Shown here: positions 1 through 64,000 of the stretch, in pieces
Numbering within the stretch: the first letter of the stretch is position 1
Layout: each line of letters opens with the position of its first letter
NCBI RefSeq assembly: GCF_903893715.1
Contig: NZ_CAITNG010000133.1
Location: 1-64,000, forward strand
DNA length: 64,000 bases
Direction: 5' to 3'
Source of the DNA: an uncultured Mucilaginibacter sp.
GTDB taxonomy: Bacteria; Bacteroidota; Bacteroidia; Sphingobacteriales; Sphingobacteriaceae
Program-made: the position numbers and the translations under genes
The notes under the pieces: model-generated
The model's input: the letters and a program-made list of their open reading frames with translations, nothing else
Databases searched by the model: none
Told to the model about the DNA's origin: nothing

Positions 1-644
1 ACGATCTGCGTTCGCCATTTTCCGCCATCATTAACTTGTTATCGCTGATCAATGATGACGTGTTAGATGAGAAAGAGAAAAAAGAATTGATTGACATGGC
101 GGTAGTGAGCAGTAATGCCTCGCTTGGTATTTTGAATAACTTATTGAAATGGGGCGAAATGCAGATAAAGGGTATCCGAATCAATCAGGTGGATGTTTGG
201 CCACATCAAATTATCGAACGTAACATCGCATTGCTTTCGGCAACAGCCGAGCTTAAAGCCATTAGGGTTGATAATCTGGTCAATAAAAACTTTAAAGTAA
301 TAACTGATGCCGACCATTTTGAGTTTGTTACGCGCAACCTGCTATCGAACGCTATTAAATTTACCGACAAGGGTGGCGTTGTGTCCATTAGCTCAGAAAT
401 TGATAAAGCAAAAGCCGAGGTGAAATTTATAGTTAAAGACACCGGCGTTGGCATTAAAAAAGAGCGGCTATAGGGTATATTCAACCTCGGCAACGTAAGT
501 ACCACCGGCACCAACGATGAGAAAGGGACCAGCCTCGGTTTAGTGCTGTGCAAAGAGTTTGTTGAGGCAAACAATGGCAGGATTTGGGCAGAAAGCGTAC
601 CCGGAACCGGTTCGGAGTTTATGTTTGTTTTGAAGTTGGCCTGA
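1..644 (+). pseudogene. Sensor histidine kinase, C-terminal part, interrupted by an in-frame TAG
   Basis: The first full codons read DLRSPFSAI, the residues that follow the phospho-accepting His in a HisKA H-box; the preceding codon ends in AC at the window edge, consistent with CAC (His). A HATPase_c domain follows: N-box NLLSNAIKFTDKGG (about 325-366) and G1 box VKDTGVGI (about 432-455). A TAG codon at 471-473 stops the frame. The same frame then continues without another stop through IFNLGN, a G2-like GTSLGL and a normal domain end (PGTGSEFMFVLKLA) to TGA at 642-644. The kinase is therefore whole apart from one nonsense codon and the missing 5' part. Seen: the stop and the continuing homology. 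Inferred: recent nonsense mutation or a sequencing error; readthrough is less likely. It probably works with the regulator and hybrid kinase downstream. Confidence 0.8.
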
Positions 645-696
645 TGTATTGTAAATTAACAGCTTTATTTTTAATCGGCCAATATATACTTTAAGT

Positions 697-731
697 GTTG
701 GTTTATTAGTAAATTAGCCTACTAAACCAAC
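697..731. promoter_or_regulatory. Inverted repeat between kinase and regulator
   Basis: GTTGGTTTA at 697-705 is repeated as its reverse complement TAAACCAAC at 723-731, giving a 9-bp perfect stem with a partly paired extension inward. There is no T-run after it, so it is a poor intrinsic terminator. It could be an operator in front of the response regulator at 801. Nothing else is seen in 645-800. Confidence 0.4.
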
Positions 732-800
732 CTGATTAACTGCTGTGCCAATAAACCTTTATCGGGCAACAATTATAATGTGGCTGTTATTTGATTATTT

Positions 801-2148
801 ATGGATAATAAATTACTGATATTTATTGTTGAAGACGATGCCTGGTACGGGCAGATCCTTCAGTACCATTTATCCAAAAACCCGGATTATGACGTAAAGG
901 TGTTTATGACCGGCAAGGAATGTTTGGATAACCTGTACCTGGGCCCTCATTTGATTACGATAGATTTTTCGTTGCCCGATACACGCGGAGACCAACTTTT
1001 CAAAAATATTCGGTTGGTTAACGCCTCTGTTCCGGTTATTGTGATCAGCGCGCAGGAGAAAATTGCTACCGCGGTCGACTTGTTAAAAATGGGCGTCTCC
1101 GATTATTTTATAAAAGACGACCATACCAAAGACCTGTTGTGGAACGCCATTATTCGGCTGCGCGAGAACATCGACCTGAAAGAAGAAATAAAGACATTAC
1201 GGGCACAATTGGTTGATAAATACGATTTTAGCAATATCATAAAAGGGAACAGCCCTGCTATACTGAAAACCTTTGCCCTGATGGAAAAGGCAGCAAAAAC
1301 CACCATCAACGTATCAATAACCGGCGAAACCGGTACAGGTAAAGAGTTGGTTGCCAAAGCCATACACATGAACTCCGACAGGCAAAAAAAACCTTTCGTA
1401 GCCATAAACATGGCCGCCATACCGACTGAGTTGGTAGAAAGCGAACTGTTTGGGCACGAAAAAGGGGCCTTTACCGGTGCCACCGGACGTAAAATCGGGA
1501 AGTTTGAAGAAGCAAACGGCGGCACTCTTTTTTTAGATGAGATAGGCGAACTGGACCTATCGGTACAAAGCAAGTTGTTACGCGTTTTGCAGGAGCGTTA
1601 CCTGCAGCGCGTTGGCGGGAGCGACAAGGTTAACTTGGATGTACGCATTATCGTAGCAACGCATAAAGATTTGGCTGAGGAGGTAAAAAAAAGGCAATTT
1701 TCGTGAAGACCTTTACTATCGCATCATTGGCTTGCCTATAACCCTGCCGCCACTGCGCGAACGGGGGAACGATATTTTGTTCCTGTCAAAATGTTTTCTC
1801 GATCAGTTTTGCAGCGAGAATAAAATGGGCGGGGTTACCCTCAATAAAGAAGCTAAGCAAAAACTTTCGTCGTATGCTTATCCCGGTAATGTAAGGGAAC
1901 TGAAAACTATTATCGAGTTGGCAGCCGTGATGTGCGATGGCGGCGAAATTAAACCCGACGATATTACCTTTTTACCCGCCACCAAAAACGCCGAGTTTTT
2001 GTCGGAAGAAAAAACCTTAAAAGAATACACCCAGCAAATTGTACGTTTCTATTTGGATAAATACGATGAGAATATAGCATTGGTTGCACAAAAACTGGAT
2101 ATCGGCAAGTCGACCATCTACAAGATGTTGCAACAGGAAGAAATTTAG
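801..2148 (+). pseudogene. Sigma54-dependent response regulator (REC-AAA+-Fis), split by +1 frameshift in an A8 run
   Basis: NtrC-family layout. An N-terminal receiver has the phospho-Asp in [11 protein letters not shown] (about residue 52) and the conserved Lys in YFIKDD. The AAA+ domain has Walker A GETGTGKE, the sigma54-contact loop GAFTGA and Walker [13 protein letters not shown] Fis-type helix-turn-helix ends the protein (LVAQKLDIGKSTIYKML). The frame opening at 801 stops at 1706 just after an A8 tract (1685-1692). The rest of AAA+ and the HTH continue in another frame to TAG at 2148. Removing one A gives GTA AAA AAA GGC AAT TTT CGT GAA GAC, the expected VKKGNFRED, and restores a 448-residue protein. 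Either an assembly indel, a real null, or a slippage site. The hybrid kinase starts 12 nt after the stop. Confidence 0.85.
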
Positions 2149-2160
2149 CCCGGAACAAAA

Positions 2161-4647
2161 ATGGAAATAGCCGGCACATACGTAAGTATTCTACAACAAA
2201 AGATTGACGATCAGCAGAACGAGATTGCGCGGTTGAGTAACGAGCTGAACCAGTTAAAAAGTTCGTACGCTTTAACTGAGCGGTATTTAAGTGCAAACAG
2301 CGATGTTGAAGACCCGATAAAGGAATCTGTTTTCCGGCTTTCGGCCACCATATCAAGTTTAAACGAAGGCATTTTACTGGAAGACGAGAACCGCAAAATC
2401 ATACTGACCAATCACGCTTTTTGCGAACTGTTTAGCATAAATGCCAAGCCCGAGCACATGATAGGTATTGATTGCAGCAACTCTGCTGAGCAGTCAAAAG
2501 CCTTTTTTAAAGACGAAGACGACTTTGTAAGGCGTATTGAACATCTTTTAAAAGAAAAACAAACCGTTATTGGCGATTTGCTTGAACTGAAGGATGGCAG
2601 GATATATAAACGGGATTTTATCGCAATCAGCATCGCCGGGAACTACATAGGGCATTTGTGGAAATACAGGGATGTTACCGAAAAGAAAAATGCCGAGGAT
2701 GCTATAAAAAGGCGTGAAGAAAAATATCGGGGCATTATCGAAAACATGAACCTGGGCCTGCTCGAAGTTGACAACGATGAACGCATTATGTTTGCCAACC
2801 AAAGTTTTTGCCGTATAACAGGTTACATGTTAGATGAGTTGATTGGTAAAGTAGCGAGTCAGTTGTTTTTGGACACAAGTTACGATGCTTCGATGGAGGA
2901 AAAGAACAACCTTCGTAAAAAAGGCGTTTCAGATGCCTATGATATCAGGATAAAGGATAAGAACGGCGACTACAGATGGATGCTGATTAGCGGTGCGCCT
3001 CTGTACGATGACGAAAAAAGATTGATAGGATCAATAGGTATACACCTTGACATAACAGAGCAAAAAAAGCTTGAAAACGAACTCATCAAATCAAAAAGGG
3101 TAGCCGAAGAATCGTCCAAAGCCAAAGAGATATTTTTGGCCAACATGAGCCACGAGATACGGACCCCAATGAACGCTATTTTGGGGATGAGCCGGTTGCT
3201 GACAAAAACAACGCAAAATAGCCAGCAAAAGGTTTATACTAATGCCATCATACAATCGGCAGAGAACCTGATCGTTATTATAAACGATATACTCGACCTA
3301 TCGAAAATTGAAGCAGGGCAAATGCAAATCGAAAACATCGGTTTCAGCCTTTCTGACCTGGTGACGCAGCTTGAGCGCATACTTAAATATAAAACCGAAG
3401 AAAAGGGCCTTGAATTTAATACGGCTACCAGCGTTCATATACCGCACGTTTTAATTGGCGACCCTTATCGCATAAACCAAATATTGTTGAACCTGGTTGG
3501 TAACGCCATTAAATTTACCGAAACCGGTAGCGTTGAACTGTGGTGCAAATTGAGCGGCACCAAAAATGGCACAAACCAGGTGATGTTTACCGTAAAGGAT
3601 ACCGGTATTGGAATAGATCCTGAGTATTTAAAACATCTGTATAAAGACTTTAGTCAGGAGGATGCGAGTATAACCCGAAAATTTGGAGGAACGGGTTTGG
3701 GGCTCAGCATATCGAAAAGGCTCATCAATTTGATGGGTGGGGAGATGAACATTGAAAGTACCAAAGGTGTGGGCACCGTTATATCGTTTTCGCTTAACCT
3801 GCCCACCGGCGATGCCCGCAGTTTAAATAAACCCAGCGATGATCTTTCGGCGCTAAAAGAACACCAGCGCGAGCTAATCGATAAAAAAATATTGTTGGTA
3901 GAGGACAATGATTTTAACCGCTTGTTGGCTAATACCATTTTAACAACATACGGGGCATTGGTTACTGAAGCCTGGAACGGTAAAGTAGCTGTTGAGATAG
4001 CAGCCGAACAGCCATTTGACTTGATTGTAATGGATGTGCAAATGCCTGTGATGAATGGTTTTGAGGCCACACAATATATACGTAAGGAGCTACAGTTGGA
4101 TGTACCGATACTGGCTTTAACCGCAAACGCCGTGAAGGGTGAAAAAGACAAATGTATTAACGCTGGTATGGACGAGTACATTGCCAAACCATTTGAAGAA
4201 GCCCATCTGGTAAAAACCATCTCTCATTTACTGAAGAAAGCCGATATTGGAGGCATAGGAGAAACGCTTGTTAGTAAGGATGATAATAATCCGGATAATT
4301 TATACAGCATCACTACTCTACAAGAAACGGCAGGAGCCGATTCTGCTTTTATCCAACAGATGTTGAAAACCTTTATCAGGCAAGGGAAAGAAAGTCTGTT
4401 AAAGATTGATGAAGCCCTTAATGAGCGTGATATGGAGGCTATGCAGGCTATTATACACAAGATGAAGCCAAGCATAAACTATTTGAAGATGAAAGATATG
4501 ACCTTAATGATACGCGGGTTGCAAAGCTGGGACAAAAGCTTTAACAATGCCTTTGCCGATATGGTGGCCAAATTGAAGCAAAAGCTCAAACAAACCATCG
4601 AAAAAATGGAAACCGACCTCCCGGAGCTGTTCGGCGCTTCGCTTTAA
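2161..4647 (+). CDS. Hybrid sensor histidine kinase (PAS-PAS-HisKA-HATPase-REC-Hpt)
   Basis: An 828-residue multidomain kinase with no obvious membrane segment, so probably a cytoplasmic sensor. In order: N-terminal coiled coil (about 1-40), two PAS/PAC domains (about 55-170 and 185-300), HisKA with H-box FLANMSHEIRTPMNAI (about 325-340), HATPase_c with N-box NLVGNAIKFTETG, G1 DTGIGID and G2 GGTGLGLSISKRL, and a receiver with phospho-Asp in LIVMDVQMPVMNGFEA and Lys in YIAKPFEE. A C-terminal Hpt-like domain has a candidate His in AIIHKMKPS. All residues needed for a full phosphorelay are visible. Adjacency to the sigma54-type regulator suggests one pathway, but the output and signal cannot be read from sequence. 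Confidence 0.9.
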   Translation: MEIAGTYVSILQQKIDDQQNEIARLSNELNQLKSSYALTERYLSANSDVEDPIKESVFRLSATISSLNEGILLEDENRKIILTNHAFCELFSINAKPEHMIGIDCSNSAEQSKAFFKDEDDFVRRIEHLLKEKQTVIGDLLELKDGRIYKRDFIAISIAGNYIGHLWKYRDVTEKKNAEDAIKRREEKYRGIIENMNLGLLEVDNDERIMFANQSFCRITGYMLDELIGKVASQLFLDTSYDASMEEKNNLRKKGVSDAYDIRIKDKNGDYRWMLISGAPLYDDEKRLIGSIGIHLDITEQKKLENELIKSKRVAEESSKAKEIFLANMSHEIRTPMNAILGMSRLLTKTTQNSQQKVYTNAIIQSAENLIVIINDILDLSKIEAGQMQIENIGFSLSDLVTQLERILKYKTEEKGLEFNTATSVHIPHVLIGDPYRINQILLNLVGNAIKFTETGSVELWCKLSGTKNGTNQVMFTVKDTGIGIDPEYLKHLYKDFSQEDASITRKFGGTGLGLSISKRLINLMGGEMNIESTKGVGTVISFSLNLPTGDARSLNKPSDDLSALKEHQRELIDKKILLVEDNDFNRLLANTILTTYGALVTEAWNGKVAVEIAAEQPFDLIVMDVQMPVMNGFEATQYIRKELQLDVPILALTANAVKGEKDKCINAGMDEYIAKPFEEAHLVKTISHLLKKADIGGIGETLVSKDDNNPDNLYSITTLQETAGADSAFIQQMLKTFIRQGKESLLKIDEALNERDMEAMQAIIHKMKPSINYLKMKDMTLMIRGLQSWDKSFNNAFADMVAKLKQKLKQTIEKMETDLPELFGASL

Positions 4648-4654
4648 TTAAATA

Positions 4655-5824
4655 TTAAGCTGCGCGTTGGTTTTTGAGCGGAGTTACTTGTGAACTAAAA
4701 AACGAAGCACCAAAAAGCTGATCTAAAGTACTGTAAACAGAGCGTGGGCTTCCTTTAAACAAGGTGGTTATTTGTTTATCGAAGTGCCCGGGGCTAAACA
4801 ATGCGGCTTGTTGTTTGCAGGCAGCCGACATGGAATTATACAGCGCCTTGTTTTGGTTCAATATCTTTAATGTATCGTAAATCGCTTCAACGTGCTTGCC
4901 ATCAATTGCAACACCATTTTTTTGGGTATTGATAAACTCCCTGCTGCTGCTGTTTGCGGGTACAATTACAGGTTTGCCATAGTACATGGCCTGCAGAATA
5001 TGAATATCGCACACCTCAAGGTGTTTTTTATTATCAGATAAGTTGACCACCACGCTGGCTCTTTGATAAAACTGGTGCAGGTTTTGTTGTTGGGTATAAA
5101 CAAAAAGGTTGGCAGGTTTTGTGCTGCCGGGTACATAGCGCTCAATGTTTTCAAGTTGGTTTGTGGCCACCAATTCAAAATTTATGCCCGGCAAGCATTC
5201 GGCCAGGTTTATAAATGCGCCAATGCCCGATTGATTGCCTAAATCACCTATCATACTTACGGTAAAGGGATGTTGGCCTTGGGTAAGCGTATGTTTAGCG
5301 TTTTCTATAATATCCGAAGACAAGGCAGGATAGACAATCGCTTGTTTTTTTGTGGTTAACTGTAAATGATTTTTAAGTTTTGCAGATGTAAAAATCACTT
5401 GTTTTGCAGTACGATTTATAATACTATGCAAAAAGCGTTGCAGTAAGGTTTTAGGTAAAGCAGCTTCTTGTAAATGGTAAACCACTTTGGCTTCTATTAT
5501 TTTCCCCGCTATCGCAGCAGCAAAAGGATAAATGGAGCTGATATAAATTGTATTGCTTGGCCTGCCTATTTTTAGTATGGTTTTAAACAGACGGATTTGT
5601 ATAGATATGAAGCCGAAAATTTGATTTAAAGCTTTTGTTGAATGTTTTGCCTGAAAGGCATGAATATGCACTTCGTCCGACGAATTAAACGTGCCCGTTA
5701 AATCTTCATTGGTAACTATATCTATTTGGTAGCCATCTTTAAGCAAAGCTTTTAACGACTGTGTGAACACTGAAGTATTTTCATTTTTGTTTTCTGTCAA
5801 CAATACTGCGATTACCTTTTTCAT
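4655..5824 (-). CDS. GT4-like glycosyltransferase
   Basis: About 389 residues, start chosen at the ATG giving MKKVIAVLL; an in-frame start 14 codons upstream is less plausible because the GT-B N-terminal strand begins here. Visible features are a Rossmann-like N-terminal half and a C-terminal half with a donor-site region ending in QAMYYGKPVIVPANSSSREF, where family GT4 usually has an E-x7-E arrangement; the second acidic residue is within the SSREF segment. It probably transfers a sugar from a nucleotide donor to a cell-surface glycan, but substrate is unknown. It is convergent with the hybrid kinase (8 nt apart) and has no glycan-cluster neighbours. Confidence 0.7.
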   Translation of the reverse strand: MKKVIAVLLTENKNENTSVFTQSLKALLKDGYQIDIVTNEDLTGTFNSSDEVHIHAFQAKHSTKALNQIFGFISIQIRLFKTILKIGRPSNTIYISSIYPFAAAIAGKIIEAKVVYHLQEAALPKTLLQRFLHSIINRTAKQVIFTSAKLKNHLQLTTKKQAIVYPALSSDIIENAKHTLTQGQHPFTVSMIGDLGNQSGIGAFINLAECLPGINFELVATNQLENIERYVPGSTKPANLFVYTQQQNLHQFYQRASVVVNLSDNKKHLEVCDIHILQAMYYGKPVIVPANSSSREFINTQKNGVAIDGKHVEAIYDTLKILNQNKALYNSMSAACKQQAALFSPGHFDKQITTLFKGSPRSVYSTLDQLFGASFFSSQVTPLKNQRAA

Positions 5825-6295
5825 GACATCTATATTAATGTGGTATGCCAGGCTTATATCTACCATCGTGCCAGTGGCTTAAAAGTTTGATAATCAGGGA
5901 ATTGAAGATTATGCCATAGATGAAATTTTCTATATTCTGGAAAATGGTTTGTTTTTGAGACGAAATGAATGTGTTTTAAACAATTCGAATTAATTGTACC
6001 CATGGGTTTGCCCATATCGTATTTGGAGGAAACTGCATTGCAAGCACGCTGCTGTGGAAATTTAGCCAATGTTAAATTAATATTAACAATAAGATAAATT
6101 ATCATGTGTTAATGTAATCTCAACGAAAAACAATTTTTATTTTTTTAAATTGCTGATAATCAGAATTATAAATAATAAAGGGAGAATTTGTTAATGATAA
6201 GTTAATGTTATGATATAGTAATCATTACTTAACATTAAGATAACCTTCGATGTACACCTTTGTACCATTGAACAAACTTAAATTTTACATTAATT
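5825..6295. other. Intergenic region before the phosphate operon
   Basis: A 471-base AT-rich gap between a divergent glycosyltransferase and the porin. An 81-codon minus-strand frame inside it (5860-6105) has no recognisable domain and looks spurious. The last 120 bases hold repeated GTTAATG/TTAAC-type words, including the PHO-box-like repeat annotated separately, and CACCTTTG at about 6256-6263, one mismatch from the Bacteroidota -7 box. Confidence 0.6.
6190..6207 (+). promoter_or_regulatory. Candidate PHO-box-like direct repeat
   Basis: GTTAATG at 6190-6196, a 4-base spacer ATAA, then GTTAATG again at 6201-6207: a perfect 7-4-7 direct repeat with 11-base period. That is the spacing of PhoB-binding PHO boxes in Proteobacteria, although the 7-mer differs. 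A reverse-complement word TAACATTAA follows at about 6229-6237. It lies about 90 bases before the porin start that heads the pst genes. Binding by a PhoB-type regulator is inferred. Confidence 0.5.
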
Positions 6296-7672
6296 ATGAA
6301 ACAAATCTTTACTAACTCTATCGGCGCAGTCCTTGTAGCTTCCCTAATGGTTGCAGGATCTGTAGCTAAGGCCCAAACAGCATCAACAACAGGTGTTGCT
6401 TTGGCGGCAGTATCAGAAAAGAAAACTGTAGCAAAAGCAGATTCTTCATCTACAACTACTACAGCTCAGCCTGCAGCAAAAGCAGCGGACGCGGCCTGGA
6501 CACCTGTTAGAAGGTTATGGGGTTACGCATTTGGCGATATGTACTATAACGCTCATGCCGATGCAACTAACCGTGGTGCTGAAACCATGTATAATGGTGT
6601 GCCTACTTACAGGAACGCTTTCCAGTTCCGTCGTGTTTATTTAGGCTATGATTATGATATTTCTCAAAAATTTACAGCAGAAGTGTTGTTAGCTTCTGAG
6701 CCAAACGCGAACACAGGCACAGCAGCAGGTACAGGTGTTACCGCTTCGAATGGCGACAACCTGGTTGATGGTAAAATGTCCTTCTTCATCAAAAACTTTA
6801 ACTTAAGGTACCGCAACATCTGGACCGGAACTGATTTGGTTATCGGTGAAATGTCGACTCCCGGTTTTGCTTTGAATGAGCCAGGCACAAACGCCCCTAC
6901 TTCATTATCAGAAAAAACCTGGGGTTACCGCTCAATCGAAAAAACAATAACCGATTTCCACAAAACCAACTCTTATGACGTTGGCGCGTCGTTGCAAGGT
7001 ACTTTTGACCCCGCTACTAAAAACTTTGGTTACGTGTTTATGGTTGGTAACAACAGCACTTCAAGTTTATTAAGTGCTTCTAACCCCAATACAGGTTTCT
7101 ACAAAATATTCTACGGTGATATTTGGGGTAAGTTCATGAACCAAAAATTATTGGTAGATATTTATGGTGATTACGCGCAAACCGCACCTAACACAGGTAT
7201 ATTGACGCCTCAATCACACGATATATTAAAGATATTTGCAGCTTATGTTGATCCAAAACTTGCCGTAGGTGTTGAAGCATATACACAAGGGATTGCGCAA
7301 GGCGTAACCAACTCTGCTACTAAATTACCTGAAGACGCTACTGTTAACGGTCTTTCGGTATGGGTTAAAGGTCCGATCGTAAAAGACAAATGGGCTTTCT
7401 TCGCTCGTTACGATGCTTACAACCCTGATACCAACTTTAACACTGCAGATTCTTACACAGTTAACACCAACTTTGGATCTTATACGCCAACTACAAAAGA
7501 GCAATTTTACACAGCTGGTTTAGACTTTACTCCTGAGAAAAACATCCACTTTATGCCAAACTTCTGGACAGTGTATTACAGGGACCAAAGGGACCCATCA
7601 ACTGCCGGTTATGTAGGTAATGATCACACCTTGGTTTATAGGGTAACATTCTTCTACACTTTTGGTAAATAA
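6296..7672 (+). CDS. Outer-membrane porin, probable phosphate-selective (Porin_O_P type)
   Basis: A 458-residue protein with an N-terminal signal peptide (hydrophobic core to about residue 24, cleavage likely after VAKAQ). A low-complexity Ala/Thr/Ser/Lys stretch (about 27-65) follows, then alternating beta-strand sequence typical of a large barrel with aromatic girdles (FQFRRVYLGYDYD, FFARYDAYNP, VTFFYTFGK). The end is one residue off the classical terminal Phe. It sits 49 bases upstream of pstS in the same direction, so it most likely forms the outer-membrane entry for phosphate or polyphosphate, like OprP/OprO. The anion specificity is inferred from context; no arginine ladder can be confirmed without structure prediction. 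Confidence 0.75.
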   Translation: MKQIFTNSIGAVLVASLMVAGSVAKAQTASTTGVALAAVSEKKTVAKADSSSTTTTAQPAAKAADAAWTPVRRLWGYAFGDMYYNAHADATNRGAETMYNGVPTYRNAFQFRRVYLGYDYDISQKFTAEVLLASEPNANTGTAAGTGVTASNGDNLVDGKMSFFIKNFNLRYRNIWTGTDLVIGEMSTPGFALNEPGTNAPTSLSEKTWGYRSIEKTITDFHKTNSYDVGASLQGTFDPATKNFGYVFMVGNNSTSSLLSASNPNTGFYKIFYGDIWGKFMNQKLLVDIYGDYAQTAPNTGILTPQSHDILKIFAAYVDPKLAVGVEAYTQGIAQGVTNSATKLPEDATVNGLSVWVKGPIVKDKWAFFARYDAYNPDTNFNTADSYTVNTNFGSYTPTTKEQFYTAGLDFTPEKNIHFMPNFWTVYYRDQRDPSTAGYVGNDHTLVYRVTFFYTFGK

Positions 7673-7721
7673 GGTAAAAAACGCCAAACAAATAATTAAA
7701 CTAAACTATAAAAGAAAAGTT

Positions 7722-8762
7722 ATGAAAATCGTAAAAAGTCTAAAGTTAATGGTTGTAGCAGCAGCTGCATCAAGCTTGGCAATGTCGGTATCTGCACAGG
7801 ATTTGAAAGGTGCCGGTAGCTCGTTTGTGAACCCGTTGTTTCAAAAAATGTTTTCGCAATACACTGCAGCCAAAGTTGATTATCAATCGATCGGTTCAGG
7901 TGGCGGTATAAAAGCGTTAACCGAAAAAACCGTTGATTTTGGTGATTCTGATGCTCCCCTGAATGATGAGCAAACAACTAAAATAGGTGGCGCTTCAGCT
8001 GTTCTGCACATTCCAATGACTTCAGGTGCGGTAGTAGTAACTTACAATATCCCAGGTGTTACCGCTGCTTTAAACCTTACCGGTAAAGATTTGGCCGATA
8101 TTTATTTGGGTAAAGTTACCAAATGGAACAGCCCTGAGATCACTGCAACAAACAAAGGTGTTGCCTTGCCAGATCTTCCTATCGTAGTTATCCACCGTTC
8201 TGACGGTAGCGGTACATCGTTCATTTTTACCGATTACTTAACTAAAGTTAACCCTGATTGGGCTTCGAAAGTAGGTAAAGCAAGTGCCCCTAACTGGCCT
8301 GCCGGTTTAGGCGGTAAAGGTAGCGAAGGTGTTGCCGGTTTGGTTAAACAAACCCCTGGTGCTATCGGTTATGTTGAGTTGGCTTACGCTATACAAAACA
8401 AAATGCCATATGCAAGCATGCAAAACAAAGGTGGTAAATTTATTGCCCCTACAATTGCTGCTACTACCTTGGCAAGCAACGTTGCCATACCTGCCGATAC
8501 CAAAGTTTCGGTTACCAATACTGATAACGAAAAAGGTTATCCAATTGCCAGCTTTACCTGGGCTTTGATTTACAAAGAACAAAATTATGGTGGCCGTTCA
8601 AAAGAAAAAGCTACCCAACTGTTAAAAATGTTGTGGTGGAATATTCACGAAGGTCAAAAATTCTGCGAAGCTTTGAACTATGCCCCGCTTTCGAAATCTG
8701 CTGTAAAAGCTGCTGAAGCAGTATTGAAATCAGCAACTTACGATGGTAAAGCAATATTGTAA
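7722..8762 (+). CDS. pstS: Phosphate ABC transporter, substrate-binding protein PstS
   Basis: Start chosen at ATG 7722 (MKIVKSLKLMVVAAAA), which gives a clean signal peptide with cleavage after VSAQ; the open frame extends 20 codons upstream without a signal. The mature protein opens with GAGSSFVNPLF and carries IGSGGGIKAL and HRSDGSGTSFIFTDYL, the three loops that hydrogen-bond phosphate in PstS. Length (346) is normal. It captures phosphate in the periplasm and delivers it to PstCAB. It is the second gene of the porin-pst-phoU cluster and is followed by a strong hairpin that may keep its transcript level above that of pstCAB. Confidence 0.95.
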   Translation: MKIVKSLKLMVVAAAASSLAMSVSAQDLKGAGSSFVNPLFQKMFSQYTAAKVDYQSIGSGGGIKALTEKTVDFGDSDAPLNDEQTTKIGGASAVLHIPMTSGAVVVTYNIPGVTAALNLTGKDLADIYLGKVTKWNSPEITATNKGVALPDLPIVVIHRSDGSGTSFIFTDYLTKVNPDWASKVGKASAPNWPAGLGGKGSEGVAGLVKQTPGAIGYVELAYAIQNKMPYASMQNKGGKFIAPTIAATTLASNVAIPADTKVSVTNTDNEKGYPIASFTWALIYKEQNYGGRSKEKATQLLKMLWWNIHEGQKFCEALNYAPLSKSAVKAAEAVLKSATYDGKAIL

Positions 8763-8824
8763 TTAGCAAGATTATCGATTGATAGTCCACTATTTTATAA
8801 AATATCGGTAAATAATAAAATTAG

Positions 8825-8870
8825 CAATTACCAGTTCCGGATATTTACGGGGCTGGTAATTGTTTGTATA
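8825..8870 (+). terminator. Strong hairpin between pstS and pstC (attenuator or mRNA-stabilising stem)
   Basis: CAATTACCAGTTCCG at 8825-8839 pairs with CGGGGCTGGTAATTG at 8848-8862 over 15 positions, two of them T-G wobble, around an 8-base loop. A T-rich stretch (TTTGTAT) follows from 8863. This fits a partial intrinsic terminator or a 3'-end protector for the pstS message, a usual way to make more binding protein than transporter. No terminator of this strength is seen between pstC and phoU. Confidence 0.65.
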
Positions 8871-8887
8871 CCAAAACCCTAAATTTT

Positions 8888-9802
8888 GTGGAAAATAAAA
8901 GATTAGAACTATCTGACAGCCAATTAAAATGGGAGATCTTTTTTAAGAGGCTATTGATCGTAATGAGCGCAATTTTGGTGCTCGTCATCATAGGCGTACT
9001 GGTAACGCTGATACAAAAATCGATGCCATCCATTAAATCGTTAGGAATAGGGTTTTTATGGGGCAAAGTTTGGGACCCGGTACAAAACATATACGGCGCT
9101 TATCCGTTTTTGATCGGAACGCTGCTCACATCGTTTACAGCACTGATTATTTCGATCCCTTTTTCTTACGCTATTGCCATTTACCTTGGCGAATACAATC
9201 AAAAAGGGTGGTTATCTGATCTGTTAAAAAATGCCATCGAACTCATAGCCGCAGTTCCATCTATTATCTACGGTTTCTGGGGCATATTTGTATTGGTGCC
9301 CATCGTTCGCTCGCTCGAAATAAAACTTGGCGTAGCGCCTTTTGGTGTAGGTATTTGTACTTCATCGCTTGTTTTGGCGGTTATGATTATTCCGTATTCT
9401 GCTTCGTTGGGGATAACGCTGATCCGCATGGTACCCTCGCCTTTAAAAGAAGGTGCTTATGCATTAGGAGCAACCCGTTTCGAAGTAATACGCAATGTAG
9501 TATTGCCCTTTACACGCACAGGTTTGTTTGCAGGCGTATTGTTATCTTTGGGCCGTGCCCTTGGCGAAACCATGGCTGTAACCATGCTGATTGGCAATAC
9601 AAGCGCCATAGGCAATAGTTTTAAAGAAATATTTTTTGGCCCGAGCAATACCATGGCCAGCGTTATAGCGAATGAATTTAACGAAGCCGACCATGACCTG
9701 TATGTATCGGCCCTGATAGAACTTGGTTTAGTATTGTTTTTTGTTACGGTAGTTGTAAACCTTATCGGAAAACGCGTCATTTCAAAAGCCAGCAAAAATT
9801 AA
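8888..9802 (+). CDS. pstC: Phosphate ABC transporter permease PstC
   Basis: Integral-membrane permease of the PstC type, about 304 residues with roughly six transmembrane segments. The EAA loop is near EGAYALGATRFEVIRNVVLPF and is followed by GRALGETMAVTMLIGN, typical of PstC. The start is uncertain. GTG 8888 gives MENKRLELSD. TTG 8864 gives eight more residues but begins one base after the intergenic hairpin. There is no ATG until residue 34. It pairs with PstA as the membrane channel of the importer. Confidence 0.9.
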   Translation: MENKRLELSDSQLKWEIFFKRLLIVMSAILVLVIIGVLVTLIQKSMPSIKSLGIGFLWGKVWDPVQNIYGAYPFLIGTLLTSFTALIISIPFSYAIAIYLGEYNQKGWLSDLLKNAIELIAAVPSIIYGFWGIFVLVPIVRSLEIKLGVAPFGVGICTSSLVLAVMIIPYSASLGITLIRMVPSPLKEGAYALGATRFEVIRNVVLPFTRTGLFAGVLLSLGRALGETMAVTMLIGNTSAIGNSFKEIFFGPSNTMASVIANEFNEADHDLYVSALIELGLVLFFVTVVVNLIGKRVISKASKN

Positions 9803-9806
9803 GCAT

Positions 9807-10652
9807 ATGGAACCAAGAATAGGATTCAGAAATACAAAGAGTGTGATCTTTAAGTGGGTCATCATATTTTTTGCTTTCATTATTACCATCCCCCTCATCG
9901 TTGTATTGCTTTATATCATTAAACAAGGGGTAACCCAGGTTAACTGGCATTTTTTAACCCATGTCCCCGCGCCTCCGGGCGAAACGGGTGGCGGTATTGC
10001 CAATGCCCTGATGGGTAGCTTTATCATGGTTTTGATGGCATCAATTGTTGCCATACCCGTGGGCATGCTTGCCGGTATTTATTTGAGTGAAAACCCAAAT
10101 ACCAAACTGGCTTATTATAGCGGTCTTTGCGTTGATGTTTTGCAGGGTGTGCCTTCCATTGTTGTTGGTATCGTAATATACGTATGGATAGTGAAACCAT
10201 CGGGTGGCTTTTCGGCCATTGCCGGTAGCGTTGCGTTGGCCTTAATGATGTTACCTATTATCATCAGGTCGACCGAGCAAACATTGAAACTATTGCCCGA
10301 TTCGCTCAAAGAAGCCGCGCTTTCATTGGGTGTACCGTATCACCGGGTGATTATAAAAGTGATCATTCCCTGCGGCTTTGCCGGTATATTATCGGGCATC
10401 ACTTTGTCTATAGCCCGTGTAATTGGCGAAACCGCGCCTTTGTTGTTTACAGCGTTGGGCAACAATTATTTTTCAACCAATGTCACCGGGCCAATGGAAA
10501 GTTTGCCGCATGTGATATACTCCTACGCTACCAGCCCTTATGACGATTGGCACGATTTGGCCTGGGGCGCATCGTTTATTTTATTAATGTTCGTTTTAAC
10601 ACTAAACATAGTCACAAAAGTGCTAACAAGAAAATGGAAAATCCAATTGTAA
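9807..10652 (+). CDS. pstA: Phosphate ABC transporter permease PstA
   Basis: A 281-residue permease starting four bases after the pstC stop. Hydrophobic segments include IIFFAFIITIPLIVVLLYI and the EAA-type loop is around SLKEAALSLGVPYHRVIIKVI. IARVIGETAPLLFTALGNN is a PstA hallmark. It forms the heterodimeric channel with PstC. Its 3' end overlaps the start of pstB by 19 bases, suggesting translational coupling. Confidence 0.93.
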   Translation: MEPRIGFRNTKSVIFKWVIIFFAFIITIPLIVVLLYIIKQGVTQVNWHFLTHVPAPPGETGGGIANALMGSFIMVLMASIVAIPVGMLAGIYLSENPNTKLAYYSGLCVDVLQGVPSIVVGIVIYVWIVKPSGGFSAIAGSVALALMMLPIIIRSTEQTLKLLPDSLKEAALSLGVPYHRVIIKVIIPCGFAGILSGITLSIARVIGETAPLLFTALGNNYFSTNVTGPMESLPHVIYSYATSPYDDWHDLAWGASFILLMFVLTLNIVTKVLTRKWKIQL

Positions 10653-11392
10653 AGGCTGAAAATTATAATGGTTATTTTGGCGATAACCATGTGGTGAAAG
10701 ATGTAAATATCAGCATCAAAAAGCACGAAGTTATTGCCGTAATGGGCCCCTCGGGTTGTGGTAAAACCACTTTTTTGCGGGGCATCAACCGCATGCACGA
10801 GTTGATACCCGGTGGTACATCGAAAGGTAAAATACTGCTCGATGGTCAGAATGTTTTTGACATGAACGTAATTTACGTGCGGTATAAAATTGGCATGGTG
10901 TTTCAACGCCCTAATCCTTTCCCCAACCTGAGCATTTACGAAAACGTAGTCGCGGGTTATATGCTGAACGGCATCAAAATGTCGAAAGCGGATAAGGATG
11001 TAATTGTTGAACGTTCATTAACCAGCGCCGCGTTATGGAACGAGGTTAAAGACTCATTGCATAAAAAAGGCACCTTCCTTTCGGGCGGGCAACAACAGCG
11101 CTTGTGTATAGCAAGGGCCATAGCCATGCAACCGGAATTGATATTGTTTGATGAGCCAACTTCGGCGCTCGACCCGATTTCGACTTCAAGTGTCGAAAAT
11201 TTATTTCATGAGCTAAAGTCGAATTATACCCTTATTATTGTAACACATAATATGCAGCAAGCTGCAAGGGTGAGCGACAAGACCGCGTTTTTCTACATGG
11301 GTGAATTGGTTGAGTTTGACGATACCAAAAAAATGTTTACCGCCCCCGCAGATCAGCGTACACAGAATTACATAACCGGCAGATTTAGTTAA
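10634..11392 (+). CDS. pstB: Phosphate ABC transporter ATP-binding protein PstB
   Basis: Start chosen at ATG 10634 (MENPIVKAEN), inside the end of pstA; the open frame runs 29 codons further up but that part is only pstA read in another frame. A 252-residue ATPase with Walker A GPSGCGKTT, signature LSGGQQQRL, Walker B LILFDEPTSALDP and the switch His in IIVTHNM. The end TQNYITGRF is characteristic of PstB. It powers phosphate import through PstCA in the inner membrane. Confidence 0.97.
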   Translation: MENPIVKAENYNGYFGDNHVVKDVNISIKKHEVIAVMGPSGCGKTTFLRGINRMHELIPGGTSKGKILLDGQNVFDMNVIYVRYKIGMVFQRPNPFPNLSIYENVVAGYMLNGIKMSKADKDVIVERSLTSAALWNEVKDSLHKKGTFLSGGQQQRLCIARAIAMQPELILFDEPTSALDPISTSSVENLFHELKSNYTLIIVTHNMQQAARVSDKTAFFYMGELVEFDDTKKMFTAPADQRTQNYITGRFS

Positions 11393-11403
11393 TAATTTAA
11401 ATT

Positions 11404-12075
11404 ATGACACCATTAGAAACTGAAATATCAGCACTTAAAGCAGAAATCATATCCATGTGGATATTGGTTCAATCGCAATTGAACAAATCGAAAGAAGCGA
11501 TGCTGAAATTTGATAAGGATTTGGCGCGAGAAGTTTTGATAAAAGAAAAGAGGGTAAACTCTTTCGAATTAAAAATTGACCGCGATTGCGAGGATATTAT
11601 GGCATTGCACCAACCGGTAGCTGTAGATTTGCGTTTTTTGCTGGCGGCACTAAAAATAAACAACAATCTGGAGCGTATTGGCGATATAGCAGCCGGTATT
11701 GCTAACTATGTTGTTGACTCGTCGGTAAACTACGATACGGAAGCTTTAGAAAGCGTTTCGCTGCTCAGCATGTTTGATGAGGCTATCAATATCATGACAG
11801 ATACCCGTGCTGCTTTCGAAAATGAGGATACCATGCTTGCCAGGAGCATATTTAAACGAGATGAGGTGTTAAACACGATAAACTTTAATGCCCCGATAGC
11901 AATTGCCGAAGTAATCAAAAAAGATCCTACGTCGACAATAGAAGCACTTTATATGCTGTCTATCATCCGCAGGTTGGAGCGTGTTGGCGACCAATGTACC
12001 AACATTGCCGAGGAGATTATTTTTTATGTGGATGCCAAGGTGCTGAAACATCAGCAAAACAGCCTTAAAAAGTAA
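11404..12075 (+). CDS. phoU: Phosphate signalling protein PhoU
   Basis: A 223-residue all-helical protein of two PhoU repeats. The metal-cluster acidic/Arg motifs appear as ERIGDIAAGIANY in the first repeat and ERVGDQCTNIAEEI in the second, in the expected symmetrical positions. It starts 11 bases after pstB. PhoU restrains the phosphate sensor kinase and PstSCAB when phosphate is plentiful. No PhoR/PhoB pair is encoded in this window. A clear terminator follows. Confidence 0.95.
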   Translation: MTPLETEISALKAEIISMWILVQSQLNKSKEAMLKFDKDLAREVLIKEKRVNSFELKIDRDCEDIMALHQPVAVDLRFLLAALKINNNLERIGDIAAGIANYVVDSSVNYDTEALESVSLLSMFDEAINIMTDTRAAFENEDTMLARSIFKRDEVLNTINFNAPIAIAEVIKKDPTSTIEALYMLSIIRRLERVGDQCTNIAEEIIFYVDAKVLKHQQNSLKK

Positions 12076-12097
12076 TCGTAGAAAATCTTATAAATAG

Positions 12098-12132
12098 AAA
12101 CCCCGAAAGGCTAACCCTCTCGGGGTTTTTTA
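12098..12132 (+). terminator. Intrinsic terminator of the pst-phoU operon
   Basis: CCCCGA at 12101-12106 pairs with TCGGGG at 12120-12125 and is followed directly by a run of T. It lies 25 bases after the phoU stop and marks the end of the operon. Confidence 0.85.
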
Positions 12133-12199
12133 TTCGCTGTAGATATTTAATACCCGCCAACATTCTTCTTACTTTTATCGCAACATTAAACTGACATCT

Positions 12200-14485
12200 A
12201 TGCGATACCTGACTTTGTTTGCCGCAATTATTGCGTTTAGCTACACCGCAAATGCACAAAGCAACTTTACCAAGTTTGTAAACCCATTTATCGGCACCGG
12301 CGCGGTTGATAAAAACAGCCTTTCGGGCAGTAACTTCCCCGGCGCAACCACACCCTTCGGCCTGGTGCAACTAAGCCCTGATACCCGCGAAAACCCAGAT
12401 GACCCGGGCTCGGGTTATGATTATAATGACAAATCTATCATCGGCTTTAGCCATACCCACCTGAGCGGCACCGGCGTTGCCGATTTGTTCGATGTGCTGT
12501 TGATGCCCACCATCGGCGATATCAAAACCGAACCCGGCAAAGCCGACGTGCCGAACAGCGGCTACCGTTCAGCCTATTCACACGATCAGGAATCGGCCAA
12601 AACGGGCTACTACCAGGTGATGCTGAAAGATTACGGCATCAACGCTGAGTTGACGGCCACAGCGCGGGTAGGCTTGCACCGGTATACTTTCCCGCAAAGT
12701 AATCAGGCCCATATTGTTATCGATATGGACCACAGCCTGGATAAAAAACGTACGTATTGGGTGTGTAAGATATTAGATGCCGAGCTCAAGGTTATCGACA
12801 ACAAAACCATTGAAGGCTACCGCATTATTACCGGTTGGGCTAGCCTGCGCAAGGTTTATTTCAGGGCGGAGTTTTCGAAACCTTTTTCAAGCAATATCAT
12901 GGTGAGCGGCAGGCACCGTTACGATGGCTTATCGGTTATAAACGGCAACAACATTAAAGCCGTTTTAAATTTCAATACCACCCAAAATGAAAAGGTGCTG
13001 GTGAAGGTTGGCCTGTCGACAACAAGCATAGCCAATGCCCGCCTCAACATGCAAACCGAATTGCCCGGCTGGGATTTTGAGCAGGTAGTACAGCAGGCCC
13101 AACAACAATGGGAGCAAGTGCTGCAAAAGATAAAGGTGGATGGCACGGATGTGCAAAAGCAAATATTTTATACCGGTTTATATCATGCTTTTATACAGCC
13201 AAACAACCTGGCCGATGTAAACGGCGACTATATGGCTACCGACATGACCATCAAAAACGCGCCCGATAAAACACATTACTCTACACTATCGCTCTGGGAT
13301 ACTTATCGGGCGGCGAATCCGCTTTATACACTAATTGCACCGCAGTTTACAGCGGGTTTGATCAACAGCATGATGCGGCAATACGATACCTATGGCTATT
13401 TGCCGATATGGCAGCTATGGGGCGAAGAGAATTATTGTATGATTGGCAACCATGCCATCCCGGTGGTGGTTGACGCCGCGTTGAAAGGCATCAAAGGTTT
13501 TGATGTGGAAAAGGCTTATGAAGCGGTAAAAGGCTCGTCGATAACCGAGCACCAGGCATCGCCATTTAAGGATTGGGAGAAGTACGGATATATTCCTGAA
13601 GATATACAATCGCAATCGGTATCCATTACGGTCGAAATGGCTTATGACGATTGGTGCGTGGCGCAGCTTGCAAAAAAACTTGGCAAGACCGAAGATTACG
13701 AACACTTTATGAAGCGATCGGAGTTTTACCGGAACCTGTACAATGCCCAAACCGGATTTTTTCAGGCTAAAAAAACAGATGGCAAATGGCTCGAACCTTT
13801 TAACCCCTTACAATACGGCGGCAATGGCGGCAACCCTTATACCGAAGCAAACGCATGGCAATACTTTTGGTATGTACCGCAAAATGTAAACGGCCTGATT
13901 GGCCTGGTTGGCGGCAACAATGCTTTTAATGATAAGCTTGACCAATTTTTTACTTTGAAGGACCTGCCCGGCGAAGTAAACGGCAACGCGTCCGGATTTA
14001 TAGGGCAATACGCGCATGGCAACGAACCCAGCCATCACATTGCTTACCTATATGATTTTTCGGGCCAACCCTGGAAAACCCAGTTCTATACCGCCAAAGT
14101 AATGAACGAGTTGTACAACAATTCCTCATCGGGTTACGCGGGAAATGAGGATTGCGGGCAAATGTCGGCCTGGTATATATTTAGCTCGATGGGTTTTTAC
14201 CCGGTTAACCCGGCCAATGGGGTTTATGCCATCGGTTCGCCGGTGTTAAGCCATGCAGAGATAGATTTGGGTAATGGCAAAGTATTTACCGTTTCGGTTA
14301 AAAATCCATCGAAAGAGAATGTTTATATCCAGTCGGTTATGCTGAACGGCAAAAAGTACGGCAAAACCTATATCACCCAAAATGATATCACGGGCGGCAG
14401 TAAACTCGAGTTTATAATGGGTCCGAAACCCAACCTGAACTGGGGTATAAAAACCGATGACGCGCCTTTAAGCTGGGGATATTAA
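12200..14485 (+). CDS. GH92 family alpha-mannosidase, secreted
   Basis: A 761-residue enzyme with a signal peptide (cleavage after ANAQ, about residue 20). The N-terminal beta-sandwich begins NPFIGTG and has GNFPGATTPFG-like sequence (GSNFPGATTPFG), then GFSHTHLSGTG. The (alpha/alpha)6 C-terminal domain includes GNHAIPVVVDAALKGI and GNEDCGQMSAWYIFSSMG, all signatures of Ca2+-dependent GH92 exo-mannosidases, whose general acid is a Glu and base an Asp. These enzymes trim alpha-mannose from N-glycans or yeast mannan in the periplasm or outside. No SusC/SusD or other mannan genes are nearby, so it is not part of a visible polysaccharide-utilisation locus. Confidence 0.93.
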   Translation: MRYLTLFAAIIAFSYTANAQSNFTKFVNPFIGTGAVDKNSLSGSNFPGATTPFGLVQLSPDTRENPDDPGSGYDYNDKSIIGFSHTHLSGTGVADLFDVLLMPTIGDIKTEPGKADVPNSGYRSAYSHDQESAKTGYYQVMLKDYGINAELTATARVGLHRYTFPQSNQAHIVIDMDHSLDKKRTYWVCKILDAELKVIDNKTIEGYRIITGWASLRKVYFRAEFSKPFSSNIMVSGRHRYDGLSVINGNNIKAVLNFNTTQNEKVLVKVGLSTTSIANARLNMQTELPGWDFEQVVQQAQQQWEQVLQKIKVDGTDVQKQIFYTGLYHAFIQPNNLADVNGDYMATDMTIKNAPDKTHYSTLSLWDTYRAANPLYTLIAPQFTAGLINSMMRQYDTYGYLPIWQLWGEENYCMIGNHAIPVVVDAALKGIKGFDVEKAYEAVKGSSITEHQASPFKDWEKYGYIPEDIQSQSVSITVEMAYDDWCVAQLAKKLGKTEDYEHFMKRSEFYRNLYNAQTGFFQAKKTDGKWLEPFNPLQYGGNGGNPYTEANAWQYFWYVPQNVNGLIGLVGGNNAFNDKLDQFFTLKDLPGEVNGNASGFIGQYAHGNEPSHHIAYLYDFSGQPWKTQFYTAKVMNELYNNSSSGYAGNEDCGQMSAWYIFSSMGFYPVNPANGVYAIGSPVLSHAEIDLGNGKVFTVSVKNPSKENVYIQSVMLNGKKYGKTYITQNDITGGSKLEFIMGPKPNLNWGIKTDDAPLSWGY

Positions 14486-14503
14486 GCTCGTTGTTATCGC
14501 GAT

Positions 14504-14944
14504 ATGAAATACCAATGGTGCATAGTCATTCTTGTTGTGGCGGGCTTATGGTCGTGCAATAGCAACTACGCGCCACATCATTACGACAAGCAATTGTTGG
14601 GGCATTGGACTTTTGTAAAATCGGGCAAAATTGCTTTCGACCGTATGGGGAATAATATCATGAAGCCTGGTGTGTCGTTAAAAAAGGGTATTGTCTATTC
14701 CTTTTTGCCCAATGGTTTTTGCGAAAACAAGGTGGGTTATTATTACAATAATCCGGTTACGCATGCCACAAGCTTTTTAGGGAACACCACCAGTTATAAA
14801 ATGGTTGACGACAGCCTGGGCATCTATGATTTAAGCAAGCGCAAATGGCAATGGATGAAAGTGTATTACATGGATGCCGACACCATGATACTGAAATACG
14901 GCGATACGGCCTATGTTAAAGCAGCAAAAGCGCATCAAAACTGA
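14504..14944 (+). CDS. Putative lipoprotein of unknown function
   Basis: A 146-residue protein with a short lipoprotein signal (IVILVVAGLWSC, lipid Cys at about residue 18). The mature part is small and beta-rich, with LLGHWTFVKSG near its start, as in lipocalin-like small lipoproteins of Bacteroidota. It starts 18 bases after the GH92 stop and is probably co-transcribed. No catalytic motif is visible and no function is assigned. Confidence 0.7.
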   Translation: MKYQWCIVILVVAGLWSCNSNYAPHHYDKQLLGHWTFVKSGKIAFDRMGNNIMKPGVSLKKGIVYSFLPNGFCENKVGYYYNNPVTHATSFLGNTTSYKMVDDSLGIYDLSKRKWQWMKVYYMDADTMILKYGDTAYVKAAKAHQN

Positions 14945-15052
14945 TGAAATCGGGCATTTATTCACCTTAGGGCCTGAATGTGTAAAAGTTGAGGCAGCAA
15001 GATTTCCATTTATCCCCTATATTTACCCATCCACAGAATTTGAGGTTTTAGC

Positions 15053-17896
15053 ATGAGCGACGAACAAGAAAGCACCGATAAAAAAGACATACTCCATAAT
15101 ACCATCTCGCTCGATGGTTTGTACGAAAACTGGTTTCTTGACTATGCTTCGTACGTAATTCTCGACCGTGCCGTACCACACCTTTACGATGGATTAAAGC
15201 CTGTACAGCGACGCATCCTGCACTCGTTGAAAGAGATGGACGACGGGCGCTTTAACAAGGCTGCCAACGTGATAGGTAATACCATGAAATACCATCCGCA
15301 TGGCGATGCTTCTATTGGCGATGCCATGGTACAGATAGGGCAAAAGGATCTGATGATTGATTGCCAGGGTAACTGGGGCGACCCGGTAACCGGCGATTCG
15401 GCAGCGGCACCACGTTATATTGAGGCGCGCTTGTCGAAGTTTGCACTGGAGGTGGCCTTTAATGCCGATACCACCATTTGGCAATCGAGCTATGATGGGC
15501 GTAACCGCGAGCCTATCACGCTTCCGGTTAAGTTTCCGTTATTGTTGGCACAAGGTGCTGAGGGTATCGCCGTTGGTTTGGCTACCAAAATATTGCCGCA
15601 TAATTTTATCGAGTTGCTGGATGCTTCCATTGCATCGTTAAAGGGCGAAAAACCGAATTTGATGCCCGACTTCCCCACAGGTGGGTTGGCTGACTGCTCC
15701 AACTATAACGACGGGCAGCGCGGCGGCAAAATACGTGTGCGGGCCAGGATATTGGAGAAGGATAAAAAGACGCTCACTATTACCGAGGTACCTTTCAGTA
15801 CCACAACCGGCAGCTTGATAGACAGCATTATAACTGCCAACGACAAGGGCAAAATCAAGATAAAAAAGATTGAGGATAATACAGCGAAGGACGTAGAAAT
15901 TGTGATACACCTGGCGCCCGGTATTTCGCCCGATGTAACTATTGATGCCTTGTATGCCTTTACCGACTGCGAGGTATCCATATCGCCTAATACCTGCGTT
16001 ATCCATAACGATAAGCCGCGCTTTATGAGCGTGAACGATATGCTGAGCGAAAGTACGCAGCATACCAAACAATTGCTAAAAAAGGAATTGGAAATAAGGT
16101 TGGCCGAACTGAAGGAAAAGATATTTTTCAGCTCGCTGCTCAAGATTTTCATACAGGAAGGGATGTACAAGAACAACGAGTACGAAACTTCGGGAAATTT
16201 TGAAACGGTGGTAGAGGTGTTGAACAAGTTGTTCGAGCCTTTCTTCGCGCAGCTATATCGCACCATAGAACCGGAAGATTACAAGCGCCTGATTGATAAA
16301 CCGATGAGCAGCATTACCCGCTTTGACGTGAAGAAATCGGACGAGCAGATGAAGGCGCTGGAGAACGAGATAAAAGAGGTGAACCATCACCTGAAACACC
16401 TGAACGATTATACCATTGCCTGGTTCCAAAAGCTGAAGGACAAGTACGGCAAAGGTCGCGAACGCAAAACCGAACTACGTACATTTGATAGGGTGGAAGC
16501 ATCGCAGGTGGCGTTGGCCAATGTGAAATTGTATGTGAATAGGGTGGACGGCTTTATCGGTTCGGGCCTTAAAAAGGATGAGTTTGTTTGCGATTGCTCG
16601 GATTTGGATGAGATTATTGTTTTCCGCGAAGACGGCAAGTGCATCATCACCAAAGTGCAGGAAAAGGTTTTTGTTGGCAAAGATATATTACATGTTGGGG
16701 TGTTTAAAAAGAACGATGAGCGTACCGTTTACAACATGATCTATAAAGACGGTCAAAACGGTACATCATACATCAAACGTTTTGCCGTTGTTGGTGTTAC
16801 CCGCGATAAGGAATATGATTTGACCAAGGGCAGCAAAGGCTCGCGCGTGCTGTACTTTAGTGCCAACCCTAACGGCGAGGCCGAGATTGTGAACGTGGCT
16901 TTGAAACCGCATGCCAAGCTCAAAAAACTCCAGTTTGATGAAAATTTTGCCGAGATAGCCATAAAAGGGCGCGCCTCGATGGGGAACATCATTACCAAAT
17001 ACCCGGTTAAAAAGATTGTGCTGAAATCAAAAGGGATATCCACCCTTTCGGGACGGAAGATATGGTATGACGAGATATTGAAACGCCTTAACGTAGATGC
17101 CCGCGGCAAATACCTCGGCGAGTTCGACGGAGACGACCGCATACTGACCGTCATGAGCACAGGTATTTACGAACTCACCAGTTTCGACCTGAGCAACCAC
17201 TTTGACGATAAGATGATCAGGATTGAAAAGTACAATCCCGAAAAGGTGTACAGCGTGATACATTATGAGGGTAAATCGAAGAATTATTACGTAAAACGCT
17301 TTACGTTCGAGCCTGTTGCCATTGGTAAACCAACCAGTATCATCAGCGATGAAGGCGGCTCGAAACTGATATTGATATCGGGCGCGGCGCAGCCGGTAGT
17401 GCAGGTTGAAGTGCTTAAAGGCAAGTCGACAACACCGGAGAGCAGCGAAATCAACCTGGCCGAAGCCATTGATGTGAAAGGCATGAAAGCCCAGGGTAAT
17501 CGCTTGAGCCCGCATGAGGTGAAGAAGATTGAGTTGATATCAGATGAGGCAGAGGAAGTAGCAGATGCAGTGGCAGTAGCAGGTGAAGACGAGGAGGAAG
17601 AAGCGGCAGTTGCCTTAGCAGGTGAAGATGACGACGAAGGCCAAGGAGTAGCAGATGCAGAGGCAGACGAAACCGTAGAACAAGTTGCTGAAATCCCCGT
17701 TAAGGAAGAAAAACCTGTAGCTGAAAAAGAACCTGCTAAAGTGGAACGACCAGTTGCTGAGGATAAACCGGTAATTCCACCTGCAGCTGATGTAGCGCCC
17801 GCGCCGGAGGAAAAACCAGCCAAAAAGATAGACTTCGAGATTACCAACCCGGACGATATTGAAATTGATGACAAAGGACAGCTGGGCTTGTTTTGA
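15053..17896 (+). CDS. parC: DNA topoisomerase IV subunit A (ParC/GyrA family) with acidic tail and terminal QLGLF
   Basis: A 947-residue type IIA topoisomerase A subunit. The winged-helix region has RAVPHLYDGLKPVQRRIL, KYHPHGDASI and the catalytic Tyr in SAAAPRYIEARLS. The tower and coiled-coil segment follows, then a beta-pinwheel C-terminal domain without an obvious gyrase GyrA box, hence topoisomerase IV. From about residue 830 the sequence is a low-complexity acidic/Ala/Val/Pro linker rich in repeated GEDEEE-like blocks, ending DKGQLGLF. The last five residues match the consensus of sliding-clamp binding motifs. It decatenates chromosomes with ParE, which is not adjacent. The frame begins at the ATG after a region with no gene (14945-15052). 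Confidence 0.93.
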   Translation: MSDEQESTDKKDILHNTISLDGLYENWFLDYASYVILDRAVPHLYDGLKPVQRRILHSLKEMDDGRFNKAANVIGNTMKYHPHGDASIGDAMVQIGQKDLMIDCQGNWGDPVTGDSAAAPRYIEARLSKFALEVAFNADTTIWQSSYDGRNREPITLPVKFPLLLAQGAEGIAVGLATKILPHNFIELLDASIASLKGEKPNLMPDFPTGGLADCSNYNDGQRGGKIRVRARILEKDKKTLTITEVPFSTTTGSLIDSIITANDKGKIKIKKIEDNTAKDVEIVIHLAPGISPDVTIDALYAFTDCEVSISPNTCVIHNDKPRFMSVNDMLSESTQHTKQLLKKELEIRLAELKEKIFFSSLLKIFIQEGMYKNNEYETSGNFETVVEVLNKLFEPFFAQLYRTIEPEDYKRLIDKPMSSITRFDVKKSDEQMKALENEIKEVNHHLKHLNDYTIAWFQKLKDKYGKGRERKTELRTFDRVEASQVALANVKLYVNRVDGFIGSGLKKDEFVCDCSDLDEIIVFREDGKCIITKVQEKVFVGKDILHVGVFKKNDERTVYNMIYKDGQNGTSYIKRFAVVGVTRDKEYDLTKGSKGSRVLYFSANPNGEAEIVNVALKPHAKLKKLQFDENFAEIAIKGRASMGNIITKYPVKKIVLKSKGISTLSGRKIWYDEILKRLNVDARGKYLGEFDGDDRILTVMSTGIYELTSFDLSNHFDDKMIRIEKYNPEKVYSVIHYEGKSKNYYVKRFTFEPVAIGKPTSIISDEGGSKLILISGAAQPVVQVEVLKGKSTTPESSEINLAEAIDVKGMKAQGNRLSPHEVKKIELISDEAEEVADAVAVAGEDEEEEAAVALAGEDDDEGQGVADAEADETVEQVAEIPVKEEKPVAEKEPAKVERPVAEDKPVIPPAADVAPAPEEKPAKKIDFEITNPDDIEIDDKGQLGLF

Positions 17897-17932
17897 TGTG
17901 TATATTAGCGCCACCATTATAGAGATATTACC

Positions 17933-19774
17933 ATGAAATTATTGACTAAGGTGTTGTTAGCGGCTGGTATGTTGTTGGGTGCTTTCAATATCGCAACCGC
18001 CCAAACCGCTAATCACACGTTCGCCTTAGGCGACTCTACCTTTTTGTTGGATGGCAAGCCATTGCAAATGATTTCGGGCGAAATGCATTGTACCCGCATA
18101 CCCCGCGAGTATTGGCACGAACGGATGAAAATGGCGAAAGCCATGGGACTGAACACCGTGGGCACTTACGTGTTTTGGAACGCGCAGGAGCCAACGCAGG
18201 GCAAGTACGATTTTAGCGGCAACAATGATATTGCCGGGTTCATACAAGCTGCCAAAGACGAAGGCCTTTGGGTAGTATTACGCCCCAGCCCCTATGTTTG
18301 TGCTGAATGGGAGTTTGGCGGCTATCCCTGGTGGTTGCTGAAGGATAAGGATATCAAAGTACGCAGTAATGACCCTAAGTTTTTAGAGCCTTACCGCAAG
18401 TATATGATGGCACTGGGCAAGCAGCTTAGCCCTTTATTGGTTACACATGGGGGCAACATCCTGATGGTGCAGATAGAGAATGAGTATGGCTCCTACCCGG
18501 GTGCCAACCAGGAATACCTGGAGATAAACCGGAAGATATTCCGCGACGCGGGTTTTGATGGTGTGTTGTTTACCTGCGACGGACCATCGCAATTGCCTAA
18601 AGGGCATTTGCCGGGATACTTGCCCGCGGTAAACGGCCTGGACGATCCCGCCAAGGTAAAAGCCCTCATCAATAAATACCACGAAAACAAAGGCCCATAT
18701 TATATAGCCGAATGGTACCCCGGATGGTTTGACAGCTGGGGCAAAAAGCACGCCACCAGTGGCATGGATGCCGATGCAAAAAAACTGGACGAGGTGCTAT
18801 CTGCAGGGATATCCATCAATATGTACATGTTCCACGGCGGTACTACGCGCGATTTTATGAATGGCGCTAACATGAGCAGCCGCGAAGCTTATGCTCCCCA
18901 AACCTCGAGTTATGATTACGACGCGCCATTGGACGAAGCGGGCAACCCAACTGAAAAGTTTATGAAATTCAGGGAGGTGATTGCCAAACATTTGCCCGCA
19001 GGCACTTCGTTGCCACCCATTCCGCAAGCAAGGAAGAGTGCTTCGGTTGGTGATATCAAACTGACCGCCTGTGCTTCACTGTTAGATAATTTAGGCAAAC
19101 CGGTCAACTCCAACACCCCCTTGTGCTTTGAAGATCTTGACCAGGGGTATGGTTTTGTGCTTTATCGTACTACACTGAAAAATGCTGCTTCGGGTTTGTT
19201 AAAGGTTACGCAATTGCGCGACTTTGGTACGGTTTTCCTTAACGGCAAACAGGTTGGCACCCTCGACAGGCGTTTGAAACTGGATTCTCTCGCCATCAAT
19301 TCGGCAGATGCAAACGCGACGCTCGATATTTTAGTGGAGAACAACGGCCGCATCAACTACGGGCAATTTTTAACGGATAACCGTCAGGGCATCACCGAAA
19401 AGGTGACCTTAAACAATGAGGTACTGACCGGTTGGAAAATGTATCGCTTTCCGTTTACCGATGTGCAGGGCTTTAAGTTCAATAGCAAGACAGCTCCCGA
19501 CGGCCAACCGGGTCTTTACAAAGGTACGTTTGATGTAAGTGAAGTAACCGATACCTATTTGGATATGCATGGCTTTGGCAAAGGCTTTGTGTTTTTAAAC
19601 GGACATAACCTGGGCAAGTATTGGCAAATAGGCCCGCAGCAAAGCATTTATGTGCCCGCGGCATGGTTAAAAAGAACCGGCAACCAAATTGAGGTATTCG
19701 ATGAACTAAAGGGCGGCCATACAAGCATCGCTACATTAGCGAAACCGGTGTTGAGCGAGCTGGCTGCCAAATAA
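17933..19774 (+). CDS. GH35 beta-galactosidase, secreted
   Basis: A 613-residue enzyme with a signal peptide (cleavage after TATAQ, about residue 24). The (beta/alpha)8 domain starts FLLDGKPLQMISGEMHCTRIP. Acid/base Glu lies in MVQIENEYGSY and the nucleophile Glu in YYIAEWYPGWFDSWG, both in the right place for GH35. Galactose-binding-like jelly-roll domains follow, with FLNGHNLGKYWQIGPQ near the end. It releases terminal beta-galactose from plant galactans or glycans in the periplasm. It could act on side chains of rhamnogalacturonan together with the GH106 and PL4 enzymes 1-10 kb away, but the genes are not one operon. Confidence 0.93.
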   Translation: MKLLTKVLLAAGMLLGAFNIATAQTANHTFALGDSTFLLDGKPLQMISGEMHCTRIPREYWHERMKMAKAMGLNTVGTYVFWNAQEPTQGKYDFSGNNDIAGFIQAAKDEGLWVVLRPSPYVCAEWEFGGYPWWLLKDKDIKVRSNDPKFLEPYRKYMMALGKQLSPLLVTHGGNILMVQIENEYGSYPGANQEYLEINRKIFRDAGFDGVLFTCDGPSQLPKGHLPGYLPAVNGLDDPAKVKALINKYHENKGPYYIAEWYPGWFDSWGKKHATSGMDADAKKLDEVLSAGISINMYMFHGGTTRDFMNGANMSSREAYAPQTSSYDYDAPLDEAGNPTEKFMKFREVIAKHLPAGTSLPPIPQARKSASVGDIKLTACASLLDNLGKPVNSNTPLCFEDLDQGYGFVLYRTTLKNAASGLLKVTQLRDFGTVFLNGKQVGTLDRRLKLDSLAINSADANATLDILVENNGRINYGQFLTDNRQGITEKVTLNNEVLTGWKMYRFPFTDVQGFKFNSKTAPDGQPGLYKGTFDVSEVTDTYLDMHGFGKGFVFLNGHNLGKYWQIGPQQSIYVPAAWLKRTGNQIEVFDELKGGHTSIATLAKPVLSELAAK

Positions 19775-19829
19775 TATAGTGACCTTCATCATAATACATT
19801 GCGGTGGCAATTGGACGGGCTATAATGCG

Positions 19830-19837
19830 TACCTTTG
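19830..19837 (+). promoter_or_regulatory. Candidate -7 promoter box of the RRM gene
   Basis: TACCTTTG is an exact match to the Bacteroidota TAnnTTTG box and lies 18 bases before the start codon, implying a very short leader. No clear TTG -33 box at the usual distance. Confidence 0.5.
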
Positions 19838-19855
19838 CCAAAACAAGTAATTTTA

Positions 19856-20164
19856 ATGAAGATATTTATTGCAGGGTTACCTTTCCAGGTTGGAGAAGAG
19901 GAACTAACGGCTGTTTTTAACGATTTTGGCCACGTAAAATCGTTACGGATTGTAAAAGACCGTGAAACAGGACAAAGCAAGGGCTTTGGTTTTGTTGAAA
20001 TGACTAATGACGATGAAGCTAAAGAAGCCATCAGCAACATGGACGGTGCCGACTACTACGGTCGCCGCATTTCGGTTGCCGAAGCCGATGATAAGCCCCG
20101 TACAGGCGGATCAGGCGGTGGCGGAGGTTTCAAACGCACTACCCAAAAAAGTTTCGACCGTTAA
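19856..20164 (+). CDS. RNA-binding protein with single RRM domain
   Basis: A 102-residue protein, start at ATG 19856 so that the RRM begins at once (MKIFIAGLPF); seven upstream in-frame codons cross the probable transcription start. RNP2 is IFIAGL and RNP1 is KGFGFVEM. The Gly-rich, basic tail (SGGGGGFKRT) is typical of the small RRM proteins of Bacteroidota and cyanobacteria, often cold-inducible and probable RNA chaperones. A bidirectional terminator follows the stop. Confidence 0.92.
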   Translation: MKIFIAGLPFQVGEEELTAVFNDFGHVKSLRIVKDRETGQSKGFGFVEMTNDDEAKEAISNMDGADYYGRRISVAEADDKPRTGGSGGGGGFKRTTQKSFDR

Positions 20165-20172
20165 AATAGGAA

Positions 20173-20198
20173 GCCCCGATAAACATCGGGGCTTTTTT
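20173..20198. terminator. Bidirectional intrinsic terminator
   Basis: GCCCCGAT (20173-20180) and ATCGGGGC (20185-20192) form a perfect 8-bp stem with a 4-base loop, followed by six T on the plus strand and preceded by AA on the same strand. It separates the convergent RRM and trmO genes. Confidence 0.85.
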
Positions 20199-20655
20199 AT
20201 TTCCAGTAATCCTTCATCACATCGGCCACCCAGGCCGGTTGTTTGATTTCGCCCTCAGGCTCAAACTCTTTAAACACCGGTTTTATATCCAATATTGGTG
20301 TGCCGTCTATGGCATCAAAATGCTTTACTGTAATGGTTCTGCCGGTATGTCCTAATATTTCTACGGTACTCAAACCTAACCTGTTTGGCCTGTTTTTTTT
20401 TCGTTGCGCGAATATGCCCATCAGGGGATAAGTCCGGTTGTTGCGGGGATGCCCCGAGTAAATTATCTTATCGGGATTCACCTGGTTGAAATAGTAAATA
20501 ACCTCCAGGTGCGAAAAATCACCTATATTATCCAAGGCCTCGGTGGGCACATGGTCAAGCAAGGTAATCTCCGAAATCGTTACCGCCCAATAATCATCTA
20601 TTGGTTTTTTGCGGTTATTGGTTACTATGGCAATAGGTTTTAATACGATATCCAT
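20197..20655 (-). CDS. trmO: tRNA t6A37 N6-methyltransferase TrmO (TsaA/YaeB family)
   Basis: A 152-residue protein matching the TsaA/YaeB beta-barrel SAM-dependent methyltransferase family: IGDFSHLEVIYYF, PLMGIFAQRKKNRPNRLGLS and IDGTPILDIKP are its conserved blocks. TrmO methylates threonylcarbamoyl-adenosine 37 in tRNA-Thr(GGU) in E. coli. Some Bacteroidota members lack the C-terminal extension of the E. coli enzyme, as does this one. Convergent with the RRM gene. Confidence 0.88.
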   Translation of the reverse strand: MDIVLKPIAIVTNNRKKPIDDYWAVTISEITLLDHVPTEALDNIGDFSHLEVIYYFNQVNPDKIIYSGHPRNNRTYPLMGIFAQRKKNRPNRLGLSTVEILGHTGRTITVKHFDAIDGTPILDIKPVFKEFEPEGEIKQPAWVADVMKDYWK

Positions 20656-20667
20656 ATAATCGTGGGA

Positions 20668-23457
20668 CTATAAAACAGGCGTTATTGTTACAGGGCCTAA
20701 CAAACCGGATGGCATTACTTTCCATTTGGATGCATCAAAAGCCTTATAATCAATATTTACGAAGTTGATTTCGTGATAGTTTCTCCATTTAATATTGTTT
20801 TGGTCCATATACCTTACATGGTTGGCCATCAGGTTGTCCACCTCGATTTTGATGGTGTTTTTGCCTGGTTTTAATAGTTTGCCTACGCGCCTGCTGAAAG
20901 GGACGCTCCAAAATATACCGGCATCTTTACCATTGATGTATACATGCGCGCTTTCGCATACATTGCCTAAATTGAGGATATAATCGGCAGCTTTTTGAGC
21001 GGGCATATCAAAGGTAGTGGTGTACTCGCCGCTTCCCGAAAACGAACTGGCTTTAGGGTCGGCAGCGGCTGTCCATGATACCAGTTTGGTCATTTTTTGG
21101 TCCTCGGGTAATTCGGGTCCGCCTTTGGTAAAGTGCAGGGCCCACTCGGTACCAACAGTTATCGGTTCGCCGGTTTTTTCGATGTATTTCCATTTGGCAA
21201 TTTGCGGTGCAGGTGCCGAAGTCGCTTTCAATATCAAAGCTTCGCCCGATTGCAGTTGTACGTGTACCTTGGTTTTGCCATTGACCGGGGTTGCTGCCGC
21301 AGCACCGTAGCTTCCGCTTTGCGGATCAAGTATGGTTACCGAGGCGGCCTTCATGTTCAATGGGATACTGGTATCAATAGGCTTGGCAGTGTGGTTAACA
21401 ATATAATAGTACTTACCGCCGGGTATGGCCCTGCGGATAAACTTAAGCCCGGTTTGAGTCAATTCTTCGCCGGTCAGTTTATTGTATTCCAGTGCTTGTT
21501 GCACATCACTACACAACCATATTTTGCCTTTGCCAATGGTGGCTACACTCAAGCTTTGTGCGCCTTCGGTATGTACCGAGCCAAAATTCAATGTTGCCAA
21601 GATGGTTTTCAATTGGTTGCGATGCGCTTCAACATCGTTTAACCCGGGTACATCTGTGGGTAGTTTTTGGAAGATGACGGTAGCGCCTTCTTTGGCCAGT
21701 TTCAGGATATTATCCAGCGTAGCCAAAGGCATATAGCGGCACTCAGGCACGATCAACACTTTGCGGGTTTGCGCCGCGGCAACGGTATTGATCTCGCCGT
21801 TCAGCACGGTGGAACCGGCTATCATTTTGTCGGATATAAAATCGAACGAATAGCCTGCCTTTTGCAGCGCCATCGATGTTTTGTAGAATTGTGTCGGGCG
21901 CAGCCACTCATCAATACCATGGATGGCCAATTGCATTTCGAGGCCACGTGTATTGGCCCAAGCATCGTATATCGGCCAGTAGATGATGAGTTCGTTATCC
22001 GGTTTACCAGCCTGTAAAACCGACTGGCAGCGGGTAATGTAGGTTGTTAAACCCGGCAGATGCCCCCACCAGCTGTTGGCGGGCACAAAGTTTGTCGACG
22101 CGTAAAATAACCATCCCGGGAAGGCGATATCATCGGGCGAGTAAGTGGTGCCGTGGAAATACACGTGGTTAACTCCGGCCAAAAATACCTGCTCCAACTC
22201 GGGTTTGCATTGTGCTGTCGAACCTTTAAAGTGCTCGGTTAACCAGGTAAAGGTTTCGGACGTGGCGTATTTGCGGCCGTTAACATGCCCTGCTGACGAA
22301 GCGAACTTGAGCATCATCGGGTCGGGGTCAACATTACGCACATCGGCGCTATCGCGGCGTATGCCGGGGATATCAAAATGGCTCGAACCAAAGGTTTCGC
22401 ACTCGGGTATATCTACGGCGCCATACAGGTCGAGCAGGTTGCCGGGCGAGCCATGTGATTGGTTACGGGTGAGGCTGCCGTAATGGTGTGCCCAGTTTGT
22501 CCAGGTAAGGGTAAAGTTGTCCAACAGCATTTGGCTCATGGTTTCGCGATAGTCCATTTTTACGCGCGATACGGCTTCGGTATTTTCGCTGCTTTGCAGT
22601 TCGCGCAGGTGCAGGCGCAGGTCGTACCCGCGGCGGCGCATAAACTCATCGAAAAAGCCCGGCGACCAGCTTGCGCCATACACTTCGTAGCTATCGTTAA
22701 AATACGAACCTATGCCCGGGGATTTATGCCCGAAAGCATCATCAAACCTGGCCAAATAAGTATCTACCGCGTGTTTTGAGAGATGGTCCATTACATAACC
22801 CTCGCCACCAGGGGCAGCGCGCTTTACCTGCTGCAATGTTTTGCCCGAATAGGCCGCATACAATTCCCAGGTGCCGCTGGCGGGTTGCCAGTTCAGTTTG
22901 CCATCGGCGCCAACCTTGTCGGTAATGTTCAGTACCTCGCCATTGGGGCCGTAAGCCATCAGTGCTTGTAAGGGCGCGCCTACTTTTGCCTGGCGGGCAT
23001 CGCCCACTAAAAAGCTTTCGTTAAAACCGGTTTGCCCGGCCGATATTTTATAGGTCTGGATAATGAGCTTCGCGGCGGCATCTTCAGCCTTAATTTGCGG
23101 ACCGCCGAAGGGCCAGCCTGTGCCGGTATTCATATCAACACCCATGCCCAAGGTTTTTGCTTTGGCGATGGTGAAATTCAAGGCGCTCATCCATTGCGGC
23201 GACAGGAATTGCAGGTAACGGCTCTCGTAACCAATAGCGCCGTATATGGGCGTAACCTCGACACCGCCAAAGCCGGCCTGGCTGTAGGTAGTGAGTAAAT
23301 TGCCGGTGTTGCGGTCGTCAACGGCGTTGCCCATCCACCACCAGCGAGTCCAGGGTTGCATTTTATTGTCGACTTTGGGCCAAACCGTTGCGGTTTGCGC
23401 ATGGCAAAAATTAAGCGCTAAAAAGCCTGATATGAATAATACGGCGATCTTCTTCAT
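20668..23457 (-). CDS. GH106-like alpha-L-rhamnosidase, secreted
   Basis: A 929-residue protein with a signal peptide (cleavage after CHAQ, about residue 21). The N-terminal part begins WPKVDNKMQPWTRWWWMGNAV and continues GFGGVEVTPIYG and GMGVDMNTGTGWPFGGP, the recognisable opening of the GH106 catalytic domain. FNDSYEVYGA and TSETFTWLT lie further on, and a beta-sandwich/carbohydrate-binding-like C-terminal domain has VYINGKDAGIFWSVPF. GH106 enzymes remove alpha-L-rhamnose from rhamnogalacturonan and related pectins. Its gene starts the trmO-directed strand block, and a long non-coding region with repeats lies upstream. Confidence 0.88.
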   Translation of the reverse strand: MKKIAVLFISGFLALNFCHAQTATVWPKVDNKMQPWTRWWWMGNAVDDRNTGNLLTTYSQAGFGGVEVTPIYGAIGYESRYLQFLSPQWMSALNFTIAKAKTLGMGVDMNTGTGWPFGGPQIKAEDAAAKLIIQTYKISAGQTGFNESFLVGDARQAKVGAPLQALMAYGPNGEVLNITDKVGADGKLNWQPASGTWELYAAYSGKTLQQVKRAAPGGEGYVMDHLSKHAVDTYLARFDDAFGHKSPGIGSYFNDSYEVYGASWSPGFFDEFMRRRGYDLRLHLRELQSSENTEAVSRVKMDYRETMSQMLLDNFTLTWTNWAHHYGSLTRNQSHGSPGNLLDLYGAVDIPECETFGSSHFDIPGIRRDSADVRNVDPDPMMLKFASSAGHVNGRKYATSETFTWLTEHFKGSTAQCKPELEQVFLAGVNHVYFHGTTYSPDDIAFPGWLFYASTNFVPANSWWGHLPGLTTYITRCQSVLQAGKPDNELIIYWPIYDAWANTRGLEMQLAIHGIDEWLRPTQFYKTSMALQKAGYSFDFISDKMIAGSTVLNGEINTVAAAQTRKVLIVPECRYMPLATLDNILKLAKEGATVIFQKLPTDVPGLNDVEAHRNQLKTILATLNFGSVHTEGAQSLSVATIGKGKIWLCSDVQQALEYNKLTGEELTQTGLKFIRRAIPGGKYYYIVNHTAKPIDTSIPLNMKAASVTILDPQSGSYGAAAATPVNGKTKVHVQLQSGEALILKATSAPAPQIAKWKYIEKTGEPITVGTEWALHFTKGGPELPEDQKMTKLVSWTAAADPKASSFSGSGEYTTTFDMPAQKAADYILNLGNVCESAHVYINGKDAGIFWSVPFSRRVGKLLKPGKNTIKIEVDNLMANHVRYMDQNNIKWRNYHEINFVNIDYKAFDASKWKVMPSGLLGPVTITPVL

Positions 23458-23759
23458 TTGAAAAGTATAAGGTACAAAATTGGTTACGCAAATATATAGG
23501 CCTGTGGGGATTAACTGTCATGCAGGATGCTGATAGTACCCCAAAGCCCTATCTGAAGCTTGTAACAAGCTTGATACAACTGCCAAGGGGGGGGGGGTAG
23601 CCCCTACGGGGCAAAGCAAAATTTCAAGATACAATACTACAAACAGGTAGCCCCTATGGGGCAGAATATCGCTTGGTTCATAATAAAATCTTTAATAATG
23701 GCTTTTATTTGTAACGAAGCTTATTTTGAAGAAGAGGCAAGAAATGTTTATTTTTAAAC
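23458..23759. other. Non-coding region with palindromic repeats
   Basis: About 300 bases between the divergent GH106 gene and a small antitoxin gene. It contains a G10 tract (23587-23596), the paired GTAGCCCC element and an AT-rich stretch before the antitoxin. No gene is seen. Confidence 0.6.
23596..23663. repeat. Paired GTAGCCCC palindrome element, copy 1
   Basis: Two short palindromes, TAGCCCCTACGGGGCA (from 23597) and TAGCCCCTATGGGGCA (from 23647), are separated by a spacer of about 31 bases ending ACTACAAACAG. A second copy with the same order and spacing, including CTACAAACAGGTAGCCCC, lies inverted at 60169-60236. This indicates a dispersed, mobile-like intergenic element rather than chance. 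Confidence 0.75.
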
Positions 23760-23906
23760 ATGAAAGTATCAGTGGATATAAAAAGCAGCAAGGCCTCTAA
23801 AGCACTTTTAGTAAAAGAAATAAAAGAAAGCGTTAAAGAAATCAAGTTGATTAAAACGGGGAAGAAAAAAGTTCGCGACTTTGACGATTTTTTGAATGAG
23901 CTTTAG
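23760..23906 (+). CDS. Small antitoxin-like protein
   Basis: A 48-residue frame (MKVSVDIKSSKASKALLVKE ... FDDFLNEL), basic in the middle and acidic at the end, with the length and charge pattern of RelB/Phd-like antitoxins that precede RelE-type toxins in Bacteroidota. Its last 11 bases overlap the start of the RelE-like fragment at 23896, the usual antitoxin-toxin coupling. No DNA-binding domain can be identified with confidence. The partner is broken, so this is probably a leftover or solitary antitoxin. Confidence 0.6.
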   Translation: MKVSVDIKSSKASKALLVKEIKESVKEIKLIKTGKKKVRDFDDFLNEL

Positions 23907-24114
23907 GGTTAAAACTACCACCAGTTTTGAGAAACAGGGTAAACGACTCATCAAAAAATATATTCCTTTCTGCACATCCCCTCAATATTCCCTTTGTTAC
24001 CTATCGCTTTGCGCAGGGTCGCCCAACGGGGGCCCTGCGGGGACTAAGATGCTGCGTGTAAGATGGCATGGGCATTCAGCTTGGGACTTACTTTTTGAAG
24101 AAACAATAAATTAA
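23896..24114 (+). pseudogene. Truncated RelE/HigB-like toxin
   Basis: The first 22 residues (MSFRVKTTTSFEKQGKRLIK) match the beta-alpha start of RelE-superfamily mRNA interferases that follow such antitoxins. After codon 22 the similarity ends. The remaining reading frame runs into GC-rich sequence with a CGCAGGG/CCCTGCG palindrome and has no toxin features. The catalytic C-terminal half is missing, so the toxin is presumed dead. The cause, deletion or insertion of a repeat, cannot be decided. Confidence 0.55.
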
Positions 24115-24129
24115 TGGGATATTTACTTT

Positions 24130-24618
24130 ATGAAGATTCAACTATTAGCTATCTCATTTTTGTTTTTAGGGACACTCAAAGCACAATCTATCATCAATAT
24201 CCCATCGTCAAAATTTGTAAATTTTGAAATATTTATCGAAAAGAATCTTGTTGTCCCTCAATCGGTTAAATATGATTGCAGTTGGAATTATGCAATTGTG
24301 GAGGTACAAACCGATAAACAGGGAGAAATTGTCAATTGGAAGTGCATTAACGATTGTCCTGATTCATTGAAGCGTAGTTTTAGATTTTTGTCGGGGTATA
24401 AATTCGATAAAAGCTTAAAGATTGATAAGCGGACGATAATTTTTTATGTTTTAATAGAGAACTCAGAAGTTTGTACGACACCACCAAATAGGACCTATAC
24501 CCCAAATGAAGTGATTAAGCCAATATTTTATTGTTTCAAACGGGAAACAGAGATTGATAACAATGCGATAATTATTTACGAGCCTATTGTATTTACGTTT
24601 TCAAAAGTTCAGTATTAG
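24130..24618 (+). CDS. Secreted protein of unknown function, possible TonB-C-like fold
   Basis: A 162-residue protein with a signal peptide (IQLLAISFLFLGTLKAQ). The middle, AIVEVQTDKQGEIVNWKC followed by a helix (DSLKRSFRFLSGYKF), resembles the periplasmic C-terminal domain of TonB in its strand-helix pattern, but there is no transmembrane anchor or Pro-rich linker. Two Cys pairs may form disulfides in the periplasm. Base composition is more AT-rich than the large enzyme genes around it, which would fit acquisition with the neighbouring TA genes. Its end overlaps the convergent antitoxin-like gene by 4 bases. Confidence 0.6.
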   Translation: MKIQLLAISFLFLGTLKAQSIINIPSSKFVNFEIFIEKNLVVPQSVKYDCSWNYAIVEVQTDKQGEIVNWKCINDCPDSLKRSFRFLSGYKFDKSLKIDKRTIIFYVLIENSEVCTTPPNRTYTPNEVIKPIFYCFKRETEIDNNAIIIYEPIVFTFSKVQY

Positions 24619-24824
24619 ATAGATTCTAAGCGGCTAATTACCTCATCGGCATTGGCAGGTGTTGTTTTGCCTGACTTGTAATCCTTTAACGATTGTTTGG
24701 CATGGGTGGCAATTTCAGCACGACGCTCTTCAATCTGCCTTTTTTGCAATATCTCCAACAGCATTTCCCTCGAATTGAAATCGAGTTTCATAATATCGTC
24801 CAAAGTAGATTGGATGGTAACCAT
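24615..24824 (-). CDS. Solitary antitoxin-like protein
   Basis: A 69-residue protein (MVTIQSTLDDIMKLDFNSRE ... ADEVISRLESI). A short N-terminal amphipathic part is followed by a long charged helix and a flexible tail, as in antitoxins paired with RelE/ParE toxins in Bacteroidota. There is no toxin frame downstream on the same strand; the next gene is convergent. Function is a guess from size and pattern. Confidence 0.5.
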   Translation of the reverse strand: MVTIQSTLDDIMKLDFNSREMLLEILQKRQIEERRAEIATHAKQSLKDYKSGKTTPANADEVISRLESI

Positions 24825-24887
24825 AATGGATGCTTATTTATACAAATATAAACTTTTTTGATTTTGTTGTTGCAAGCCAACCGAGCA

Positions 24888-24923
24888 CAAAAAAATAGCG
24901 ATGAGCTCCAAACCCATCGCTAT
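24888..24923 (-). terminator. Probable intrinsic terminator of htpG
   Basis: On the minus strand ATAGCGATG pairs with CATCGCTAT around a GGTTTGGAGCT loop region and is followed by a run of seven T. It lies about 23 bases past the htpG stop. The stem words are shared with the palindrome at 52405-52433. Confidence 0.75.
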
Positions 24924-24945
24924 TAAATATCAAAGCAAAAACTCC

Positions 24946-26829
24946 TTATATCAAACTCACGCTCCGGTTTACAAACTCGGTCAGTTCGGCGCCGGTGAGC
25001 AGGCCTTGCGATAGCAGTGCCAAATCGAAGGCTTGTTTGGCCAGTGCTGTTTGTTCCTCCGTGTTCTCATCATTCACAATACGGCTGATGAGTTTGTGGT
25101 TACCGTTAATAGAAACCTTATAGTTATCGGGCAGGGTGCCATAAAAGCTCATGCCGCCGCCCATGGCTGCCATGTCTTTCATGCGGCGCATAAACTCGTC
25201 CATGGTAACGGTAACGGGTAGTTCATCGGGGCTCAGGCTTTCTATTTCCACCTTCATGTTAGGTTTGGTGATGGCCTTTTCAAATATCTCTTTCACCTTT
25301 TTGGTTTGCTCCTCGGTCAACACATGCTCCGGCGCGTCGCCTTTGTTGATGAGCTTGTCTATCACATCGGCATCCACACGTTTGATGACGGTTTTCTCCA
25401 GCTTTTGCTCCAACAGCGCCACAAAGTGGTTATCTATCGGCGAGTTCATCAGCATCACATCGTAATCCTTCTTGTTTGCGCTCTGGATAAAGGTATCCTG
25501 TTTGGCCGGGTCGTTGGTGTACAGGTAAACCACGCTGCCATCCTTATTGGTTTGCAGGGTTTTTACCTTTTCGGCATACTCAGGCAAGGTATAAAACTCG
25601 TTTTTGGTATTGGTGATCAACGCGAAGTCTTTTGCTTTATCATAAAACTTGTCTTCGCTTACCATGCCGTATTTTACAAACAGACCTATATCGCCCCATT
25701 TCTCTTCAAAACCTTTGCGGTCGGCTTTAAACAGCTCGGCCAGTTTATCGGCTACCTTTTTGGTAATGTAGCTGTTGATCTTTTTCACATTGCCATCGGC
25801 CTGCAAAAAGCTGCGCGATACGTTCAGCGGGATATCCGGTGAATCGATTACGCCATGCAGCAACATCAAAAACTCGGGAACGATGTCTTTTACTTCGTCG
25901 GTAATAAATACCTGGCGGCTAAACAGCTTGATCTTGTTCTTGGTGATCTCGAAGTCGTTCTTCACTTTCGGGAAGTACAATACACCGGTCAGGTTGAAGG
26001 GATAATCCACGTTCAGGTGTATCCAAAACAACGGGTCTTCCGAAAATGGATATAATTCTTTGTAAAAGTCGAGGTAGTCGGCATCTGTCAAATCAGCAGG
26101 TGCTTTTGTCCAGATGGGGTTGGTATTGTTGATGATATTATCCACCTCGAAGTCGGTATATTTTGGTTTGCCTTCTTCGTCTTCGCCATCTTCATCGCGC
26201 TCGGTACGCATACCAAATTTGATCGGTACCGGTAAAAATTTGCAGTACTTGTTCAGTATCTCTTCCAGGCGGTGTTTTTCTAAAAATTCTTCACCATCGG
26301 CATTTACATGGAGGATAATGGTGGTACCACGTGCGGTGCGGTTGCCTTCGGTTATCTCGAACTCGGTGCTGCCATCGCATACCCAACGGGCAGGTTCGGC
26401 ACCGTCCTGATAGCTTAAGGTTTGGATTTCCACCTCATCGGCCACCATAAAGGCCGAATAAAAGCCCAAACCAAAGCGACCGATGATCTCGTTCGCATCT
26501 TTGGCGTCCTTAAATTTCTCAACAAACTCCGTAGCGCCCGAAAAAGCGATCTGATTGATGTATTTCTTGATTTCCTCGGCCGTCATGCCCAGGCCGTTAT
26601 CGCTTACGGTAATGGTTTTAGCTTCTTTGTCGAAAGCAACTTCCACCTGCAGGTCGCCAAGGGTACCGCTGTATTGACCCAATGAAGCCAGGCGTTTGAT
26701 TTTTTGTGTGGCGTCGACCGCGTTGGATACCAGCTCGCGCAAAAATATTTCGTGGTCGGAGTATAAAAACTTTTTGATGATCGGGAAAATGTTCTCGGTA
26801 TGTATCGAGATCGTTCCTTTTTCTTGCAT
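24946..26829 (-). CDS. htpG: Molecular chaperone HtpG (Hsp90)
   Basis: Start taken at the ATG giving MQEKGTISIHTENIFPIIKK; the open frame extends 31 codons upstream but that part is outside the family. A 627-residue Hsp90 with the GHKL ATPase domain: LRELVSNAVDATQKI, DNGLGMTAEEI, FGLGFYSAFMVAD and RGTTIILH. The middle domain has PEFLMLLHGVIDSPDIPLNVSRSFLQ, with the catalytic Arg in the NVSRS loop. The C-terminal dimerisation domain follows. No MEEVD, as expected in bacteria. Assists folding under stress. Confidence 0.97.
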   Translation of the reverse strand: MQEKGTISIHTENIFPIIKKFLYSDHEIFLRELVSNAVDATQKIKRLASLGQYSGTLGDLQVEVAFDKEAKTITVSDNGLGMTAEEIKKYINQIAFSGATEFVEKFKDAKDANEIIGRFGLGFYSAFMVADEVEIQTLSYQDGAEPARWVCDGSTEFEITEGNRTARGTTIILHVNADGEEFLEKHRLEEILNKYCKFLPVPIKFGMRTERDEDGEDEEGKPKYTDFEVDNIINNTNPIWTKAPADLTDADYLDFYKELYPFSEDPLFWIHLNVDYPFNLTGVLYFPKVKNDFEITKNKIKLFSRQVFITDEVKDIVPEFLMLLHGVIDSPDIPLNVSRSFLQADGNVKKINSYITKKVADKLAELFKADRKGFEEKWGDIGLFVKYGMVSEDKFYDKAKDFALITNTKNEFYTLPEYAEKVKTLQTNKDGSVVYLYTNDPAKQDTFIQSANKKDYDVMLMNSPIDNHFVALLEQKLEKTVIKRVDADVIDKLINKGDAPEHVLTEEQTKKVKEIFEKAITKPNMKVEIESLSPDELPVTVTMDEFMRRMKDMAAMGGGMSFYGTLPDNYKVSINGNHKLISRIVNDENTEEQTALAKQAFDLALLSQGLLTGAELTEFVNRSVSLI

Positions 26830-26920
26830 AATATTTTGTGTTTTTGAAATTTGAATGATAACTGCATTGCAGATAACAAGCCACGTTCCAAAAGGGGGTA
26901 GAGCGTCAAATTGGCAGAGC

Positions 26921-26956
26921 AAGCCCCTCCTAAATCCTCCCCGGTAGGGAGGACTT
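26921..26956 (+). repeat. 36-nt GC-rich palindromic element, copy A
   Basis: AAGCCCCTCC-TAAATCCTCC-CCGGTAGGGA-GGACTT. It contains the stem CTCCC-n-GGGAG. Copies with one or two differences lie at 60111-60146 (same strand) and 61637-61671 (opposite strand). Located 91 bases upstream of the htpG start. Confidence 0.8.
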
Positions 26957-27006
26957 GTAAGAACTAAACAATAAAAATTATTAGAAAGTCTCCACCACCG
27001 CGGCAG

Positions 27007-27024
27007 ACCCGATAGCTATCGGGT
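27007..27024. repeat. Perfect 18-nt palindrome at the VF530 gene end
   Basis: ACCCGATAGCTATCGGGT is a perfect palindrome. Its last base is also the first position of the TAA stop complement of the VF530 gene, so the stop overlaps the repeat. Confidence 0.65.
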
Positions 27025-27254
27025 TAGAGGGGGTTATTGGCTGGCGTCAACAAATACAATTCCTCCACCTTCTTCCTCGCCCACTCCGTTTTTCGTAAAA
27101 ACTTCAAACTCGATTTGATGCTCGGGTCGCTGATAAAGCAATTGATCCTGATCTGTTGTCCCAGACGTTCCCAGCCATAAAATTCCACGAGATGCGTCAG
27201 TATGGCTTCGAGGGTTTTGCCGTGCAATGGGTTATTCTGTTGCTCCGATGCCAT
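27024..27254 (-). CDS. VF530 family (DUF2132) DNA-binding-like protein
   Basis: Start at the ATG giving [20 protein letters not shown], 76 residues; the open frame further upstream overlaps the membrane-protein gene. [49 protein letters not shown] and KVEELYL cover the whole small VF530 fold, described as a double-stranded-DNA-binding protein of unknown role. The last residues (TPANNPL) look foreign to the family and the stop codon lies at a palindromic repeat. The start overlaps the upstream gene by 23 bases, so the two are coupled. Confidence 0.82.
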
Positions 27255-28023
27255 CAGTTTCCGATTCGTTTTCAGGATGTTGCGCCAATTCGATCCGTTT
27301 GGCGTGGATTTTACCTGCTCGCAGGCTAAGCAGCAGATAAGTAAGGTACAGGTCCACAATAATGGAGATATGGTCGCCTTTCCAAATCAGGAAGCCCAAA
27401 AAAAGCGTATTTAAAAAAATCATGATGCCCCAAAAATAATCCCATAGCCGGCCATAGGGGTAAAACCTCGGCTGCTTGTTGAACAAATGCGCAGGGAACC
27501 TGCTTTTGTGCGAAAACACCAGGATAAATACATTCAAAAGTAACCAACCAATCAGGATGAGGGGTATTTTACTTTCCAAAGGGATGGAAACATCATCAAC
27601 AAACCAGGGATAATCGCCGCGCCCGCTCCTGAACAGGTAGTGCCAGTAGGCTCCGGGTATCAGCATCAGCCACATAAAGTTGGACAATAAAATTAAGCTG
27701 CCTTTTTTTAAGGTTTTAACGGCTTTAAAATTATGGTAGCGTTTAACTTTATTGTTCAACGTGAAGCAATAGAGCGTTAACGAGGCTATCAAAATGCCAA
27801 ATGAAACATCCATTATTTGCGGTTTGTCGGTGCGCAAATCATCCAGACTTTTGTAGTAATAGTCTTTAAAATGTGTGAAGTCGTTGGTCGTCATGGCTTT
27901 CATGCCACGGTCATCAAGCGCTTGTTTGTAGGCTTCGTTGGTATAGGTGGGCATGCTTATCGAATACAAAACCCCACCGAGGCTTATTACGATAATCCAG
28001 GCCAGAAATTTTTTAATAAACAT
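27232..28023 (-). CDS. Multi-pass membrane protein of unknown function
   Basis: A 263-residue protein with about five hydrophobic segments ([75 protein letters not shown]-like [15 protein letters not shown]) and a charged C-terminal tail. A soluble loop lies between the first two segments. No family recognised. Overlaps the VF530 gene by 23 bases. Confidence 0.65.
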
Positions 28024-28069
28024 GAAATCTTCGCCTTAAAACGAAGCTAAGATAATAATTCTGTCCATA

Positions 28070-29920
28070 TCATTGCGCGAGTTCGAAACTTAAATAATCG
28101 TACATAATGTGGTCGGTACGGTTGCTGCCCCTGTTGGTGATGAGCATAATGCTGTTATCGCCCACTTTTAATTTTGATACCGGTATGCTAAGCATGTAAG
28201 TGCTGTATTTTGCATGGATGCCCTGCCTTACCAAAGCATTGCCGCCTGTATTCAATGTCGGCGTAAAGCTGTCAAAAGGAGTGGTTTCATCGTTTACATA
28301 GGTGGTTAACCGTCCTCTATCCACACTGGCAAAGGCGAAGGTGAGCGTAGCCACCCCGCTTGAGGGCAGTTTGTCCAGTTTAAAATTGATCTTCCAGGGC
28401 CATGGGCTAAAGCTGCCATCAGCGTTCCAGTACGCGCTGGATACATAGTTCCAGTCGTTATGCCAGTCGCTTTGGCCAACGGTGTACACCAGCGGGTTGG
28501 GCAGCGCGGGCGAGTAGGTTTCCCACATAAAGGAGTTCCAGTATTGTTTGCCGAACTTGAACTCGCGGGCGGTGCGGTCGGGGATTCCTATCTCCCATAT
28601 CAGTTTGCCTTTATCGCGGGGGATGTTCCATTTCACATCGCCAATGTTAAGCGTTTGCCCGGCTTTAACAGTAATGTTATCAGTAGAATATTCACCAACG
28701 GCGCCCGTAACATAAGCATGCAAAGTATAAGTGCCCGGGCGGATGTTGGGTATGGTGAATTTGCCAGCCGCATCGGCCTTTATCCAGTATTGGTAATTTT
28801 TCGAGTCTTTTTCCCAATCGGTGCCGGGCACGCATAAACCCACCCATGCATTGCCACCGGTTACTTTTGGTTTAAAAGGGTCGTGCACCATAAAAGTACC
28901 TTTGGCGCTGCCCCTTTGCGCGGCCAGCGGGTAATCGGGCATGTTGGTCAGCCAGGCGTAGGGCCATTTGGCTTTTTCTTCCACCACTTTCTTTTTGGCA
29001 TCCGCCCACATAGCCTTGGCATCGTTGCCCGAGTTTACATACAACAAATACGGACCGAACAGTTTGCTCCACTGTTCACCCGCCTCAACCGATGTGCCGC
29101 TGCCGGCATAGTGGTCGCGGCCAAAGTGTACCAGTATGGTCCCATCGGCCGAGTTCAGGTCGGCCTGGGTCGGGCCATCGTTAAAAAAGTCGTAACCACC
29201 TAAAACAGCCCAACCGCCAACTTTGTACCGATTGGAGGCTTGCCCGTAAGTGCCCACATAATAATATTCAACACTGTAGCCGTATTTACACTCGTAGGTA
29301 CCGGCTTTTACACCTTGGGTGAGCTTGACTGATTCGGGGATGGTGGTTTTCTGGGCGCTGGCCAGATCAGCAGGGGTGGGTAGTTCCATATTGCGCAACG
29401 AGTCGACCATGATATGGTCGAAAAACCCGGCGGGAACTTTCCATACATAGCGCCATTCGCCCACGCGGGTTTTGGGGTACGATGCCGGGTGCGCGAGTAT
29501 AGCGTAACAATAAATACCCGATGTTCCTTTTTCTATCACATAATGCGGTTCGATATCAAAAGCCTGCTGACGCAAACCGGCATGCCAAGTGCTTTTAAAA
29601 CAAACATCCACCAGGTTAGGCGATTGCGTTTTTACCGTAACCACGCATTCGTTTGGTTGCGCGTAGCCAGTGCCGCCATCCATGCTGTAATAACCATCCC
29701 GCAAGGTTTCGAGGCCTTTGTACATGTACGAGGTAATATGCGCGTTCTTTTTGGTGATTTGTGCACGAACGATGCCATTATCCAGCACAATATAATCGCC
29801 ATGGTCCTGGTACAAGCCGGTGGTATCGGCTTTGGTGCGATGGTGCCCTCCGGCGAAACTTGTTAAACCCGTTAACAACAGGAGGAAAAATACGGCGGCA
29901 TTTTTTTTACGATGGTTCAT
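28070..29920 (-). CDS. PL4 family rhamnogalacturonan lyase, secreted
   Basis: A 616-residue protein with signal peptide (FFLLLLTGLTSFA). The PL4 layout is visible: an N-terminal beta-sandwich catalytic domain (YIVLDNGIVRAQITKKNAHITS), a central fibronectin-III-like domain (GKFTIPNIRPGTYTLHAYV) and a C-terminal jelly-roll domain (SSGVATLTFAFAS; MYDYLSFEL). PL4 enzymes cut the rhamnose-galacturonate backbone of RG-I by beta-elimination. With GH106 at 20.7 kb and GH35 at 17.9 kb this suggests pectin use, but no SusCD pair or regulator is present, so this is not a canonical PUL. Confidence 0.9.
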   Translation of the reverse strand: MNHRKKNAAVFFLLLLTGLTSFAGGHHRTKADTTGLYQDHGDYIVLDNGIVRAQITKKNAHITSYMYKGLETLRDGYYSMDGGTGYAQPNECVVTVKTQSPNLVDVCFKSTWHAGLRQQAFDIEPHYVIEKGTSGIYCYAILAHPASYPKTRVGEWRYVWKVPAGFFDHIMVDSLRNMELPTPADLASAQKTTIPESVKLTQGVKAGTYECKYGYSVEYYYVGTYGQASNRYKVGGWAVLGGYDFFNDGPTQADLNSADGTILVHFGRDHYAGSGTSVEAGEQWSKLFGPYLLYVNSGNDAKAMWADAKKKVVEEKAKWPYAWLTNMPDYPLAAQRGSAKGTFMVHDPFKPKVTGGNAWVGLCVPGTDWEKDSKNYQYWIKADAAGKFTIPNIRPGTYTLHAYVTGAVGEYSTDNITVKAGQTLNIGDVKWNIPRDKGKLIWEIGIPDRTAREFKFGKQYWNSFMWETYSPALPNPLVYTVGQSDWHNDWNYVSSAYWNADGSFSPWPWKINFKLDKLPSSGVATLTFAFASVDRGRLTTYVNDETTPFDSFTPTLNTGGNALVRQGIHAKYSTYMLSIPVSKLKVGDNSIMLITNRGSNRTDHIMYDYLSFELAQ

Positions 29921-30040
29921 GATATAGCTATTTAGGTAGCAGAAAATACGGTTACAAATTGGTTGATGGTATATCGAAGATAACCTATGGCTAATATAGG
30001 ATATTATTTGTTTGATTTTTTGTCACAATGCTGTGGCAAA

Positions 30041-30571
30041 TCAGGCGATGCTTTGCAACAGGTTGTCCAAAACCTTTTTCAGGGATATTAACACGCCGCC
30101 ATCGGTTATGGTACCATCGCGGTTTATTTTGCTCCGTATAAACGGGATAAGCAGCGTTGCGCCGGGCGATACTTTTGCGGAGATGGCACCCAATGTCAGT
30201 AACAGCGATGCATGCGCATGCTGGCCCTGGCTCGATGCGGTGATAAGCGCTGTGGGCTTGTCCACAAACTCGCTTGATGACACGGTCCAGTCGAGCGCAT
30301 TTTTTAAACTGCCGGGTACACCGAACGCGTACTCCGGCGTACAAATCAAAACAGCATCTGCACTTTTTAATTGAGCGCGAAAATCGGTAACCGAAGCCGA
30401 CGGGCTTTCATTGTCCAGTTCGGGATTAAAATGAGGTAGATCGGCCAAGCCTCCATATGTTACAATATTTACCTCTGAAGGTGCCATGCCTGCGATAATA
30501 TTGATAATGGTGCTGTTTGACGAGTTTGGCCGCAAACTGCCCGATATGGCTATGATGTTGATGTTTTTCAT
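30041..30571 (-). CDS. NAD(P)H-dependent FMN reductase family flavoprotein
   Basis: A 176-residue flavodoxin-fold protein. The phosphate-binding loop is ISGSLRPNSSN and the flavin-contact loop TPEYAFGVPGSLKNALDW, both diagnostic of the NADPH-dependent FMN reductase/azoreductase family. Soluble, probably reduces quinones, azo compounds or supplies reduced flavin. It is divergent from the SdpR-like repressor gene and shares the intergenic region holding the palindrome at 30635-30662, so it may be co-regulated. Confidence 0.88.
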   Translation of the reverse strand: MKNINIIAISGSLRPNSSNSTIINIIAGMAPSEVNIVTYGGLADLPHFNPELDNESPSASVTDFRAQLKSADAVLICTPEYAFGVPGSLKNALDWTVSSSEFVDKPTALITASSQGQHAHASLLLTLGAISAKVSPGATLLIPFIRSKINRDGTITDGGVLISLKKVLDNLLQSIA

Positions 30572-30634
30572 GTTTGTTATGGCTAAGGTAATGGCTACGA
30601 GAAACTTTTCAATCAGCGATTTGCAATTTTCGAA

Positions 30635-30662
30635 ATATATTTAGACGTTTGTCTAAATATAT
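30635..30662. promoter_or_regulatory. Candidate operator of the ArsR/SdpR-type repressor
   Basis: ATATATTTAGAC and GTCTAAATATAT form perfect 12-base inverted arms around the 4-base spacer GTTT. It lies 13 bases upstream of the repressor start and 64 bases from the divergent reductase start. The imperfect-dyad form fits autoregulation by ArsR-family dimers. Confidence 0.65.
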
Positions 30663-30675
30663 AAATGATTGCATT

Positions 30676-30939
30676 TTGAATACCCTGTTTAAAGCACTGA
30701 ACGATGCCACAAGGCGTGAGATACTGGAGATGCTGAAAGAAAAAGACCTTACCGCCGGCGAAATTGCCGACCGGTTTTCCATTTCAAAACCCAGCATTTC
30801 GCACCACCTCGACCTGCTGCGCCAGGCCGGGCTGGTGGTATCTGTTAAAGAAGGCCAGTTTATATGCTACTCGTTAAACACCACCGTTATGGACGAGATG
30901 CTGAAATGGGTAATGCAGTTTAAAAGCGAAAAAAAATAA
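30676..30939 (+). CDS. ArsR-family repressor, SdpR-like
   Basis: Winged-helix protein of 87 residues if it starts at TTG 30676 (MNTLFKALNDATRREILEML), which matches SdpR/ArsR starts; a TTG nine codons upstream lies inside the palindrome. The recognition helix is in FSISKPSISHHLDLLRQAG, followed by the beta-wing. It has no Cys metal site of the ArsR type. In Bacillus, SdpR represses its own operon with SdpI until SdpI, engaged by the SdpC toxin, sequesters it. The next gene here is SdpI-like, four bases on. Confidence 0.88.
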   Translation: MNTLFKALNDATRREILEMLKEKDLTAGEIADRFSISKPSISHHLDLLRQAGLVVSVKEGQFICYSLNTTVMDEMLKWVMQFKSEKK

Positions 30940-30943
30940 GGAC

Positions 30944-31606
30944 ATGAAAAAATTGACTTTATCGTATGCCATAGCGGCCCTTGTTTGGCTACAGCCTTTA
31001 ATTTACTTGTTGTGGGTGTATGGTGCTATGCCGCAAACCGTGCCCATGCATTATGGTGCCGATGGCATGGTTGACCGTTATGGGCCAAAGACGGAGTTTG
31101 CGGTGACCATTTGTATTGTACAGGGCATAGCTGTAGGCGTTTACCTGTTGTTGATGTTTTTACCCGCTATCGACCCTAAGCAAAAGGTGAAGTACAGCGA
31201 AGGGACCTTCCAAAAAATAGCCTTAGGCATTGTCACTTTTATGGCGGCATTGTGCATTGCCATTATTTTTGCTACAGTTAACCGCCAGTTTAAAATAGCG
31301 CAGTTACTGCTGCCTCTAATTGGCTTGTTCTTTGCATTTATGGGCAATATCATGTACAGCATCAAACCCAATTATTTCGCGGGCGTACGCACGCCATGGA
31401 CTTTAGAGAGCGAAGACAACTGGCGGGCAACGCACCAGCTTGCGGGCAAAATATGGTTTGCCGGTGGTTTGGCCATCACCGCGCTCATGCTCGTTTTTCA
31501 TGGGGTGGTTGCCGTTACCATATTTATCGTGGCTATTTTGTTGATGGCTTTTACACCGGTAATCTATTCGTACGTTTATTTCAGAAAACACAGGCAAAAG
31601 CAATAG
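30944..31606 (+). CDS. SdpI-family membrane protein (DUF1648-SdpI)
   Basis: A 220-residue protein with about six transmembrane segments. The N-terminal DUF1648 is marked by MPQTVPMHYGADGMVDRYGPK. The SdpI part is marked by NYFAGVRTPWTLESEDNWRATH. In Bacillus SdpI gives immunity to the SdpC killing factor and signals to SdpR. No SdpC- or SdpAB-like gene is visible here, so this pair may serve another envelope-stress role. Operon with the repressor. Confidence 0.88.
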   Translation: MKKLTLSYAIAALVWLQPLIYLLWVYGAMPQTVPMHYGADGMVDRYGPKTEFAVTICIVQGIAVGVYLLLMFLPAIDPKQKVKYSEGTFQKIALGIVTFMAALCIAIIFATVNRQFKIAQLLLPLIGLFFAFMGNIMYSIKPNYFAGVRTPWTLESEDNWRATHQLAGKIWFAGGLAITALMLVFHGVVAVTIFIVAILLMAFTPVIYSYVYFRKHRQKQ

Positions 31607-31673
31607 TGTAAAGGCAAACCACTGTATTTTTTAAAAGGATTTATACCTGCACAATAATGGCGCGGATTTTCGT

Positions 31674-31681
31674 TATTTTTG
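31674..31681 (+). promoter_or_regulatory. Candidate -7 promoter box
   Basis: TATTTTTG fits TAnnTTTG and lies 15 bases before the lipoprotein start at 31697. No -33 box is clear. Confidence 0.35.
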
Positions 31682-31696
31682 CGTGTGTTTATCCGT

Positions 31697-32161
31697 ATGA
31701 AGTATAAAATTTCTGTACTGTTGCTTGGTTTGATAATTGTCGTGGCTTTGTTCAGCAACTCCTGCAAAAAGGACAGCGGCGACCAACTTTCGTATTTTTT
31801 GACCAGCGGTACCTGGAGCCTCGCTTCGCAGCAGGTATTTCATTACGTGGGCGATACACTGAAAAAAACCGATACCATTAACCTGGCCTGCACGCAAAAA
31901 CTCACCTTTAACAGCAACGGGTCATCGGCATATCAAAACTATAATTGCAACAACAGCAGCGGTACCGGGCAATGGAATATTACGCCAAGCAACCTTACCG
32001 TGCAATCGCCCATCATTATTGGTAAGGATACACTTTTTAGCAATGCGCAAATTGTTAACCTGGGCCAATACTCGTTGGTATTGCAAACCGGCAGCATCAG
32101 TCCGTATTATACCTCTAAAACAGTCAGGCTAATTACACGTTATGGTTTTATACACCAATAA
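31697..32161 (+). CDS. Putative lipoprotein, lipocalin-like
   Basis: A 154-residue protein, start at ATG 31697 (MKYKISVLLLGLI); an in-frame TTG six codons earlier overlaps the promoter. Lipobox is FSNSC with the lipid Cys at about residue 23, followed by KKD. The mature part (TSGTWSLASQQVF ... LTFNSNGSSAYQNYNC ... GTGQWNIT) has the short beta-strand spacing of Bacteroidota lipocalin-like lipoproteins. Function unknown. Confidence 0.72.
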   Translation: MKYKISVLLLGLIIVVALFSNSCKKDSGDQLSYFLTSGTWSLASQQVFHYVGDTLKKTDTINLACTQKLTFNSNGSSAYQNYNCNNSSGTGQWNITPSNLTVQSPIIIGKDTLFSNAQIVNLGQYSLVLQTGSISPYYTSKTVRLITRYGFIHQ

Positions 32162-32182
32162 CGCATTTTTTTATCGCGATTG

Positions 32183-32214
32183 TTGCGAATGGAGAGGCAA
32201 AAATTTTATATTTG
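32183..32214 (+). promoter_or_regulatory. Candidate Bacteroidota promoter of purN
   Basis: TTG at 32183-32185, 21-base spacer, then TATATTTG at 32207-32214. Spacing and boxes fit the TTG-n19-21-TAnnTTTG consensus and the start codon follows 26 bases later. Confidence 0.55.
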
Positions 32215-32240
32215 AGAGGCATTAATAAAAACTATTATTC

Positions 32241-32819
32241 TTGAAAAAACGCATCGCTATTTTTGCTTCGGGATCGGGGTCAAATGCTCAAAAAATAATG
32301 GAGCATTTCAAAAAAAATGCCGATGCCGAGGTCGCGCTTATTTTGACCAACAATCCTGAAGCTTATGTTTTACAAAGGGCCGATAACTTCGAGATCCCTT
32401 CGCATATTTTCGACAGGCACGAATTTTACGAAACCGATGATGTGATCAGGCTGTTAAAAAACCTGCAGATAGACCTGATCGTACTGGCCGGCTTTTTATG
32501 GCTGGTGCCGCAATCGTTGTTGAAAGCCTTCCCTAATAAAATCATCAACATACACCCATCGCTGCTGCCCAAATTTGGCGGTAAAGGCATGTATGGCGAT
32601 AAAGTACACAACGCGGTTTTGGCTGCCAAGGAAGAAGAATCGGGCATTACCATCCATTTTGTGAACGAAAATTTTGATGAAGGCGAAATCATCCACCAAT
32701 CACGTTTCCGCATTGAGCCAGAAGATGACCTGGAAATGCTCAAATTTAAAGGCCAACAGCTGGAACACACGCACTTCCCCAAAGTAGTGGAGAATTTGCT
32801 GAAGAAGATGAAATCGTAA
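32241..32819 (+). CDS. purN: Phosphoribosylglycinamide formyltransferase PurN
   Basis: A 192-residue enzyme with a TTG start (MKKRIAIFASGSGSNAQ), the only start before the substrate-phosphate loop GSGSN. The catalytic Asn-His-Asp set is visible: NIHPSLLPKF provides Asn and His, and the Asp is in NFDEGEIIHQ. It transfers the formyl group from 10-formyl-tetrahydrofolate to GAR in purine synthesis. It stands alone, not with other pur genes. A period-7 repeat array starts just after it. Confidence 0.95.
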   Translation: MKKRIAIFASGSGSNAQKIMEHFKKNADAEVALILTNNPEAYVLQRADNFEIPSHIFDRHEFYETDDVIRLLKNLQIDLIVLAGFLWLVPQSLLKAFPNKIINIHPSLLPKFGGKGMYGDKVHNAVLAAKEEESGITIHFVNENFDEGEIIHQSRFRIEPEDDLEMLKFKGQQLEHTHFPKVVENLLKKMKS

Positions 32820-32824
32820 ATTAG

Positions 32825-32912
32825 AAGCAAGAGTCAAGAATCGAGAATCAAGACAGAAAGAAAACAACCGTTCGCCCTCTGACTTCCGATATCAGTCCTC
32901 CGACTTCCTATC
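32825..32912. repeat. Two period-7 degenerate arrays
   Basis: 32825-32852 consists of heptads such as AAGCAAG, AGTCAAG. 32878-32912 consists of TCTGACT, TCCGATA and similar, in exact 7-base register. The second runs over the stop codon (32908-32910) of the convergent glycosyltransferase. Confidence 0.65.
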
Positions 32913-34569
32913 TCACCACCACCAAACTTACATGGCCTAAAGTACTGTCGCGGGTAGCTTTGTTTAAAAAGCGGGGCGTAACTTTGGTTATCCAAAACCG
33001 GTTGAAGGTAGTTACTTCGCTCATGGTCCAGCCTTTTGTTTTTTTGAGGTTGGCCAGATTATCGGTAGGCGTGTATAGTAGAAACGGTTTTGGCGGCAGG
33101 TTGCCGTTGCCGTTCAAATCGGCGGTGTACAGGGGTTGGTTCAGGTAAAACTCGAGCGGGTAGGTATAGTCGCCCATGCTTTGTACCACGGGCATATCTT
33201 TGCGGTTCAAACTGTTGATATAAAAAGCAGCTTCGCTGCCGGCCTGGTATTTAAGCAGCGATGGGTAAAAAACCAGGTTGAGGTACAGGTTCACCACGCA
33301 GGCCACCAAAACCGTCATCATGCCAATCCTTTGGTAAGGCACTTTAGTGATTCGCTGTGGCAGAAAAACCATTAAAACACACAGTATGCTTAGCAAGCCA
33401 CCGATATACCAGTTAAAGGTTTCGGGCCAATAAAAATAGTGCAGTATTTTAATGCCGGCTATCAGCAATATCACCACTACTATTTGGGTAATACGTACCG
33501 CTTTGATGCTTTTAACACCATACAAATACTGCGCTGTGATGATGGCATAAAACGGGAAGATGATATTGGTATAAAACGGCAGTTGGAATTTGGATGCCGA
33601 AAACACCAGAAAAGTAAGCAAAGAACCACAAATGCAATACCACTCGGCATTGTTTACATTTTTGATGTTCTTTTTAAAGAATTGAAAGATTCCCGCGAAC
33701 AGCAATAGCGACCAGGGCAAAAAGGCCCAAAGCGTAGTATGTACAAAAAAGAAAGGGTCGCCGTGGCCTTTAATGGGGCCGTTGTTAAAAAAGCGGCCGA
33801 ACTGGCTGTCCCAAAAAAAGAATTTGATGCCCGATACATGGTTATGCCCAAAAACCACTACTTCGGGGTGGCTGTCGAACTGGGCGTAGAGGCAATAAAT
33901 TTCCGGCAGGATAAACAGCAATATCATCATTGCGGCCAATAGCCAACGCAGGTTAAAAAGTGCTGCCCATTGTTTTTTGATGATGAGCTCGCCCGCTATG
34001 GCACCACAGATGGGGATAAGGGCGAACATGCCTTTGGTCATGATGGCGCAGGCGGCAAACAGGCTGCCCGCAAATAAATGCCCCCATATTTTGCTGTGCT
34101 GCGCTTTATAAAAATGGTAAACCGACGCGATAATGAGTCCGGTTAGGTATGGCTCTGCGCGCACGTCGTTGTTCGATAGGACGATATGCTCGGCGGTAAG
34201 CAATATCAGCACCGCCCACAACGCTATTTCTGTATTGTATAGGTTTTTGGCCAGCAGGTAGGTATACCGGGCGCCCATCATCAAAAACAAAATAGCGGGC
34301 AGCTTATAGGCCCAGGTGGTAAAACCAAAGCATTTAAACGAGAGCGCGATGATCCAAAAAGGGAAATGGGGTTTATCGAGCCAGTTGCGGCCTTCGGCAA
34401 ACAGGTCGGTATAATCGTGCCGCAGCACCATGCTTTTGGCAATGCCTGCGTAGAGGGCGCCATCAGGCGCGATGATGGTAACGAACAGGCCGCTAAAGTT
34501 GAGCAGTACCGCGAGGCCTATAAAAGCATATAGCCATTTGTTGATACCGGGTTGCTGTTGGGGGTGCAT
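32908..34569 (-). CDS. ArnT-like membrane glycosyltransferase (GT83/GT39 type)
   Basis: A 553-residue protein with about 11-12 hydrophobic segments. The first periplasmic loop has the conserved acidic residue in APDGALYAGIAKSM followed by NWLDKPHFPFWI, the arrangement of the catalytic Asp in ArnT/PMT enzymes. The C-terminal part is soluble. It uses a polyprenyl-phosphate sugar to glycosylate lipid A or another surface acceptor at the periplasmic face; the substrate is unknown. The stop codon lies inside a heptad repeat array. Confidence 0.82.
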   Translation of the reverse strand: MHPQQQPGINKWLYAFIGLAVLLNFSGLFVTIIAPDGALYAGIAKSMVLRHDYTDLFAEGRNWLDKPHFPFWIIALSFKCFGFTTWAYKLPAILFLMMGARYTYLLAKNLYNTEIALWAVLILLTAEHIVLSNNDVRAEPYLTGLIIASVYHFYKAQHSKIWGHLFAGSLFAACAIMTKGMFALIPICGAIAGELIIKKQWAALFNLRWLLAAMMILLFILPEIYCLYAQFDSHPEVVVFGHNHVSGIKFFFWDSQFGRFFNNGPIKGHGDPFFFVHTTLWAFLPWSLLLFAGIFQFFKKNIKNVNNAEWYCICGSLLTFLVFSASKFQLPFYTNIIFPFYAIITAQYLYGVKSIKAVRITQIVVVILLIAGIKILHYFYWPETFNWYIGGLLSILCVLMVFLPQRITKVPYQRIGMMTVLVACVVNLYLNLVFYPSLLKYQAGSEAAFYINSLNRKDMPVVQSMGDYTYPLEFYLNQPLYTADLNGNGNLPPKPFLLYTPTDNLANLKKTKGWTMSEVTTFNRFWITKVTPRFLNKATRDSTLGHVSLVVVR

Positions 34570-34631
34570 ACTGCCGGTAAATATAGACAGATTTTTGTTG
34601 AAGGGATATCAGGCAGGGATTGCCTTAAAAC

Positions 34632-34657
34632 AAAAAAGCACCCACTTTCGTGGATGC
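34632..34657 (-). terminator. Terminator of cold-shock gene 1
   Basis: Minus-strand GCATCCAC-GAAA-GTGGGTGC (one T-G wobble, GNRA loop) followed by six T. 26 bases past the stop. Confidence 0.8.
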
Positions 34658-34683
34658 TTTACGATTTTTATGATAATGATTGC

Positions 34684-34875
34684 TTAAGCAAGTTTCACAT
34701 TCACCGCGTTTAAGCCTTTTTTACCGTTTTCAACTTCGTATTCTACGCTGTCGTTTTCACGGATTTGATCCATCAGGCCTGTTGAATGAACAAAAATTTC
34801 GCTATCGCCATTTGTTGGTACGATGAATCCAAAACCTTTTGTTTCATTGAAGAATTTTACTGTTCCTTGTTGCAT
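34684..34875 (-). CDS. Cold-shock protein, CspA family (copy 1)
   Basis: A 63-residue single cold-shock domain. RNP1 is KGFGFIV and RNP2 is IFVHSTG. Binds single-stranded RNA/DNA and melts mRNA structure. Nearly identical to the second copy 192 bases upstream, which shows a recent tandem duplication; upstream regions are similar too (AT-rich, ending ATACAATA-like before the start). Confidence 0.95.
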   Translation of the reverse strand: MQQGTVKFFNETKGFGFIVPTNGDSEIFVHSTGLMDQIRENDSVEYEVENGKKGLNAVNVKLA

Positions 34876-35012
34876 TATATTGTATATTAATTATTTATTA
34901 AGGCCGCAAGGTAACACTAATTAATTGATTTACAGTATTTTTTATTTTCCTGATGGTATTTAAAGCACCGAAAACAGGGATAACTATGCTTATGGTCAGC
35001 ACGTTAAGGCGC

Positions 35013-35041
35013 AAAAAAAAGCATCCCGTATAAGGGGATGC
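35013..35041 (-). terminator. Terminator of cold-shock gene 2
   Basis: Minus-strand GCATCCC and GGGATGC form a 7-bp stem with a 7-base loop, followed by eight T. Confidence 0.82.
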
Positions 35042-35067
35042 TGCAACGATTTTTATGATGTATGTTA

Positions 35068-35262
35068 TTATTCAACAATTTTCACATTTACCGCATTAAG
35101 GCCTTTTTTGCCTTTTTCAACTTCGTATTCAACATTGTCGTTTTCACGTATTTTGTGAATCAAACCTGATGAATGAACAAAAATTTCGCTATCGCCGTTT
35201 GAAGGTACGATAAACCCAAAACCTTTTGTTTCGTTGAAGAATTTTACTTTTCCGCTTGCCAT
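35068..35262 (-). CDS. Cold-shock protein, CspA family (copy 2)
   Basis: A 64-residue cold-shock domain (KVKFFNETKGFGFIVPSNGD; RNP2 IFVHSSG), differing from copy 1 at few positions, mostly around the third strand (IHKIRENDNVEYEVEKGKKG). The gene has its own terminator, so each copy is a separate unit. Confidence 0.95.
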   Translation of the reverse strand: MASGKVKFFNETKGFGFIVPSNGDSEIFVHSSGLIHKIRENDNVEYEVEKGKKGLNAVNVKIVE

Positions 35263-35352
35263 TGTATTGTATTTTAATTATTTAATGAGGGCGCAATATA
35301 GGCTAATTAATTTAGAAAAGGTAAAAATTAAATTTTGTAGACAAGGTAAAGG

Positions 35353-36426
35353 TCAAAATTGATAAACAATAGCGTTGATGTTCATGCCTGCACCTACAGA
35401 GGCTATGATTACCTTATCGCCTTTGTTGAGGCTTTGGTTTTCTATTTTGCCTTTTAATATCAGGTCTAACAAAGTCGGTACCGTTGCCACCGAACTATTG
35501 CCGAGCCACGAAATAGTCATGGGCATAATGGATGGGTCGTTATATTCCATGCCGTATAGTTTAAACACACGGTCGACTATTGCGGCATCCATTTTATCGT
35601 TAGCCTGGTGGATGAGTACCTTTTTAATTTCGGATAGGTGCACACCGGCTTTATCGAGCGCCAATTTGATCACCTGCGGCACTGTACTCAGCGCAAACTC
35701 GTATAGTTTGCGGCCGTTCATCTTCAAAAATATATCAGCCTGTGAATTTTCATGGTTGTACGAGTGTTCCATTTGGAGCAGGCAGGCGTGGTCGGCAGCG
35801 TAAGTTTGTGTTTTGTGGGCCAGTATGCCTTTGTTCTTTTCGGTGGTCGCCATCAATATGGTAGCACCGGCACCATCGGAATACAGCATCGAATCGCGGT
35901 CGCTAAAATCCATTACGCGCGACAATGTCTCGGCACCGATGACCAGGCAACGTTTGGCATCGCCCGAGCGGATAAAATAGTCGGCCTGTATCATGCCCTG
36001 TACCCAGCCTGGGCAACCGAATGGCAGGTCGTAAGCCACACAATCCGGGTTTTTTATGCCCAATTTGGCTTTTATGCGCGATGCCAGGGTAGGCACTGTA
36101 TCGCTACGGTTGGTTTGAAATTTTACATCGCCAAAATTATGGGCCACAATAATATAGTCCATCGTTTCAGGGTTCATACCCGAACTGGTGAACGCTTTGG
36201 TTGCGGCAATAAAAGCCATGTCCGACGCGGTTTGGTCGGGGCTGGCATAACGCCTTTCGGCGATGCCCGATATTTCCCTGAATTTTTCGATGATGACGGC
36301 ACTGTCCCTTTGGATAGCGCTTCCATCTTTTTCGTAAAACTGTCGCTGTAAAAAATCGGAATTGGGTATAATATTATCAGGGATATAGCATCCGGTGGCG
36401 GCAACAAATGAGCGGGTTGTAGTCAT
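35353..36426 (-). CDS. 3-oxoacyl-ACP synthase III family protein (FabH-like)
   Basis: A 357-residue thiolase-fold protein. The catalytic triad is Cys in DLPFGCPGWVQG, His in VLIHQANDKM and Asn in WLGNSSVAT, in the right order and spacing for KAS III. It differs from housekeeping FabH in the substrate-pocket region, so it may prime a special fatty-acid or polyketide chain. No acyl carrier protein or other fab genes are adjacent. Function beyond acyl condensation is not assigned. Confidence 0.85.
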   Translation of the reverse strand: MTTTRSFVAATGCYIPDNIIPNSDFLQRQFYEKDGSAIQRDSAVIIEKFREISGIAERRYASPDQTASDMAFIAATKAFTSSGMNPETMDYIIVAHNFGDVKFQTNRSDTVPTLASRIKAKLGIKNPDCVAYDLPFGCPGWVQGMIQADYFIRSGDAKRCLVIGAETLSRVMDFSDRDSMLYSDGAGATILMATTEKNKGILAHKTQTYAADHACLLQMEHSYNHENSQADIFLKMNGRKLYEFALSTVPQVIKLALDKAGVHLSEIKKVLIHQANDKMDAAIVDRVFKLYGMEYNDPSIMPMTISWLGNSSVATVPTLLDLILKGKIENQSLNKGDKVIIASVGAGMNINAIVYQF

Positions 36427-36625
36427 TTAAGTTTATTAGGTAATAGGAATAACTATTAATACAATTTATCCCTGCTTTTTTAAGCGTTAATTAAAAGATT
36501 AAGTTTAATTGCAAAACAGGTTAAATCGGACAAATAATAAATAAATTTAGGTAGAATACTTGGCATTGACGCAATAAACTGCGAATTTATTATTTAGACC
36601 GAAACGGTATATGGTAGCAGAAGCT

Positions 36626-37567
36626 TTATTTAAGCACCAATTTGGTGGCTCCGTAGCCAAATTTCTCCTTGCGGGCGTCCATAAAAGTTTGTACATGGGG
36701 GTGTTTACCGGCCACTTTATGTATCTCGGTTTTTAAGCTGCCATTGCCCAGGCCATGTATAAAAGTAACATCGGGCAGTTTGTGCACTACGGCGGCGTCC
36801 AGCGCTTTGCGGAATGTGTTGAGCTGTATGTTCAGCATTTCGGAAGCGCTTAAAAACTGATAGTCGTCGCGTAATTTTTCAATGTGCAAGTCAACTTCGC
36901 TCACGGCTTTTTCAATCTCGCGTTTTTCTTCGGCGGGTTTAAAAAAACTTTCTTTCAGTTTTTCGGCATCTATCGTTAATTCGGCTTCATCCAACTGAAT
37001 GAGCCAGGCTTGTTGTTTTAACAGCGGCACCAATTTTTTTGAACCCGAAAAATGCTTGGCCTTAAAGTTCTCTCTTATAGATAGGGCCTTTTGCGGCGCT
37101 ATATTTTGCGTGGTATAATACAGCACCTCGATGTGAAAGGTTGGCCAGAGCTGGATATCGTGCAATGGCGCCGAATACACTTTTACCGCCGATTTTGGCG
37201 CGATGATGCCCGCGTACTCGCCTTTAAACTTGTGCAACTTTTCGGTGGTGAGGGTGGTCAGTAATTGGTACGATGTCTCGTTCAGCAAATGAAAGTGCAC
37301 TACCGAAGCGATGCGCTCATCGGTAGTAACGGCAATGTAAATGCCACGGGTATCGAAAGACGCGGATTGGCTGACTTCGTCAAATGCCTGGCTCTCCACA
37401 GCCGTCGATTTGTGTCCGTGTACCGTAGTTACTTTACTGGCCAAAACGGGTATCTCAAAATCGTCATCGCCGGTAACACCTATCATCTGCTCGTCTATGA
37501 TGCGGGTAACATAGCCTTCCATCTTCTCGTCCACAAAACGCACAAAATCGCCTAACTTGAATTTCAT
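36626..37567 (-). CDS. DUF2027 and Smr domain protein
   Basis: A 313-residue protein. The N-terminal SH3-like segment KFKLGDFVRFVDEKMEGYVTR and the central beta domain are DUF2027; a short coiled coil (about 205-225) precedes a C-terminal Smr domain with VDLHIEKL and the HGxG motif FIHGLGNGSLK. The Smr domain is an endonuclease module also found in MutS2; LDIHG is replaced here by VDLHIE. Common in Bacteroidota; role unknown, possibly mRNA or ribosome rescue. Confidence 0.88.
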   Translation of the reverse strand: MKFKLGDFVRFVDEKMEGYVTRIIDEQMIGVTGDDDFEIPVLASKVTTVHGHKSTAVESQAFDEVSQSASFDTRGIYIAVTTDERIASVVHFHLLNETSYQLLTTLTTEKLHKFKGEYAGIIAPKSAVKVYSAPLHDIQLWPTFHIEVLYYTTQNIAPQKALSIRENFKAKHFSGSKKLVPLLKQQAWLIQLDEAELTIDAEKLKESFFKPAEEKREIEKAVSEVDLHIEKLRDDYQFLSASEMLNIQLNTFRKALDAAVVHKLPDVTFIHGLGNGSLKTEIHKVAGKHPHVQTFMDARKEKFGYGATKLVLK

Positions 37568-37571
37568 CCTG

Positions 37572-37579
37572 CAAAGGTA
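37572..37579 (-). promoter_or_regulatory. Candidate -7 box of the DUF2027-Smr gene
   Basis: On the minus strand TACCTTTG lies 5 bases before the start codon, implying a nearly leaderless transcript. Confidence 0.4.
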
Positions 37580-37599
37580 GTGAATTGGTGAGTTGATTT

Positions 37600-37807
37600 C
37601 TGCCTGTCGGCAGACATGGGGTTGGATAAGGTTGATTAGGTGGGTAGTGGATTTGGTGCGGTTGACTCACCCCGACTGCGCTGCACTGGTCGACCCTCTC
37701 TTCCGCTGCGCGGTAAAGAGGGTGAACGCTTTTTTTTGTTTTTTGACCCTCTTTCCGCCGCAGGCGAAGAGAGGGTGGTCGAGCGAAGCAAAGACCGGGT
37801 GAGTCAA
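37600..37807. repeat. Palindromic repeat region with nested hairpins
   Basis: CTGCCTGTCGGCAGACA at 37600-37616 recurs at 51435-51451. At 37662-37807 outer arms TTGACTCACCC and GGGTGAGTCAA (11 bases) enclose two hairpins with ACCCTCT/AGAGGGT stems (37692-37723 and 37746-37776), separated by T8 and T6 runs. This fills the 305-base gap between the divergent genes; no gene is seen in it. CTCACCCCG also occurs at the repeat in the OMPLA gene end. Confidence 0.65.
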
Positions 37808-37872
37808 AGGCACGGATTTCAAAATGTCCGACTTTATTTCTTTATTTTCGGACGTACAATTGCACTCATCCT

Positions 37873-38865
37873 ATGAAAATACCCTATACCCAACTAAAAG
37901 CTGAATTTTTACGCGTATTGTTAAAAAACGGTTTTAATGCCGATACCGCAGAACAATGCGCCACCATATTTGCGGGCAACAGCCGTGACGGTGTTTACTC
38001 ACATGGGCTGAACCGTTTCCCGGGATTTATCGAGTACGTTCATGAAGGCCTGGTTAAACCGAACGAAAAACCAACGTTGTTCAATGTTTTAGGCTTAATT
38101 GAGCAGTGGGACGGCAACCGCGCGCCGGGCGTTATCAATGCTACTTTTTGTACTGACAGGGCCATTGTATTGGCCAAACAACACGGTATTGGCTGTGTAG
38201 CCATCCGCAATACCAACCATTGGATGCGCGGCGGTGTTTATGGTCAGCAGGCAGCGGATGCCGGTTGCCTTGCCATTTGTTTTACCAATACCATCGCCAA
38301 CGTACCACCCTGGGGCGGTATCGACCCGCGTCTCGGCAATAACCCGCTGGTAATAGCCGTGCCCAAACAAGGCGGGCATGTGGTGTTGGATATGGCCATG
38401 TCGCAATACTCGTTTGGTAAGTTGCTGCAATACCGGGCTAATAACAATGAAGCCCTGCCCTTACCGGGAGGATATGACGAGGCCGGGAACCTGAGCACCG
38501 ATGCCGATGCCATCCTCAAATCGAAAAGGGTGGTGCCTGTTGGTTTTTGGAAGGGCTCGGGGCTTACGCTGATGCTCGATTTGTTGGCCACCATTTTGAG
38601 CCGGGGCAACTCGACAGAAAAAATTACGGATACCGACAGGGAATCGGGTGTATCGCAGGTATTTATTTGCATTCACGAGCCTGATGCAGCTTTGGTGGAA
38701 CATTTTACCGAACAAATTATTGCCTACACCAAAACGAGCCGTCCCGAAAAGGAGGGCGGCAGCATTGCTTACCCGGGCGAAGGCATGCTTAAAACACGTA
38801 TGCGCAACCTTGCAGAAGGCATCCCGGTGAACGAAAGCATTTGGAACAAACTTTTGAGCCTATAA
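37873..38865 (+). CDS. Ldh2-type oxidoreductase, YiaK/DlgD-like 2,3-diketo-L-gulonate reductase family
   Basis: A 330-residue member of the malate/L-lactate dehydrogenase family that uses a non-Rossmann NAD(P)-binding fold. YSHGLNRFPGFIEYV, AIRNTNHWMRGGVYG and TIANVPPWGG follow E. coli YiaK closely, including the catalytic His in NTNHW. FWKGSGLTLMLDLLATILS and the end SIWNKLLSL also match. It probably reduces 2,3-diketo-L-gulonate or a related keto acid. It stands before GH8, with no ascorbate or gulonate genes near it. Confidence 0.85.
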   Translation: MKIPYTQLKAEFLRVLLKNGFNADTAEQCATIFAGNSRDGVYSHGLNRFPGFIEYVHEGLVKPNEKPTLFNVLGLIEQWDGNRAPGVINATFCTDRAIVLAKQHGIGCVAIRNTNHWMRGGVYGQQAADAGCLAICFTNTIANVPPWGGIDPRLGNNPLVIAVPKQGGHVVLDMAMSQYSFGKLLQYRANNNEALPLPGGYDEAGNLSTDADAILKSKRVVPVGFWKGSGLTLMLDLLATILSRGNSTEKITDTDRESGVSQVFICIHEPDAALVEHFTEQIIAYTKTSRPEKEGGSIAYPGEGMLKTRMRNLAEGIPVNESIWNKLLSL

Positions 38866-38901
38866 TAAAACCAAATTTGAGCGTTTTATGTTATCTGTAT
38901 A

Positions 38902-40134
38902 ATGAAAAGCAACGTACGCCTGTATTTTTTGATATCCGTTTTAACCCTACAGGCGATGTTGGCGCAGGCGCAACAGGCCAATATGCCTTTTCCGCAGCAT
39001 ATGCGGTACGCGCCGGGGTCTATATTGCCAAACCATATATCGCAAAAAAGCCTGGATAATAGCGTAAGCTCGTTTTACCTGCTTTGGAAAGCCCGTTACA
39101 TCAACAGCAATTGCGCCAAAGGGCAATATTATGTTTGGTTCGAGACGAAAGGGAACAAGCAAAGCGTGTCCGAAGGGCAGGGTTATGGTATGATTATTAC
39201 CGCGCTGATGGCCGGTTACGATAAAACGGCGCAAACCACTTTCGACGGGCTTTACCGCTATTATAAAGCCCACCCCAGCAAGCGCGACCATAACCTGATG
39301 GCCTGGGCGCAAGATAATAATTGCAAAGATATTGATGGCAGCTCAGCTACCGATGGCGATATGGACATTGCCTATTCGCTGCTGTTGGCCAATAAACAAT
39401 GGGGCAGTGCCGGGCCGGTGAATTATTTGCAGGAGGCTACCGCGATGATAAGCTCGATTATGAAGCAGGAGATCAATGCCAAAACGCTGACGCCGCTGTT
39501 GAGCAACGCGGTGGAGTACGATAGCAAGGATTATTTTGATACCCGCACATCCGACTTTATGCCGGCCAATTTTAAGGCGTTTGATGCGGCCATGGGCGAT
39601 GCGCGCTGGGCTAAAGTGGTAAGCAGTAATTACGCGCTGTTTAAGCAGATGCAGGAAAGGTATAGTCCGGATGCGGGTTTGGTACCCGATTTTATCCGCA
39701 ATACCAATACAACGCCCAAGCCGGCCGGGGCAAATTATCTCGAATCGAAATATGATGGCTATTATAATTACAACGCCTGCCGTGTGCCCTGGCGCGTTGC
39801 TACCGATTATTTAATTTATGGCGATAAGCGAGCCAAAACCATGGCCGACCGCATCAATACCTGGGTACGGGGCACCACGAGCGATAACCCCGACAATATT
39901 TCGGCAGGGTATACTTTAGGTGGCGACGACATAAAAGGGCGCAATTTTGAGGCGCTGAGTTTTATCGCACCGTTCGCGGTGTCGGCTATGGTGGACGCAA
40001 AAAACCAGGTTTGGCTAAATAAAGTTTGGGATTATTTGACCAAATTTACTTTGGATGAATTTGATTATTACGACAATAGCATCAAGCTATTGGATATGAT
40101 TATACTGACGGGCAATTACTGGCCACCAAATTGA
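38902..40134 (+). CDS. GH8 family endoglucanase-type glycoside hydrolase, secreted
   Basis: A 410-residue (alpha/alpha)6 enzyme with signal peptide (cleavage after LAQAQ, about residue 23). The general acid Glu is in VSEGQGYGM and the Asp pair in ATDGDMDIAYSLLLA, the two GH8 signatures. Substrates in the family are cellulose, lichenan, chitosan or xylan; a cellulose-synthase operon is not nearby, so a BcsZ role is not supported. 36 bases after the dehydrogenase gene. Confidence 0.9.
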   Translation: MKSNVRLYFLISVLTLQAMLAQAQQANMPFPQHMRYAPGSILPNHISQKSLDNSVSSFYLLWKARYINSNCAKGQYYVWFETKGNKQSVSEGQGYGMIITALMAGYDKTAQTTFDGLYRYYKAHPSKRDHNLMAWAQDNNCKDIDGSSATDGDMDIAYSLLLANKQWGSAGPVNYLQEATAMISSIMKQEINAKTLTPLLSNAVEYDSKDYFDTRTSDFMPANFKAFDAAMGDARWAKVVSSNYALFKQMQERYSPDAGLVPDFIRNTNTTPKPAGANYLESKYDGYYNYNACRVPWRVATDYLIYGDKRAKTMADRINTWVRGTTSDNPDNISAGYTLGGDDIKGRNFEALSFIAPFAVSAMVDAKNQVWLNKVWDYLTKFTLDEFDYYDNSIKLLDMIILTGNYWPPN

Positions 40135-40136
40135 GT

Positions 40137-40144
40137 TATTTTTG
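40137..40144 (+). promoter_or_regulatory. Candidate -7 box
   Basis: TATTTTTG directly after the GH8 stop could start the transcript of the small acidic gene 83 bases on. Confidence 0.25.
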
Positions 40145-40226
40145 CTTTGTATAGTATAAACAGATATTTTAGGACAAATTTAAAAGAGACCAAAACAACA
40201 TTATTTAGCCTATAAATAGCCACACC

Positions 40227-40478
40227 ATGTTATTGTTTACAACCGAAAACGCAGAAGATACCCTTGTTTTATCGCCGGCCCTGCCCATGAATATTGGCCC
40301 TGATGATGAGGATGACGATGATGACGAAGAGGATGAGTTTGATTTTGACGACGAGGACCTGAAAGATGATGTTGACGCCGATAGCTTGTTAAGCATTGAC
40401 GAGGATATAGATTTTGAAGAAATTGATACCCCCGACTTTGACGACGAGGACGACGATGACCTGATTGACGATTTGTAA
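40227..40478 (+). CDS. Small highly acidic protein of unknown function
   Basis: An 83-residue protein in which more than half of the residues from about 25 on are Asp or Glu (DDEDDDDDEEDEF and similar blocks). It has no signal peptide and no fold is expected. Such proteins recur next to housekeeping genes in Sphingobacteriaceae. It is convergent with the pseudouridine synthase gene, 4 bases apart. A histone- or RNA-mimic, or simply a disordered protein; not assigned. Confidence 0.6.
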   Translation: MLLFTTENAEDTLVLSPALPMNIGPDDEDDDDDEEDEFDFDDEDLKDDVDADSLLSIDEDIDFEEIDTPDFDDEDDDDLIDDL

Positions 40479-40482
40479 CAGG

Positions 40483-41202
40483 CTATAACAGTTGTTCAAA
40501 CTTTTCCCAAAAACCATCTTTAGGTAAGGGCGCAAATATATCTACCGGTTCTTTTTTTATAGGGTGGATAAACTGTATGCGCCGGGAGTGCAGGCAAATA
40601 CTTTTCTTCAAACTGCCGCGTGGGTAACCGTACTTATTATCGCCAACAATGGGGCAGTTTAAGGTGGATAATTGCACCCTGATTTGGTGCGGGCGCCCGG
40701 TTATAGGGTCGACTTCAATTAAATAATAGCCGTTCAGTTCACCCAAGAGTTTGTAGTTTAGTTCGGAGCGCATACTGCCGTTTACCTCGTGGTCGTAGGC
40801 TTTGGTTACGTTTTTTTGCGGGTTTTTTATCAGCCAGTGTATCAGGTTGCCTTGTTCGGGCACAGGGCGGTGGCGTACCACGGCCAAATAGGTTTTATGC
40901 ACTTCGCGGCTTTTGAACAAGGCGTTCATCCGCTCGAGCGCCTTACTTGTTTTGGCAAACATGATGACCCCGCTCACCGGTCGGTCAATCCGGTGCACCA
41001 CGCCTAAAAAAGCGCCATTGGGTTTATTGTATTTGGCGGCAATGTATTTTTTTACCTTTTCATCGAGTGATTCATCGCCCGTATCATCCACCTGCACAAT
41101 ATCGCCCGCGCGCTTATTCACCGCAATAAGGTGATTATCCTCGTAAAGGATATCCTTATCTGTGATATCGAATTTCGGATTTACGATTTCGAATTTGGCC
41201 AT
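40483..41202 (-). CDS. RluA-family pseudouridine synthase
   Basis: A 239-residue catalytic domain without an S4 domain. Start at the ATG giving MAKFEIVNPKFD; 13 more in-frame codons exist upstream in repeat DNA. The catalytic Asp is in VVHRIDRPVSGVIMFAK, followed by DPITGRPHQIRVQLS. Modifies uridines in rRNA or tRNA; which position is unknown. Codons 2-13 are part of a heptad repeat array. Confidence 0.88.
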   Translation of the reverse strand: MAKFEIVNPKFDITDKDILYEDNHLIAVNKRAGDIVQVDDTGDESLDEKVKKYIAAKYNKPNGAFLGVVHRIDRPVSGVIMFAKTSKALERMNALFKSREVHKTYLAVVRHRPVPEQGNLIHWLIKNPQKNVTKAYDHEVNGSMRSELNYKLLGELNGYYLIEVDPITGRPHQIRVQLSTLNCPIVGDNKYGYPRGSLKKSICLHSRRIQFIHPIKKEPVDIFAPLPKDGFWEKFEQLL

Positions 41203-41259
41203 TCTTAATTTACTTACACATTCGCAATACGCATATCGCATTACGCAATACTAATACTG
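41164..41259. repeat. Period-7 array spanning rluA-family start and panB stop
   Basis: 41164-41198 has heptads such as GATATCG, AATTTCG inside the first codons of the pseudouridine synthase. 41218-41259 has CAATACG, CATATCG, CATTACG. The panB stop codon (41251-41253) is within the last units. Confidence 0.7.
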
Positions 41260-42066
41260 CTCTTTTTCGCTTGGGAAGTCCTTTGCCTTTACATCGCTCA
41301 CATAGTGTTGTATGGCGTCGTTCATGATGTCATACAGGCTGGCATACTGGCGTAAAAAACGGGGGCGAAAGCCTTTATTTAGGCCCAGCATATCGTGTAT
41401 CACCAACACCTGGCCGTCGCAATGACGCCCCGCACCAATGCCTATAGTTGGGATGCTCAGTTGTTCGCTTACTTTTTTTGCCAACTCGGCCGGAATCTTC
41501 TCCAATACGATAGCGAAACAGCCCAATTCCTGTAGTTTAATGGCATCTTCCACCAATTTCTGGGCTTCGGCTTCTTCTTTGGCGCGAACGGTGTAGGTGC
41601 CAAATTTATATATCGATTGCGGCGTTAAGCCCAAATGCCCCATAACCGGTATGCCGGCCGTTAGTATCCGGCTTACGGATTCGGCAATTTCCAAACCACC
41701 TTCTATTTTAACGGCATGCGCGCCCGACTCTTTCATGATGCGGATGGCGGAGTTCAATGCCTCTTTCGAATTACCCTGGTACGAGCCAAAAGGCAGGTCG
41801 ACCACCACCAAAGCCCGGTTAATGGCGCGCACCACGCTCGAAGCATGGTATATCATTTGGTCGAGCGTAATGGGCAGCGTGGTTTCGTGCCCGGCCATTA
41901 CATTCGAGGCCGAATCGCCCACCAATATCACATCGATACCAGCGGCATCAACAATGGTTGCCATCGAGTAATCGTAGGCAGTTAACATGGCAATTTTTTC
42001 GCCATGCCGTTTCATTTCCTGTAAAGTGCGGGTGGTTATTCTCTTAACATCTTTATGTACAGACAT
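41251..42066 (-). CDS. panB: 3-methyl-2-oxobutanoate hydroxymethyltransferase PanB
   Basis: A 271-residue enzyme of pantothenate synthesis. The Mg2+/ketoisovalerate site has [13 protein letters not shown] and [28 protein letters not shown] and [13 protein letters not shown] are further PanB blocks; the catalytic Glu is in that last motif. [21 protein letters not shown] closes the barrel. Other pan genes are not adjacent. Confidence 0.96.
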
Positions 42067-42088
42067 GGCAATTTGGTTTTTGCGTTGC

Positions 42089-42096
42089 CAAAGGTA
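42089..42096 (-). promoter_or_regulatory. Candidate -7 box of panB
   Basis: Minus-strand TACCTTTG lies 22 bases before the panB start. Confidence 0.5.
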
Positions 42097-42101
42097 GGAT
42101 T

Positions 42102-42241
42102 ATTTCGGATTTTGGATGTTCAATTTTGGATGTATTAATTGTATGATTTATGATATTGGAGGTCCAATTTGTGGATTGCCATTGTCAAATAGCCAAAAAT
42201 CAAAAAAATCCGAAATCCCAATTCCGAAATCCGAAATTATC
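42102..42241. repeat. Period-7 degenerate arrays upstream of carA
   Basis: 42102-42157 has eight heptads beginning ATTTCGG, ATTTTGG, ATGTTCA. 42207-42241 has AATCCGA-type heptads. Register is exact within each block. Confidence 0.65.
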
Positions 42242-42243
42242 CC

Positions 42244-42251
42244 TACTTTTG
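42244..42251 (+). promoter_or_regulatory. Candidate -7 box of carA
   Basis: TACTTTTG fits TAnnTTTG; it would give a leader of about 100 bases before the carA start, containing the hairpin at 42300-42333. Confidence 0.4.
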
Positions 42252-42299
42252 TCTTTTGTGAATACAGGAGTTCCTTACTTCATTTTTTCAAACAAGCTT

Positions 42300-42333
42300 A
42301 GCGGATATAATAACTGCATTTCCGCTGTTTTTT
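42300..42333 (+). terminator. Candidate leader attenuator of carA
   Basis: AGCGGA (42300-42305) pairs with TCCGCT (42321-42326) and is followed by G and six T, 23 bases before the start codon. It looks like a weak intrinsic terminator inside the leader. Regulation by pyrimidine or arginine level would be the family expectation; no antiterminator was identified. Confidence 0.5.
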
Positions 42334-42355
42334 CATTCCCTGCAATTTTTACAAA

Positions 42356-43456
42356 ATGACAAACTTTACCAAATTACCTGCAATATTGTTACTGGCCGAC
42401 GGCACTGTGTTTTATGGCAAAGCCGCCGGAAAAATTGGTACCACTACAGGCGAAATATGCTTTAATACCGGCATGACCGGTTATCAGGAGATATTTACCG
42501 ACCCATCCTACTTCGGGCAGATTATGGTAACCACCAATGCGCATATTGGTAATTATGGTATACAGAAAGATGAAGTAGAGTCGGACCACATACAGATAGC
42601 CGGTTTGGTTTGTAAAAACTACAACATCGCGTATAGCCGTAAACAGGCGACCGAGTCAATACAGGATTATTTTCAGGAGCAGAACATTGTGTCGATATCC
42701 GACATTGATACGCGCCAACTGGTGCGCCACATACGCGATAAAGGCGCGATGAACGCCATCATTTCATCGGAGATCACCGATATTGAAGAATTGAAAAAGA
42801 AATTGGCCGAAGTGCCTTCGATGGATGGTTTGGAACTTTCATCACAAGTTTCAACAAAAGAGACCTACAGCTTTGGCGACGAAGCCGCGAGCCACCGCAT
42901 AGCCGTTTTAGACCTGGGCGTAAAAAAGAACATCCTGCGCAACTTTGCTTCGCGTGATGTGCATGGAAAAGTGTTCCCGGCCAAAACCACCTTTAAAGAG
43001 ATGGAGGAATTTAAACCCGATGGTTACTTTATCTCCAACGGCCCCGGCGATCCGTCAGCCATGCCTTACGCCATAGAGACTGTAAAAGAAATACTGGCTG
43101 CCGAAAAACCGATGTTCGGCATTTGCTTAGGCCACCAGCTGCTGGCCTTGGCTAACGATATCCCCACCAAAAAAATGCACAACGGCCACCGAGGCTTAAA
43201 CCACCCGGTAAAAAATATTATCAAAAATCATTGTGAGGTAACTTCGCAAAACCATGGCTTTGGTGTAGTGCCCGATGCCGTGCGCGCATCGGACAAGGTA
43301 GAGATCACCCACATTAACCTGAACGACCAATCGATAGAAGGTATCCGTGTAAAAGGTAAAAAAGCCTTCTCGGTACAATACCACCCCGAGTCGTCGCCCG
43401 GCCCGCACGATTCAAGGTATTTGTTTGATGATTTTGTGAAGATGATGGCGGAGTAA
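42356..43456 (+). CDS. carA: Carbamoyl-phosphate synthase small (glutaminase) subunit CarA
   Basis: A 366-residue glutaminase subunit. The N-terminal domain has TGMTGYQEIFTDPSYFGQI. The class I amidotransferase triad has Cys in PMFGICLGHQLLAL and His/Glu in VQYHPESSPGP. It supplies ammonia to CarB for arginine and pyrimidine synthesis. carB is not next to it, unlike in many genomes. Confidence 0.96.
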   Translation: MTNFTKLPAILLLADGTVFYGKAAGKIGTTTGEICFNTGMTGYQEIFTDPSYFGQIMVTTNAHIGNYGIQKDEVESDHIQIAGLVCKNYNIAYSRKQATESIQDYFQEQNIVSISDIDTRQLVRHIRDKGAMNAIISSEITDIEELKKKLAEVPSMDGLELSSQVSTKETYSFGDEAASHRIAVLDLGVKKNILRNFASRDVHGKVFPAKTTFKEMEEFKPDGYFISNGPGDPSAMPYAIETVKEILAAEKPMFGICLGHQLLALANDIPTKKMHNGHRGLNHPVKNIIKNHCEVTSQNHGFGVVPDAVRASDKVEITHINLNDQSIEGIRVKGKKAFSVQYHPESSPGPHDSRYLFDDFVKMMAE

Positions 43457-43504
43457 ATTGGCTCGGTTTTATTTCTTAAAATTGAATTAGGCAAGTACCA
43501 TCTG

Positions 43505-43714
43505 ATGAGAAATACCAAATATAGTGATGAAGATAAGATAGCTATAAATGCTTCTATTGAAAGAGCTATTGCTGATTCTGAGGCAGGCCGGGTTTATTCG
43601 AACGACCAAATAATGACGTCGATTCGTAAGGGATTTGAGGAGATTTTCGAGGCAAAAAAATCAGGGAAGAAGTCGCAATCACTTTCAGACTTTTTGAGGG
43701 GTATTGAAAAATAA
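43505..43714 (+). CDS. Small protein of unknown function, antitoxin-like size
   Basis: A 69-residue charged helical protein (MRNTKYSDEDKIAINASIER ... SLSDFLRGIEK). Its length and tail resemble those of antitoxins in this genus. It is convergent with the ParE-like frame, so it is not the antitoxin of that toxin. It may be a solitary leftover. Confidence 0.45.
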   Translation: MRNTKYSDEDKIAINASIERAIADSEAGRVYSNDQIMTSIRKGFEEIFEAKKSGKKSQSLSDFLRGIEK

Positions 43715-43725
43715 GCCAAGTTTTT

Positions 43726-44016
43726 CTACAACGGTTTCTGCCTGGCCCCTCTGATATTAATCAACTGAATTTGTTGTTTTCGGGTATTAATACGATAGGT
43801 TAATATGGTCAATCTATTCAATAACCCACGGTGAAGTGTTTTATGCTTAACTGATTTTTGAAACATTTCGGGATGCTCTTTAAGTAAAGCTAATACTTCC
43901 TCTGTTTCTTTAATGAAATTCTTGATTTCCCTTTCAGTCCAATTTTCTTCCAGGTAATTAATTATGTTCTCAAAGCCTTTTACAGCCTTTGTTGTCCAGA
44001 TTATTTCGAACGCCGT
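43726..44016 (-). pseudogene. ParE/RelE-type toxin frame with ATG-to-ACG start loss
   Basis: An open frame of 96 codons without any ATG, GTG or TTG start at its 5' end. Read from ACG 44016 it gives TAFEIIWTTKAVKGFENIIN, then NWTEREIKNFIKE, KHKTLHRGLLNRLTIL and LINIRGARQKPL, the pattern of ParE/RelE-superfamily toxins. An ACG stands where the start should be (ACG GCG TTC GAA), overlapping the antitoxin 3' end by 16 bases as in intact modules. The simplest reading is a T-to-C change of ATG that silenced the toxin; weak ACG initiation is possible. Confidence 0.75.
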
Positions 44017-44234
44017 TTATCATATTTTGCCATAACTTCATCGTGTGGGATCAACTCTCCTCGGTCTGCCTGACTTAGGCCTTCTTCAATATCTGCTCTT
44101 TCATCAACACTGATGGTATCCCACCAATCAGCTTCCTGTTCTTTTTTCAAATCAACAAACAGCTTAATAACTGACGGTTCATTTATGTCGGCAAGCCATT
44201 TAATTAAATGAAGTTTTTCAGCCTGTATATCCAT
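44001..44234 (-). CDS. Antitoxin of a ParE-type module
   Basis: A 77-residue protein, start at ATG 44234 (MDIQAEKLHLIKWLADINEP); three further in-frame codons from a TTG exist. The start MDIQAEKLHLI, acidic middle and basic end (AKYDKRRSK) match Bacteroidota antitoxins of the addiction-module type. It overlaps the toxin frame by 16 bases. Because the toxin lacks a start codon, the antitoxin may now be free of its partner. Confidence 0.75.
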   Translation of the reverse strand: MDIQAEKLHLIKWLADINEPSVIKLFVDLKKEQEADWWDTISVDERADIEEGLSQADRGELIPHDEVMAKYDKRRSK

Positions 44235-44331
44235 AACTTTCAATTTATATCAAATATAATTCATTTTTATCAAAGCACAATGCCCGCCCTTTGTCATCAA
44301 ATTGCTTTAATTTCAATAAGTTAGCTGCCCG

Positions 44332-44362
44332 TTGCTTTTGTAATTAAATAAGCGTACCTTTG
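44332..44362 (+). promoter_or_regulatory. Promoter of the DEAD-box helicase gene
   Basis: TTG at 44332-44334, spacer of 20 bases, TACCTTTG at 44355-44362. Both boxes and spacing agree with the Bacteroidota sigma-A consensus; start codon 46 bases after. Confidence 0.65.
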
Positions 44363-44407
44363 CAGCCGATTTAGCAATATCGCTAAGTACGTTTTTTAAA
44401 ATAATTC

Positions 44408-46273
44408 ATGAACCCATTTATTCAACTGGGAATCCGTCATGATATTGTTAATGCCATCTCTGAGTTAGGGTTCGAAAATCCTACACCGATCCAGGAGCAA
44501 GCCATACCGGCTTTATTGACAGGCAGCAACGATTTTGTCGGATTAGCCCAAACAGGGACCGGAAAAACCGCAGCCTTCGGATTGCCACTACTGGAATTGC
44601 TCGATTTTGAAGAAAATCATCCTCAGGCACTCATCCTATGCCCTACACGTGAACTGTGTTTACAGATCACCAACGACATTAAGAACTACGCTAAAAACAT
44701 GCCCAACGTACACGTTGTTGCTGTATATGGCGGAGCAAACATTTCTGACCAGTTACGCCAAATTAAACGCGGCGTACAAATTGTAGTTGCCACACCGGGC
44801 CGTATGCTCGACATTATCAACCGTAAAGCTATTAACTTTTCGGAAGTGCAGTTTGTGGTGTTGGACGAGGCTGACGAAATGCTCAACATGGGCTTCCAGG
44901 AAGACATCGACAGTATCTTATCAACTACCCCCGAAGACAAAAAAACATGGCTGTTCTCGGCCACCATGCCTACCGAAGTACGTCGTATCGCCAAAAAATA
45001 CATGAATGAGCCATTTGAGCTTACCATGGGCGAGAAGAACACCGGTAACGTAAACATCGAACACGAATATTATATCGTTCGTGCACGCGATAAATACGCC
45101 GCCTTTAAACGTATTGTGGATTTCAATCCCGATATCTTTGGTATCGTATTCTGTCGTACCAAAATTGAGACCCAGGAAATTGCCGAGGCCTTAATTAAGG
45201 ATGGTTATAATGCCGATGCATTGCACGGCGACTTGAGCCAACAACAACGCGACAAGGTAATGAAACGTTACCGCGAGCGCAGCCTGCAATTGTTAATTGC
45301 TACCGATGTTGCCGCACGTGGTATCGACGTGAACGACGTTACCCACGTGATCAACTACTCCTTGCCCGATGAGATAGAAAATTATACCCACCGTAGCGGC
45401 CGTACCGCACGTGCCGGTAAAACAGGGGTATCTATCGCCATCATCAACAGCAAAGAGTTAGGAAAAATACGCATGATAGAACGCGTTATTGGCAAGAAAT
45501 TCACCAAAGGCGAAATACCTAACGGTTTTGACGTTTGCGAAAAACAATTGTTCTCGATAGTTCACAAAGTACACAACGTGGAAGTGAACGAGCAGCAAAT
45601 TGACCAGTACCTGCCGCGCATTATGGACGAGTTTAAGGAGCTGAGCAAGGAAGATATCATCAAACGTTTTGCATCTATCGAGTTTAACCGCTTTTTAGAA
45701 TATTATAAAAATGCCCCTGATTTGAACGCACCGGCAGATGATCGCTTACGCGATGATCGTGGCGAAAGAGGAGAACGCGGTGAACGCGCCCCGCGCCCCG
45801 CAGGCGGCAAATCGGAATATACCCGTTTGTTTATCAATTTAGGTTCGGTTGACGACTTTAGTCGCGGCGACCTGTTGAACTACATTTGCAACACTGCTAA
45901 AATTAGCGGCCGCATTGTAGGTAAGATAGACTTGAAAGGGGTGTTCTCGTTTTTTGAAGTACCAAACGAAGAATCGGCCAAGGTATTTGAAGGCTTTAAA
46001 GGCGCCGAATTTAACGGACGCCCGGTACGCATTGAAGTAAGCGGCGAAGGCACCAGCGAAAGGCGCGAAGGCGGCGACTTTAAACGCCGTGAAGGCGGTT
46101 ACAGCGGCGGCGGCAACAGGCGCGAAGGTGGTTTTAACCGCGAACGCTCAAGCGGTGGCGGCTATAATGGCAATTCGGGATCAGGTTCGGGTGGTGGTTT
46201 CCGCGATTTTTCGGGAAAACGCCGCGAAGACCGCCAGGGCGGTGGCACCGGCGAACGCCGCAGAAGGTTTTAG
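44408..46273 (+). CDS. DEAD-box RNA helicase (DeaD/CsdA-like)
   Basis: A 621-residue SF2 helicase. Motifs: Q (NPTPIQEQAIP), I AQTGTGKT, Ia PTRELC, Ib TPGRMLD, II VLDEADEML, III SATMP, IV IVFCRTK, V DVAARGIDV, VI HRSGRTARAGK. After a short Arg/Gly/Glu-rich linker comes a DbpA-type RNA-binding domain (YTRLFINLGSVDDFSRGDLL), then an RGG/Gly-rich tail with repeated RREGG blocks. Remodels RNA in ribosome assembly and at low temperature. Name deaD is plausible but not proved. Confidence 0.95.
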   Translation: MNPFIQLGIRHDIVNAISELGFENPTPIQEQAIPALLTGSNDFVGLAQTGTGKTAAFGLPLLELLDFEENHPQALILCPTRELCLQITNDIKNYAKNMPNVHVVAVYGGANISDQLRQIKRGVQIVVATPGRMLDIINRKAINFSEVQFVVLDEADEMLNMGFQEDIDSILSTTPEDKKTWLFSATMPTEVRRIAKKYMNEPFELTMGEKNTGNVNIEHEYYIVRARDKYAAFKRIVDFNPDIFGIVFCRTKIETQEIAEALIKDGYNADALHGDLSQQQRDKVMKRYRERSLQLLIATDVAARGIDVNDVTHVINYSLPDEIENYTHRSGRTARAGKTGVSIAIINSKELGKIRMIERVIGKKFTKGEIPNGFDVCEKQLFSIVHKVHNVEVNEQQIDQYLPRIMDEFKELSKEDIIKRFASIEFNRFLEYYKNAPDLNAPADDRLRDDRGERGERGERAPRPAGGKSEYTRLFINLGSVDDFSRGDLLNYICNTAKISGRIVGKIDLKGVFSFFEVPNEESAKVFEGFKGAEFNGRPVRIEVSGEGTSERREGGDFKRREGGYSGGGNRREGGFNRERSSGGGYNGNSGSGSGGGFRDFSGKRREDRQGGGTGERRRRF

Positions 46274-46318
46274 TTGTTAGTTTAAGCTCCGGTAAACGGA
46301 GCATTAGTTTTAGTTTTG

Positions 46319-46348
46319 AAGCCTCGGTGAAAACCGGGGCTTTTTTTT
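46319..46348. terminator. Terminator between helicase and convergent lipoprotein gene
   Basis: AAGCCTCGGT (46319-46328), GAAA loop, ACCGGGGC pairing back with one wobble, then eight T. Works well for the plus strand; it overlaps the stop of the opposite gene. Confidence 0.8.
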
Positions 46349-46667
46349 ACTTACTAAACACCACCAAAGCCGAGTCTGGGTATTCGAGTTGGAGTTGATG
46401 CTCGTCAACCTGTTTTACCACGAATTTTGAGTAGGGCAGATTGCCTTCAAAAGAGGTGTAAATAGTGTCCTGTTTCATAAAGTAATCTTCGGGCAAGGGC
46501 GAGTCGCTGTCGAGCGTGAATTGTTTGTTGGTTATTTTGAGGATTGTAGCGCCATCGGTGGAGTGCCACTCACCTTTTAATTTCCCGGTAACAGGGCTGC
46601 TGCAAGCCACGCTGAGCAATAATACTGCAGCACCCAGGTGTATCCCTATCAAAGCAAAATTTTTCAT
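46347..46667 (-). CDS. Small putative lipoprotein
   Basis: A 106-residue protein, start at ATG 46667 (MKNFALIGIHLG); a GTG one codon upstream is possible. Lipobox LLSVAC with Cys at about residue 22, then a small beta-rich domain (GEWHSTDGATILKITNKQFTLD) like other lipocalin-type lipoproteins. Function unknown. Confidence 0.7.
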   Translation of the reverse strand: MKNFALIGIHLGAAVLLLSVACSSPVTGKLKGEWHSTDGATILKITNKQFTLDSDSPLPEDYFMKQDTIYTSFEGNLPYSKFVVKQVDEHQLQLEYPDSALVVFSK

Positions 46668-46700
46668 CACTGAGCCTCTAATTAAGTATTAGCGGTTAGG

Positions 46701-47711
46701 CTAACTCAATTGTTCGGCCAAATGTTGCATTTCGAGGGCTGGTGAGCGTTTTTGGTATAAAATGGCATAAACTGCCCTGCATATGGGCATGTTTACCTTG
46801 TATGTTTTATTGACCTCGTGTAGGCAATTTACTGCATAATAGCCTTCGGCAACCATGTTCATTTCCAACTGGGCCGATTTTACCGTGTAGCCCTTACCTA
46901 TCATATTACCAAAGGTGCGGTTGCGGCTAAACTGCGAGTAGGCCGTAACTAACAGATCACCTAAATAGGCCGATTCTTTGATGTCGCGCTCGATAGGGTG
47001 TACCGTGTCCACAAAATTCTTTATCTCGCGGATGGCGTTGGATATCAGCACCGCCTGGAAGTTATCGCCATAGCCTACGCCATGGCAAATGCCGCTGGCA
47101 ACCGCGTAGATGTTTTTGAGCACGGCGGCATATTCGGTGCCGTAAATATCGTCGCTTTCGTTGGTTTTGATGTAGCGGGTTTGTATCATGCGGGCAAAGC
47201 AGGCAGCAAGGTCGGCATCGCGCGAGGCGATGGTGAGGTAGGAAAGTTTTTCGAGTGCCACTTCCTCGGCGTGGCATGGGCCGCTCATTACCACAAAATC
47301 CTCGAAAGGGATGCCGTAGTGCTGGTGCATGAAATCGCCGATGATCTGGTTCTCATCCGGCACGATGCCTTTGATGGCCGAGATGATTTTTTTACCCTTC
47401 AGGTCGGCCGGGGTAATATCCGCGAAAGCGTGTTTTAAAAAGGCCGCGGGGACATTGAGCAATATAAAATCGCCTTTGACAATCAGGTCCTTGAGGTTGG
47501 TGGAAACGTGGTTGGCCGGTATGCTTACCTCCACCGAACTGAGATAATTGGGGTTATGCTTGTATTGCTGGATGTGTTCAACAGCCTCGGCGTTGCGCAT
47601 CCACCAGTAAATTTCCTTCTCCACGGTGTTGTCGCTCAGCATTTTGATGTTTGCCGTGGCCCAACTGCCGCCACCTACTACGGTGATCTTTTTTCTGCCT
47701 GTAATATCCAT
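46701..47711 (-). CDS. gpsA: Glycerol-3-phosphate dehydrogenase GpsA
   Basis: A 336-residue enzyme. N-terminal Rossmann glycine loop ITVVGGGSWATA; substrate and catalytic region with SAIKGI, MSGPCHAEEV and YAAVLKNIYAVASGI (catalytic Lys in VLKN). It makes sn-glycerol-3-phosphate for phospholipids. Bacteroidota-type GpsA is slightly divergent from E. coli. Same strand as the HlyD/TolC pair, with an 80-base gap. Confidence 0.93.
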   Translation of the reverse strand: MDITGRKKITVVGGGSWATANIKMLSDNTVEKEIYWWMRNAEAVEHIQQYKHNPNYLSSVEVSIPANHVSTNLKDLIVKGDFILLNVPAAFLKHAFADITPADLKGKKIISAIKGIVPDENQIIGDFMHQHYGIPFEDFVVMSGPCHAEEVALEKLSYLTIASRDADLAACFARMIQTRYIKTNESDDIYGTEYAAVLKNIYAVASGICHGVGYGDNFQAVLISNAIREIKNFVDTVHPIERDIKESAYLGDLLVTAYSQFSRNRTFGNMIGKGYTVKSAQLEMNMVAEGYYAVNCLHEVNKTYKVNMPICRAVYAILYQKRSPALEMQHLAEQLS

Positions 47712-47791
47712 TAAATAAATTGTCCTGCTGTTGTGAGATTGGTTAGCTCAAAACAGCAGGACAAAATAAACAATTATTAAGCAGATATCAG

Positions 47792-49126
47792 CTATTTCTT
47801 GGTATCATCGGTTGCAAACAGTTTCGACTTGTCTACTTTTTCCACCGCCATCTTATCGTTCAGCGTTTTTGATATGGCCGAATAAGGGCCTGAAACCACT
47901 TCCTCGCCACCTTTTAGGCCGGTGAGTACCTGGATATAGCTATCGTTTTGTATACCTGTGGTAACTGCCATTTGTTTAACGGTACCATTCTTTTGGTAAA
48001 CAAATACAAATTCCTTCACTACATCGGCACCGATTTTGGCGGCAGCATTATCATCGGACTTTTTAGGACCGGTATCATCTTTCTTGTCTACACGGGTGGT
48101 AACCGATTGGATAGGTACCGACAGCGCGTTGGTTTGGTTGGTTTGAATATCAACCGTTGCCGACAAGCCGGGTTTAAAAGGTACAGGATTTTTATCGTCT
48201 TTTTTGATGAGGCGGGCATACGACTCGGGCACTATGCGTACTTTAACGGTAAAGTTGGTTACCTGGTCGGCACTGGTACCTACCACATTGGCCGAGCTGC
48301 CAATTTCGCGTACAACGCCCATAAAGGTTTTACCAAGGAAGGCATCTACCTGTATTTTGGCCGAATCGCCCATGGCAACGCGGTTGATATCGTTTTCGTT
48401 CACATCCACATTTACATCTAAAGTGCTCAGGTCGGATATGGTCATGATCTCGGTACCCACGTTTTGCACGGTACCCAACACGCGCTCACCTTTTTCGACC
48501 GATAGTTTTGATACGACCCCGTCAACCGGTGAGTAAATGGTGGTTTTATCGAGGTTTTGTTGTGCTTCTTTAACTGATGCTTCGGATTGTGTCAAACCAT
48601 AGTTTGAGCCGATAACGTTTTGGTGGGCTGCTTCGAGGGCGGCTTTTGCCGATTGATAATCTGCTTTTGACGCGTCAAACTCGGCTGCGGTAAGTACTTT
48701 TTTATCGAAAAGCTCTTTGTTACGGTTGTATTTGGCTTGCGAGTTTTCGAAATTGGCCTGCGCCTGAGCATACATTTGCGATGCATTGCCTACGCTGGCT
48801 TTTTGGGTATTGTAGGACGCAACGGCGCGATCGAATCCGGATTTTAAAATATCGGGGCGCACCTTACAAAGCAACTGGCCTTTTTTTACCACATCGCCCT
48901 CTTTGATGGGCAATTCCACAATTTCGCCCGATACTTCGGAGCTGATCTTTACCTCAACTTCGGGTTTTATTTTACCGCTTGCCGAAACTGTTTCGACAAT
49001 GCTGCGGGTGGCTGCTTTTTCGGTAGCTACCTGGGTAAGGTCGGGTTTTGCGGTTAGTTTTAAAACAACGATCACCACGATCAGTATGCCCAGTATGATC
49101 AGTATATATTTTGTAGTTTTTCCCAT
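47792..49126 (-). CDS. HlyD/MacA-type periplasmic adaptor protein
   Basis: A 444-residue membrane-fusion protein: one N-terminal transmembrane helix (YILIILGILIVVIVVLKL), a lipoyl half (SGEIVELPIKEGDVVKKGQLLC), an alpha-hairpin coiled coil (about 95-195), the second lipoyl half (IYSPVDGVVSKLSVEKGERV), a beta-barrel and a membrane-proximal domain. It would link an inner-membrane ABC exporter to TolC. A MacB-type ABC gene normally follows but is absent: gpsA is next. Confidence 0.9.
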   Translation of the reverse strand: MGKTTKYILIILGILIVVIVVLKLTAKPDLTQVATEKAATRSIVETVSASGKIKPEVEVKISSEVSGEIVELPIKEGDVVKKGQLLCKVRPDILKSGFDRAVASYNTQKASVGNASQMYAQAQANFENSQAKYNRNKELFDKKVLTAAEFDASKADYQSAKAALEAAHQNVIGSNYGLTQSEASVKEAQQNLDKTTIYSPVDGVVSKLSVEKGERVLGTVQNVGTEIMTISDLSTLDVNVDVNENDINRVAMGDSAKIQVDAFLGKTFMGVVREIGSSANVVGTSADQVTNFTVKVRIVPESYARLIKKDDKNPVPFKPGLSATVDIQTNQTNALSVPIQSVTTRVDKKDDTGPKKSDDNAAAKIGADVVKEFVFVYQKNGTVKQMAVTTGIQNDSYIQVLTGLKGGEEVVSGPYSAISKTLNDKMAVEKVDKSKLFATDDTKK

Positions 49127-49135
49127 GATTATTTT

Positions 49136-49170
49136 ATTTCGGATTTCGGATTTTCAATTTCGAATTTATT
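49136..49170. repeat. Period-7 array before the adaptor gene
   Basis: Five heptads, the first two both ATTTCGG and the third ATTTTCA, lying 9 bases upstream of the HlyD start and before the TolC stop. It may carry the ribosome-binding region; no other gene signal. Confidence 0.6.
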
Positions 49171-49190
49171 TTTGTTTTTAACACTTCAAA

Positions 49191-50651
49191 TTACAACGTT
49201 ATCGGGTTGCCCAGATAATAATCTATCACTTTACTGCGGAAGATGAGTTCGTAACGGGCCTCAATCATATCAAATTCCGACTTGTTCATATTAATGAGCG
49301 ATGTATTATAATCTAACGAGTTGACCAAACCTACGGCGTAGCGTTGCTGCGTTACGTTATAGGCATCTTTGTTTGATTGAAAGGTTTGTATGGATGAAGC
49401 GTACTTTTTATCGGCGGCACGTAAGTCGAGCACAGCCTGCGCGATGGTTTTGCTCAGGGTGTTTTTGGCCAACTGTTCGGTTACCTGCGCCAATTGGTAA
49501 TTTATTTTGGCTTTGCGCACATTGGTGCGGGCCGAAAACCTGCCGAAGATGGGTATCTGTAAAGATAAGCCGATGGCCTGGTTAAAGTTGTCGCTAAATT
49601 GTTGGGCGAAGGGATAGGGATTAAACACCTCCCTAAAATCGGGTGTTACAACGGGTGTGTTGGTCCCGCTTACGGTGCCGATATTATCGAACAAACCGGT
49701 TGGTACGGCGGTAACCAATTTACGGTCGTTAGAGTAGTTGGAACCAATTGAACCAAACAGCGCCAAACTCGGGTAATAATTGCTTTTTGCTACGGCTATG
49801 TTTTGCTGGGCAGCTTCTTTTTGCAGTTCGGCCAGGTGCACATCGGGGTTAACGCTTAAGGCGCTGTTAAAAACGGTCAACGCGTCGTATTGTGTTCTAA
49901 CGTCGGTAAGCTTACTGATGTCGGGCCTTTCAATAGTGATTTCGGTAGCGGGGTCCATTTCCATAAATTGCTTTAAGGTGAGGATGGAAATATCCAACTG
50001 GTTTTGGGCGGTTACCAAATTTAACTGCGCGGTTGAAAGGGTGGCTTTGGCCTGCGACAGGTCGGCAAGGGTGCTGTTGCCTACGTCGAAATTCTTTTGT
50101 GCCCTATCCAAAGTGATGTTGGCAATATCAATTTGTTGTTGCGAGGCTTTTACCAAATCCTGGTTGGACAATACTTGTAAAAAGCCCGTGATTACGCTTA
50201 GCGTAAGGTCGTTTTTTACTTTGGCGATGTTGCTTTTGTCCACATCGAGCGTAAGCTTACTCTCCAATATCTGGTTGCGCAACAAACCTCCCTGAAAAAG
50301 GAGCACCTGCGAAGTAATACTGCCGCTCAACCCAAAAATGGTTTGGTTAACAAATTGGTTGGTTGATGGATCGACGCTGCGGCCAAAATTATACGAAGCC
50401 TGCGGATTGCCGGTTAGGTTTGGCAGGCGGTTGTATTTGGCCTGTTTTAGGTTTTCGCCATCAATGGCTTCGTTAAACTGCGCTTGTTTAATCTGCAGGT
50501 TGTTATCCAGCGTAAGCTGTACCGCTTTTTGTAAAGTGATAACTGTTTGCGCATTGCTTTTGAATGCCGTAGCAGCTATCAGCAATAAACAAACAAAAAG
50601 CAACCTGGTGGCGTTTTTGGCTTGAAGTATGTTTGGTATACCTGTTTTCAT
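49191..50651 (-). CDS. TolC-family outer-membrane efflux protein
   Basis: A 486-residue protein with signal peptide (LLFVCLLLIAATAFKSNAQ) and two copies of the TolC repeat, each a long coiled-coil helix pair and beta hairpin (for example TLDNNLQIKQAQFNEAIDGENL and LSVNPDVHLAELQKEAAQQN). It forms the outer-membrane channel for the adaptor encoded 64 bases downstream on the same strand. Confidence 0.92.
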   Translation of the reverse strand: MKTGIPNILQAKNATRLLFVCLLLIAATAFKSNAQTVITLQKAVQLTLDNNLQIKQAQFNEAIDGENLKQAKYNRLPNLTGNPQASYNFGRSVDPSTNQFVNQTIFGLSGSITSQVLLFQGGLLRNQILESKLTLDVDKSNIAKVKNDLTLSVITGFLQVLSNQDLVKASQQQIDIANITLDRAQKNFDVGNSTLADLSQAKATLSTAQLNLVTAQNQLDISILTLKQFMEMDPATEITIERPDISKLTDVRTQYDALTVFNSALSVNPDVHLAELQKEAAQQNIAVAKSNYYPSLALFGSIGSNYSNDRKLVTAVPTGLFDNIGTVSGTNTPVVTPDFREVFNPYPFAQQFSDNFNQAIGLSLQIPIFGRFSARTNVRKAKINYQLAQVTEQLAKNTLSKTIAQAVLDLRAADKKYASSIQTFQSNKDAYNVTQQRYAVGLVNSLDYNTSLINMNKSEFDMIEARYELIFRSKVIDYYLGNPITL

Positions 50652-50716
50652 GTTCTGTTTTTAGCACCCGGCATTATATTGCCTGAATGTAATTTATTAT
50701 TTGCTAATTTTAAACC

Positions 50717-50724
50717 TACATTTG
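50717..50724 (+). promoter_or_regulatory. Candidate -7 box of the deacetylase gene
   Basis: TACATTTG lies 14 bases before the start codon at 50739. Confidence 0.4.
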
Positions 50725-50738
50725 ATTTTTGTTGACCA

Positions 50739-51392
50739 ATGTACCTGATAAAGACCCCGCTACTCCTAAAAAAGCTTTACCCGGGTTTGATATGGAATTT
50801 CGACAGGGACCGGCGGCGCATTTATCTCAGCTTTGACGATGGCCCTATACCCATTGTTACACCCTTTGTGTTAAAAATTTTAAAACGCTATAATGCCAAA
50901 GCTACATTTTTTTGCATTGGCGATAATGTGCAGAAGCATCCCAAGCTATTTGAGCAGGTAAAAGCTGCCGGGCACGCCATTGGCAACCATACTTTTAACC
51001 ACCTGCGCGGCTGGAGCACGGATACCCAAACGTATACAGAAAACTTTAAAAAATGCGATGAATTGCTGCACAGTCCGCTGTTTAGGCCGCCGCACGGGCG
51101 CATAAAGCGCGAGCAAATAAAAGCATTGCGGGCAGCTGCCGACAACGACCTTAAAATTGTGATGTGGGATGTGCTAAGTGGCGATTTTGATATTGGCCTG
51201 AAACCAGAGCAATGCCTGAAGAATGTTTTATCGGCCACGGAAAATGGTTCGGTGGTGGTTTTTCATGATAGTTTGAAGGCTTTCCCGCGGTTGGAGTATG
51301 TTTTGCCCCGGGCTTTGGAGTATTGGAATAAGATGGGGTATGAGTTTGTTAGGATGGAAGATGGAAGAAGTAAGATGGAAGACGGCTTATAG
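50739..51392 (+). CDS. Polysaccharide deacetylase (CE4, NodB domain)
   Basis: A 217-residue protein. Metal and catalytic motifs: SFDDGP (catalytic Asp and metal Asp), NHTFNH (two metal His), RPPHG and a late HD-containing strand (VVFHDS). Acts on an N-acetylated glycan such as peptidoglycan or chitin-like material. No signal peptide in the usual form. The C-terminal RMEDGRSKMEDGL is encoded by a heptad repeat array that also supplies the stop codon, so the last dozen residues are probably not part of the ancestral enzyme. Confidence 0.88.
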   Translation: MYLIKTPLLLKKLYPGLIWNFDRDRRRIYLSFDDGPIPIVTPFVLKILKRYNAKATFFCIGDNVQKHPKLFEQVKAAGHAIGNHTFNHLRGWSTDTQTYTENFKKCDELLHSPLFRPPHGRIKREQIKALRAAADNDLKIVMWDVLSGDFDIGLKPEQCLKNVLSATENGSVVVFHDSLKAFPRLEYVLPRALEYWNKMGYEFVRMEDGRSKMEDGL

Positions 51393-51472
51393 TTCATGGA
51401 TCATAGTTCATGGTGGGTTGATTTCGGATTTCGCCTGCCTGTCGGCAGACAGGAATTTTCGATTTCGGATTT
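51352..51472. repeat. Period-7 array with embedded palindrome
   Basis: Twelve consecutive 7-base units fill 51352-51435 exactly. The first include GGATGGA and AGATGGA; later ones switch to TCATGGA and TCATAGT, then TTTCGGA. A palindrome (CTGCCTGTCGGCAGACAGG, 51435-51453) follows, after which the heptad pattern resumes to about 51472. The deacetylase ends inside. Confidence 0.75.
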
Positions 51473-51565
51473 TTGTGGTGTTGAACTTGGTTTTGACATA
51501 AGCGGACTAATTACAACTTTGTTGCGGGTGCATTTGTTTAATTATAGTTGTTTAAAACCTAAATC

Positions 51566-52402
51566 ATGACAAAATTAATTGTGAACCTGCCAAATAAGCT
51601 GCGTTTTTATATGTTATTGGTTTTATTTCCAATTCAAAGCAGTGCACAAAAACTACCTGATATTCAAAAACATAATCTTCGCGCACCAATTGACGTAAAA
51701 ATTGACGGGAATGTGAATGAATGGGGTGAATTTCAGGCATATAATCATAACACGGATATATTTTATACCGTGGCGAATGATGACAAAAATTTGTACTTAG
51801 TAGTTCAGGCCAAGGATGATGTAATCATAAAAAAAATAATCGGCGGAGGGATAACATTATACTTATGCAGCGTGCGTAAAAAAAACGATAAAGACCGCGT
51901 TTCAATTGCGTTCCCATTTTTGGCAGACTCGGTTAGAGATGCTATTGCTATGTCTTTGAATTTACGGATGGCCGCACGAAACGAAAAGGAATTTATGAAA
52001 AAGGCTGACTCGCTAATATTTTCAATGAACCATCGGTTGATTGGTAGTGCAAAAGAAATAAGTATTACCGGCGTTAAAACGATAGAGGATTCCATTTTAT
52101 CAGTCTATAACGATTTGGGGATAAATGCAGCGATGCGTTTTGATAAATTCAAATCATTAAATTATGAATTATCGATCCCTCTTAAATATTTACCGTCCTT
52201 CGCGCAAAATCATCTGTTTTACTACAACATAAAATTGAATGGATTATTTAGTACTCGAGACGATATTACCATCTATCCGGCTGGTAGTAATGTCATAGCT
52301 GTAGTTAGTATACCAACATCTATGGCAGGCAAAGGGGCCGCGGCTGCCGATATTATTGATAATCAAACCGACTTTTGGGGAGAATACGTTTTGAAAAAAT
52401 AA
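51566..52402 (+). CDS. Secreted protein with CBM9/DOMON-like N-terminal domain
   Basis: A 278-residue protein with a signal peptide (FYMLLVLFPIQSSAQ). The region PIDVKIDGNVNEWGEFQ, followed by FYTVANDDKNLYLVVQAKDD, resembles carbohydrate-binding module 9-type domains. The remainder is beta-rich without recognisable catalytic residues. No function assigned. Its stop codon is followed two bases later by a large perfect palindrome. Confidence 0.65.
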   Translation: MTKLIVNLPNKLRFYMLLVLFPIQSSAQKLPDIQKHNLRAPIDVKIDGNVNEWGEFQAYNHNTDIFYTVANDDKNLYLVVQAKDDVIIKKIIGGGITLYLCSVRKKNDKDRVSIAFPFLADSVRDAIAMSLNLRMAARNEKEFMKKADSLIFSMNHRLIGSAKEISITGVKTIEDSILSVYNDLGINAAMRFDKFKSLNYELSIPLKYLPSFAQNHLFYYNIKLNGLFSTRDDITIYPAGSNVIAVVSIPTSMAGKGAAAADIIDNQTDFWGEYVLKK

Positions 52403-52404
52403 GG

Positions 52405-52500
52405 ATAGCGATGGGTTTCAAACCCATCGCTATGATGAGCCAAGTAGGGCGTTTCAAACGCGATACCATGTTAAGCGCTCGTTACAAACGAGCGCAAGAG
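52405..52500. repeat. Cluster of REP-like palindromes (TTnCAA centre), copy 1
   Basis: Three palindromes in a row: ATAGCGATGGGTT with its complement around TCA (52405-52433), GCGTTTCAAACGC (52449-52461) and GCGCTCGTT-ACA-AACGAGCGC (52475-52495). The last two recur in the same order at 54157-54203. The first shares its stem with the htpG terminator. Confidence 0.8.
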
Positions 52501-52524
52501 ATCGATTTATTTGGTGAATAAAAG

Positions 52525-52896
52525 TTATGCCTTCGTTGCAACCCCGAAACAATGTGAGTAGCCGTCATCGTCTGTCAAAAAGAACTCGGTTTGGCCATAG
52601 TCTCTTTCCTCTGTTTCGGATACCGCAAAGCCTAATTGCTTTAAATGCTCCCTTGTTTTGGCAAGGTTGGCGGGTGTCCAATAGAGCCCTATGCCGTTGT
52701 ACGCCTCGGGTATGGGGTCGCCGGCGCGTTGGTTGAGCCAAAAATACAACTGTTCGTTATGCACCATGCAGCCTACAAGCCGCCCTTCCTGTTCCATCTT
52801 TTGGTCGGCGGTAAAGCCAAGCCCGTCTACCCAAAAACGCAGGCTTTTATTGAGGTCGAGGCTCGGGATAACCGGCACACATGCTTTAATGGTCAT
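52525..52896 (-). CDS. VOC/glyoxalase-superfamily protein
   Basis: A 123-residue protein with the two beta-alpha-beta-beta-beta units of the vicinal-oxygen-chelate fold (IPSLDLNKSLRFWVDGLGF; YWTPANLAKTREHLKQLGF; FFLTDDDGYSHCFG). Similar to bleomycin-resistance-type and other glyoxalase-like proteins; substrate unknown. The metal ligands cannot be set confidently. Confidence 0.78.
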   Translation of the reverse strand: MTIKACVPVIPSLDLNKSLRFWVDGLGFTADQKMEQEGRLVGCMVHNEQLYFWLNQRAGDPIPEAYNGIGLYWTPANLAKTREHLKQLGFAVSETEERDYGQTEFFLTDDDGYSHCFGVATKA

Positions 52897-53151
52897 TTTT
52901 CATTCAATTTTAAGTGGGATATTTTGAATTGAGATTGTTTTACACTCAAATATAATGAACATTTAAAATACACCCATTTGAAGATTTGTTTTTTGTAAGT
53001 GCCCTCAAATATTCGCACTTTAAAATAACTCCTACTTTTAGCCCTTCAATTTTTGGAGAGAATCACGTACTGACATCCAGGCACAAATAGGCCAAAATGA
53101 TAATCAAACCGAAGCAGGGTTTTAAGCGTATATGAACTCATAACATCCATT

Positions 53152-54135
53152 ATGCTAAAACATTTTATTATTTGCTGCTTGTTGTTTTTTGGGCTTGAGG
53201 CGGGAGCGCAAACGGTGTTGCCAACCGATACCATGGCCGACAGGGCGAAGGCGACGCGCGTCATCAACCAAAAGTTTGACGATGCTTACCTGCAAACGGC
53301 GCGGCTATCCACCTTTGGCAACGAGTATGGCCATCCGGTGCCCACCAGTTTGGTTGCTGATTTGGCGGGGAACTTTGTTTTGTTTAATACACCAAACTCG
53401 CGCTTTGGGTTTATATTTAATCCGCGCGTAATGCTGCGCCTGTTGAATACCCGTGGCGCGCCGGTTAAAGCGCCCAGCTATATGCCGGGCGGTACGCTTT
53501 ACTTCAGGCTTAACCGCGATTATGACCGGCCTTCGTTTTTGTCCCTGGCTTACTCGCACCACTCGAACGGGATACGGGGCCCGAGTTTAAACCCGGATGG
53601 CAGCTTTAATACCGACAGCGGTAAGTTTACCACCAACTTTTATACGCTGACGTACACGCGCGGCAAGCATACCGATATGGGCAGCCTGGCCGCCGACAGG
53701 TATGAAAGTTTGGGCCTTGAGCTGCATTCGGGCTTGTTTGGTACCGGGTACTCGGAAGGGCTGAAAGACAATTATGGCTTTGTGCGTGTTAACGGTAGCT
53801 GGATGTACAACCTGCAACGCCAACACCGCGATGCCATCGACCCGCAAAAAACAATGATGAGCAACTGGATGCGCTTGCAGATAGACTTTATGTACATTTT
53901 GGACACGTACAATAACTATGGTGTTAGCGATTACCAAAAAAGGTTGAATATTGATGCTTACTATTATTATCAGCTACCGTTTATGCAAAACGTGGCTTTG
54001 ATGCTGGGTGGCGGCTACCGCGGACAGGATATTTACAACAGCGGCTTTCAGGACAGTTATGCCTTTTTGAGTGTGGGTGTTGCAGCAGGGGTGTCCTTCG
54101 CCTCACCCCGGCCCTCTCCAAAGGAGAGGGAGTAA
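53152..54135 (+). CDS. Outer-membrane phospholipase A-like beta-barrel (OMPLA type)
   Basis: A 327-residue protein with a signal peptide (IICCLLFFGLEAGAQ). The block LAYSHHSNGIRG has the His-x-Ser-Asn-Gly core of OMPLA (E. coli His142, Ser144). About 30 residues later TTNFYTLTY has an Asn in the place of Asn156. Further strands and the ending GVAAGVSF, a terminal Phe as in barrels, agree. The frame then continues for 11 residues (ASPRPSPKERE) coded by a repeat element before the stop. Hydrolyses phospholipids in the outer leaflet if active. Catalysis is inferred from motif only. Confidence 0.65.
   Translation: MLKHFIICCLLFFGLEAGAQTVLPTDTMADRAKATRVINQKFDDAYLQTARLSTFGNEYGHPVPTSLVADLAGNFVLFNTPNSRFGFIFNPRVMLRLLNTRGAPVKAPSYMPGGTLYFRLNRDYDRPSFLSLAYSHHSNGIRGPSLNPDGSFNTDSGKFTTNFYTLTYTRGKHTDMGSLAADRYESLGLELHSGLFGTGYSEGLKDNYGFVRVNGSWMYNLQRQHRDAIDPQKTMMSNWMRLQIDFMYILDTYNNYGVSDYQKRLNIDAYYYYQLPFMQNVALMLGGGYRGQDIYNSGFQDSYAFLSVGVAAGVSFASPRPSPKERE
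54112..54130. repeat. Palindrome at the end of the OMPLA-like gene
   Basis: CCCTCTCC-AAA-GGAGAGGG, an 8-bp stem, follows CTCACCCCGG; it encodes the last residues of the OMPLA-like frame. Related words are in the 37.7-kb repeat. Confidence 0.65.
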
Positions 54136-54156
54136 AAGGCAGATGATTTGGTAAGG

Positions 54157-54203
54157 GCGTTGCAAACGCAAGACCATGTTAAGCGCTCGTTGCAAACGAG
54201 CGC
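54157..54203. repeat. REP-like palindromes, copy 2
   Basis: GCGTTGCAAACGC (54157-54169), then ACCATGTTAA, then GCGCTCGTT-GCA-AACGAGCGC (54183-54203). Same order and linker as at 52449-52495, with loop differences. Confidence 0.8.
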
Positions 54204-54229
54204 AAGAAAAAAACAAGCGGATTAGGAAT

Positions 54230-54261
54230 TTGCACATACGCACATTTACTCATTTGCATAT
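54230..54261. repeat. Period-8 array, copy 1
   Basis: Four 8-base units; read on the minus strand they are ATATGCAA, ATGAGTAA, ATGTGCGT and ATGTGCAA. The next unit (54262-54269) contains the stop codon of the minus-strand gene at 54265. Confidence 0.7.
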
Positions 54262-54264
54262 TTA

Positions 54265-54843
54265 TTAAAAACGCAGCTTAAAATGTTCTTTCACCTGGCC
54301 CGGGCGGTTAAAGGCGAGGCCAATCCAAAACAGGTCGATAGAGACGGTTGTATTGGGGTTGGCTTTGAGCAATTGCCAGGTTATGTTAGCGGCGGCATCG
54401 ATATGGATATTGGTGAGGATGATGACGGTGTTTGGCTGCAGGGTTTCGGCGTGGATAACGACGCTATGGGCATCCCACACAAAACAAGGAGGGGCGCCCG
54501 GTGGGTTGGGTGTTTGGTCGCAGTTGATGAGCCGGGCTTTTGGCGCAGCGAGTTGCAGGTATTGGACGGTAACGTTGTTGACGTTGGTTGCTATGCCGAG
54601 GTTAGCCGGTTGGAGGAATTGAACCAAGCGGTACAGCAATTGGTTAACCCTGAGGCTATTTTTGCGGTTGCCATCGGCAGGTAAAATTTTAGTGATGTTT
54701 TTAAGGTTGGCGTAGGCTTTTTTTGGAGAGCGGTCGTAAATAACTTCGTCTAACAGCTTGTAAACGAACGGCGAATGCAGGCCGTGCCGGTTTTTTGAGG
54801 TGAAGCGGTGCAATAGGTAAGGAAAGGCCAGGCGCAGTTTCAT
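54265..54843 (-). CDS. Degenerate SAM-methyltransferase-like protein of unknown function
   Basis: A 192-residue protein, start at ATG 54843 (MKLRLAFPYLLHRFTSKNRH). The opening HGLHSPFVYKLLDEV is shared with a Bacteroidota family related to class I methyltransferases. The following region (LLYRLVQFLQPANLGIATNV) has the position of the SAM-binding motif I but lacks its glycines, so it may not bind SAM. Function unknown. The stop is in an octamer array. Confidence 0.55.
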   Translation of the reverse strand: MKLRLAFPYLLHRFTSKNRHGLHSPFVYKLLDEVIYDRSPKKAYANLKNITKILPADGNRKNSLRVNQLLYRLVQFLQPANLGIATNVNNVTVQYLQLAAPKARLINCDQTPNPPGAPPCFVWDAHSVVIHAETLQPNTVIILTNIHIDAAANITWQLLKANPNTTVSIDLFWIGLAFNRPGQVKEHFKLRF

Positions 54844-54905
54844 CGCAGCAAAAGTAGTTAAAGCTTGCAATAATTGATAAAGCTTGGTATTTTAGTATAA
54901 TTACA

Positions 54906-55784
54906 ATGATGGACCCCAAGGAAATAACATCGCTGATACGCTTGCTTGACGACCCTGACGCCGAGATATTTGGCCATGTGCACGATAAGCTGATATCGTA
55001 TGGTACGGATGTGATAGAATATCTGGAAAATGCCTTTGGCGAAGCCTTTGATGCCATACAGCAGGAACGTATTGCCAACCTGGTGCACGAGATACAATTT
55101 GGTACCCTTAAAAAGGAATTAGAGCTTTGGTACCATAGCGGCGCGTTCGATTTGTTGCATGGCGCGCTTATCATCAACAAATACCAATACCCGGATTTGG
55201 ACGACCAGAAGATTGTGAACTATCTCGAATCGATAAAGCGCGACATCTGGCTGCAGATGATGTATGAGGCCAGCCCCAGCGACCAGGTGAAGCTTATTAA
55301 CCATATATTTTACAACATCTATGGTTTTAACGGCAATACCACCAACCATCAGGACCCGCAAAACAGTTACCTGAGCCAGGTTATCGAAACGCATAAAGGC
55401 AACCAGGTGTCGCTGGCCATTATCTACTCCATCATTGCTCAAAAACTTGATATCCCCATTTACGGTGTTAACCTGCCCCAGTATTTTATACTGGCTTATG
55501 TCGATGAATCGCGCCGCAGCGAAATAGATAACGGGGTGCTGTTTTATATCAATCCTTTTAACAAGGGCCTGGTATTTGGAAAAAGGGATGTTGACCAGTT
55601 TTTAAAGCAGTTGAACCTAACGCCGGATATTAACTATTATGAGCCCTGCTCTAATGTGGAAATCATTAAACGGGTATTGCGCAACCTCATCAGTTCGTAC
55701 GATAAATTGGGTTCGATGGAAAAAGTAGCCGAACTGAACGAGTTGCTGGATATACTGCAGCGCGATTTGAACAGGCAGGGATAG
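54906..55784 (+). CDS. SirB1/transglutaminase-like family protein
   Basis: A 292-residue protein with an N-terminal helical part and a transglutaminase-like core (NHIFYNIYGFNGNTTNHQDP; SYLSQVIETHKGNQVSLAIIY; YGVNLPQYFILAYVD), as in SirB1/YchA proteins, followed by a short helical tail. The core Cys is replaced by Asn-Gln-Val, so it is not an obvious protease. The first two codons are both ATG, so the start may be one codon later. Function unknown, widespread. Confidence 0.83.
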   Translation: MMDPKEITSLIRLLDDPDAEIFGHVHDKLISYGTDVIEYLENAFGEAFDAIQQERIANLVHEIQFGTLKKELELWYHSGAFDLLHGALIINKYQYPDLDDQKIVNYLESIKRDIWLQMMYEASPSDQVKLINHIFYNIYGFNGNTTNHQDPQNSYLSQVIETHKGNQVSLAIIYSIIAQKLDIPIYGVNLPQYFILAYVDESRRSEIDNGVLFYINPFNKGLVFGKRDVDQFLKQLNLTPDINYYEPCSNVEIIKRVLRNLISSYDKLGSMEKVAELNELLDILQRDLNRQG

Positions 55785-55788
55785 CTTA

Positions 55789-56373
55789 TTAGTGTTCTTC
55801 GTGCACTACTTTGCGTTCGATGCGCCTGTCGGGTATAAACCAGATGCAGGCCACAACAATGTAGAGCGAAAAACCCACCCAGGAGCAAAAGAAGGATACC
55901 GCTATGGCTACTGAATAAATCACCAACGATAACTTGCCTTTGCGGTCGTCGCCGATGGCTTTGGCCAGTAAGGAGTCTTTGCCATGATGCCTGATAAGGG
56001 CGAATACCAATATGCTGTACGCGATAGCGTTCATGATGAGTACGCAGCCATATACTACTACCGGCCATTTGGTAAAGTGGCTTTGGCCCATCCATTCGGT
56101 TACAAAGGGGATGACGGATAACCAAAACAACAGGTGCAGGTTGGCCCAAAGGATGGTTCCGTTTACCGATTTAACCACCTGCATGGTATGGTGGTGATTG
56201 TTCCAGTAAATGCCTACGTACACAAAGCTGAGCAGGTATGTTAAAAATATGGGCCACAAGGAAACGAGGTCGGCCAGGGTATCGGTTTTGGGTACGTGCA
56301 GCTCCAACACCATAATGGTGATGATGATGGCGATAACACCGTCGCTAAAAGCTTCCAAGCGGCCTTTGTTCAT
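55789..56373 (-). CDS. TMEM175-family potassium channel
   Basis: A 194-residue protein, start at the ATG giving MNKGRLEAFSDGVIAIIITI; 14 upstream codons belong to the promoter region. The FSDGVIAI motif of the first helix is the hallmark of TMEM175 K+ channels, and bacterial members have a single six-helix repeat as here (helices at about 10-30, 45-65, 80-100, 110-135, 155-175 and a sixth weaker). Conducts K+ in a tetramer. Confidence 0.85.
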   Translation of the reverse strand: MNKGRLEAFSDGVIAIIITIMVLELHVPKTDTLADLVSLWPIFLTYLLSFVYVGIYWNNHHHTMQVVKSVNGTILWANLHLLFWLSVIPFVTEWMGQSHFTKWPVVVYGCVLIMNAIAYSILVFALIRHHGKDSLLAKAIGDDRKGKLSLVIYSVAIAVSFFCSWVGFSLYIVVACIWFIPDRRIERKVVHEEH

Positions 56374-56427
56374 ATTGGCTAAATATACAGTATTGCCGGC
56401 AAGCGGCAAAAGCATGCGTTCTTTAGT

Positions 56428-57520
56428 TTATTTTGTGGTACTGCCAAACTCCATCAGGAAAGCTTTCAAGAACTCGTCAAGGTCGCCGTCCAACACAGCC
56501 TGCGCGTTTGAGGTTTCGTAATTGGTGCGGATGTCTTTTACCAGTTTATACGGGTGCAGTACATAGTTACGTATTTGCGAACCCCATTCTATCTTCTTTT
56601 TGTTGCCTTCAATCTCGTTGGTTATCTCCATGCGCTTGCGCATTTCAATCTCGTACAATTGGGATTTCAATAAACGGATGGCGTTCTCCTTGTTTTGTAA
56701 TTGTGAGCGCGATTCCTGGTTTTTGATGATGATGCCCGATGGCTTATGGTGCAAACGCACGGCGGTTTCCACCTTGTTCACGTTTTGCCCACCAGCGCCT
56801 CCCGAGCGGAAGGTATCAAACTCGATATCGGCAGGGTTAACGTATATCTCGATGGTATCGTCAACCAGCGGGTACACGTATACCGACGCGAATGAGGTAT
56901 GCCTTTTGGCATTGGCATCAAACGGCGATATGCGCACTAAGCGGTGCACCCCGTTTTCGCCTTTTAGGTAGCCGTAGCTAAAGTCGCCATCAAATTGCAG
57001 GGTAACTGTTTTTACGCCCGCCACATCGCCTTCCTGGAAATCCTGTTCGGTAATTTTATAGCCATGCTTTTGCGACCACATTACGTACATGCGCATCAGC
57101 ATGCTGGCCCAGTCGCAGCTTTCGGTGCCACCGGCCCCGGCAGTTATTTGTATAACGGCGCTCAGTTGGTCCTCTTCGGCCGAAAGCATGTTTTTAAACT
57201 CCAGGTCTTCGGTAATTTTTAGGGCATGGTCGTACTGCTCGTCCATTTCTTCGGCAGTAGCATCGCCGCTTTGGTAAAACTCAAAGGTAACCTCGGTATC
57301 CTCCACAACGGTTTCCAATTGTTGGTAGGCGTCGGTCCACTGTTTTTTGTTTTTGATGGATGCCAGTACTTTTTCGGCGCTTTTGGGGTTGTCCCAAAAG
57401 TCGGGTGCCATGGTTATGGCTTCTTCGGTGTGTAATTCGTCAAGCTTCTTGTCGATGTCAAAGATGCCTCCTCAGGGAAACTGTTCTATCCCTTAAATCC
57501 TGCAATTGCTCTTTAGTCAT
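56428..57520 (-). CDS. prfB: Peptide chain release factor 2 with programmed +1 frameshift
   Basis: ATG 57520 begins a 20-codon frame ([20 protein letters not shown]) stopped by TGA at 57458-57460. Translation shifts +1 at CTT TGA C, giving [12 protein letters not shown] and continuing to 56428; total about 363 residues. An internal AGGAGG (57467-57472) precedes the CTT by three bases, as in the known autoregulatory site. RF2 signature SPF is in [11 protein letters not shown] and the catalytic GGQ in [11 protein letters not shown]. It ends translation at UGA and UAA. This is one intact gene, not two fragments. Confidence 0.95.
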
Positions 57521-57539
57521 GTGGCAAACATAGTAAAAA

Positions 57540-57611
57540 ATGAGGAAATGTGCGAATTAGCAAATGTGCGGATGAGGAAATGTGCGAATGCGCTGATGAG
57601 TAAATGTTGAT
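57540..57611. repeat. Period-8 array, copy 2 (nine units)
   Basis: Nine units of exactly 8 bases including ATGAGGAA (twice) and ATGTGCGA (twice); the others follow the pattern ATGnGnnn or ATTAGCAA. It begins 20 bases upstream of the prfB start. Confidence 0.8.
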
Positions 57612-57761
57612 GTGAAAATTTAAATTTTGGCGCGTAACGACCTTTTTTTTAAACAGAGGATCAAAAAGCGGAAATCCGTCTGTTAACTTTATTAAAAAAA
57701 TATGGCCCATCGGTTTTTACACCGACAGGCCACTATATCATTTAGCAATTTTACTTGTTCT

Positions 57762-58202
57762 TTACGATGCCAGCATCATGCCGTTTACCAAGCCGCTCAG
57801 GTCGGTACGGTTGCCGGTAAGTTGCGAGAACATCGTGCCGAGGTTAAACTCTTTTATTTTCTCGTTTTTGCTTTGTTGTACCAATTGTATCATTACCGCC
57901 GGTATCAGTTCTTCGGCGAATTTATATGACACGTTAGGTGTAAGGTCGTAGTATTTGTTGAGGCGATTGGCAAACTTGTTTACCATGCTGTTCACTAAAG
58001 GGTTGTTGTAAATTCCTTTTAGTTGGAAGAAGGCAACCAAGTCTTTTAAACGGCCACTTTCGATATTGCTTTTCATCACATCGATAATGGTACTTGATGC
58101 CTCTGTTACAATCGATTCGAAGTTTTTTTCTGCGATCTTTGGATTGTTGATAACCGCTTTTTCTGCGTTATCTTTAATGAGTTGGAACAATTTTTCAAAC
58201 AT
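57762..58202 (-). CDS. Helical protein of unknown function
   Basis: A 146-residue soluble protein without signal peptide, predicted helical (MFEKLFQLIKDNAEKAV; ASSTIIDVMKSNIESGRLK; MVNKFANRLNKYYDLTP), ending LSGLVNGMMLAS. Similar proteins occur widely in Bacteroidota next to housekeeping genes. No family assigned. It is divergent from pgi. Confidence 0.65.
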   Translation of the reverse strand: MFEKLFQLIKDNAEKAVINNPKIAEKNFESIVTEASSTIIDVMKSNIESGRLKDLVAFFQLKGIYNNPLVNSMVNKFANRLNKYYDLTPNVSYKFAEELIPAVMIQLVQQSKNEKIKEFNLGTMFSQLTGNRTDLSGLVNGMMLAS

Positions 58203-58304
58203 TGCTAATGAGTTTAATATTAATTTACGAAAATGACGATAATCACTTGTTTTTATTATTGAATATTCAAAGATACTAAATAATTATTTTAATTATCAAA
58301 ATTA

Positions 58305-58326
58305 TTTTGACATTTTATTGTCAAAA
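58305..58326. promoter_or_regulatory. Candidate operator upstream of pgi
   Basis: TTTTGACA-n6-TGTCAAAA: perfect 8-base inverted arms in a 263-base AT-rich divergent promoter region. No gene is seen in this gap. A binding protein is not known. Confidence 0.4.
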
Positions 58327-58420
58327 TCTTAATTCAAGTGGTGTAAAACTAACACTAAGGTAGGGGTGTTAAATAAACACTATCTTACCCATGTTTTTAA
58401 ACTAATCTCAATTAATTTAG

Positions 58421-60110
<1,690 letters not shown>

Positions 60111-60112
<2 letters not shown>

Positions 60113-60146
60113 GCCCCTCCTAAATCCTCCACGGTAGGGAGGACTT
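60111..60146 (+). repeat. 36-nt GC-rich palindromic element, copy B
   Basis: Two differences or fewer from copies A and C. It starts on the last two bases of the pgi stop. Confidence 0.8.
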
Positions 60147-60168
60147 TGATTTATGAAAAGAAATAAAC

Positions 60169-60236
60169 TGCCCCGTTAGGGGCTACCTGTTTGTAGAAAC
60201 AATAACAAACCATTATTTGCTCCGTAGGAGCTACCC
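60169..60236. repeat. Paired GTAGCCCC palindrome element, copy 2 (inverted)
   Basis: Complement reads TAGCTCCTACGGAGCA, 29-base spacer ending CTACAAACAG, then TAGCCCCTAACGGGGCA. Order and spacing as in copy 1 at 23596-23663. Confidence 0.75.
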
Positions 60237-60251
60237 TTAACCATTTACAAC

Positions 60252-60974
60252 ATGCAACTATCCAACAATAAAATACTCATCACAGGCGGTGCCAGCGGCA
60301 TTGGCCTGGGTTTAACAGAACGCTTTATAAAAGAAGGCAATACCGTTATCATTTGCGGCAGGCGCGAGTCGGTTTTAAAAGAGGTTGCCGATAAGCACGC
60401 CGGCATCATCATCAAAGTGTGCGACTTGTCTGTTGAAGCTGAGCGCGTGGCCCTGTTAAAATGGGTGGAAGCCGAGCACTCCGACCTGAACGTGTTGGTA
60501 AACAATGCCGGCATACAAAATTGGATGAACATTACCGATGCCGACTTTTTTGAGCGCGCCAAAACGGAGATTGCCACCAATATTGAAGCACCTATCCATT
60601 TGATATCCCTTTTTGTGGGGTTGCCGGCGCTTAAAACCATCATCAACGTAACTTCGGGCCTGTCGTTTGTGCCCTTTGCAAAAGTGCCCGTGTATTCAGC
60701 ATCCAAGGCGTTTTTCCATTCGTATACGCATTCCATCCGCTACCTGTTGAAGGATAAAGGCATCGAGGTGATCGAATGTATTCCGCCAGCCCTCAATACC
60801 GACCTTGGCGGCAAGGGGCTACACGATAGCGCCCCGCCTGTAAGCGAATTTATTGCATCGATATTTGAACAATTGGCCGATGGCAAAAATGAACTGACCT
60901 TCGGCTTTAGCGAAGTAAGGGCCAAAGTTGGCGCCGAAGAATTAAGGGAAGTGTTTAACCGGTTGAACCCGTAG
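60252..60974 (+). CDS. Short-chain dehydrogenase/reductase (DltE-like)
   Basis: A 240-residue classical SDR. Cofactor loop ITGGASGIGLGL, NNAG motif, active-site Tyr and Lys in VYSASKAFFHSY, Ser in VTSGLSF. It resembles DltE-type reductases of unknown substrate. It lies between repeats and VapBC, outside any pathway context. Confidence 0.88.
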   Translation: MQLSNNKILITGGASGIGLGLTERFIKEGNTVIICGRRESVLKEVADKHAGIIIKVCDLSVEAERVALLKWVEAEHSDLNVLVNNAGIQNWMNITDADFFERAKTEIATNIEAPIHLISLFVGLPALKTIINVTSGLSFVPFAKVPVYSASKAFFHSYTHSIRYLLKDKGIEVIECIPPALNTDLGGKGLHDSAPPVSEFIASIFEQLADGKNELTFGFSEVRAKVGAEELREVFNRLNP

Positions 60975-60994
60975 TAGAAAACACCTATCAATTA

Positions 60995-61378
60995 TTATAC
61001 AAGTGCAATACCCTGCACTTCCTTAAAATGTTTATCAGCGGTAAAAAGTGGTAGATCATGTTGAATTGATACTGCCGCTATCCAAATATCATTTTCAGGG
61101 ATGGGTTTGCCTTTTGCATACAAGTCAGTCTTAATCTTTCCATAGCAATTCCCTGTTTCAGCGTCTACAGTCAGTAGCGTACAATTTACGAGAAATGCCT
61201 GCATTTCAGCAAGACGTTTGATTGGATTTGCGGAACGGTAAACACCAAAGTATAATTCGCCTGCAACTATCGAAGGAACAAATATCTCCGCAAATGAATC
61301 AAATCGTTTTTTGATAGAAGTATCTTTAAAAGAGTGGATAATGATACTGGTATCTAATAAACAACTACTTCCAGTCAT
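60995..61378 (-). CDS. PIN-domain toxin (VapC/FitB type)
   Basis: A 127-residue PIN-domain ribonuclease. Acidic metal residues: LLDTSIIIHSF (first Asp), VAGELYFGV (Glu), ENDIWIAA (Asp) and a late Asp in FTADKHFKEV. VapC enzymes cut tRNA or rRNA when released from antitoxin. Its start overlaps the antitoxin end by 14 bases. Confidence 0.88.
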   Translation of the reverse strand: MTGSSCLLDTSIIIHSFKDTSIKKRFDSFAEIFVPSIVAGELYFGVYRSANPIKRLAEMQAFLVNCTLLTVDAETGNCYGKIKTDLYAKGKPIPENDIWIAAVSIQHDLPLFTADKHFKEVQGIALV

Positions 61379-61589
61379 CGGGATTTATTTGTTCGCAGCC
61401 TTCTTCTATAATGCGTTCAAACTCATTCACCTCTTCTAAAGTCATGGAATTTTCAATATCCATAAAACTTTTACGGGGTGATGTGTCCCTATTTTTTGCA
61501 AATACCAGTTCCAGTTCCGTTAATACAGAAGTATCTTCAACTTTTAATAGTTCTTCTATCAAATGTAGCTTTACAGCGCCAACATCCAT
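61365..61589 (-). CDS. Antitoxin partner of the PIN-domain toxin
   Basis: A 74-residue acidic helical protein (MDVGAVKLHLIEELLKVEDT ... GCEQINPDDWK), located directly upstream of the PIN toxin and overlapping it by 14 bases. No AbrB or RHH DNA-binding motif was seen, so it is a VapB-like partner by context. Confidence 0.75.
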   Translation of the reverse strand: MDVGAVKLHLIEELLKVEDTSVLTELELVFAKNRDTSPRKSFMDIENSMTLEEVNEFERIIEEGCEQINPDDWK

Positions 61590-61636
61590 ATTACAAGTGC
61601 TTTAACTCAAAAATACAAAAACCTTATGACTTTTCA

Positions 61637-61671
61637 AAGTCCTCCCTACTGGGGAGGATTTAGGAGGGGCT
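61637..61671 (-). repeat. 36-nt GC-rich palindromic element, copy C (inverted)
   Basis: Reverse complement of copies A and B with one or two differences. It begins 5 bases after the glnS stop and in the same orientation relative to that gene as copy B is to pgi. Confidence 0.8.
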
Positions 61672-61676
61672 GACAA

Positions 61677-63332
61677 TTACTTCTTCACCCACCCATCCTT
61701 CAAAGTAACCGTGCGGTTAAATACCAAATTGTCGGCAGTCGAGGTTTTATCCAAACAGAAATACCCTTTGCGGATAAACTGATAGCCCTTGCCCGTTTCG
61801 GCTTTGGCCATATCAGGTTCGAGGTAGGCGGTAATTACTTTCAGGCTGTCGGGATTCAGATAGTCTTTAAAATCACCTTCTTCTTCGCTTGGGTCTTCCA
61901 CTTTCAGCAGGCGGTCGTACAGGCGCACTTCGGCAGTAGCGGCATGCGGCACGCTCACCCAGTGGATGGTGCCCTTTACGTTAATCCCGCTGGTATCGTT
62001 ACCCGATTTTGATTCGGGGATATAGGTACAATGTATTTCGGTGATATTACCCTCAGCATCTTTCACACAGCTTTCGCCTTTGATGATATAGGCATTCTTT
62101 AACCGCACCATTAAACCCGGCCCAAGGCGGAAGAACTTCTTCGGCGCTTCCTCCATAAAATCCTCGCGCTCTATCCACAGCTCGCGACTGAAAGGAATAT
62201 CCCTGCCGCCTTCGCCACCCTCAACTTCCGGGTTGTTTTCGCCATGCAGTGTTTCTTCGGCACCTTCGGGATAGTTGGTGATGATAAGCTTCACCGGGTC
62301 CAACACGCCCATGCGGCGCCAGGCGGTTTTGTTCAGCTCCTCGCGGATGCAAAACTCCAGCAGGCTAAGGTCTATCATGTTTTCGCGTTTGGCTACACCG
62401 ATGCGCTCGCAAAACTCACGGATGGAGCTCGGTGTATAACCACGGCGGCGGAAACCACTCAGCGTAGGCATACGGGGGTCGTCCCAACCATCAACATGGC
62501 CTTCGTTTACCAGTTGCAGCAGCTTGCGCTTGCTCATTACGGTATAGGTCATGTTTAAGCGCGCAAACTCGTATTGCTGCGATGGGAATATACCCAGTTT
62601 CTCGATAAACCACTCGTACATGGCACGGTGGGGCACAAACTCCAGTGTACAGATAGAATGTGTGATCTGCTCGATCGAATCGCTTTGCCCGTGCGCGAAA
62701 TCGTACATGGGGTAGATGCACCACTTATCCCCGGTGCGGTGGTGGTGCGCATGTTTAATGCGGTACATGATGGGGTCGCGCATCAGCATATTTGGCGATG
62801 CCAAATCCACCTTGGCGCGCAATACTTTTGCACCATCGGGGTATTTGCCCGCTTTCATTTCGGCAAACAAAGCCAAATTCTCGTCAACAGTGCGACTGCG
62901 GTAAGCATTCGCCACACCCGGTTCGGTAGGTGTGCCCTTTTGGGATGCGATTTCTTCGGCGGTGCTGTCATCTACATAAGCCAGGCCTTTTTTTATCAGG
63001 TCGACGGCGAAGGCGTATATCTGGTCAAAATAATCCGACGCATACAGCTCCTGCGCCCATTCAAAACCTAACCAGCGCACATCGGCTTTAATGCTTTCCA
63101 CATATTCGGTATCCTCGGTAACGGGATTGGTATCGTCGAAACGTAAATTGGTTTTGCCGTTGTATTTTTTGGCCAGTCCGAAATTTAAACAAATGGACTT
63201 GGCATGGCCTATATGCAAATACCCATTCGGCTCGGGCGGGAAACGGGTTAATACCCTGCCGCCGTTTTTTCCGTTACGGATATCCTCTTCAACTATCTCT
63301 TCTAAAAAATTTAACGATCGTTCCTCGCTCAT
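61677..63332 (-). CDS. glnS: Glutaminyl-tRNA synthetase GlnS
   Basis: A 551-residue class I synthetase; start at the ATG giving [18 protein letters not shown]. Eighteen more in-frame codons exist upstream but they are encoded by an octamer repeat array. HIGH motif is in [17 protein letters not shown]-like motif is [10 protein letters not shown]; the anticodon-binding beta-barrels follow ([14 protein letters not shown] and later). It charges tRNA-Gln directly, so no amidotransferase route is needed for Gln. Confidence 0.96.
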
Positions 63333-63354
63333 AATAGCGCAAAGGTGCAAAATA

Positions 63355-63394
63355 ATGTGCAAATGAGTAAATATGCGGATGTGCAAATTATGAG
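63355..63394. repeat. Period-8 array, copy 3
   Basis: Five units: ATGTGCAA (twice), ATGAGTAA, ATATGCGG and ATTATGAG. It lies 23 bases upstream of the glnS start and shares words with the arrays at 54.2 and 57.5 kb. Confidence 0.75.
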
Positions 63395-63517
63395 ACTGCT
63401 GTAATTCAGCCCCGCGTCGTGCTGTCCGTTGCCCAACAGATAGACACCTCGCTTAAAGGTAGCCAGCGATATCAATGACCAATGCATAACAAGGGGGAAA
63501 AGCAGGAAAGATCCCAC

Positions 63518-63552
63518 GCTTTTTAGTCCTTGTTCTTTGCTCCTTATTCCTT
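63518..63552. repeat. Period-7 array
   Basis: Five heptads, read on the plus strand GCTTTTT, AGTCCTT, GTTCTTT and similar; complement has AAGGAGC and AAGGAAT words. Confidence 0.6.
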
Positions 63553-63745
63553 TTTTTTGTTCCATACAATATCCACATAATTTGCTACACCGAAAAAAAA
63601 TACTTGGAAAAACTATGGCTGTATCGTGCCTGCGTTCATCCAAAGGAAAAAATTAACAATAAAATATTACTCAGTTTATTATCTATAATAAAAAAATATT
63701 TATATTGGATTGATTTTATATCTAAACCTTTTAACCTTAACCTAT

Positions 63746-64000
63746 ATGATAACTATTGGCCAAAAACCCGCGTTCAACTTTGTACAAACCGTATTTACGT
63801 TAAATATGTTCGCCAACCTGGTGAGCGACAAAGAAGCATCGGATGCGCAACTGCAAGCCGAACTGAGTACTATGCTCAATGCCCTGCTCACCAACGATAA
63901 CGTACAAAACCTGATGGGCGTTTGGGAAGTGGTTTGGGGGCCGGTTGTTGGTTCGTACGGTACCGATGCCGACCCGAAAGACCCAACGAAACAAATTGTA
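63746..64000 (+). CDS. N-terminal part of an unidentified protein, cut by the window end
   Basis: 85 codons from ATG 63746 (MITIGQKPAFNFVQTVFTLN) to the window end without a stop. No signal peptide. The N-terminal portion is helical (MFANLVSDKEASDAQLQAEL) and reaches VWEVVWGPVVGSYG. Similar openings occur in Bacteroidota lipase-like proteins, but the catalytic part is outside, so this is only a suggestion. Confidence 0.55.
   Translation, partial: MITIGQKPAFNFVQTVFTLNMFANLVSDKEASDAQLQAELSTMLNALLTNDNVQNLMGVWEVVWGPVVGSYGTDADPKDPTKQIV

What the first reader, a model, noticed from the sequence alone, without database searches (positions are those of the whole stretch)
51352..51435. Heptamer arrays: twelve 7-base units in exact phase, with several unrelated vocabularies in one array
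The array runs through purine-rich units (GGATGGA, AGATGGA), then TCATGGA/TCATAGT, then TTTCGGA, always in 7-base phase. Comparable period-7 arrays with other words are at 32825-32912, 41164-41259, 42102-42241, 49136-49170 and 63518-63552. A change of word without change of period suggests a copying process with a 7-base step or selection on spacing. They are not CRISPR arrays because units are 7 bases with no spacers.
Basis: partly seen in the sequence, partly recalled or inferred. Interest (0 to 1): 0.7.

Follow-up and report, generated by a model that had tools for sequence, protein, structure and literature searches.

The report
Heptamer arrays are S23-gene element arms
The odd seven-base repeats look like stray "arms" of a widespread gene element (a small four-helix protein gene bracketed by inverted seven-base repeats), which may explain why seven-base repeats are common in bacterial genomes.

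Summary
The period-7 arrays are real: 21 noncoding period-7 segments against 0.4 expected in a 405-kb sample of this genome. They are not one array changing its word; each word is the arm of a different element. The genome's 11 PF05635 genes (S23, 23S rRNA-intervening-sequence protein) all lie between inverted tandem arrays, ten best at period 7 or 14 and one at 8, each gene with its own word. In 40 genus loci, 31 combine best period 7/14 with an inverted repeat of 10 or more, against 2 of 263 control genes. Word follows protein (Mantel r 0.55, 0 of 5000 permutations). The 51352 array joins three families: GATGGAA (L151), TTCATGG (L143) and ATTTCGG, the word of an S23 family found in 38 of 149 genus genomes but not here. 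Distant phyla follow: 78 of 93 loci best at 7/14, 14 at 8/9. The GGGAATC heptamers of Xanthomonas are such arms. I infer that S23 protein binds its word and keeps or spreads the hairpins, as RAYTs do for REPs; neither binding nor mobility is shown.

The parts
51350..51385 (+). GATGGAA-word block: solo arm of the S23 family represented in this genome by L151 (G000:C112:89188)
   Evidence: local score 24 to L151 arms, next own locus 10, 40 shuffles max 15; L151 lies between inverted GATGGAA arrays
51354..51392 (+). last 12 codons and stop of a polysaccharide deacetylase gene, encoded by the array
   Evidence: 217 aa; the 37 close congener matches end at residue 203-212 of it, mostly 203-207; the 16 plus-strand ortholog loci stop after 205-211 aa (minus-strand loci were not turned there and are not used); PF01522
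51386..51415 (+). TTCATGG/TCATAGT-word block: solo arm of the S23 family of L143 (G000:C64:38922)
   Evidence: local score 19 to L143 arms, next own locus 12; shuffle mean 11.1 but the best of 40 shuffles also reached 19
51421..51433 (+). first part of an ATTTCGG-word arm
   Evidence: word of the arms of S23 loci L290-L319 of the genus (by inspection); no match among the 40 loci scored
51434..51453 (.). 20-bp palindrome that interrupts the ATTTCGG arm
   Evidence: sequence, fold
51454..51474 (+). second part of the ATTTCGG-word arm
   Evidence: sequence, word as
32823..32856 (+). AGAATCA-word arm, family of L146
   Evidence: score 22 to L146, shuffle max 15; equal score to L181, whose protein is the nearest to L146 among the 40
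32876..32915 (-). GTCGGAG/GTCAGAA-word arm, family of L147
   Evidence: score 22 to L147, shuffle max 16
41168..41200 (+). ATTTCGG-type arm
   Evidence: TRF period 7; word as; no match among the 40 loci
41214..41251 (.). TACGCA-word arm, family of L142
   Evidence: score 20 to L142, shuffle max 15
42102..42135 (+). left arm of an ATTTCGG hairpin (ATTTCGG ATTTTGG ATGTTCA ATTTTGG)
   Evidence: same unit order as arms of L290-L319; folds with 42202-42237; no match among the 40 loci
42202..42237 (-). right arm of the same hairpin
   Evidence: fold; period-7 score 15.0
49136..49170 (+). ATTTCGG-type solo arm
   Evidence: period-7 score 12.5; word as; no match among the 40 loci
57539..57590 (.). period-8 arm (AATGTGCG), family of L150, the one S23 gene here with 8-base spacing
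   Evidence: score 21 to L150, shuffle max 15
63354..63388 (.). period-8 arm, family of L150
   Evidence: score 28 to L150, shuffle max 15
63518..63552 (.). weak period-7 stretch, family uncertain (best L148)
   Evidence: score 16, shuffle max 14

Best explanation
The arrays are arms, solo or as gene-less hairpin pairs, of elements whose full form is: heptamer arm, S23/PF05635 gene of about 120 codons, inverted heptamer arm. Each S23 lineage has its own word; words differ between paralogs in one genome and are shared by close S23 homologs in other species. Shown: the architecture, its breadth, the word-protein link, and the match of many solo arrays to S23 arms. Inferred (about 0.4): S23 protein, a ring of five four-helix bundles in the solved Xanthomonas case, recognises its word in the folded arm (RNA or single-stranded DNA) and keeps or spreads gene-less hairpins, as RAYT does for REPs. 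Arms of different families come to lie side by side at the same gene ends, which gave the three-vocabulary array at 51352. The confidence below is for the shown part.
For: All 11 PF05635 genes of this genome lie between such arrays; weakest are L147 (longest exact inverted match 8) and L152 (upstream arm score 4.5). 40 genus loci: best period 7/14 in 38, plus an inverted repeat of 10 or more in 31, both arms 8 or more in 28; 263 control genes: 57, 2, 3; 4 RAYT genes: 2, 2, 0. Stem score 20 or more in 20 of 40 genus and 41 of 93 distant loci, 0 of 263 controls; 14 or more in 36, 56 and 7. Distant loci: 78 of 93 at 7/14, 14 at 8/9; one arm scoring 11 or more in 71, 0 of 465 shuffles. Word against protein: Mantel r 0.546, 0 of 5000; word shared in 88% of pairs with protein similarity 0.7 or more, 9-22% at 0.3-0.7, 0-1% below. 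Solo arrays beat every shuffle with an own S23 gene in 13 of 21 sampled arrays outside the window (one only 14 to 13) and in 7 of 14 window pieces, with one tie. ATTTCGG S23 family: exact word in both flanks in 18 of 30 loci, in at least one in 24; genomes with the gene have more ATTTCGG matches, median 35.5 against 16, p 2.6e-4. Two or more GGGA(A/T/G)T units on the expected strand beside 21 of 29 S23 loci of Xanthomonas and relatives, 11 on both sides, background 2 of 406. Purifying selection: dN/dS 0.04-0.11 in 8 of 12 pairs, dS saturated in 4. Coxiella's S23 element carries tandem heptamers (PMC4990558). 2gsc (XCC0516) has five chains, a homopentamer according to PMC4990558.
Against: No insertion was caught: at the one clean presence/absence site (G030 with a 103-bp AAAGC-word hairpin, G013 empty, G064 with 2 bases) G017 and G059 have related hairpins, so loss is likelier. 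The five matches in Pfam scans show no other domain and I know of no catalytic activity in S23 (recalled). The ATTTCGG arrays have no matching S23 gene in this genome (best matches 33-44% identical, its already counted genes). 9 of 40 genus loci fail the joint period and inverted-repeat test; 15 of 93 distant loci have another best period, 14 of them 8 or 9; another start-codon rule gave 58 of 80 and 12 of 14. 8 of 21 sampled arrays have no own S23 match. Shared word and protein can come from common descent without binding. The reversed ATTTCGG control also matched strongly in some genomes, for example G048 33 and G096 39.
Confidence: 0.87

Rival explanations
1. Plain replication slippage favouring 7-base steps makes heptamer arrays anywhere, and S23 genes are incidental.
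For: Heptamers as the commonest long-repeat class, with a polymerase-footprint idea, from Mrazek 2007 (seen only as cited in PMC4679880 and PMC4692102); one perfect array of about 12 TGAACCA copies; one clean 7-base indel.
Against: Inverted pairs around one gene family, 31 of 40 against 2 of 263; words shared among many loci and a fixed composite order recurring across species; no 7 peak in the indel spectrum.
Confidence: 0.06
2. The heptamer hairpins are a host feature (terminators or protein-binding sites) that came first, and S23 genes insert into their loops.
For: In this genome one word alone has 71 matches while there are 11 S23 genes; the same site carries different families in different species; G030 and G017 have a gene-less hairpin where G013 has an S23 gene.
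Against: Word and S23 protein co-segregate across species; at that site the hairpin word differs from the arms of the S23 gene.
Confidence: 0.12
3. The arms act at the RNA level only: stems cut by RNase III as in 23S rRNA intervening sequences let the S23 cassette sit harmlessly between genes, and dispersal is by ordinary recombination.
For: Coxiella's IVS has a 28-bp stem cut by RNase III; arms lie close to the gene, median 24 nt before ATG and 10 nt after stop, median stem 33 nt in the 92 of 133 loci with score 14 or more; in some cyanobacterial plasmids S23 genes sit between cas genes.
Against: Does not explain lineage-specific words or the many solo hairpins.
Confidence: 0.25

Closest known systems
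23S rRNA intervening sequences with an S23p gene (Coxiella, Leptospira)
   Same: S23p gene inside terminal inverted repeats; in Coxiella tandem heptamers before the gene, varying in number between strains (PMC4990558, passages)
   Different: here between protein genes, in many copies, each lineage with its own word, with many gene-less arms; the passages I read treat the heptamers as part of a decaying gene region
REP/RAYT (TnpA-REP) and REPINs
   Same: a gene flanked by its own palindromes plus many dispersed gene-less copies (recalled; listings)
   Different: S23 is not a Y1 transposase; the arms are tandem heptamers; of 4 RAYT loci here, 0 have two period-7 arms scoring 8 or more
GGGAATC heptamers of Xanthomonas and GGGGA(C/T)T of Nostoc (PMC4692102)
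   Same: dispersed intergenic heptamers; 70 and 75 inverted pairs in two Xanthomonas genomes; the Xanthomonas word flanks 7 of 8 S23 loci titled Xanthomonas
   Different: that paper reports no general association with mobile elements; a term search of its main text gave 0 hits for S23 and XCC0516; the Nostoc word was not tested here
TAACTGA repeats (PMC4679880) and cyanobacterial STRR
   Same: heptamer arrays in Beggiatoaceae, cyanobacteria and some Bacteroidetes (passages)
   Different: an S23 link for these particular words was not tested

Membership tests
S23/IVS-type element | PF05635 gene | tested here: met
   11 genes over cut-off in the genome, five rechecked; none of the 11 lies in the window, whose arrays are gene-less
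S23/IVS-type element | terminal inverted repeats next to the gene | tested here: met
   stem score 14 or more in 36 of 40 genus and 56 of 93 distant loci, 7 of 263 controls
S23/IVS-type element | location inside 23S rRNA | tested here: not met
   flanks of the 11 genes read as protein-coding sequence by eye; an rRNA search was run on the window only, no match
S23/IVS-type element | excision by RNase III | not testable with these tools
   -
REP/RAYT | Y1 transposase partner | tested here: not met
   the four PF01797 genes carry other palindromes
MITE | target-site duplication and clean insertion | tested here: inconclusive
   4-bp AGCT at one presence/absence site, but outgroups point to loss
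CRISPR | repeats with unique spacers | tested here: not met
   7-base units head to tail
Phase-variable microsatellite | unit-number change between close relatives | tested here: inconclusive
   1 clean 7-base difference among 16 array loci read

The most novel reading that the evidence does not exclude
S23 proteins are a large family of sequence-specific nucleic-acid-binding rings in which each of five subunits grips one heptamer (8 or 9 bases in some lineages), as TRAP does with its triplets (recalled). Ring and word co-evolve and form a distinct class of selfish element whose gene-less hairpins account for much of the heptamer excess in bacterial genomes.
Probability: 0.33. Interest if true: 0.95.

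Novelty: new variant of a known kind. Interest (0 to 1): 0.82.

Why it matters
It offers an origin for heptanucleotide repeats reported since 2007 without explanation, ties together scattered reports (Xanthomonas GGGAATC, Coxiella IVS heptamers), and gives a widespread protein family of unknown function (PF05635) a concrete, testable ligand: its own flanking word. Ten searches of the held open-access library (listings only, with passages read from three papers) showed no paper making this link; subscription journals and preprints were not searched.

Tried and rejected
CRISPR, a known RNA family (no Rfam match in the window at gathering scores) and a phage origin (no match of one S23 protein in the phage collection) were dropped. 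RAYT/REP was considered and rejected as the partner. Slippage alone was rejected. A clean difference at the AAAGC hairpin was first read as an insertion and withdrawn after outgroups were added. An alignment search of genome contigs failed and was replaced by a single protein. The pentamer idea (arms of five units, 35 nt) is only weakly supported: median stem 33 nt, but stems of four units are commoner than five (29 against 19). Rows dropped: one of 94 and one of 134 loci with too short a flank; arrays within 700 bases of the S23 gene L147 and two contigs that read only N.

Full report
What was checked. The array at 51352-51435 is the strongest period-7 stretch of its length in the window (47 of 77 lag-7 identities; the only six 84-mers at that level lie there). 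In 405 kb of this genome, 21 noncoding period-7 segments were found against 0.4 in shuffles, with echoes at 14 and 21 and a smaller excess at 8. The genome is a 4.0-Mb draft in 161 contigs; that it is a Mucilaginibacter-like Bacteroidota is my inference, no call names it.

From arrays to hairpins. Several arrays come as inverted pairs, for example G000:C10:12142 and 12191 or window 42102 and 42206; others are single. Words are dispersed: three GATGGAA units with up to 3 mismatches match 71 places in this genome against 1 for the reversed control, while 128 of 149 genus genomes have none; three ATTTCGG units match in 133 of 149 genomes, though the reversed control also matches well in some of them (27 against 4 here; G048 87 against 33, G096 3 against 39). 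These are overlapping matches, not distinct arrays. The composite ATTTCGG ATTTCGG ATGTTCG ATTTCGG recurs at many loci in several species, which slippage at each locus would not give.

The gene. One inverted GATGGAA pair (L079) enclosed a small reading frame of the S23/23S_rRNA_IVP family (PF05635). This genome has 11 such genes; each lies between inverted tandem arrays, ten with best period 7 or 14 and one (L150) with 8, each with a different word; L147 and L152 are the weakest. The 40 genus loci are these 11 and the 29 further ones fetched, the best of one genome each; that call lists many more. 38 had best period 7 or 14; 33 had an inverted repeat of 10 or more; 31 had both; 28 had both arms scoring 8 or more. 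For 263 control genes of this genome the figures were 57, 19, 2 and 3; for 4 RAYT genes 2, 4, 2 and 0. Stem scores of 20 or more: 20 of 40 genus loci, 41 of 93 distant loci, 0 of 263 controls; 14 or more: 36, 56 and 7. In the genus 60 of 61 sampled genomes carry the family.

Words follow proteins. Arm similarity and protein similarity correlate over the 40 loci (Mantel r 0.546, 0 of 5000 permutations, best permutation 0.247). The word is shared (arm score 16 or more) in 88% of pairs with protein similarity 0.7 or more, in 9-22% between 0.3 and 0.7, in 0-1% below. This shows that the arms belong to the element; it does not by itself show binding.

Solo arrays are S23 arms. Scored against the arms of all 40 loci, the window pieces at 32823, 32876, 41214, 51350, 57539 and 63354 match one own S23 gene above all 40 shuffles by 4 points or more; 63518 is marginal (16 to 14); 51386 matches L143 with 19, which one shuffle also reached. 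Six ATTTCGG pieces match none of the 40. Of 21 arrays in the other sampled stretches, 13 beat all shuffles with an own S23 gene, one of them only by 14 to 13; two more match S23 arms of other genomes; six match nothing, three of them ATTTCGG-type. The ATTTCGG word belongs to a further S23 family found at 60% identity or more in 38 of 149 genus genomes; this genome has nothing above 44%. Of the 30 fetched loci 18 have the exact word in both flanks and 24 in at least one; five of the other six show the variant ATTTCGA. Genomes with that gene have more ATTTCGG matches (median 35.5 against 16, Mann-Whitney p 2.6e-4; the 60% cut was my choice after seeing the list). So the finding joins three families: GATGGAA, TTCATGG, ATTTCGG. 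The first block also supplies the last 12 codons of the upstream polysaccharide deacetylase, whose orthologs end about residue 205.

Breadth. Of these 94 loci 93 had usable flanks: 78 best at 7/14, 14 at 8/9, one other; 71 had an arm scoring 11 or more, against 0 of 465 shuffles; shuffles gave 7/14 in 11.6%. They span Pseudomonadota, Bacteroidota, Nitrospirota, Cyanobacteriota, Synergistota, Chloroflexota and others (groups assigned by me from record titles, several with a single locus). A cruder start rule gave 58 of 80 and 12 of 14. Among the 29 best loci, mostly Xanthomonadaceae and relatives, two or more GGGA(A/T/G)T units lie forward upstream or reversed downstream in 21 (11 on both sides; 7 of the 8 titled Xanthomonas), against 2 of 406 background pieces: the GGGAATC word of PMC4692102 (passages read). 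In Coxiella the S23p element has three tandem heptamers before the gene, two in some strains, and a 28-bp stem cut by RNase III (PMC4990558, abstract and passages read).

Dynamics. G013 and G030 are 94.2% identical over 378 kb of aligned blocks. Of 16 distinct array loci that I read, 9 keep their length, 5 carry other sequence (at two of them another heptamer vocabulary), one differs by 7 bases and one by a net 14. Where G013 has an S23 element with word AGATTTG, G030 and G017 have a hairpin of about 84 bp with a different word. The site upstream of one gene (recalled as pyrB) holds a TATTCAT-type S23 gene here and an ATTTCGG-type one in G042. The clean difference at the AAAGC hairpin is better explained by loss. 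No 7-base peak appears among indels. S23 genes are under purifying selection (dN/dS 0.04-0.11 in 8 pairs; 4 more saturated), yet some copies hold stop codons.

Mechanism. A conserved small protein, a ring of five in the solved Xanthomonas case (five chains in 2gsc; homopentamer according to PMC4990558), encoded between stems of 7-base units whose word goes with the protein, suggests direct recognition; constant spacing with free wording is what a ring with one unit per subunit would select. The median stem of 33 nt (interquartile 28.75-40.25 in 92 of 133 loci) fits four to five units. How gene-less copies multiply is unknown; a helper role like that of RAYT is the simplest model, and RNA-level excision as in intervening sequences is the main alternative, not exclusive of it.

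Noticed in passing
window 52405-52500: Two REP-type palindromes in a row, resembling those that flank RAYT genes L153 and L155 of this genome.
   Followed up: partly
L162:465-565: A stretch of about 100 bp accounts for nearly all the listed matches (202 in all) of this locus in G013, G030 and G017: a dispersed repeat, apparently unrelated to the heptamers.
   Followed up: no
L067, L069, L075, L077 near the GATGGAA arms: A second motif, ACCCATATTTACCCAT or ACCCATAAATACCCAT, lies beside GATGGAA arrays at several loci of this genome.
   Followed up: no
L266, L267, L274: In cyanobacterial plasmids S23 genes sit between cas genes (cas6 and cas4, cas10 and cmr3), as if inserted in the operons.
   Followed up: no
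L257: An S23 gene in a Saprospiraceae bin has arms of period 9, besides the period-8 families; spacing may vary by lineage.
   Followed up: partly
G013/G030 comparison: A palindromic CATTGCGAGG...GAAGCAATCC repeat family accounts for several indels between the sister species.
   Followed up: no
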